Source: a virus
DNA: 22,437 nucleotides
Virus record (IMG/VR): IMGVR_UViG_3300043256_000172
Span: 1-22,437 of that record
Reading direction: 5' to 3' (one strand)
Shown here: piece by piece, positions 1-22,437 of the stretch
How positions within the stretch are numbered: position 1 is the stretch's first letter
Layout of the letters: every line of letters starts with the position of its first letter
Made by a program: the position numbers and the translations under genes
Notes under the pieces: generated by a model
Databases searched by the model: none
Seen by the model: only the letters and a program-made list of their open reading frames with translations
What the model was told of the DNA's origin: nothing

Positions 1-201
1 AGCGACGTGATCGGGACGGACGTGATCTTCAACCCGCCCCAGCGAGGGATCCAGGTCGGGATCGAGGACGAGTCGACCGGCAACAAGACGGCGAACGGAT
101 ACTGGGACGAGTTCCGGATCACGAAGCGCGCGGTCTACGGGAGCTCGAGCTTCACGCCCGAGACGTCGGCCTACGTCGCCCCGACACCGCCGAACGTCTA
201 A
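1..201 (+). CDS. C-terminal end of a LamG-like tail/adhesin protein (5' partial)
   Basis: The reading frame is open from the first base and stops at 199-201, so the gene begins outside the window. The visible residues include NGYWDEFRITKRAVYG followed by SSFTPETSAYV. This is the closing strand pattern of concanavalin/LamG-type beta-sandwich domains common in phage tail fibres, tail spikes and neck appendages (G-Y-x-D-E-F-R-I-T-K, then a F-T-P turn). Such domains usually bind surface polysaccharide. Its position implies that the tail module ends here. The GTG at position 7 is internal rather than a real start. The LamG-like call is good, the exact protein is unknown. Confidence 0.75.
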   Translation, partial: SDVIGTDVIFNPPQRGIQVGIEDESTGNKTANGYWDEFRITKRAVYGSSSFTPETSAYVAPTPPNV

Positions 202-353
202 CGCCGGCGCGCCGTCCTGGGCCTCCAGGCCCGCCAGGCGTACCAGGCGACGAAGCCGTCGATCGAGAGGGCCGTCCAGGATCCGGTCATGACGTGGAAG
301 CCGGCGAGGCCGGCCATCGAGACGAGGATCGAGATGAAGATGAAGTCGCGCAT
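198..353 (-). CDS. Small single-pass membrane protein, 51 aa, unrecognised
   Basis: A minus-strand ORF starts at ATG 353 and ends with TAG at 200-198, so its stop overlaps the stop of the convergent tail gene. The product begins MRDFIFISILVSMAGLAGF, a plausible N-terminal membrane segment (about residues 4-21). It continues through a second mildly hydrophobic, Trp-rich stretch (DGFVAWYAWRAWRP) to a basic tail ending ARRR, which suggests a small inner-membrane protein with a cytoplasmic basic end. The ribosome site is weak (GAGAG just before ATG). It lies antisense between two plus-strand genes, and without it the interval 202-362 would be empty. It could be a chance ORF. Confidence 0.4.
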   Translation of the reverse strand: MRDFIFISILVSMAGLAGFHVMTGSWTALSIDGFVAWYAWRAWRPRTARRR

Positions 354-362
354 CTCTCGGAC

Positions 363-392
363 TATACTCGACCCGATGAAGCCGTGAGGGCT
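363..392 (+). promoter_or_regulatory. -10-like element plus GTGAG-loop leader hairpin
   Basis: TATACT (363-368) resembles a sigma70 -10 box. ATGAAG at 340-345, 17 bp upstream, is only a poor -35. Downstream, AGCC (380-383) pairs with GGCT (389-392) around a GTGAG loop. If transcription starts about 7 nt after the -10 box, the hairpin would lie almost at the 5' end of the mRNA for the 419 gene. The same arrangement recurs at 5907, 8091 and 11343. The promoter call is inferred from pattern only. Confidence 0.5.
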
Positions 393-418
393 CCCCGAAC
401 TTCAACCAGGAGACCTTC

Positions 419-748
419 ATGTCCACGAACTCCCAGCTCCAGCGAACAACGCCTTCCAGGATCCGCCGGATCCGTCACCGGACCCGGCTCGTCGCCGGCT
501 CGTCCAGGGTCCAGGGCCGACACCCAGGCCTCGACAACTTCCTCATCCGTGAAGCCGCGCGAGCGAACGCGATCATCGGGATCGCCGGCGTCACCGAGGG
601 CGAGCTCCTGGCCGCCGTCCAGGGCGTCGGCTTCGGGACCTTGAACCGGAACATCATCAACACCTTCGACATCCAGGTCACGGCCCAGACGGTCAACGCC
701 GGGCGGACGATCCTCAACTACACGAGCCAGGGGATCCCGATCATCTAA
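419..748 (+). CDS. Hypothetical phage protein, 109 aa
   Basis: The ATG start is preceded by an AGGAGA ribosome site at 408-413, and the gene has its own promoter/hairpin leader at 363-392. The N-terminal third is Arg/Ser/Thr-rich (RIRRIRHRTRL), while the rest uses the window's typical codons and contains a hydrophobic stretch (ANAIIGIAGVTEGELLAAVQ) followed by NRNIINTFDIQVTAQTVNAG. I do not recognise the family. Because it follows the tail gene and has its own leader it may be a small structural or tail-associated protein, but this is inference. It is convergent with the gene ending at 780, and no clear terminator is seen between them. Confidence 0.65.
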   Translation: MSTNSQLQRTTPSRIRRIRHRTRLVAGSSRVQGRHPGLDNFLIREAARANAIIGIAGVTEGELLAAVQGVGFGTLNRNIINTFDIQVTAQTVNAGRTILNYTSQGIPII

Positions 749-779
749 TTCTGGCGCGCGGGGCTCGGGCCTTCTTCGT

Positions 780-1208
780 CTATTCACCCAGGCGGAGGAG
801 GCTCACGTCCTTCTTCATGGCCGCCTCCTTCATCCGCCAGGGCTCCGGAGCTCGTCCGGCCTGGCGACACGCCCGGCACAACCAGCCGAGGGCGTCGGTC
901 CCGAGCCCAGACATCGAGACCAGGACATGGCCGACCGTGACGTCCTCGTGGATGTCGAGGTCCTGGTCGTGGATCCAGGCGACGAACTTCCGCGCGTCGA
1001 GGATCTGGATCGCGCTCCGACAATGATTGTCGGGAACCGGATCCGGACCTGGGGATCCCTGGCCGAAGCTCTTCTCCGCCGGCGGTCGATCGTCGACTCC
1101 CTCGGGACGTTCGGATCCAGGCCTCGAGAAGCCGATGTCCTCCCTCGAGTTCGACTTCGGCTCGTCGTCCAGGAGGTCGCCCTGGGCGCTAGAACGGCGG
1201 CGCGTCAT
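780..1208 (-). CDS. Hypothetical protein, 142 aa, Cys-containing
   Basis: Second gene of a two-gene minus-strand unit. Its ATG at 1208 lies inside the last 20 nt of the upstream gene (1189-1488), which indicates translational coupling. The N-terminal half is polar and probably disordered (PGSERPEGVDDRPPAEK). The C-terminal half is more ordered: ARKFVAWIHDQDLDIHED, then DALGWLCRACRQAGRAP with a CxxC pair that, with an earlier Cys (NHCRS), could bind a metal. The family is not recognised. It stops at TAG (782-780), about 30 bp from the convergent gene. Confidence 0.6.
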   Translation of the reverse strand: MTRRRSSAQGDLLDDEPKSNSREDIGFSRPGSERPEGVDDRPPAEKSFGQGSPGPDPVPDNHCRSAIQILDARKFVAWIHDQDLDIHEDVTVGHVLVSMSGLGTDALGWLCRACRQAGRAPEPWRMKEAAMKKDVSLLRLGE

Positions 1209-1488
1209 CGTCGAACCTCATGTCGTCCTGGAGCGGCTCGGTCTTCCTGGGCTCGCTGGCTGGCTCTGGCGGGGATCCTGGCGAACTCCCTCGGCCGCGG
1301 TAACAATCGCCGCACACCTTCATCCAGTCGGCGCCCTTGAAGGTCTTCTGGCAATCCTCACAGACGCGCTCGATCTGGCAGACGTGACGCTGGCGGCTCA
1401 TCGGATCGACCGGCGCCCAGCGGTCGTTCTTGTTCTTCTCGAAGGCGATCTCCTCGCCGCACGATCTACAGTTCGTCGTCTTGCTCAT
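1189..1488 (-). CDS. Zinc-ribbon protein with SSB-like acidic C-terminal tip
   Basis: 99 aa, with a good ribosome site (GGAGAAGAGG) before the ATG. Two Cys pairs frame a zinc ribbon or double zinc knuckle: CRSCGEE near the N-terminus, then CQIERVCEDC and later CGDC at about residue 60. A Pro/Ser/Glu-rich linker follows, and the protein ends MRFDDDAPPF. This closely resembles the acidic C-terminal tip (DDDIPF) by which bacterial SSB recruits repair and replication partners. The CRSCG...W.PVDP pattern is typical of small phage zinc-ribbon proteins. A role in single-strand DNA or replisome interaction is inferred; no OB fold is present. Confidence 0.7.
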   Translation of the reverse strand: MSKTTNCRSCGEEIAFEKNKNDRWAPVDPMSRQRHVCQIERVCEDCQKTFKGADWMKVCGDCYRGRGSSPGSPPEPASEPRKTEPLQDDMRFDDDAPPF

Positions 1489-1494
1489 CCTCTT

Positions 1495-1520
1495 CTCCTC
1501 ACGAGTGTCTGGTCATTATG
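1495..1520 (-). promoter_or_regulatory. Minus-strand -10-like element and short GTGAG hairpin
   Basis: Read on the minus strand, CATAAT (1520-1515) is a -10-like hexamer. It is followed by CTC-GTGAG-GAG (1505-1495), a 3-bp version of the GTGAG-loop hairpin found in other leaders of this phage, merging into the ribosome site of the zinc-ribbon gene. The short stem makes this the weakest member of the set, and no -35 is apparent. Confidence 0.3.
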
Positions 1521-1721
1521 GTCTTTTTGCTCATGGCCTGGGAGGGAGAGGGAGCCCAGCCCGAGAACTCCCGAACGTGTCGAGATCTCGGACGTCGCTC
1601 CCCATGACCCGGTCGGTCGATGGTCGCCCCCAGTCGCTCTCGATCACGCCGTCCTGGTTTGCCTGGCGCGCGCCTTGTGATCGTCCCCGAGTAGGCGCTC
1701 GATCGTCCAGGCGCTCGCGTT

Positions 1722-1789
1722 AGCCGCTCACCTGGGCGGCTCGTAGTTCTTGCGGGGAGGGAGTGGTCGCGGTAGGATCCGCGAGCCGC
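1722..1789. other. Intergenic inverted repeats with alternative pairing (possible structured RNA)
   Basis: The interval 1489-1815 has no convincing gene. Within it AGCCGC (1722-1727) can pair with GCGGCT (1736-1741), but the same GCGGCTCG (1736-1743) can pair over 8 bp with CGAGCCGC (1782-1789). An inner hairpin CGCGG/CCGCG (1768-1772, 1779-1783) is nested inside the second option. The two outer pairings are mutually exclusive, as in attenuators. Direction of transcription is unknown and high GC makes chance inverted repeats common. Confidence 0.3.
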
Positions 1790-1820
1790 TCGACGTCCTG
1801 CAAAGTCTCCGAGCTGTAAA

Positions 1821-1863
1821 AAAGGCCCCGCCGGATCAACGTCCGACGGGGCCGTTCTTTTTA
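1821..1863 (-). terminator. Strong bidirectional intrinsic terminator closing the minus-strand operon
   Basis: GGCCCCGCCGGA (1824-1835) and TCCGACGGGGCC (1842-1853) form a 12-bp stem with one mismatch and a 6-nt loop. On the minus strand the stem is followed by TTTTTT (1823-1818), which fits termination of the operon ending at 1927. On the plus strand it is followed by TTCTTTTT, so it can act both ways. It is one of two clear intrinsic terminators seen in the window. Confidence 0.9.
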
Positions 1864-1926
1864 CGCCTCCGCGTGAGTCTCGTCAAATGATCCCCGAGAT
1901 CCTCCTCGGACCGGACGAGAAGGGCC

Positions 1927-2292
1927 TCACGCTCCGGCCCTACGCTCGGCGGCTTCCTCGGCCTCCATGTCCCGAAGCTCCCGTTGTTGGTCGAGGTAGA
2001 TCTTGAGCTCGGCCGCGGTCGCTCTCCCGCGGTCGATGACCTTGATGACCTTCTCGCCGGCGCATTGATGACACGCGACGTCGTAGTCGCCGCGGAAGTA
2101 GGCCTCCTGGAAGTCGGGGTCCTGGTCGAAGTCGTCCTGGGAGATCCCCTGGCCGTCGACCGCCGGATTGACGTGAGACCCTCGACCGCGACACCGCGGA
2201 CACAAGGCGAACTTCGCGGGGATCGCGAGCTCGACCTCGTGACCCTCCTCGGCGACGACCGTGATCTCGATCGTCGTCGGCCCGCCGGTCAT
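1927..2292 (-). CDS. DnaJ-type zinc-finger phage protein, 121 aa
   Basis: Last gene of the minus-strand operon. The start is ATG 2292 with GGAG upstream, and it overlaps the stop of the previous gene (ATGA); a longer in-frame ORF upstream is a shadow. The protein has a beta-rich N-terminus (TTIEITVVAEEGHEVEL) and a pair of CxxC knuckles, CPRCRGRG at 31-38 and CHQCAGEK at 74-81, the split zinc-finger pattern of DnaJ central domains. The sequence between them (VNPAVDGQGIS, then DPDF) matches a widespread small phage family of unknown function. The C-terminus (from ~95) is a charged helix likely to form a coiled coil. Confidence 0.85.
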   Translation of the reverse strand: MTGGPTTIEITVVAEEGHEVELAIPAKFALCPRCRGRGSHVNPAVDGQGISQDDFDQDPDFQEAYFRGDYDVACHQCAGEKVIKVIDRGRATAAELKIYLDQQRELRDMEAEEAAERRAGA

Positions 2293-2519
2293 GAGTGTCT
2301 CCTCTCGACCTGGACGTTCAAGGCCTTCCGCCGGCGGTCGCCGGCGATGAGGGCCATCTTCTCCAGGAGGGCTCGGCCGCCCTGGGGACCTTCGTCCTCG
2401 AGGCGCTTGTCGAGAAGCTCCTCCAGGCGCTCGACCGCGCGCTTGAATTGCGAGCGGATGACGGCCGGCTCGGCCGATACGATCGCCGCGTCGATCGCGG
2501 CTTCTTGTCTCTCGTTCAT
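2289..2519 (-). CDS. Small helical hypothetical protein, 76 aa
   Basis: Start ATG 2519 with GAGGAG upstream. It overlaps the stop of the preceding gene by four bases, and its own stop overlaps the start of the following gene, so it is an internal member of the coupled minus-strand operon. The sequence is almost wholly helical and charged (FKRAVERLEELLDKRLEDE, then RRRKALNVQVERRHS), with no cysteines or membrane segment. The family is not recognised. It could be a small DNA- or protein-binding accessory factor. Confidence 0.7.
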   Translation of the reverse strand: MNERQEAAIDAAIVSAEPAVIRSQFKRAVERLEELLDKRLEDEGPQGGRALLEKMALIAGDRRRKALNVQVERRHS

Positions 2520-2863
2520 GTCGTTCTCCTCGGTTCGTTGATCCCGCTCCAGTTCTTCTCCTGGCGCTTCCTGGCGCCGGCGCGGCGCTTCCTGGCCTTC
2601 GCCATGACCTCGGCCTGGGAGTCGCCCCAGATCGCCTCGGTCGTCGCGCCGTAGTGATTGCCGTCCCGCGTGTTATGCGTGAAGGCGACGAAGGGCTTCG
2701 GGTCCGAGCTCCAGATCGTCGCGTCGGGAGCCTCCTCCCAGGAGACACTCCGGACGTCGATCTCGTAGCCGACCCAGCGGCCCCAGCGATCGAGGAGATC
2801 GAAGCCCGTGACCTCGCGGTCGAGCCTCTCGGATCCCGTCGACTTCCACTTCTTGTCGTTCAT
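2516..2863 (-). CDS. Hypothetical protein, 115 aa
   Basis: Start ATG 2863 with GGAGG upstream, coupled by ATGA overlaps on both sides. The N-terminal part looks like a small beta-rich domain (RWGRWVGYEIDVRSVSW, then KPFVAFTHNTRDGNHYGA), followed by a very basic C-terminal helix (KARKRRAGARKRQEKNW) that could contact nucleic acid. Family unrecognised. It is conserved in operon position with the putative base-modification genes, but nothing in the sequence ties it to them functionally. Confidence 0.75.
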   Translation of the reverse strand: MNDKKWKSTGSERLDREVTGFDLLDRWGRWVGYEIDVRSVSWEEAPDATIWSSDPKPFVAFTHNTRDGNHYGATTEAIWGDSQAEVMAKARKRRAGARKRQEKNWSGINEPRRTT

Positions 2864-3111
2864 GATCGTCCTCCGTTCCAGTCACTAAGATCGACAACGT
2901 GCTCCAGGCGGAAGCCGCGGTCCTCGAGCTCGCGCTGGCGGGCCGGGACGTCCTTGTCGTTGTCTCTCGTCGGGTTCAACAACACCCAGGTCCGAGCGAT
3001 CCTGGGGATCGGGATCCCGTTCCGTTGCGGCGCTCTCGACCACAACTCGACGGGAACCTTGTCTCGGTTCGATTCAATCCGGGCGCGAACGCCCGCGTCT
3101 GTTTTCCTCAT
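2860..3111 (-). CDS. Hypothetical protein, 83 aa
   Basis: Start chosen at ATG 3111 because AAGGAGG lies just upstream and the ATG overlaps the stop of the previous gene. A longer in-frame extension to 3684 would run antisense through the TGT-like gene. The product (MRKTDAGVRARIESNRDK... ending DLSDWNGGRS) is polar and basic at the N-terminus, contains PIPRIARTWVLLNPTRDND, and has no obvious motif. Family unrecognised. Operon placement and the strong ribosome site support it as real. Confidence 0.75.
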   Translation of the reverse strand: MRKTDAGVRARIESNRDKVPVELWSRAPQRNGIPIPRIARTWVLLNPTRDNDKDVPARQRELEDRGFRLEHVVDLSDWNGGRS

Positions 3112-3317
3112 GTCGTTCCTCCTTCCTGCAAATTGCGAGCCGAGAGCACGAGCTCCCGGAACGGGTTCGGGCGCTTCCGTCCCTCGATCTTGTTCAAGTG
3201 GACCCAGATCCCGGCCCAGTATCCGAACATCGCGAACTTGTAGCGGCCCAGGGCGTCGACCGCCTTGTCCGCGGCCTCCTGGATCTCCTGGTCGAGCTTG
3301 CGTTCTTGTGTCGTCAT
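3108..3317 (-). CDS. Small hypothetical protein, 69 aa
   Basis: ATG at 3317 with AGGAGG upstream; the stop overlaps the next start (ATGA). The N-terminal half is a charged helix (RKLDQEIQEAADKAVDALGR), followed by an aromatic segment KFAMFGYWAGIWVHLNK. That segment may be a short amphipathic or membrane-associated helix, and a basic tail follows. Family unrecognised. It sits 15 bp after the TGT-like gene and is the first of five small genes downstream of it. Confidence 0.7.
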   Translation of the reverse strand: MTTQERKLDQEIQEAADKAVDALGRYKFAMFGYWAGIWVHLNKIEGRKRPNPFRELVLSARNLQEGGTT

Positions 3318-3332
3318 GGTCGTCCTCCTGGT

Positions 3333-4142
3333 TCACAGATTCGGGCGCGCGGTCGGCGCCTGGTCGAAGTTCGAGATCTCGCTCGTGATCTCCTGGATGT
3401 CCGCCTGGTCCACGCCGGCGTCGACCTGGGCCTGGATCCGGCGCTTCATGAAGGCCGCCCGATCGTCGCCGTGTTCGGCCTTGTATCGGGAGTGATTGAC
3501 GGCGATGTTCGTCGAGTCGGCGCTCTCGAAGCGCGTGAGCTCGGCCAGGACACCGAGGCCCCTCATCAAGTGGATCCAGGGCCGGCGATTGAAGTCGCGC
3601 TCGACCTGGTCCAGGACATCCGAGGCTTCGCGGATCCGGGCCAGGTAGTCGGCGCGCTTCGTCTGGACGTCGAACTCGGCGCACGAGCCGAAGCCGACGA
3701 AGTTCATGAGCCGCGCCTGGGTCGCCAGGAAGTCGAGGCTCTCGTTCATGTGCCAGATCGACATCGTCCGCTCCGGGAAGTCGGCCAGGGCGCCGGCATC
3801 TTCGCGGATCGCCCAGGACATCTCGAGGAGGTTCTCGTGTTCGGATCCCTCGATGACGTCCGGGATCACGGCGACGGCTTGCGGGCTCCGAGCCTGGGCC
3901 GCGTTCGCCCAGGTCCAGAACTTGTCGCGGTCGATCGCGCCCTTGCCGCGCTTCCAGTTCGTGAAGGCGCCGTTGTCGAGGACCAGGATCTCGTCCTCGC
4001 CGACGAACTCGATCGCCCGGTCCAGGTCTCGAGGATCCGCGTGAGACACGCAGAACGACGAGCCGGCCAGGGAGGGGAAGAGCGCCTTCGGAGTCACCGG
4101 AGTCCCGACGACGATCCGGCGCTTGAAGCTCGCGGCGTTCAC
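3333..4142 (-). CDS. TGT-like / DpdA-superfamily protein (putative DNA base-exchange enzyme)
   Basis: 269 aa. The start is GTG 4142, whose GTGA overlaps the stop of the upstream PP-loop gene. Motifs in order: LVLDNGAFTNW (~54-63), VIPDVIEGSEHENL (92-105), IWHMNESLDFL (129-139), GFGSCAEF (150-157), RGLGVLAEL (194-202) and SADSTNIAVNH (207-217). The series DNGAF, PDV, W-H-x-x-E-S, G-S and S-x-D-S-T-N is that of phage proteins related to tRNA-guanine transglycosylases. Within that superfamily, DpdA enzymes insert 7-deazaguanines into DNA. The conserved aspartates (in PDV and ADST) are candidates for catalysis. No preQ0-synthesis genes are seen in the window, so the substrate would come from the host or be different. 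The fold call is fairly secure; DNA as substrate is inferred. Confidence 0.7.
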   Translation of the reverse strand: MNAASFKRRIVVGTPVTPKALFPSLAGSSFCVSHADPRDLDRAIEFVGEDEILVLDNGAFTNWKRGKGAIDRDKFWTWANAAQARSPQAVAVIPDVIEGSEHENLLEMSWAIREDAGALADFPERTMSIWHMNESLDFLATQARLMNFVGFGSCAEFDVQTKRADYLARIREASDVLDQVERDFNRRPWIHLMRGLGVLAELTRFESADSTNIAVNHSRYKAEHGDDRAAFMKRRIQAQVDAGVDQADIQEITSEISNFDQAPTARPNL

Positions 4143-5143
4143 GCGCAGCTCCGAAGGTCGGCCGCGTTCCCGCCGCTCAACTGGAGCTCGTTCGCGCGGC
4201 GAAGAAGAACCTCACGGTCGCCGCAGAACTCGCCGGTCTTCCGGTCGACGATCCCGTTCTCGCGCGCCCAGTGATTCCAGGCGAAGCTCCGACCGAGTCC
4301 GACCGTGATCTTCGTCGTCGGCCATTGGTCGGCCGGCTTGTTGACGAACTCGAGCCAGTCCTTGTCGAACGTACACTCGTCCGAAGTCCAGCGGCTATGC
4401 TTTCCGGTCATGGCGCGGAGCTCGATCTCGAGCGCCTTCATGAACAGATCCGGATGAGTTCCAGCGAGCCAGAAGAGCTCCCACTTCTGGGAGGCCGGGC
4501 AGAAAAAACACGCCGATTTGATCGGGACCTCGAGGCCTTCTTCGACGATCCGCTTGATGCAATCCTGGCGAGTCCAGCCGAGATCCTGGAGCGGGTACGA
4601 GTAGAGGAAGTCCACGTCCTCGCGCTTCACCTTCTTCGCGCGGCGGATGTCGGCCTTGCCGGAGTCGTAGCCGATGAGCTTGACGAGCTTCACGCCGGCA
4701 TCCTGGGAGCGGATCCACAACGGATCGGCGTCGCGCTTGTTCGGACCCTTCGAGACGCCCTTGAGGAACTGGTCCTGGGGTCCTTGCTTCCACTTGATCG
4801 AGCACGACTTCATCCCGAAGGCGAGGCTCGGGAGTGTCTCGTTGTCGTAGCAGTTCCCGCCGAGGTCGTTGTAGTCGGTCGTCGGGAGCGTCATCTTCTT
4901 GCAGACGGTCACGGTCGGGAAGCCCTGGGCCAGGAGCCAGACGTTCATCTTCTGGACTTGCTCATAGGTCTCCGGCTTCTCGGCGCCAGTGTCGGCGAAC
5001 GTGATGAGATCCGGGCGGATCCCCTGGTCTCTCATGGCGATCAACATCGCGGTCGAATCAACGCCGGCGCCGTAGCAGACAACGACGCCCGAGTTCGTCG
5101 GGAGGCGGATCTCGTTCTGGTCCTGGTTGTTGAAGTGGCTCAT
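4139..5143 (-). CDS. PP-loop ATPase, PAPS-reductase/DndC-like
   Basis: 334 aa, first gene of the minus-strand operon. ATG 5143 is chosen because AGGAG lies 8 nt upstream; the in-frame extension to 5212 has no ribosome site. Residues 24-33 (YGAGVDSTAM) are a variant PP-loop (SGGxDS), the signature of enzymes that adenylate a substrate with ATP. DTGAEKPETY (51-60), CSIKWKQGP (114-122), IGYDSGKADIRRAK (157-170) and CFFCPASQ (212-219) match phage and DndC-type members of the PAPS-reductase family. Cys114, Cys212 and Cys215 could ligate an Fe-S cluster, as in DndC. It is translationally coupled to the TGT-like gene, so the two probably act together, perhaps in base or sulfur modification. QueC is less likely: its C-terminal zinc cysteine set is absent. 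Confidence 0.85.
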   Translation of the reverse strand: MSHFNNQDQNEIRLPTNSGVVVCYGAGVDSTAMLIAMRDQGIRPDLITFADTGAEKPETYEQVQKMNVWLLAQGFPTVTVCKKMTLPTTDYNDLGGNCYDNETLPSLAFGMKSCSIKWKQGPQDQFLKGVSKGPNKRDADPLWIRSQDAGVKLVKLIGYDSGKADIRRAKKVKREDVDFLYSYPLQDLGWTRQDCIKRIVEEGLEVPIKSACFFCPASQKWELFWLAGTHPDLFMKALEIELRAMTGKHSRWTSDECTFDKDWLEFVNKPADQWPTTKITVGLGRSFAWNHWARENGIVDRKTGEFCGDREVLLRRANELQLSGGNAADLRSCA

Positions 5144-5331
5144 GTCGTGCTCCTGGTCGTTAGTAGTGCTGGATCGAGTGACGAGTGTCCCAGCTAAAGA
5201 GACGAAGAACAAGGCCTAAGTCACAGATTTAGAACAAAAAGATCCCCCAGAACCCCCGGATCGGCTGGAAGCCGCGCTGGCCCTAGCGTCCCGGCTCATG
5301 TTACTCTGGGAACCAGGACCCCCGAAGGAGA
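5144..5331. promoter_or_regulatory. Divergent control region between the minus- and plus-strand operons
   Basis: About 190 bp without a gene, separating divergently transcribed units. It holds the window's more AT-rich stretch (around 5215-5243). On the minus side, GGGACACTCG lies upstream of the PP-loop gene; on the plus side, GTTACT (5300-5305) is a -10-like hexamer upstream of the HTH gene. A 14-bp direct repeat, CCAGAACCCCCGGA (5247-5260) and CCAGGACCCCCGAA (5313-5326), has two mismatches and 66-bp spacing and could be an operator pair. Promoter positions are tentative. Confidence 0.45.
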
Positions 5332-5347
5332 TGTTCCACATGAAACA
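5332..5347 (+). other. parS-like site (one mismatch to the ParB consensus)
   Basis: TGTTCCACATGAAACA differs at a single base (central G replaced by A) from TGTTCCACGTGAAACA, the bacterial chromosomal partition site bound by ParB (consensus TGTTNCACGTGAAACA). The left half-site is a perfect match. The substituted base creates the ATG start codon of the HTH gene at 5340. No parA or parB gene is visible, so binding by host ParB, or use as an operator by the adjacent HTH protein, are the two readings. Confidence 0.55.
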
Positions 5348-5570
5348 CCCGACAAAACTCCGCCAGGCGCGCACGATTTCAGGCCTAACCGTCGAGGAAA
5401 TTTGTGACCGCGTCGGCTGTACTCGCCCGACTCTCTACCGCGTCGAGGAAGGCCTGGCGCTTCCGCGTCGGGAGCTCGCCCGCGAGCTCTTCAAGTTCTA
5501 CCGCGGCCGCGTTCCCCTGGCCGCGATCTACGACCCGCTATTCGCCGAGCAAGTCCGGAGCGTCGCGTGA
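5340..5570 (+). CDS. Cro/CI-type (XRE) helix-turn-helix regulator, 76 aa
   Basis: The start is ATG 5340, nine bases after AAGGAG; the in-frame ATG at 5331 abuts that ribosome site and is unlikely. The protein is little more than one HTH domain: KLRQARTISGLTVEEICDRV (helices 1-2), then GCTRPTLYRVEEGLALP (recognition helix and turn), the XRE pattern L-x-x-x-R-x-x-x-G-L-T-x-x-E...T-x-x-x-E-G. It is the first gene of the plus-strand operon facing the divergent operon, the usual place for an early-gene regulator. It may bind the repeats at 5247/5313 or the palindrome over its own start. Target sites are inferred. Confidence 0.88.
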   Translation: MKHPTKLRQARTISGLTVEEICDRVGCTRPTLYRVEEGLALPRRELARELFKFYRGRVPLAAIYDPLFAEQVRSVA

Positions 5571-5890
5571 CTGGTCGCTCGATCACGATCCAGCCGAAGG
5601 TCGGCTCGTTGCCCTGGCGCGCGTGTCCGTCCGCGTCGACGACGGTCGGCGAGCTCGAGGCCGCGATCTCGATGTTCCCGATCGACCTCGTCCGGACGAC
5701 CTCCGACGAGATCCTCCTCGTCCAGAAGTCCGAGGCGATCCGCGACGGAGTTCCGCCGCCGGCGATGGAGGAGCTCGGGAGGGCGATGTTCGGCCCAGGT
5801 CACGACGCGATCCTGGTCGAGGAGACCGGCGAGTTCGAGGCCCAGTCGTTCGAGACCGAAGCACAAGACCGGAACGCCGAGCCGGCATAG
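5567..5890 (+). CDS. Hypothetical protein, 107 aa
   Basis: GTG start at 5567 overlaps the stop of the HTH gene (GTGA), so it is probably translated by coupling. The sequence is acidic towards the C-terminus (ILVEETGEFEAQSFETEAQD) and contains PIDLVRTTSDEILLVQKSEA. No domain is recognised. It is followed directly by the nested hairpin leader at 5894-5947, so expression of the next genes may be separately controlled. Confidence 0.65.
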   Translation: MTGRSITIQPKVGSLPWRACPSASTTVGELEAAISMFPIDLVRTTSDEILLVQKSEAIRDGVPPPAMEELGRAMFGPGHDAILVEETGEFEAQSFETEAQDRNAEPA

Positions 5891-5893
5891 TTT

Positions 5894-5947
5894 CGCCCGG
5901 CCGTCCGGATCCCGTGAGGGGATCCAGTCGTGGCGGTCGGGCCTTTT
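5894..5947 (+). promoter_or_regulatory. Nested stem-loop leader with GTGAG loop, possibly terminator-like
   Basis: An inner perfect 7-bp stem GGATCCC (5907-5913)/GGGATCC (5919-5925) encloses the loop GTGAG. An outer 9-bp stem GCCCGGCCG (5894-5902)/CGGTCGGGC (5936-5944, one G-T pair) surrounds it and is followed by CTTTT. TAGTTT (5888-5893) is only a weak -10 match. It could be a 5' leader structure for the 5961 gene or a partial terminator/attenuator after the 5567 gene. Confidence 0.55.
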
Positions 5948-5960
5948 CAGGGAGAACAAC

Positions 5961-6257
5961 ATGATCTCAGCGACCGACGTCCCGGCGTGTCCGGCTTGCG
6001 GCTCGAGAGAAGTCCATCCAGTCCGAGGGCGCGACGATCGGACCCTCTACGCTTGCCGGCAATGCGGGCGAGACAACTCCGACGCCTGGCGAGATGTCCA
6101 GCCGCCGCGAGATCCGAAGCCGGTCATCGGCGCGCCCGACATCGACACGAGCGGCGCCGAGCTCGAGGTCGGCGAGATCAAGTTCGAGGCCGCGGATCCG
6201 GAGACGATCCAGGAGGCCGCGATGAAGCTCGGGATCTGCGCCGAGCTCAAGACATGA
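5961..6257 (+). CDS. Zinc-ribbon protein, 98 aa
   Basis: ATG 5961 follows AGGGAGAACAAC, the ribosome-site cassette also used at 7053, 8120 and 14477. CPACGS (~residues 10-15) and CRQCGR (~32-37) form a classic two-knuckle zinc ribbon. After it comes a proline-rich linker and an acidic, probably helical C-terminal half (ELEVGEIKFEAADPETIQEA, then MKLGICAEL). The protein probably binds nucleic acid or acts as an adaptor. Exact role unknown. It heads a run of four coupled genes up to 7019. Confidence 0.75.
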   Translation: MISATDVPACPACGSREVHPVRGRDDRTLYACRQCGRDNSDAWRDVQPPRDPKPVIGAPDIDTSGAELEVGEIKFEAADPETIQEAAMKLGICAELKT

Positions 6258-6547
6258 CCGGCCCGGAGATCGTCTACATCGACCCGCGTGTCGCCGTCCA
6301 GATGGACCAGGAGGGCGGCGGGGCTCTCCAGGGCTACGTCCGCCAGGACCTCTACGAGAAGGACATCCGCGCCGCCAGGGGCCGCGAGAACGAGATGATC
6401 CGCCAGATCATGACGAACCCCGAAGGCCGCCTGGTCGCGCTCTCGTCCTGGGGCCGCGTCTGGGCGTTCGTGTCCGAGACGAAGGACGACCTCCCGGCCT
6501 GGGTCCTGGTCGCCGACGCCCTCCCGATCCAGGACCTCGACTCGTGA
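6254..6547 (+). CDS. Hypothetical protein, 97 aa
   Basis: ATG 6254 overlaps the preceding stop (ATGA). The sequence starts MTGPEIVYIDPRVAVQMD, is charged in the middle (RQDLYEKDIRAARGRENEM), and ends with a compact segment GRLVALSSWGRVWAFVSETK and VLVADALPIQDLDS that looks like a small beta sheet. No motif is recognised. The downstream GTG overlaps its stop, so it is part of a translationally coupled cassette with a zinc ribbon upstream and a winged-helix protein downstream. Confidence 0.7.
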   Translation: MTGPEIVYIDPRVAVQMDQEGGGALQGYVRQDLYEKDIRAARGRENEMIRQIMTNPEGRLVALSSWGRVWAFVSETKDDLPAWVLVADALPIQDLDS

Positions 6548-6819
6548 GGAAGTGGAAGGGGATCCACGACCCGCCGCTCAAGGTCTGGACCTACTTCCGC
6601 GAGCATCCCGACCACTTCTTCACGGCGGAGCACGTCGCCTCCCAGGTCGGCTTCGGCCGCCGGCGGACCCGGAAGATCATCAACGAGCTCGTCGAACGCG
6701 GCAAGCTCGAGACGGTCGAGACGATGAGCCGGATGAACTGGGGCGGGACGAAGAGGATGTTCCGCTCGCTCCGCGGGACCGCCTGGGATTGTCTCGCCCA
6801 GGCCGAGCTCATCGCGTGA
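6544..6819 (+). CDS. Winged-helix DNA-binding protein, 91 aa
   Basis: GTG start at 6544 overlaps the previous stop. Residues ~12-50 (VWTYFREHPDHFFTAEHVAS, then QVGFGRRRTRKIINELVERG) follow the winged-helix pattern: helix 1, H-F-F-T-x-E-x-V-A turn, recognition helix, then KLETVETM as wing strands. This resembles MarR/replication-initiator-type domains common in phage regulators. The C-terminus, GTKRMFRSLRGTAWDCLAQAE, is an extra helix. Likely a transcription or replication regulator; target unknown. Confidence 0.7.
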   Translation: MRKWKGIHDPPLKVWTYFREHPDHFFTAEHVASQVGFGRRRTRKIINELVERGKLETVETMSRMNWGGTKRMFRSLRGTAWDCLAQAELIA

Positions 6820-7019
6820 CCGACACGGCCCCCGGTCTCTTCCGATGTCGGAATTGTCTCTCGTGCTTCAAGACGCCGAGCTTCTCCGAGGGGCCGAAGG
6901 TCGTCGACCAGGAGACCCTCCAGGTCATCCGCTTCACCCAGGCCCGACACTTGTGTCCGGTCTGTTTATCGCCCGAGATCACGCCGCCGTCGGACCTCGC
7001 CGAGCATCCCGTGACCTGA
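6816..7019 (+). CDS. Small zinc-ribbon protein, 67 aa
   Basis: The GTG at 6816 overlaps the stop of the winged-helix gene (GTGA). The product has CRNCLSC near residues 11-17 and CPVCLSPE near residue 48-55, giving a four-Cys ribbon separated by a beta-like segment (TLQVIRFTQARHL). It ends at TGA 7017-7019, just where the next -10-like hexamer (TACACT, 7020-7025) begins. The function is unknown; a metal-binding adaptor or DNA-binding protein is likely. This is the second zinc ribbon in this operon. Confidence 0.7.
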   Translation: MTDTAPGLFRCRNCLSCFKTPSFSEGPKVVDQETLQVIRFTQARHLCPVCLSPEITPPSDLAEHPVT

Positions 7020-7052
7020 TACACTGGCGGGGACACTTTGCAGGAGAACAAC

Positions 7053-8078
7053 ATGAACGAACCCCAGAAGGACGGCGAGCTCGTCGTCCTGGAGACGCCC
7101 GTCTCCGAACCGAAGAACACCCAGGCCCTCGCGGTCCGCTCGACCTTCGACATCGCGCCCCAGCAATTCGCCGCCGGCTTGAACCGTCGGAAGAAGAACC
7201 GGAAGGCGCTCATCTCCTGGATCCAGGAGGCGCTCGTCGAGGGCTCCGACTGGGGCCGGATCCACGTCGTCAAAAAGGATCAATGTCCGGACGGGAAATA
7301 CTGCCAGAACCCCTACCACTTCTCGAAGCCCTCGCTCTGGAAGCCTGGCGCCGAGAAGATCGCCGGCATGATGGGCCTCCGCTCCGCCTGGCCGAACCTC
7401 GCCAGCTACGAGGACCTCGTCCTCCAGGGGAAGGAGATCACCCAGCTCCTCCTCCGTTGCGAGCTCATCAACGACTCGGCCCTGGTCGTCTCGACTGGGA
7501 TCGGCGCGCGCGCCCTGGCCGCCGACTCCGGGGATCTCAACAAGGCCTTCAAGATGGCGAAGAAGTCCGCGCTCGTCGACGCCGTTCTCAACTGCGCCGG
7601 CTTGTCCGAGATCTTCACCCAGGACGTCGAGGACATGGATCCCGAGAAGATCTCGAGCGGCGCCCAGGATCCGTTCAACCCGACCGCCGAGCCGACCGCG
7701 CAACACTTCCCGACCAGGAACCAGAAGCCCGTCGCGACTCATTGCCCGATCGGCAAGGAGTGGAAGGGCCAGCCCTGGGAGCTCGTCGACGAGGGCTTCA
7801 TCGACTGGATCATCGAGAGGATCGACGACAAGCCCGACCTCCTCGAGGCCGCGAAGAAGGAGAAGATCCGCCGCTATCCGGAGGACGCGAACGCCGTGAA
7901 CGAGCGGGCCGCGACCAGGCTCTCGAACGGGAAGACGCTCGCCGACTTCGCTCGAGAGATCGGGGACGCGACGAACATCGACCAGATCCAGGTCATCAAG
8001 GACGAGCTCCCGGCCGACTACGAGCCAGGGCTCCGGACCTACATCGCCAGCCGTGAAGAACAACTCGGTCCGCGGTAG
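7053..8078 (+). CDS. Candidate Rad52-like single-strand annealing protein with ExoX-type C-terminal module
   Basis: 341 aa. The ATG at 7053 follows CAGGAGAACAAC, and TACACT (7020-7025) is a possible -10. Residues 97-103 (KPGAEKI) and 172-190 (SALVDAVLNCAGLSEIFTQ), followed by DVED, match a phage family resembling Rad52/Sak-type annealing proteins. The middle contains GIGARALAADSGDLNKAFKM. The C-terminal part, IGKEWKGQPWELVDEGFIDW (233-252), resembles the small domain at the end of exonuclease-X-like proteins (G-K-x-x-G-K-P-W-x-x-V...Y-x-x-W). The protein would anneal single strands during recombination or replication. A partner exonuclease is not obvious nearby. Family placement is from memory of motifs and only moderately sure. 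Confidence 0.55.
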   Translation: MNEPQKDGELVVLETPVSEPKNTQALAVRSTFDIAPQQFAAGLNRRKKNRKALISWIQEALVEGSDWGRIHVVKKDQCPDGKYCQNPYHFSKPSLWKPGAEKIAGMMGLRSAWPNLASYEDLVLQGKEITQLLLRCELINDSALVVSTGIGARALAADSGDLNKAFKMAKKSALVDAVLNCAGLSEIFTQDVEDMDPEKISSGAQDPFNPTAEPTAQHFPTRNQKPVATHCPIGKEWKGQPWELVDEGFIDWIIERIDDKPDLLEAAKKEKIRRYPEDANAVNERAATRLSNGKTLADFAREIGDATNIDQIQVIKDELPADYEPGLRTYIASREEQLGPR

Positions 8079-8105
8079 AATCAACACGTCGGGGCGTGAC
8101 GCCCC
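8076..8105 (+). promoter_or_regulatory. -10-like TAGAAT plus GTGAC-loop hairpin leader
   Basis: TAGAAT (8076-8081) overlaps the 3' end of the annealing-protein gene. GTGAAG (8053-8058) is a poor -35 at 17 bp. GGGGC (8091-8095) pairs with GCCCC (8101-8105) around GTGAC, a 5-bp stem. The hairpin would begin about 3 nt from the expected transcription start and ends 14 nt before the ATG at 8120. Confidence 0.55.
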
Positions 8106-8119
8106 AGGAGGACAACAAC

Positions 8120-8836
8120 ATGGAAATCACCGCCCAGAAGTCGCTCGCGATCGCCGAGCTCAACCCGATCGTCCACGACGTCGCCGCGTTCGGCGACACG
8201 ATCGACTCGATCGACATCACGACCGAAGAGGAGCTCGCCGACGTCGGCGACCTGGTCAAGATGCTCGGAGGCCGCCGGAAGAAGCTCGAGGACAAGCGCG
8301 ACTCGCTCGTCCGCCCGTTGAACCTGGTCGTCAAGGACATCAACGCCCTCTTCAAGGTCCCGCGGGATCGGATCGACGAGATCCTGGGGAAGGCGAAGAA
8401 GCACATGAACAACTTCGCCCGAGCCCAGCAAGCGATCGCCGACGCGGCCGCCAGGCGCGAACGGGAGGAGGCCCAGAAGGAGCGCGAGGAAGCCGATCGC
8501 CTGGCCGCCTCGATGAAGAAGATGTCGGGCGACGCCGGCGATGAGGTCGCCCAGATCGTCGTCGAGCAAGCCGAGAAGCGCGTCGAGAAGGCGAAGGCGC
8601 CGGCGAAGGTCGCGATCTCCAGGGGACGCCAGGCCGCGGTCTCGACGATGAAGACCTGGGCCGTCGAGATCAAGGACATCAAGCTCCTCGCCCTGGCCGT
8701 CGCCGAGGGCCGGCTCCCGGTCACGATGATCGAGCCGAACATGAGGGGCCTCATCGACGCGGGCCGGACTGGCGGCGTCGAGAAGGAGGTCGACGGGGTC
8801 CGGTACTTCCAGAAGATCTCGACGGCCGTCCGATGA
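8120..8836 (+). CDS. Coiled-coil phage protein of the recombination region, 238 aa
   Basis: ATG 8120 follows AGGAGGACAACAAC. The central part (~residues 45-150) is a long charged coiled coil (GRRKKLEDKRDSLVRPL, then RREREEAQKEREEADRLA). The C-terminal ~60 residues form a separate domain, ISRGRQAAVSTMKTWAVEIK through VDGVRYFQKISTAVR. A K-x-W-x-V-E-I-x-D segment followed by P-x-x-x-I-E-P and a final G-V-x-Y-F-x-K pattern recurs in phage proteins encoded next to annealing proteins and exonucleases. It is probably an accessory recombination or replication protein; the biochemical role is unknown. The stop overlaps the next start. Confidence 0.7.
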   Translation: MEITAQKSLAIAELNPIVHDVAAFGDTIDSIDITTEEELADVGDLVKMLGGRRKKLEDKRDSLVRPLNLVVKDINALFKVPRDRIDEILGKAKKHMNNFARAQQAIADAAARREREEAQKEREEADRLAASMKKMSGDAGDEVAQIVVEQAEKRVEKAKAPAKVAISRGRQAAVSTMKTWAVEIKDIKLLALAVAEGRLPVTMIEPNMRGLIDAGRTGGVEKEVDGVRYFQKISTAVR

Positions 8837-9201
8837 GCGGCCGGCGGAGCGACTACACGTTCGCGGTCGTCGAGATCCTGGGCGACTCCAGGGCGAACGA
8901 GATCGTCCAGATCGTCGACCAGGACCTCGGGAACATCTCGGTCACGAACGACATCGAGAACATCCTCAACGAGATCCAGGCGCGGCTCCCGCGACATCCG
9001 ACCGACTACGTCTGGATCTACCGCGACTCGATGGAGACCTGGGACGAGATCCTCATCGACGAGGTCGGGAACTTTATCCGCTTCAAGGCCCTCCCGCGCG
9101 GCGTCTGTTTCACCGAGATCCAGGCGGCGGCCGTCGCCCAGTTCCTCGCCCGTCACCTGGCCGCCCGCGGTCCCGTCTTCGGCCCTGGCGGGATCGGATG
9201 A
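8833..9201 (+). CDS. Hypothetical protein, 122 aa, paralogue of the 9482 gene
   Basis: ATG 8833 overlaps the previous stop. The core (NDIENILNEIQARLPRHP, then DYVWIYRDSMETWDEI and FIRFKALPRG..FTEIQAAAV) aligns by eye with the product of the gene at 9482 (EDINNVLLDIEGRLPKDV...IYAKDIFGLWIQI...RRFKTKAPDFTQAQLSDV). This suggests duplication with a winged-helix gene in between. The predicted fold is a helix followed by alternating strands. Family unknown. Confidence 0.7.
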   Translation: MSGRRSDYTFAVVEILGDSRANEIVQIVDQDLGNISVTNDIENILNEIQARLPRHPTDYVWIYRDSMETWDEILIDEVGNFIRFKALPRGVCFTEIQAAAVAQFLARHLAARGPVFGPGGIG

Positions 9202-9485
9202 CGGTCCGAGACACGAGCCTCGAGGCGTTCCAGCGGATCAAGGCCTCGGGGAAATACGCGACCCAGGGCGCGGCCGTCACTGGTTGCGTCGACATCGTCG
9301 GGCCGGCAACCCGGCGAGCCCTCTCCGAGCGGACCGGCTTCGAGATCTCGGCCGTCTGTGGCGCGGTCAACAAGCTCATCAAGGACGGGATCCTGGTCGA
9401 CTGGGACCTCGTCCAGTGTCCGACGACGCGACAACGGGTTCACCTGGTCCGCCTGGCTCCGGGCCAGGGCGAGCTCTTCTCGTGA
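9198..9485 (+). CDS. Winged-helix protein with possible sliding-clamp motif, 95 aa
   Basis: ATG 9198 overlaps the previous stop (ATGA). Residues ~25-70 (TGCVDIVGPATRRALSERTG, then FEISAVCGAVNKLIKDGILV) show helix, turn, recognition helix and a wing (LVQCPTTRQRVHLVRL). The C-terminus, GQGELFS, resembles the QxxLF pentapeptide through which many proteins bind the bacterial beta clamp. Similar short phage winged-helix proteins often end this way. Regulation or replication targeting is inferred. It separates two paralogous genes. Confidence 0.7.
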   Translation: MTVRDTSLEAFQRIKASGKYATQGAAVTGCVDIVGPATRRALSERTGFEISAVCGAVNKLIKDGILVDWDLVQCPTTRQRVHLVRLAPGQGELFS

Positions 9486-9829
9486 GCTCCCAGGCCTCCT
9501 TCGACTGGTTCTGGCAACCTCCCGCGCTCGGGGATCCGGGGATCCTCATGATCGTCGACACGCATCCAGGCCCGGCGGATCTCGACACGAAGTTCATCCA
9601 GGAGGACATCAACAACGTCCTCCTCGACATCGAGGGCCGGCTCCCGAAGGACGTCCAGCTCTTCCAGCTCCGGATCTACGCGAAGGACATCTTCGGCCTC
9701 TGGATCCAGATCGAGTTCTCGATCCTCAACGCGGCCCGACGCTTCAAGACGAAGGCGCCGGACTTCACCCAGGCCCAGCTCTCCGACGTCTGGGACAATC
9801 ACGAGCAACGCGCCGGGCGAGCGAATTGA
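9482..9829 (+). CDS. Hypothetical protein, 115 aa, paralogue of the 8833 gene
   Basis: GTG 9482 overlaps the preceding stop (GTGA); an internal ATG at 9548 is an alternative start. The extra N-terminus (SSQASFDWFWQPPALGD) is aromatic. The core repeats the D-I-x-N-x-L-x-x-I-x-x-R-L-P pattern of the 8833 product and then a strand-rich segment (LFQLRIYAKDIFGLWIQIEF). Family unknown. It is coupled to the next gene through TTGA. Confidence 0.65.
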   Translation: MSSQASFDWFWQPPALGDPGILMIVDTHPGPADLDTKFIQEDINNVLLDIEGRLPKDVQLFQLRIYAKDIFGLWIQIEFSILNAARRFKTKAPDFTQAQLSDVWDNHEQRAGRAN

Positions 9830-10251
9830 CCGCCGGCGTCGTCATCAAGATCGACAACGACCTGGACCGGATGACCTGGGACCAGCTCCTCCAGGCGTTC
9901 ACGATCGGGGAGATCTACGAGCTCCCAGGCCTGGGCCATCCGCTCGACCGCTCGATCAAGCTCGAGAGCCTGGCCGACCTGGCGAACTTCAACCCGGTCG
10001 CCGACCTCTTCGTCCTGGCCGGCGTCGACGGCGACTTCGTCCAGGGCGACGTCGACCTCCAGGAGCTCGAGCATCCCGCGGACGCGATCTACATCTTCGG
10101 CGGGACGATGACCAGGCTCACGGCGGCGGAGATCTACGACGCGCCGATCCCGGTCTCGAAGGTCTACATCTCGGCCGACGGCGTCACGCTCTTCCCGGCC
10201 CAGGCCGGCGCGATCGTTCTCTGGGACCGACTCACGAAGGCCGCCTTGTGA
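9826..10251 (+). CDS. Diverged SPOUT/TrmH-like RNA-methyltransferase-fold protein (tentative), 141 aa
   Basis: The frame continues from a long upstream shadow ORF. The real start is most likely TTG 9826, whose TTGA overlaps the previous stop as at other junctions. The C-terminal half, ELEHPADAIYIFGGTMTRLT (~80-99), then VSKVYISADGVTLFPAQAG and AIVLWDRLTKAAL, follows the order seen in phage SPOUT-class RNA methyltransferases: H-P-x-x-A-x-Y-x-F-G, a strand, then A-x-x-x-x-x-x-x-x-Y-D-R-L. The usual Gly/Glu after Y-x-F-G is replaced here by GGTMT, and the YDR tyrosine by tryptophan, so activity may be lost. The assignment rests on motif order only. Confidence 0.5.
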   Translation: MTAGVVIKIDNDLDRMTWDQLLQAFTIGEIYELPGLGHPLDRSIKLESLADLANFNPVADLFVLAGVDGDFVQGDVDLQELEHPADAIYIFGGTMTRLTAAEIYDAPIPVSKVYISADGVTLFPAQAGAIVLWDRLTKAAL

Positions 10252-10451
10252 CGATCTGGACCTTCCTCACGGGCTTCCTCCTCGGCTGGATCGTCGGCGT
10301 CTCGATGTCCTACCGGAAGATCCGCCGCGGCCGTCCGTCCTACCGGGAGCTCCTCGAGATCGTCCGCGCCCAGAAGGAGCTCCGGGAACGGATCGACAAG
10401 CGCGACGAGAACGTCATCGACTTCCCAGGCAACGGGGAGCGCAAACACTAG
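10248..10451 (+). CDS. Small single-pass membrane protein, 67 aa
   Basis: GTG 10248 overlaps the previous stop. The N-terminus (TIWTFLTGFLLGWIVGVSMS) is one transmembrane helix, followed by a basic cytoplasmic segment (YRKIRRGRPSYRELLEIV) and a charged helix. It is the last gene of the plus-strand early operon; the intrinsic terminator at 10486-10528 starts 35 bp downstream. Its function is unknown; small membrane proteins in this position often alter host physiology or superinfection, but nothing here shows which. Confidence 0.7.
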   Translation: MTIWTFLTGFLLGWIVGVSMSYRKIRRGRPSYRELLEIVRAQKELRERIDKRDENVIDFPGNGERKH

Positions 10452-10485
10452 CGGCGACGGCGTCCTCCTGACCCGCTAAAGTGGG

Positions 10486-10528
10486 CGACGCTCCGGACAA
10501 GTTACAGGGATCCGGGGCGTCGTTTTTT
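10486..10528 (+). terminator. Intrinsic terminator at the end of the early operon
   Basis: CGACGCTCCGGA (10486-10497) pairs with TCCGGGGCGTCG (10511-10522) over 12 bp with one G-T pair, enclosing a 13-nt loop, and is followed by TTTTTT (10523-10528). It separates the early operon from the lysis region. The CATAAT at 10535-10540, right after it, could be the -10 of the next unit. Confidence 0.92.
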
Positions 10529-10550
10529 ATTTCACATAATGGGGAACCTC

Positions 10551-11321
10551 ATGAAAACGCTCAATAATTGGCTCACCTTCGTCGACACCTGGACAAGGGC
10601 GAGGTCACGTTCGTCCCTCCTGGGGCTTCTCACGGCCTCCCTCATGCTCTCCGGGCCGGCCTGGGCCGGAGATCCGCCAGATCACCGTCCGCCAGACAAT
10701 CGGCCGCCGGCCAGGGCCGACTCACAAGCCGACGCCCAGGCCGACGCCCGAGCTCATGCCGGCGCCGAAGCCGACGCCCAGGCAACGGGCGGATCCGCGA
10801 CCGCCGACGCCCAGGGCGGCCAGGCGGCCAGCTCGAGCTCGTCCGACGGATCCAACAACTCGACGACCTCGACCAGCAACGACTCGAACTTCTTCGCGCT
10901 CTCGACGACGTTCCCCCAGGTCTCGGGATGCTTCAAGGGGAAGCAAGGCGGAGCCGCGGGATCCGGGACCGGGATCTGGTTCGGCGGTCACGGTCTCGAT
11001 CTGAATTGTTTCCTCACGATGCTCGCCGAGTCCGAGCCGGACATCGAGGTCCAGGCCCGGCTCAAGTGCGGCGCGAAGGCCTACCGGAACGCGATCGCCT
11101 TCCAGGAGAAGTCGAAGGACCGCCAGCTCTACTGCGTGAACTACATGACGGCGAAGCACCGGGCCGAGCTCCAGGCATTGCGCGAGCGCGCCGAGTTCCT
11201 CCTCCTGGAGAAGGACCGGCTCGAGCGCGAGCTCATCGAGCGGGAGCTCATCCTCCAGCGACAATGCGCCGACAAGCTCGAGCGATCCGAGGAAGCCTGG
11301 CTGGAGTGTCTGGCGAAGTAG
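10551..11321 (+). CDS. Secreted Cys-containing protein with disordered repeat and coiled coil, 256 aa
   Basis: The start is ATG 10551 with GGGGA upstream; the ATG at 10539 has no ribosome site. A signal peptide is evident (SSLLGLLTASLMLSGPAWA, cleavage near residue 39). Residues ~40-115 are low-complexity, rich in Pro/Ala/Asp/Gln then Ser/Thr/Asn (ADSQADAQADARAHAG). A compact domain with Cys127, 153, 173 and 195 follows (SGCFKG, LNCFL, LKCGAKAYRNAIAF, LYCVNYMTAKHRAE), then a charged coiled coil with Cys239 and Cys253. The paired cysteines fit disulfides in the periplasm. It precedes the lysis genes. Family unnamed; it could be a periplasmic lysis accessory or an exported virion protein. Confidence 0.75.
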   Translation: MKTLNNWLTFVDTWTRARSRSSLLGLLTASLMLSGPAWAGDPPDHRPPDNRPPARADSQADAQADARAHAGAEADAQATGGSATADAQGGQAASSSSSDGSNNSTTSTSNDSNFFALSTTFPQVSGCFKGKQGGAAGSGTGIWFGGHGLDLNCFLTMLAESEPDIEVQARLKCGAKAYRNAIAFQEKSKDRQLYCVNYMTAKHRAELQALRERAEFLLLEKDRLERELIERELILQRQCADKLERSEEAWLECLAK

Positions 11322-11324
11322 GGA

Positions 11325-11355
11325 TAGACTCGCGAGATCGACGCCCGTGAGGGGC
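11325..11355 (+). promoter_or_regulatory. TAGACT -10-like element plus GTGAG-loop hairpin, lysis leader
   Basis: TAGACT (11325-11330) follows the stop of the secreted-protein gene. GCCC (11343-11346) pairs with GGGC (11352-11355) around GTGAG. CCAGGAG then precedes the endolysin ATG at 11375. The hairpin is about 6 nt from the expected transcript start. No convincing -35 box is seen. Confidence 0.5.
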
Positions 11356-11374
11356 TTCTTCCCAGGAGCTCTTC

Positions 11375-11833
11375 ATGGCAGCAAAGCACACCCGCGACGA
11401 CCTCTTCGACATCGCCGAGCGATTCTCGGGGATGAAGGAGCTCGCCGGCGACGCCGATGACAATCCGATGATCCTCGCGTTCCTCAAGCTCGACGCCGAC
11501 TGGCCGGAGCATGATGAGGTCCCCTGGTGTTCGGGCTTCGTGAACTTCATCGCCTGGATCTGTAGAGCTCCCCGATCGAAGTCGCTCCGCGCGCGCTCCT
11601 GGCTCGAGGTCGGCCGGCGGATCCGGATCGACCAGGCGGAGCCCGGCGACATCGTCATCTTCAACCGCGGCGGATCCCCGGACCCGAAGGTCATCAAGGA
11701 CAAGGGCCACGTCGGCCTCTACGCCGGCCACGACGACGAGCTCGTCGAGGTCCTCGGCGGCAACCAGGGGAACACGGTCAAGGTCTCACGCTACAAGATG
11801 AGCGACCTCCTCGGCGTCCGGAGGATCTTGTGA
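11375..11833 (+). CDS. NlpC/P60-like endolysin (TIGR02594-type peptidase), 152 aa
   Basis: ATG 11375 with CAGGAG upstream. The catalytic triad of NlpC/P60-like cysteine peptidases is visible: Cys52 in VPWCSGFVNFIAW, His112 in KGHVGLYAGHD, and a polar third residue in VLGGNQGNTVKV (Asn130). GDIVIFNRG (91-99) is the strand before the histidine. The pattern W-C-x-x-F-V-N...G-x-V-x-x-Y...G-G-N-Q-x-x-x-V is that of TIGR02594-family phage lysins, which cut peptidoglycan peptide bonds. There is no signal peptide, so release would need the holin nearby. It lies in the lysis cassette with holin and spanins. Confidence 0.85.
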   Translation: MAAKHTRDDLFDIAERFSGMKELAGDADDNPMILAFLKLDADWPEHDEVPWCSGFVNFIAWICRAPRSKSLRARSWLEVGRRIRIDQAEPGDIVIFNRGGSPDPKVIKDKGHVGLYAGHDDELVEVLGGNQGNTVKVSRYKMSDLLGVRRIL

Positions 11834-12282
11834 TGGCGAAGTTCTCGGAAGCCTCAACGATCTCCCAGATGTCCCAGCTCCTCGGCCTGGTCGCCGTCTT
11901 CATGACGATCTTCGGCGCCGCCTTCATCGCCCTCGCCGATCAACAAATAGATCAAAAGTATGCGACCGACGAGGACCTCCTGGCCGTCCAGGAACAAGTC
12001 GTTCTTCAAGTCGAGACGATCACGACCTCGGTCGAGGAGAACACGAAGGTCGTCCGCGCGACATCGAACTCGGTCGACGGGCTCGCCCTGGTCGTCATCG
12101 GCCTCCAGGTCTCGGACCTCGAGGACACGATCATCAACCTCGAGGCGGAGAAGCGGAGCGAGGGCGCCGGCTGGAACGAACGGGACGAGCGCAACCTTCG
12201 AGACCGCCAGCGCGCGCTCTCATCCCTGGAGATCCAGCGGACCGCGCTCCTCGAACGCCTGGTCGCCGGTCCTGGCGAATGA
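11833..12282 (+). CDS. Membrane-anchored coiled-coil protein of the lysis cassette, 149 aa
   Basis: ATG 11833 overlaps the endolysin stop (TGATG); the GTG at 11830 is an alternative. One transmembrane helix (LLGLVAVFMTIFGAAFIALA, ~16-35) is followed by a long polar helical region (YATDEDLLAVQEQVV, SVEENTKVVRATSNSV, DLEDTIINLEAEKRSEG) and a charged C-terminal coiled coil. It could be an additional holin-like or anti-holin protein, or a membrane-bound regulator of lysis. A holin role is less likely than for the next gene because there is one membrane segment and a long soluble tail. Confidence 0.7.
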   Translation: MAKFSEASTISQMSQLLGLVAVFMTIFGAAFIALADQQIDQKYATDEDLLAVQEQVVLQVETITTSVEENTKVVRATSNSVDGLALVVIGLQVSDLEDTIINLEAEKRSEGAGWNERDERNLRDRQRALSSLEIQRTALLERLVAGPGE

Positions 12283-12370
12283 CCGAAGGAGGCCCTCGCC
12301 GTCCAGGATCTCGAGATCTCCGAGACACGGATGACGGGCCGCTCGAACGCCGACCACATGGAAGAAGTCG

Positions 12371-12667
12371 ATGACCGAGATCTCGGACGACGCCGTGATC
12401 CGCTTCGCGAAGCGAGTCGACGCTCTCCGGATTATTCCGCGTTTTCTTGTCATAGCCTACGGCCTCTTCGTTGCCTGGTTCGCCTTCTACCTCGCCGACT
12501 GGATCATCGCCTACGACTTCACGGCCCTCGAGAACGAGGCGGTCGCGCTTGCTGTGATTGCTTTCCCGACCGGGGTCCTCGGCGTCATGGCCGGGGTCTT
12601 CGGGAAGATGTTCGACAATTATTGTCGGACGGGATCCTCGGATCCGGGCGGCCATAATGGCGGATAG
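12371..12667 (+). CDS. Holin, two transmembrane segments, 98 aa
   Basis: ATG 12371, with GGAAGAAG a weak ribosome site. There are two hydrophobic helices: IPRFLVIAYGLFVAWFAFYL (~21-40, with ADWI) and AVALAVIAFPTGVLGVMAGV (~58-77), followed by FGKMFDNYCRTG. The length, the two segments, the G-x-x-A-G-V-F-K-x-x-x-x-Y pattern after the second helix, and the position between endolysin and spanins all fit a small phage holin that forms the membrane lesion at lysis time. The 88-bp gap upstream holds only a GATCTCGAGATC palindrome (12307-12318). Confidence 0.78.
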   Translation: MTEISDDAVIRFAKRVDALRIIPRFLVIAYGLFVAWFAFYLADWIIAYDFTALENEAVALAVIAFPTGVLGVMAGVFGKMFDNYCRTGSSDPGGHNGG

Positions 12668-12673
12668 ACTTCG

Positions 12674-13054
12674 ATGAACATCCAGGCCCTCCTCGTCGTC
12701 CTGGTATTAGGTGGCGGAATGATCGCCGCCGGCGGCTTCCTGGTCAAGGGCCAGATCGACATGAGGGTCGCCGCGGAAGTGGCCGCCAGCGCCGAGCGGA
12801 CACGCGCCGACCTGGCCGAACAACAACGCGATCGTCTCGAGAGGGACATCGTCAACGAACGAGAGCGCCAGGCGGAACTCCAGACGGAGCTCCAGGCCGC
12901 CCGCGACCTAGAAGCAAACACGACGGAAGTCCTCGAAGACCGTGATCGTCTCCAGCGCCTCACCCAGGCGAAGCCCGGCTTGATCGAGAGACAAGCGCGA
13001 CGGGCGACGACGAAGGTCTGGGCGGACATCGAAGTCGAAAGCCGTGAACATTAA
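12674..13054 (+). CDS. Inner-membrane spanin subunit (Rz-like), 126 aa
   Basis: ATG 12674, six bases after the holin stop. An N-terminal transmembrane helix (ALLVVLVLGGGMIAAGGFLV) acts as signal anchor. It is followed by a long periplasmic coiled coil (AERTRADLAEQQRDRLERD, then ERQAELQTELQAARDLEA). The ending DRLQRLTQAKPGLIERQARR, then TTKVWADIE, is the typical K-P-G-L-I-x-x-x-x-x-x-x-T-x-x-x-x-x-x-I-E end of i-spanins. It pairs with the lipoprotein encoded in the overlapping next gene to fuse inner and outer membranes. TAGACT at 12665-12670 is too close to the ATG for a leadered transcript. Confidence 0.85.
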   Translation: MNIQALLVVLVLGGGMIAAGGFLVKGQIDMRVAAEVAASAERTRADLAEQQRDRLERDIVNERERQAELQTELQAARDLEANTTEVLEDRDRLQRLTQAKPGLIERQARRATTKVWADIEVESREH

Positions 13055-13391
13055 AGCCGGCGCCGCTCTGGTCCTCCTGGGCGTTCTGCCTGGTTGCTCT
13101 CTTTTTGGCTCGAAGCCTCCCGACGTCACGATCGAGGAGCGCCCGACGATCGTCGTCTGTGACACGACGCCCAGGCCCGACGCCCTGGATCTCAAGGACA
13201 CCCCGCCGACCCTGGTCATGAACACGGCCGAGGTCTGGGGCTATTGGTTCGACTCCGAGCTCTACGCCGCGCTCGCCGAGAACCTCCAGGCGATGAGGTC
13301 CTGGATGACCCAGTCCCGAGCGATCCGGAACAAGCTCGTCGCCTGTATCGAGGACCACAACGCCGGCGTCCAGGATCCGCTCCCAGATTAG
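13044..13391 (+). CDS. Outer-membrane spanin lipoprotein (Rz1-like), 115 aa
   Basis: GTG 13044 overlaps the last 11 nt of the i-spanin gene in a different frame, a usual arrangement for spanin pairs. The N-terminus (KAGAALVLLGVLPGCSLFG) is a lipoprotein signal with a lipobox ending LPGC, so Cys18 would be lipidated and anchored to the outer membrane. The mature part starts Pro-rich (KPPDVTIEERPTIVVC) and ends in a helical region that may contact the inner spanin. The presence of an o-spanin implies a Gram-negative host. It is followed by the 670-bp repeat region. Confidence 0.82.
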   Translation: MNIKAGAALVLLGVLPGCSLFGSKPPDVTIEERPTIVVCDTTPRPDALDLKDTPPTLVMNTAEVWGYWFDSELYAALAENLQAMRSWMTQSRAIRNKLVACIEDHNAGVQDPLPD

Positions 13392-13488
13392 GCGGGGCCG
13401 GAAGGTATGGCGGCAAGCGGAGCGGCGCCTCGGTCAATCCCGAGATCGTCGTCACCGCGGCCTGGAGCCGCCGGTCTCGCCTTCCCGC

Positions 13489-13775
13489 AAAAGTCCCGAG
13501 TTTGAGATGGCCGCCGGCTACATTTTCCGAGGGCCTCCGAAAAAGTGGTTTCTCGTGTAATTACAAATAAAAGCCGAGTTTGACGGCCGAGAAAATTGTA
13601 TTTTCCGAGGGCCTCCGAAACTTCGGTTTCTTCTGTAATCATAAATAAAAGCCGAGTTTGAGATCGCCGGCGCGAATTAAATCTCGAGGCCTCCGAACTC
13701 GGCCCGAACGGACAAGTCGCGAAAAAGTCCCGAGTTTGAGCTCGCCCCGAAATAGAACGACCCCTGGAGGCCCCG
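13489..13775. repeat. Tandem imperfect repeat array A, ~78-bp period, four copies
   Basis: The box AAAAG(TC)CCGAGTTTGA occurs at 13489, 13569, 13647 and 13723, spacings of 80, 78 and 76 bp. Between the boxes GGCCTCCGAA recurs at 13532, 13610 and 13688, exactly 78 bp apart. The middle copies also share TGTAAT..A.AAATAAAAG. Plus-strand stop codons interrupt all coding. Because the period is a multiple of three, minus-strand frames stay open as 26-residue repeats, but no start or ribosome site supports a gene. Function unknown; cis-acting DNA or structured RNA is likely. Confidence 0.85.
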
Positions 13776-13798
13776 CCCAGCAACGGTTCCAGCGTCTA

Positions 13799-14000
13799 CA
13801 ACCACTTCGAGCAAGTTCGCCGGCCCAGGAGCTCCAAAACTCGGACCCCCGTCCGCGGACCAGGTCCTCGAGGCCTTCAACCACTTCGGCCAGTTTCGCC
13901 GGCCTGGAGGCCCAAAAACTCGACCCCCTTCCCAGGGAGGCGGATCCGCGGGCTCTTAATCGTTCGGAGCAAGTTCGAGCTCCAGGAGGCCCAAAAACTC
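13799..14000. repeat. Imperfect repeat array B, ~78-bp period, three copies
   Basis: GGAG(C/G)(T/C)CCAAAA(A)CTCG occurs at 13828, 13906 and 13985, spacings of 78 and 79 bp. The first two copies are also preceded by CAACCACTTCG..CA.TTCGCCGGCC (13799, 13878); the third is preceded by a variant, CGTTCGGAGCAAGTTCGAGC. The CAAAACTCGG core is roughly the reverse complement of the CCGAGTTTGA box of array A, so the two arrays may be inverted relatives. No coding potential on the plus strand is convincing. Confidence 0.75.
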
Positions 14001-14025
14001 GAGGCCCTCTCGTCTCGCCGGATGT

Positions 14026-14070
14026 TAGACTCCCCCAGCCGAACATCCACAAAAGGAGGCCGTGATGGCC
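14026..14070 (+). promoter_or_regulatory. TAGACT -10-like element and GTGAT-loop hairpin over the start codon
   Basis: TAGACT (14026-14031) lies at the end of the repeat region. GGCC (14058-14061) pairs with GGCC (14067-14070) around GTGAT, so the stem covers the end of the AAAAGGAGG ribosome site and the loop and stem contain the ATG (14065-14067). No -35 box is seen. It probably starts the transcript for the small-gene and packaging region. Confidence 0.4.
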
Positions 14071-14292
14071 GAAAACAACACCCCCCAGGTCGAGGTCCCG
14101 CCGCTCCTGGTTCAACGTATGGGCAAGAAGTGGCGGATCGTCTACAAGGAGAACCGCAACCTCGCGAAGTTCAACTCGGGCGAGCCCGTCGACGACGGCG
14201 GCTTCCCGACCCAGGAGGAGGCGATGATCCACATGAGCAAGGTCACGAGCGGCTTCAAGACCTCCGACCCCGAAGAAGAGAACGTCGCCTAA
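14065..14292 (+). CDS. Hypothetical protein, 75 aa
   Basis: ATG 14065 is preferred over the in-frame GTG at 14062 because AAAAGGAGG ends 6 nt before it. The short protein has a compact basic core (KKWRIVYKENRNLAKFNSG), then DGGFPTQEEAMIHMSKV and an acidic tail (SDPEEENVA). The K-W-R-I-V...F...F-x-T-x-E-E-A-x-x-H pattern suggests a small AP2/DRBM-like beta-beta-beta-alpha fold, but the family is not recognised. It is the first gene of the run leading to the packaging genes. Confidence 0.7.
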   Translation: MAENNTPQVEVPPLLVQRMGKKWRIVYKENRNLAKFNSGEPVDDGGFPTQEEAMIHMSKVTSGFKTSDPEEENVA

Positions 14293-14293
14293 G

Positions 14294-14467
14294 ATGCGCC
14301 AGCCGGACGACCCAGGCCTCGATCCCCTGGATCCTCCGGACCCCTTCGAGGATCCGTTCGCCGGCTTGAAGTCCCAGACCTGGGTCCGCGTCTACTTGAT
14401 CCTCGTCTTCCTGGGCGCGATCGCCTGGGCCGCCTGGTCGGTGTATGCTTCGACCGTCCACGAATAG
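14294..14467 (+). CDS. Single-pass membrane mini-protein, 57 aa
   Basis: ATG 14294 starts one base after the previous stop. The N-terminal half is acidic and Pro/Asp-rich (DDPGLDPLDPPDPFEDPFAG). The C-terminal half is one membrane helix (VRVYLILVFLGAIAWAAWSV) with a very short tail (YASTVHE). Family unrecognised. It is the first of three consecutive membrane mini-proteins and ends just before the ribosome site of the next. Confidence 0.65.
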   Translation: MRQPDDPGLDPLDPPDPFEDPFAGLKSQTWVRVYLILVFLGAIAWAAWSVYASTVHE

Positions 14468-14476
14468 GAGAACAAC

Positions 14477-14617
14477 ATGACCGGCAACCTCACCGCGATC
14501 GCGACGGGCGTCATCATCGGCCTCGTCCTGGTTCAACTCTATCCGCCGAGCGCCCGGATCGGCGTCTGGATCGTCAACAAGGCGAAGGCCCTCATCCAGA
14601 AGATCCGCGACCGATGA
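14477..14617 (+). CDS. Single-pass membrane mini-protein, 46 aa
   Basis: ATG 14477 follows AGGAGAACAAC, the strong ribosome cassette used by several genes here, which is the main reason to trust it. The N-terminus (LTAIATGVIIGLVLVQLY) is a membrane helix, followed by PPSARIGVWIVNKAKAL and a basic amphipathic end (IQKIRDR). The stop overlaps the next start (ATGA). Function unknown; holin-like or envelope-modifying roles are possible. Confidence 0.65.
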   Translation: MTGNLTAIATGVIIGLVLVQLYPPSARIGVWIVNKAKALIQKIRDR

Positions 14618-14727
14618 GGAAGGGCGCGATCTGGTTCATCGTCCTCCTCCTGGTCGCGATGCTCGTCCTCCTCGTCGCCCCAGTGATCGGCCAGCTCTTC
14701 GGCATCCTCCCAGGGATGGATCCGTGA
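14614..14727 (+). CDS. Single-pass membrane mini-protein, 37 aa
   Basis: ATG 14614 overlaps the previous stop, and the GTG of the next gene overlaps its own stop. Nearly the whole protein is one hydrophobic helix (AIWFIVLLLVAMLVLLVAPV) with a basic start (MRKG) and a short end (GILPGMDP). Its size and composition recall small phage membrane toxins or pinholins, but no family can be named. It is supported mainly by the unbroken chain of overlaps. Confidence 0.6.
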   Translation: MRKGAIWFIVLLLVAMLVLLVAPVIGQLFGILPGMDP

Positions 14728-14945
14728 CGAAGAAGAAGCCCTCGAAGAAGAAGGCCTCGAAGCCGGCGAAGCCGAAGATCCGGATCCTCGCCCAGGTCGA
14801 GCTCACGCCGGCGGTCGTCGAGATCCTCAAGTCGTCCGAGGCGAAGCTCTACCTCACCGGGATCGACCGGGCGAACGGGAAGCTCCAGGCGATGATCCGC
14901 CGCGAGGAGGTCCTGGCTCAACACCCAGGTCACGCCAGGCGATGA
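14724..14945 (+). CDS. Small basic hypothetical protein, 73 aa
   Basis: GTG 14724 overlaps the previous stop. The N-terminus is strongly Lys-rich (TKKKPSKKKASKPAKPKIR), followed by a small domain (ILAQVELTPAVVEILKSSEA, then KLYLTGIDRANGKLQAMI). The basic start could bind DNA or RNA. Family unrecognised. It is coupled to the following gene by ATGA. Confidence 0.65.
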   Translation: MTKKKPSKKKASKPAKPKIRILAQVELTPAVVEILKSSEAKLYLTGIDRANGKLQAMIRREEVLAQHPGHARR

Positions 14946-15139
14946 AGATCCGCGCCTGGTTCACGAGCGCGCGCTTCCGCCTGGCCTGGCTCATCATGCC
15001 GGCGGACGTCAAGGCCCTCACCCTCAAGCCCGACTTCGAGATCGAGATCCTCCCGAAGGCGCCGAAGCCGCTCTGGATCGCCAGGAGGAAGGCGATGTTC
15101 CAGTTCGGCTACGACCCCAGGGACACGGCGACCCCGTAG
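14942..15139 (+). CDS. Hypothetical protein, 65 aa
   Basis: ATG 14942 overlaps the previous stop. The product is basic and partly hydrophobic at the N-terminus (KIRAWFTSARFRLAWLIMPA), perhaps an amphipathic or membrane-associated helix. It continues with DFEIEILPKAPKPLWIARRK and a short tail. No motif is recognised. Its stop (TAG 15137-15139) shares its last base with the GTG of the next gene. Confidence 0.6.
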   Translation: MKIRAWFTSARFRLAWLIMPADVKALTLKPDFEIEILPKAPKPLWIARRKAMFQFGYDPRDTATP

Positions 15140-15285
15140 TGGCCGGCCCGTCAAAAAACAAAGCGCGCAACCAGACGACCGGATCCGAGCGACACGTCGA
15201 CGACGCCGCCTGGTTCAAGGCCCGCAAGCTCCGCGCCAGGAAGCGGAACAAGATCGCGAAGGCCTCGAGGAAGGCGAACCGATGA
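15139..15285 (+). CDS. Very basic small protein, 48 aa
   Basis: GTG 15139 overlaps the preceding TAG by one base. The sequence is almost all basic and polar (GPSKNKARNQTTGSERHVDD, then WFKARKLRARKRNKIAKASR), suggesting nucleic-acid binding. The stop overlaps the next ATG. Family unrecognised. The ORF is short and start evidence is only positional. Confidence 0.5.
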   Translation: MAGPSKNKARNQTTGSERHVDDAAWFKARKLRARKRNKIAKASRKANR

Positions 15286-15554
15286 CGATCAAGGCCGACC
15301 CGGAGCTTCAACACGTCCTCGGCCATCTCTCGAACGCGATCCGGTACACTTCCCAGGACAACCCCGAGGCCGCCCGATACGAGCTCGACTCGATCGAGGG
15401 GCTCATCTTTTTCGACACCGACGAGGCGTTCGTCGGTCACGCGCGAGGGCTAGAAAATGAGCGGACACAAACAGACACCGAGACCGACCGGAGCCAGGAA
15501 GAGGCGGGCGCCTTGCCGAAAGCGGAACCCCTGCCGAAACCGTCCGAAGCGTAG
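15282..15554 (+). CDS. Hypothetical protein, 90 aa
   Basis: ATG 15282 overlaps the previous stop (ATGA). The N-terminal two thirds look folded and helical (DPELQHVLGHLSNAIRYTSQ, then PEAARYELDSIEGLIFF). The last 30 residues are acidic and Pro-rich (ERTQTDTETDRSQEEAGA), and their DNA is overlapped in another frame by a basic ORF at 15457. The family is unknown. Confidence 0.65.
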   Translation: MTIKADPELQHVLGHLSNAIRYTSQDNPEAARYELDSIEGLIFFDTDEAFVGHARGLENERTQTDTETDRSQEEAGALPKAEPLPKPSEA

Positions 15555-15570
15555 CCGCCCGAAGAAGTGA
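15457..15570 (+). CDS. Possible overlapping basic mini-protein, 37 aa
   Basis: ATG 15457 with GAGGG upstream, lying 98 nt inside the end of the previous gene in another frame. The product is extremely basic with two Cys (TGARKRRAPCRKRNPCRNRP, then KRSRPKK). Its TGA overlaps the GTG of the RusA-like gene (GTGA), matching the coupling used at most junctions here. Without it the RusA start would have no coupled upstream gene. It could still be a chance ORF. Confidence 0.4.
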   Translation: MSGHKQTPRPTGARKRRAPCRKRNPCRNRPKRSRPKK

Positions 15571-16019
15571 GCGACCAGATCCAGGTCTTCCCGATCGTCC
15601 CCGTCGCCTACGTCCGCCAGACCCAGGCGGACAAGTGGAAGAAGCGCCCGGCCGTTCTCAAGTATCGGGCCTTCCGCGACGAGGTCCAGCTCCGGATCCA
15701 CGAGCTCCCGACGGACTTCTTCCACATGGTTTTCCTCATCCCGGTCCCGAGGTCCTGGTCCCAGGTCCGGAAGGACAAGATGATCGGCCGGCCTCACCTG
15801 GGAACGCCCGACAAGGACAACCTCGAGAAGGGCCTCCTCGACGCCGTCTTCCGGTTCGGGGACGACGGTCACGTCTGGAACACGGCCTCGACGAAGCTCT
15901 GGGCGAACCAGGGCGCGATCATCATCGCCGACGACTATCTTCCGTTCTACGAGATCCCGGTCGACCTTGCCGAACTTGTCCGCGGCTCCTGGGAAGTCCA
16001 TGATCGGATCCTCGTGTGA
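15567..16019 (+). CDS. RusA-like Holliday-junction resolvase, 150 aa
   Basis: GTG 15567. The RusA signature is clear: GTPDKDNLEKGLLDAVFRFG (79-98) holds the D-x-D-N-x-x-K-x-x-x-D-A core with candidate metal-binding Asp82, Asp84 and Asp92, followed by DDGHVWN and TKLWANQGAIIIA, the lysine-bearing strand. The N-terminus (IQVFPIVPVAYVRQTQ) supplies the first strand. RusA enzymes are dimeric endonucleases that cut four-way junctions; in phages they often sit just before terminase genes and help debranch DNA for packaging, as here. Confidence 0.85.
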   Translation: MSDQIQVFPIVPVAYVRQTQADKWKKRPAVLKYRAFRDEVQLRIHELPTDFFHMVFLIPVPRSWSQVRKDKMIGRPHLGTPDKDNLEKGLLDAVFRFGDDGHVWNTASTKLWANQGAIIIADDYLPFYEIPVDLAELVRGSWEVHDRILV

Positions 16020-16037
16020 GACGACGGCGGGGCCGTG

Positions 16038-16559
16038 ATGGCGGAAGAACAGAAGAAGACGAACGGACACAACCAGGACGACTCCACGCGGGCGCGCGGG
16101 ACCTGGCTCATGTCCGAGGACCTGGTCCGCTTCCTGGAGCTCCTCCGGAACAACGGGAACGTCTCCATGTCGGCCCGGCTCATCGGCCGATCACGCTCCA
16201 CGATCTACGCCTTCGCCGGCAAGGCCCCGAGCTTCCGCGAAGCAATGCGCGAGGCGATGACCGAGGGCCGCGAGCTCCTCCTGGGCGAGGGCTGGCGACG
16301 CGCGACCCAGTGGACCGAGCTCTTCGACGACGACGGGAAAGTCATCGCCAGGCAACCCCCGAGCGATCGCCTCCTCTCCCAGCTCATCGGCGGCTATTTC
16401 CAGGAGTTCAAGCCAGGCCGAGGCGACGATCTTCCTCCCGACGAGCTCCTCCCGGAGACCGCGGACTTGACCCTTCTCTCGGATCCGGAGCTCGAGGCCC
16501 TCGAGCGGATCCTGGCGAAGGTCGCGCCGGACGACCGTGTCGGCGCTGGCGCGGGTTAG
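16038..16559 (+). CDS. terS: Terminase small subunit, 173 aa
   Basis: ATG 16038 is preferred; the adjacent GTG 16035 is the alternative. The ribosome site is weak (GGCGGGG). Residues ~27-60 (EDLVRFLELLRNNGNVSMSA, then RLIGRSRSTIYAFAG) form an HTH of the kind used by small terminases to recognise packaging DNA (N-V-S-x-S-A-R-x-I-G-x-S-R-S-T-I-Y). Next comes FREAMREAMTEGRELLLGEG, a helical oligomerisation region, and an acidic C-terminus. It lies directly upstream of the large subunit and overlaps it by 23 nt. Confidence 0.82.
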   Translation: MAEEQKKTNGHNQDDSTRARGTWLMSEDLVRFLELLRNNGNVSMSARLIGRSRSTIYAFAGKAPSFREAMREAMTEGRELLLGEGWRRATQWTELFDDDGKVIARQPPSDRLLSQLIGGYFQEFKPGRGDDLPPDELLPETADLTLLSDPELEALERILAKVAPDDRVGAGAG

Positions 16560-18012
16560 GGCGGAACGAGCTCGTCGAGGTCTCGGTCTCCACGACTTCA
16601 TCGACGCCGCCTGGTCGGAGGTCGATCCCTCTCCGCTAGTCCTGGGCCGCTACACGCGGACGCTTTGCTGGGTCCTCGAGCAAGTCCTCAAGGGCCGGAT
16701 CAAGCGCCTCATCATCAACGTCCCGCCCGGTCACATGAAGAGCCTCACGGTCTCGGTCTTCTGGCCGGCCTGGGCCTGGCTCATGTTCCCCGAGTACACC
16801 TTCGCCTTCACCGCCTACCGCGGCGACCTGGCGCTTCGAGACGCGGATCGGTCTCGGGATCTCATCCGCTCGCCGTTCTACCAGGACCTCCTCACCGGCC
16901 GGCCTGGCGGCTTCAAGCTCCTCCGCTCCGGCCAGGACACGAAGAGCCGGTTCGCGAACACGAAGGGCGGCTATAGATTCTCGAGCGCGGTCTCGGGGAT
17001 CATGGGAGAAGGCGGCCGGATCGTCGTCATCGACGACCCGCACAACGTCGAGCAAGCCGAGAGCGACACCTTCCGCGACGAGACCGTCCGCAAGATCCGC
17101 CTCGCGCTCCCGACCAGGGTCCGCTCGAAGGACGGCGCGGTCGTCGTCATCATGCAACGGCTACACCCTCGAGATCTCACCGGCGTCCTCCTGGAGGAGG
17201 AGCCCGGTCTCTGGACCCACTTGATGCTCCCGGCCCAGTTCGAGCCCTCCTGGCGCGACGCCGACGGCCTACACGGTCATCCTCATCCGTGTCCGTTCGA
17301 CTGGCGGACCGAACCAGGCGAGCTCCTCTTCCCCGAGCTCTTCGACCAGAAGCGGATCGACGAGCTCAAGGTCGGGCTCACCGAGTACGGCGAAGCCGGC
17401 CAGCTCCAGCAACGCCCGCATCCACGCGAGGGCGGCATGATGAAGCGCGACGACTTCAAGATGATCGACGCCGGCGAAGTCCCGAAGGGCGGCGTCATCG
17501 TCCGCGGCTGGGACCTGGCGGCGACCGATGCTCGAGAGGCGAACGCGAAGAACGCGGCCTGGACCGTCGGCTTGCGTCTCCGGTACGTCAAGCGCAAGAT
17601 CTACATCGAAGACGTGATTCGGTTCCGGGGATCGCCGCATAAAGTCCGGACAAAAATGAGAACAGCGGCGGACCAGGACGGGAGGGTCGTCATTATCGAC
17701 TTCCCGCAGGATCCCGGCCAGGCTGGCAAGGCCCAGGCGGAAGACATCGCCGCGGACTTTCCAGACCGGCGGGCCTACTACTCGCCCGAGAGCGGCGACA
17801 AGACGGTCCGGGCCGAGGCCCCCGCGGCGCAAGTCGAAGCCGGGAACGTCTACCTCGTTCGCGGAGCCTGGAACGGCTTGTTCCTGGACGAGGCCGCGGC
17901 CTTTCCTGGCTCGACGTTCAAGGACCAGATCGACGCGCTCTCGCGAGCGTATCACCGGGCCGTGAGGGCTCCCGCCAGACCCAGGTCCGGCGCTATTTCA
18001 GGAGCCGCATGA
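16537..18012 (+). CDS. terL: Terminase large subunit, 491 aa
   Basis: GTG 16537, inside the end of the terS gene. The ATPase domain has an adenine-binding region, Walker A NVPPGHMKS (61-69) and Walker B RIVVIDDPHN (161-170), with MQRLHPRDL (206-214) as coupling motif. The RNase H-like nuclease domain follows with RGWDLAATD (323-331), DFPQDPGQAGKAQ (388-400) and FKDQIDALSRAYHRAV (461-476), carrying the three metal-binding acidic positions. The motor packages DNA into the prohead and cuts it. About 15 residues after AYHRAV (PARPRSGAISGAA) look non-conserved, and their DNA contains a GTGAG hairpin for the portal leader. Confidence 0.95.
   Translation: MSALARVRAERARRGLGLHDFIDAAWSEVDPSPLVLGRYTRTLCWVLEQVLKGRIKRLIINVPPGHMKSLTVSVFWPAWAWLMFPEYTFAFTAYRGDLALRDADRSRDLIRSPFYQDLLTGRPGGFKLLRSGQDTKSRFANTKGGYRFSSAVSGIMGEGGRIVVIDDPHNVEQAESDTFRDETVRKIRLALPTRVRSKDGAVVVIMQRLHPRDLTGVLLEEEPGLWTHLMLPAQFEPSWRDADGLHGHPHPCPFDWRTEPGELLFPELFDQKRIDELKVGLTEYGEAGQLQQRPHPREGGMMKRDDFKMIDAGEVPKGGVIVRGWDLAATDAREANAKNAAWTVGLRLRYVKRKIYIEDVIRFRGSPHKVRTKMRTAADQDGRVVIIDFPQDPGQAGKAQAEDIAADFPDRRAYYSPESGDKTVRAEAPAAQVEAGNVYLVRGAWNGLFLDEAAAFPGSTFKDQIDALSRAYHRAVRAPARPRSGAISGAA
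17957..17971 (+). promoter_or_regulatory. GTGAG-loop hairpin inside the 3' end of terL
   Basis: GGGCC (17957-17961) pairs with GGCTC (17967-17971, one G-T pair) around GTGAG. The sequence GCCGTGAGGGCT is the same as in the leader at 381-392. It lies 40 nt before the portal start, in the non-conserved last codons of terL. No good -10 is visible upstream (TATCAC at 17950), so it may act by processing rather than initiation. Confidence 0.4.
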
Positions 18013-19700
18013 TGAGCCACAACCAGACGACCGACTTGATCCTCGCCAGTTCGACCGCGCCCTTCCAGCCAGGGATCACCGTCCCGCCCCAGTCCGCCCA
18101 GGGCGGCTCGAGCATCTCGGACCCGCATCCCGACTATGTCGCCAGGCGCCCCGACTGGGTCCTCATGTTCGACACGGCCGAGGGCCAGCGACACATCAAG
18201 TCGAAGACGACGATCTACCTCCCGGCGACCTCCGGGATGAGGGCGCTCTCGAACACGCCGGCGAAGCTCTCGGACGAAGGCCTGGCCCTGTATACCGCCT
18301 ACATCATCCGGGCCTTCTTCCCCGACATCGTCAAGGAGACGGTCCGAGCTCTCACCGGGATCCTCGACCGCGAGGCCGCGAACATCGAGCTCCCCGAAGC
18401 CCTCGAGGACATGAGGGAGATCGCGACCGCGAAGGGCGAGAGCCTCAACGATCTCCTCCGCGGGATCCACATGAATCAGCTCCTCTACGGCCGGCTCGGG
18501 CTCCTCCTGGACGTGGATCCGAACCGGGACCTCCCGATCATCGTCCCCTATCCGGCGCCCCAGATCCTCAACTGGGACGACCTCACGAAGACGAACGACC
18601 CGAAACAACTCCAGGACGACGCCAGGCCGGAAGCTCTCCGCCAGCTCCTCATGACGGTCCTCGACGAGACGCGCTTCGAGCGCGACACCGGCGACCTCTT
18701 CACCTGGAACCTCGTCCCCAGGTATCGGGCGCTCTCCCTGGGGACCGCCGGCAACATCTACACGACCTTCGTCGAGCGCGACGGGAATCGCCAGACCGAG
18801 ATCATCCCCTCGATCCGCGGGAAGACGCTCGACCAGATCCCCTTCACGTTCATCAACACGACCGACCTCGCCAGCCAGCCGGCGGACGTCCCGCTCATCA
18901 ACCTCGCGAACCTGGCGCTCGCGATCTACCGGGGCGAGGCCGATCATCGGAGCGCGCTCTTCATGTCCGGCCAGGACACGCTCGTCATCACCGGCTACGA
19001 CATCAACCAGGGCGAGGAGGGGAACCCCTCCGGCGACGCGAAGCCGATCATCGGATCCGGCGCCTACCTCAACATCCCGAGCGAGAACGGCGACGCGAAG
19101 TTCATCGGGCCGGAGTCCCAGGCGCTCGAACAACAACGGCTCAGTCTCAACGACGACTATCAACGCGCCGGCGAGGAAGGCGTGAAGCTCCTCTCGACGG
19201 GCGCTGGAGCCGAGGCGGCCGAGACCCTCCGGATCCGCGTCGCGGCCAGGACGGCGACCCTCCAGACGATCGCCCAGACGGCGGCGACCGGACTCGAGAA
19301 CGCCCTCCGCCAGGCGGCGATCTGGGTCGGAGCGAACCCGGACGAGGTCAAGGTCGAGCCGAACCTCGACTTCATCGACCAGACCCAGGACCCGAAGGAT
19401 CTCATCGCCTACGCGACGGCGAAGAAGTCGAAGGTCCCGCTCTCCTGGAAGTCGGTCCACAACATCCTCCGGAATCAGGACTACACCGAGCTCACCTTCG
19501 AGGAGGAGCTCGAACAGATCGAGGAAGAGGCCGACATGGACGCCTTCGACACGGGCGGCGACGGCCTGGGCCTCGAGGGCGACCTGGAGGATCCGGCGAT
19601 GGAAGCCCAGCGCCAGGCCGCGATCGCCGCCGCCGGCAAGCCGCCAGGATCCGGCAACCTTCCGCCAGGCGCCGGCAACGAGGGCGACGACGAGGAGTAG
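18012..19700 (+). CDS. Portal protein, DUF4055-type, 562 aa
   Basis: Two adjacent ATGs (18009, 18012) follow AGGAG at 18000-18004; the second has the better 7-nt spacing, the first gives the usual ATGA overlap. HPDYVARRPDWVLMFDTAEG, then KTTIYLPATSGM, matches the H-P-x-Y-x-x-R-x-x-x-W...K-x-Y-L-P start of DUF4055 portals. LALYTAYIIRAFFPDIVKET, VRALTGIL, and then LYGRLGLLLDVD with PYPAPQILNWDD follow in the expected order. The C-terminus is acidic and Gly/Pro-rich (FEEELEQIEEEADMDAFDTG). The dodecameric portal is the DNA channel and binds the terminase. Confidence 0.88.
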   Translation: MSHNQTTDLILASSTAPFQPGITVPPQSAQGGSSISDPHPDYVARRPDWVLMFDTAEGQRHIKSKTTIYLPATSGMRALSNTPAKLSDEGLALYTAYIIRAFFPDIVKETVRALTGILDREAANIELPEALEDMREIATAKGESLNDLLRGIHMNQLLYGRLGLLLDVDPNRDLPIIVPYPAPQILNWDDLTKTNDPKQLQDDARPEALRQLLMTVLDETRFERDTGDLFTWNLVPRYRALSLGTAGNIYTTFVERDGNRQTEIIPSIRGKTLDQIPFTFINTTDLASQPADVPLINLANLALAIYRGEADHRSALFMSGQDTLVITGYDINQGEEGNPSGDAKPIIGSGAYLNIPSENGDAKFIGPESQALEQQRLSLNDDYQRAGEEGVKLLSTGAGAEAAETLRIRVAARTATLQTIAQTAATGLENALRQAAIWVGANPDEVKVEPNLDFIDQTQDPKDLIAYATAKKSKVPLSWKSVHNILRNQDYTELTFEEELEQIEEEADMDAFDTGGDGLGLEGDLEDPAMEAQRQAAIAAAGKPPGSGNLPPGAGNEGDDEE

Positions 19701-19703
19701 AAC

Positions 19704-20840
19704 GTGGCCCACAACACCGCGAACGAGGCGATCCGTGACGCGCTCCTGGTTCATCAAGTCCAGCTCCTCCGCTTCTCGAAGGGGCTCGCGGACCGGATCG
19801 TCGCGATCCTCTCGAGGTCCGAGCCCGAGCTCGCCCGGATCCTCAAGAAGCGCCTCGAGCGGCTCCCGACGACGGCGCTCCCAGGCCGAACGACGACCCG
19901 CTCGATCATCATCACCGACCGGCTCATCCGGGCCACGCTCTCGCCGACCTGGAAGACGATCAACCAGCTCGTCCGGAAGGAGCTCGTCGGCCTGGCGTTC
20001 GGGGAGACGGCCTACATCGCCGGCCTCCTGGCCGAGTCGCTCCCGGTCGTGTTCGGGCCGAAGCTCCCGCCGACCCAGACGATCCGCGGCGTCGTGTTCG
20101 CCCGGCCGTTCCAGAACAAGCTCCTCCGCGGCTGGCTCGGGACCTACCAGGTCGGGGACCGCCGGCGCATGATGGACCAGATCCGCCAGGGGATGCTCTT
20201 CGACGAGACCCCGACCCAGATCGGGCGGAGGATCTTCGGGACTCGAGCCCTCAACGGGACCGACGGCGTCCGCGAGATCACCCGGCGCGGAGCCCAGACC
20301 CTCGCGCAAACTTCGATGAGCGCGATCTCGAACGCGGTCCGCCAGAACGTCTACCTCGCGAACAAGCGGATCATCCCCCGCGAGCTCTACGTCGCGACCC
20401 TGGACTCCAGGACGACGCCCGTGTGTCAAAGCCTGGACGGCCAGGAGTTCAAGACGGGCGACGGCCCGATCCCGCCGATCCACATGAACTGTCGGTCGAT
20501 CCGCGTCCCGGTCATCGACGGCCGACCCCTGGGGAAGAGACCCGCCTCCCAGAACTTCAAGGGCCGGCTCGGGAAGCTCCGCGGCCCAGCCAGGCGGCGC
20601 GAAGTGGCGAAGCTCATCGGCCGCGTCCCGGCGTCGACGAACTACGACACCTTCCTCCGGAACTCCGACGTCGCCTTCCAGGACAACGTCCTGGGCCGGA
20701 CCCGCGCGCGCCTCTTCCGGGCCGGCGAGTTCGACGTCTCCGGCTTCGTCGACAACGGCGGCCAGCGACTCACCCTTCGCCAGCTCTACGACCAGAAGCC
20801 CTCGGCGTTCCAGAACCTCGGGATCCCGGCGCCCGACTAG
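19704..20840 (+). CDS. MuF/SPP1 gp7-type head morphogenesis protein, 378 aa
   Basis: GTG 19704 with GAGGAG upstream, three bases after the portal stop. The N-terminal two thirds are helical. The MuF core is at 231-270: ATLDSRTTPVCQSLDGQEF followed by PPIHMNCRSIRVPV, i.e. the D-x-R-T-x-x-V-C...G...P-P-x-H-x-N-C-R pattern with paired cysteines 241 and 263. This minor head protein is usually encoded right after the portal and is taken into the prohead. The tail (KGRLGKLRGPARRREVAKLI) is basic. No fused toxin domain is seen. Confidence 0.88.
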   Translation: MAHNTANEAIRDALLVHQVQLLRFSKGLADRIVAILSRSEPELARILKKRLERLPTTALPGRTTTRSIIITDRLIRATLSPTWKTINQLVRKELVGLAFGETAYIAGLLAESLPVVFGPKLPPTQTIRGVVFARPFQNKLLRGWLGTYQVGDRRRMMDQIRQGMLFDETPTQIGRRIFGTRALNGTDGVREITRRGAQTLAQTSMSAISNAVRQNVYLANKRIIPRELYVATLDSRTTPVCQSLDGQEFKTGDGPIPPIHMNCRSIRVPVIDGRPLGKRPASQNFKGRLGKLRGPARRREVAKLIGRVPASTNYDTFLRNSDVAFQDNVLGRTRARLFRAGEFDVSGFVDNGGQRLTLRQLYDQKPSAFQNLGIPAPD

Positions 20841-20885
20841 ACGCCCGGCTGTATTATTGTTAAATGGATCCGCCGGGCGTACTAT
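20841..20885 (+). promoter_or_regulatory. Promoter candidate with overlapping 9-bp inverted repeat
   Basis: TTGTTA (20857-20862) and TACTAT (20880-20885) are separated by exactly 17 bp, the best sigma70-like pair in the window. ACGCCCGGC (20841-20849) and GCCGGGCGT (20872-20880) form a perfect 9-bp inverted repeat around a 22-nt AT-rich loop that contains the -35. It lies between the MuF and scaffold genes, where a boost for capsid and scaffold expression would be expected. The leader goes on with ACCCGTGAGAGGT, a weak member of the GTGAG set. Confidence 0.6.
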
Positions 20886-20912
20886 CGGCGACGAACCCGT
20901 GAGAGGTAGGTC

Positions 20913-21737
20913 ATGACACTCGAAGCAATGCTGGACGACAAGGCGAAGATCCCCGAGGGATTCGGGGACCACTACAAGGAAATCGACGGGAAGTTCGTCC
21001 TCCAGGTCGGAGGCATGAAGACCCAGGACGACTTCGACAACTACGCCGAGGCCTTGAAGAAGCGATACGCCGACGCCGCCGCCGACGTGAGTCGGAAGAC
21101 CGGCGCCGGAGTCACCCGCGACGAGCTCATGACAACGGTCGAGGATGCTCTCAAGAAGTTCGGAGTCGCGACGGCGAAGCCGAACGGAAAGGGAGAGCCA
21201 GATCCAGGCGGAGACGTATCCGCACGTCTTCACGACCTGGAGCGGAACCTGGCAAGCCTCACCGAGAAGAACGAGCTCCTCGAGAAGGAGCGGGACGCGG
21301 CCCTGGGAACCAGTCGATCGACAACAATCACAAACTCACTGACCCAGGCGGCGACGAAGGCGGGAGCGAGTCCCGACGGCGTCGCGAACCTCGTCCAGCT
21401 CATCGAGGACAAGTTCGAGGTCTCCCAGGCGGGCGACGTAGTGACGAAGCTCGAGGCCGGGAAGGGCGTGACGCCCAACCAGGCGCCCGAGGACTACTTC
21501 TCGAGCCTGGCGCGCGTTCCCGAGTTCCGGATGTTCTGGCCGAAGTCGGCCGGCGCTGGCGCGGACGCGGGAAGCGGATCCGGAGGATCCGGAGATCTGA
21601 CCGGGGCGAACCCCTGGTCGAAGAAGGGCTGGAACGTGACGAACCAGTCGAAACAATACGCCGCCGACAAGCCCGAGGCCGAGCGCCTCATGAAGGCCGC
21701 CGGCGTAGGACTGGGCGCGACGTCTCCCGTGAGGTAG
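20913..21737 (+). CDS. Capsid scaffold protein, 274 aa
   Basis: ATG 20913, with GAGAGGTAGG upstream. The N-terminus (AKIPEGFGDHYKEIDGKFVL) followed by charged helical segments is typical of phage scaffold proteins (P-E-G-F-x-x-H-Y-x-E-x-x-G-x-F-x-L). A coiled coil covers ~105-130 (LHDLERNLASLTEKNELLEK, then ERDAA). The later part has a helical region (DGVANLVQLIEDKFEVSQ) and a Gly/Ser-rich linker (GADAGSGSGGSGDLTG). Scaffold proteins assemble coat protein into proheads and leave before maturation. Position just before the major capsid gene supports the call. Confidence 0.82.
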   Translation: MTLEAMLDDKAKIPEGFGDHYKEIDGKFVLQVGGMKTQDDFDNYAEALKKRYADAAADVSRKTGAGVTRDELMTTVEDALKKFGVATAKPNGKGEPDPGGDVSARLHDLERNLASLTEKNELLEKERDAALGTSRSTTITNSLTQAATKAGASPDGVANLVQLIEDKFEVSQAGDVVTKLEAGKGVTPNQAPEDYFSSLARVPEFRMFWPKSAGAGADAGSGSGGSGDLTGANPWSKKGWNVTNQSKQYAADKPEAERLMKAAGVGLGATSPVR

Positions 21738-21773
21738 ACTCGACCCGGACAACCAGCCGCGCGCCGTGAGGGC
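21735..21773 (+). promoter_or_regulatory. TAGACT -10-like element and short GTGAG hairpin, capsid leader
   Basis: TAGACT (21735-21740) overlaps the scaffold stop. GCC (21763-21765) pairs with GGC (21771-21773) around GTGAG, only 3 bp. The context GCCGTGAGGGCTCC is identical to the leader at 382-394 except for what precedes it. AAGGAG then precedes the capsid ATG. The -35 is unclear. Confidence 0.4.
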
Positions 21774-21805
21774 TCCGGATCCATCACTTGAAGGAGTAAC
21801 ACCTC

Positions 21806-22437
21806 ATGGCAGAAGTCAGAGTCGCGGACGTAGTCGTCCCGGAGATCTTCGCCCCTTACGTTCGGACCCTCACAGAACAGAAGACCGCCTTGATCGACTC
21901 GGGCGTCGTTGTTCGTGATCCAGCCCTTGACGGGTTCCTGGCCGGCGGCGGGACAACTTTCAACGCGCCCTCGTGGCGTGACAACGACGACGACTCGAAC
22001 GTCCTCGCGGACCGAGTCTCGAGTGACGACCCGGCGATCATTGCGACGCCGGCGAAGATCCAGTCGAACCAGGAGATCGCGACCCGATTGTCGCGGAACC
22101 AGTCCTGGCAGACGATGGACCTCGCGGCCGCCCTTGCTGGCGATGACCCCGCGAACGCGATCGCGGCGAACGTGGCGGCCTACTGGCGCCGACGTCTCCA
22201 GGCGATCTTCGTCTCAACCTGGACCGGCATCTTCGCCGACAACGCCCAGGTCACGCCGAACGACGACCCGCGCGCCGGCATAACCAACAACGCCGCCCAG
22301 GACGACCTCACGGTCGACATCTCGGGCGCGTTCACGGCTGGCGTCACGGACTTCTCCGCGGAGGCGTTCATCGACGCCATCACGACCGCCGGCGATTCCC
22401 AGGACGACTTCGTCGCGGTCTTCATGCACTCGATCGT
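21806..22437 (+). CDS. Major capsid protein (3' partial)
   Basis: ATG 21806, with AAGGAG 9 nt upstream, open to the window edge (210 full codons). The start (AEVRVADVVVPEIFAPYVRT, then LTEQKTALIDSGVVV) matches a broad phage coat family: R-V-x-D-V-x-V-P-E-x-F-x-P-Y, then S-G-x-V. GGGTTFNAPSWRDNDDDSNV, TPAKIQSNQEIATRLSRN and LAAALAGDDPANAIAANVAA, then YWRRRLQAIFVSTWTGIF, follow in the expected order. This is the HK97-fold shell protein. It has its own leader, as expected for the most abundant product. The 3' end lies outside the window. Confidence 0.9.
   Translation, partial: MAEVRVADVVVPEIFAPYVRTLTEQKTALIDSGVVVRDPALDGFLAGGGTTFNAPSWRDNDDDSNVLADRVSSDDPAIIATPAKIQSNQEIATRLSRNQSWQTMDLAAALAGDDPANAIAANVAAYWRRRLQAIFVSTWTGIFADNAQVTPNDDPRAGITNNAAQDDLTVDISGAFTAGVTDFSAEAFIDAITTAGDSQDDFVAVFMHSI

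Follow-up and report, generated by a model that had tools for sequence, protein, structure and literature searches.

Does an operon headed by a PP-loop gene and a gene for a protein resembling tRNA-guanine transglycosylases (TGTs) encode one DNA-modification pathway, or two enzymes that happen to travel together? We examined this pair in a tailed-phage genome fragment of 22,437 bp (hereafter, the window), whose plus strand carries terminase, portal, head morphogenesis, and scaffold genes.

Operon layout and borders

The two genes head a seven-gene operon on the minus strand. The first (4139-5143, minus strand) reads from an ATG at 5143 to 4139, is preceded by AGGAG, and encodes a 334-aa PP-loop (N-type ATP pyrophosphatase) protein that is SspD/PAPS-reductase-like. 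The second (3333-4142, minus strand) reads from a GTG at 4142 to 3333 and encodes the 269-aa TGT-like protein. Stop and start overlap in the four nucleotides GTGA (4139-4142, minus strand; junction sequence GCGTGAAC), and the same overlap is present in the related contig L010. Five small predicted ORFs follow on the same strand: a conserved 69-aa ORF (3108-3317) after a 15-nt gap, ORFs of 83 aa (2860-3111), 115 aa (2516-2863; 78-83% identity in L005 and L006), and 76 aa (2289-2519), and, as the last gene, a 121-aa CxxCxGxG zinc-finger-like protein (1927-2292) whose match to BSD2/DnaJ cysteine-rich domains is weak and below cut-off. Except for the 69-aa ORF, each is joined to the gene before it by an ATGA overlap. 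The operon is closed by an intrinsic-terminator-like hairpin (1853-1824, minus strand; 12 pairs, 10 of them G-C) with a T run after it, and a divergent HTH regulator (HTH_31/HTH_3; Pfam HTH_31, 1.8e-9) lies beside its head on the plus strand (5298-5570). The directly read junction, its recurrence in L010, and the hairpin thus bear out the two reading frames and the single operon described in the first-pass annotation, and the overlaps and the short gap agree with its five small coupled genes.

In both enzyme genes, dN is far below dS (0.08/0.27 for the TGT-like gene versus L003; 0.07/0.32 for the PP-loop gene versus L010), and identity to relatives is 73-86% for the TGT-like protein and 91% for the PP-loop protein. 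The suggestion that the small genes might be accessory factors did not hold for the PP-loop gene. Relatives of the 69-aa ORF occur at seven related loci (68-72% identity), all of which lack the PP-loop gene at 4139-5143; because the small genes mostly recur in such PP-loop-less relatives, we rejected a specific role for them beside the PP-loop enzyme.

Elsewhere in the window, a stretch with little convincing coding sequence (13483-14001) contains degenerate direct repeats with a spacing of 78-79 bp that are 71-87% alike (e.g., 13522/13600 and 13809/13888/13967); an Rfam search of this stretch gave no match.

A short DpdA-like protein and its probable source of 7-deazaguanine

The protein encoded at 3333-4142 matches phrog_887, annotated as queuine tRNA-ribosyltransferase (E=6e-19), and so do all 40 of its aligned relatives. 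A profile built from 40 relatives aligned with DpdA of Enterobacteria phage 9g, which inserts preQ0 into DNA (PMC6884629), at an hhalign Prob of 96.2 (E 2.3e-9); the alignment runs through LDNGAF/LDSGAF, IWHMNES/CFHAGEP, and ADST/CDSS, and the corresponding HMM scores 9g DpdA at 35.5 bits. Neither hhalign with the profile nor the HMM gave a significant match to E. coli Tgt, which is too distant to serve as a yardstick for this protein. Pfam and NCBIfam returned no match for it, and phmmer against solved structures returned none for it or for the PP-loop protein, so that profiles were needed. Eight residues are invariant in the 40 sequences (D56, P94, D95, W130, H131, H191, R194, and D209); D56, H131, and D209 align with 9g DpdA, and their equivalence to characterised residues is by alignment alone.

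AlphaFold2 predicted a TIM barrel with good confidence (pLDDT 88.3, pTM 0.87). Several of its best matches in a library of predicted viral structures are phage queuine tRNA-ribosyltransferases (TM 0.5-0.6), whereas among solved structures the TM of 0.49-0.51 to TGT is little above that of unrelated TIM barrels. Structure prediction, which had been proposed as a check on the fold, therefore gave a confident barrel with phage TGT neighbours but barely favoured TGT over other barrels among solved structures, and for this reason we relied on the sequence profiles and the viral library. Together these support the earlier DpdA-like assignment, and we classify the protein, from its sequence relationships, as a putative short DpdA-type transglycosylase. 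Identity as a bacterial Tgt (tRNA-guanine transglycosylase) was rejected on the lack of a significant match to E. coli Tgt and of a zinc site.

The PHROG annotation itself suggests another substrate: the TGT-like protein might act on host or phage tRNA and tune translation, with the PP-loop protein as a tRNA thiolase, and the predicted PP-loop fold is indeed similar to the tRNA thiolase NcsA and the sulfurtransferase TtuA. We regard this as quite unlikely, as the TGT-like protein resembles 9g DpdA, which acts on DNA, more closely than it does E. coli Tgt, no C-terminal Cys/His zinc site is invariant among the 40 sequences, its relatives cluster with DNA C5-methyltransferases, and the window has no tRNA gene.

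Which base would such an enzyme insert? We surveyed 133 distinct relatives from viral contigs, phages, and bacterial genomes; they are the best-matching part of a larger set, and shares among them are not population frequencies. Among these listed matches, 41 of the 133 TGT-like genes are accompanied within 500 bp by a same-strand YhhQ/VUT gene that usually overlaps them, and beyond that distance YhhQ was found at one locus at 500-1500 bp and at none further out to 10 kb. Other listed relatives neighbour QueE and QueD, including a short QueD-like ORF. Pfam and NCBIfam confirm the identities of the YhhQ, QueD, and QueE neighbours, and pairs of the TGT-like gene with YhhQ occur in Pseudanabaena phage Pam5 and Rhizobium phage RHph_N3_2. 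In E. coli, YhhQ transports preQ0 (cited in PMC6884629). The linkage of the family to YhhQ and to QueD/QueE points to a 7-deazaguanine as its likely base.

Several individual loci illustrate the range of arrangements. Two related viral contigs (L012:474-2307 and L014:1498-3187) have QueE and QueD after a TGT-like gene, which makes up part of a 7-deazaguanine pathway; no QueC or FolE was found at either locus. At L057:9079-13181, the succession is QueE, a 105-aa QueD-like ORF, a TGT-like gene, an ORF resembling helicases, and a PAPS-reductase-like gene. L051, L067, L096, and L101 have the short QueD-like form as well. Salmonella phage BTP1 (NC_042346; L032:5986-6741) carries a member of this short TGT family in its early region among eaE, ead/Ea22-like, and eaA genes, and the stretch read contains no transporter or preQ0 gene near it.

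In the family tree, the window falls in a supported clade of 19 TGT-like sequences, none of which has a YhhQ, QueD, or QueE neighbour. Searches of the window, which covers only part of its phage, and of related contigs of up to 44.8 kb for QueC (PF06508), PTPS/QueD, radical-SAM/QueE, FolE, and YhhQ found none of them, in keeping with the earlier remark that the usual preQ0 gene set is absent from the window. For this clade, preQ0 would thus have to come from the host, and the substrate is inferred from relatives that are 30-36% identical. Host preQ0 has likewise been suggested as what the third, "DpdA only" group of phages may depend on (Hutinet 2019, PMC6884629).

The PP-loop protein and the slot before the TGT-like gene

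The protein encoded at 4139-5143 matches phrog_424, annotated as PAPS reductase (E=7e-27), and SspD in PADLOC (5e-15). A profile built from 34 sequences of its family identified "PptA" of Vibrio phage vB_VhaP_VH-5 (PDB: 21fy, 1.5e-22). G27, S30, C114, K119, C212, and C215 are invariant in the 34 sequences, and the three cysteines would fit a three-Cys cluster. The fold of the model (pLDDT 87.5) resembles those of [4Fe-4S] LarE, TtuA, and PAPS reductase. These matches agree with the SspD/DndC-like character first proposed for the protein, and by homology we place it in the SspD/"PptA" branch of PAPS-reductase-like enzymes. A literature search found no published function of PptA.

Could it be an ordinary metabolic PAPS reductase (CysH) that boosts host sulfur assimilation and has no role in DNA? 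Phage genes of this type are commonly annotated as PAPS reductase, but all Pfam and NCBIfam matches of the protein are sub-threshold (PAPS_reduct, 14.3 bits versus a cut-off of 22.5), E. coli CysH aligned over 31 columns only, and SspD and PptA match it far better; we rejected CysH as its identity and give this explanation very little weight. Similarly far-fetched is the idea that the protein stands in for QueC, or for a PP-loop step of the amidase type, in the synthesis of the 7-deazaguanine used by the TGT-like enzyme. QueC is itself a PP-loop enzyme, and QueC was not found on the L057 locus, which has QueE, the short QueD-like protein, the TGT-like gene, and the PAPS-reductase-like gene. 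Against this, the profile overlaps QueC at the loop only (hhalign Prob 23), its best match being SspD/PptA, and PF06508 is not in the window, so that QueC was rejected as a candidate identity; moreover, the window has no QueD, QueE, or FolE, so that any CDG to be converted would have to be supplied by the host.

In known systems, SspD and DndC do not act alone but together with other partners (PMC12707154). A PADLOC scan of the operon's small genes and their neighbours found no DndD/DndE or SspB/SspC partner, and a complete Dnd or Ssp phosphorothioation system was rejected for the window genes scanned.

The gene before the TGT-like gene varies among the nearest relatives. Seven of the eight contigs L003-L010 keep the TGT-like gene but not the window's PP-loop gene. 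L003 and L004, whose query matches are identical, have a C5-methyltransferase-like gene in the slot; L005-L008 have neither a PP-loop nor a methyltransferase-like gene there; and L009 has the tail of a different PP-loop gene at the contig end. L010, the only nearest relative that carries the PP-loop gene, encodes two different PP-loop genes before its TGT-like gene (L010:2992-6346), one DndC-like and one like that of the window. We conclude that the slot probably takes exchangeable modification genes.

Across the 133 loci listed, PAPS-reductase-like genes occur at 0.086 per kb within 500 bp of the TGT-like gene, all on its strand, and at 0.002-0.003 per kb at 3-8 kb. C5-methyltransferase genes reach the same 0.086 per kb within 500 bp, and both kinds of gene fall to 0.002-0.004 per kb at 5-8 kb. 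The two kinds lie near the same TGT-like gene more often than expected (Fisher p 0.005, loci listed). As a control, the gene at 7047-8078 served as a neutral marker but yielded only two further loci, and the PP-loop background was therefore taken from distance within loci. In two acidobacterial genomes (Granulicella and Silvibacterium; L208:7986-10516 and L209), a PAPS-reductase-like gene adjoins a TGT-like gene of the same family, and in L208 a cytosine-methylase-like ORF follows the pair.

These counts bear on a joint pathway, in which the PP-loop enzyme would adenylate a 7-deazaguanine or the inserted base and add sulfur, and the DpdA-type enzyme would insert the base, giving a sulfur-bearing 7-deazaguanine or a similar hypermodified base. 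Such a pathway would account for the concentration of PP-loop genes beside TGT-like genes (among the 133 loci listed, 17 same-strand PP-loop genes lie within 1.5 kb and 2 lie farther than 3 kb away), the translational coupling in the window and L010, and the enrichment in the window's subclade, where 5 of 10 members have a PP-loop gene within 3 kb versus 14 of 123 others (p 0.006, or 0.02 without the window; relatives listed); the predicted PP-loop fold, resembling [4Fe-4S] sulfurtransferases, would suit it as well. However, C5-methyltransferase genes are equally concentrated beside TGT-like genes, which points to a cluster of modification genes and not to a dedicated pair. Sister phages keep the TGT-like gene without the window's PP-loop gene, a TGT-like gene is present at 4 of the 46 loci fetched with the PP-loop profile (42 show none, some of the loci being fragments), and the paired PP-loop genes belong to different subfamilies (DndC-like in L010, SspD-like in the window). 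We therefore consider a joint pathway unlikely, and its specific form, a two-gene route by which a PP-loop enzyme that transfers sulfur and a DpdA-type transglycosylase would jointly use host preQ0 to give DNA a sulfur-containing 7-deazaguanine, quite improbable. A literature search turned up no paper that links phage phosphoadenosine phosphosulfate reductase to queuine tRNA-ribosyltransferase.

The proposal that the two genes form a compact DNA-modification system thus stands in part: they share one operon and belong to clustered modification genes, but a joint pathway is unlikely, and most near sisters keep the TGT-like gene without this PP-loop gene. The co-occurrence survey proposed with it was equally two-sided, in that the PP-loop genes are concentrated beside TGT-like genes but so are C5-methyltransferases, and most loci fetched with the PP-loop profile show no TGT.

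A proposed modular DNA-modification operon and known systems

The reading we prefer, at a probability of roughly 55%, is a modular anti-restriction operon of a tailed phage with two separable DNA-modification enzymes: the TGT-like enzyme would insert a host 7-deazaguanine, and the PP-loop enzyme would make a sulfur mark. In this model, the active-site Asp of the 3333-4142 protein would displace a guanine of the phage DNA, which would be replaced by a 7-deazaguanine (most likely preQ0). The window's clade would draw this base from the host, unlike relatives with an adjacent YhhQ or QueD/QueE. The 4139-5143 protein would act separately: as an SspD/PptA-type PP-loop sulfurtransferase, probably of the Fe-S kind, it would place a second, sulfur-based mark on DNA. 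We propose that the two genes are co-transcribed and co-translated because this position is one where phages gather interchangeable modification genes, and the repeated clustering of their relatives with other DNA-modification genes probably serves to hide phage DNA from restriction enzymes.

A 2019 survey could not predict the modification status of 76 "DpdA-only" phages and found YhhQ to correlate with no phage group (PMC6884629). In many members of the short DpdA-like family described here, the gene is tightly coupled to YhhQ or QueD/QueE; this coupling predicts a 7-deazaguanine substrate derived from the host or environment and makes modification status testable. That SspD/DndC-like and C5-methyltransferase genes recur beside TGT-like genes suggests that phages combine DNA marks of different chemistry within a single operon, and the PAPS-reductase-like genes of phages, which are usually assigned to sulfur metabolism, would gain a role in DNA modification.

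Among known systems, phage DpdA of the 9g type resembles the window's TGT-like protein in fold and in the aligned LD(N/S)GAF, F/WH, and (A/C)DS motifs, but the two differ in length (269 versus 317 aa in 9g DpdA) and share about 21% identity, the window's protein belongs to its own clade of 19, and its modification is predicted only. Like the window's clade, the third, "DpdA only" group (PMC6884629) lacks phage-encoded preQ0 genes. The DpdA-like and YhhQ pairs of Pam5 and RHph_N3_2 belong to the same TGT family (about 35% identical), but these phages carry the VUT/DUF165 transporter immediately or one gene downstream, which the window's clade does not. With the phosphorothioation sulfurtransferases SspD, DndC, and BrxP, the PP-loop protein shares the PP-loop, conserved cysteines, and the match to the SspD HMM, whereas its gene is phage-borne, coupled to a TGT-like gene, and without SspB/SspC or DndD/DndE among the genes scanned. 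Although the stretch read around PptA of vB_VhaP_VH-5 has no TGT, unlike the window, PptA (PDB: 21fy) is the best sequence match to the window's PP-loop protein among solved structures, with the cysteines aligned.
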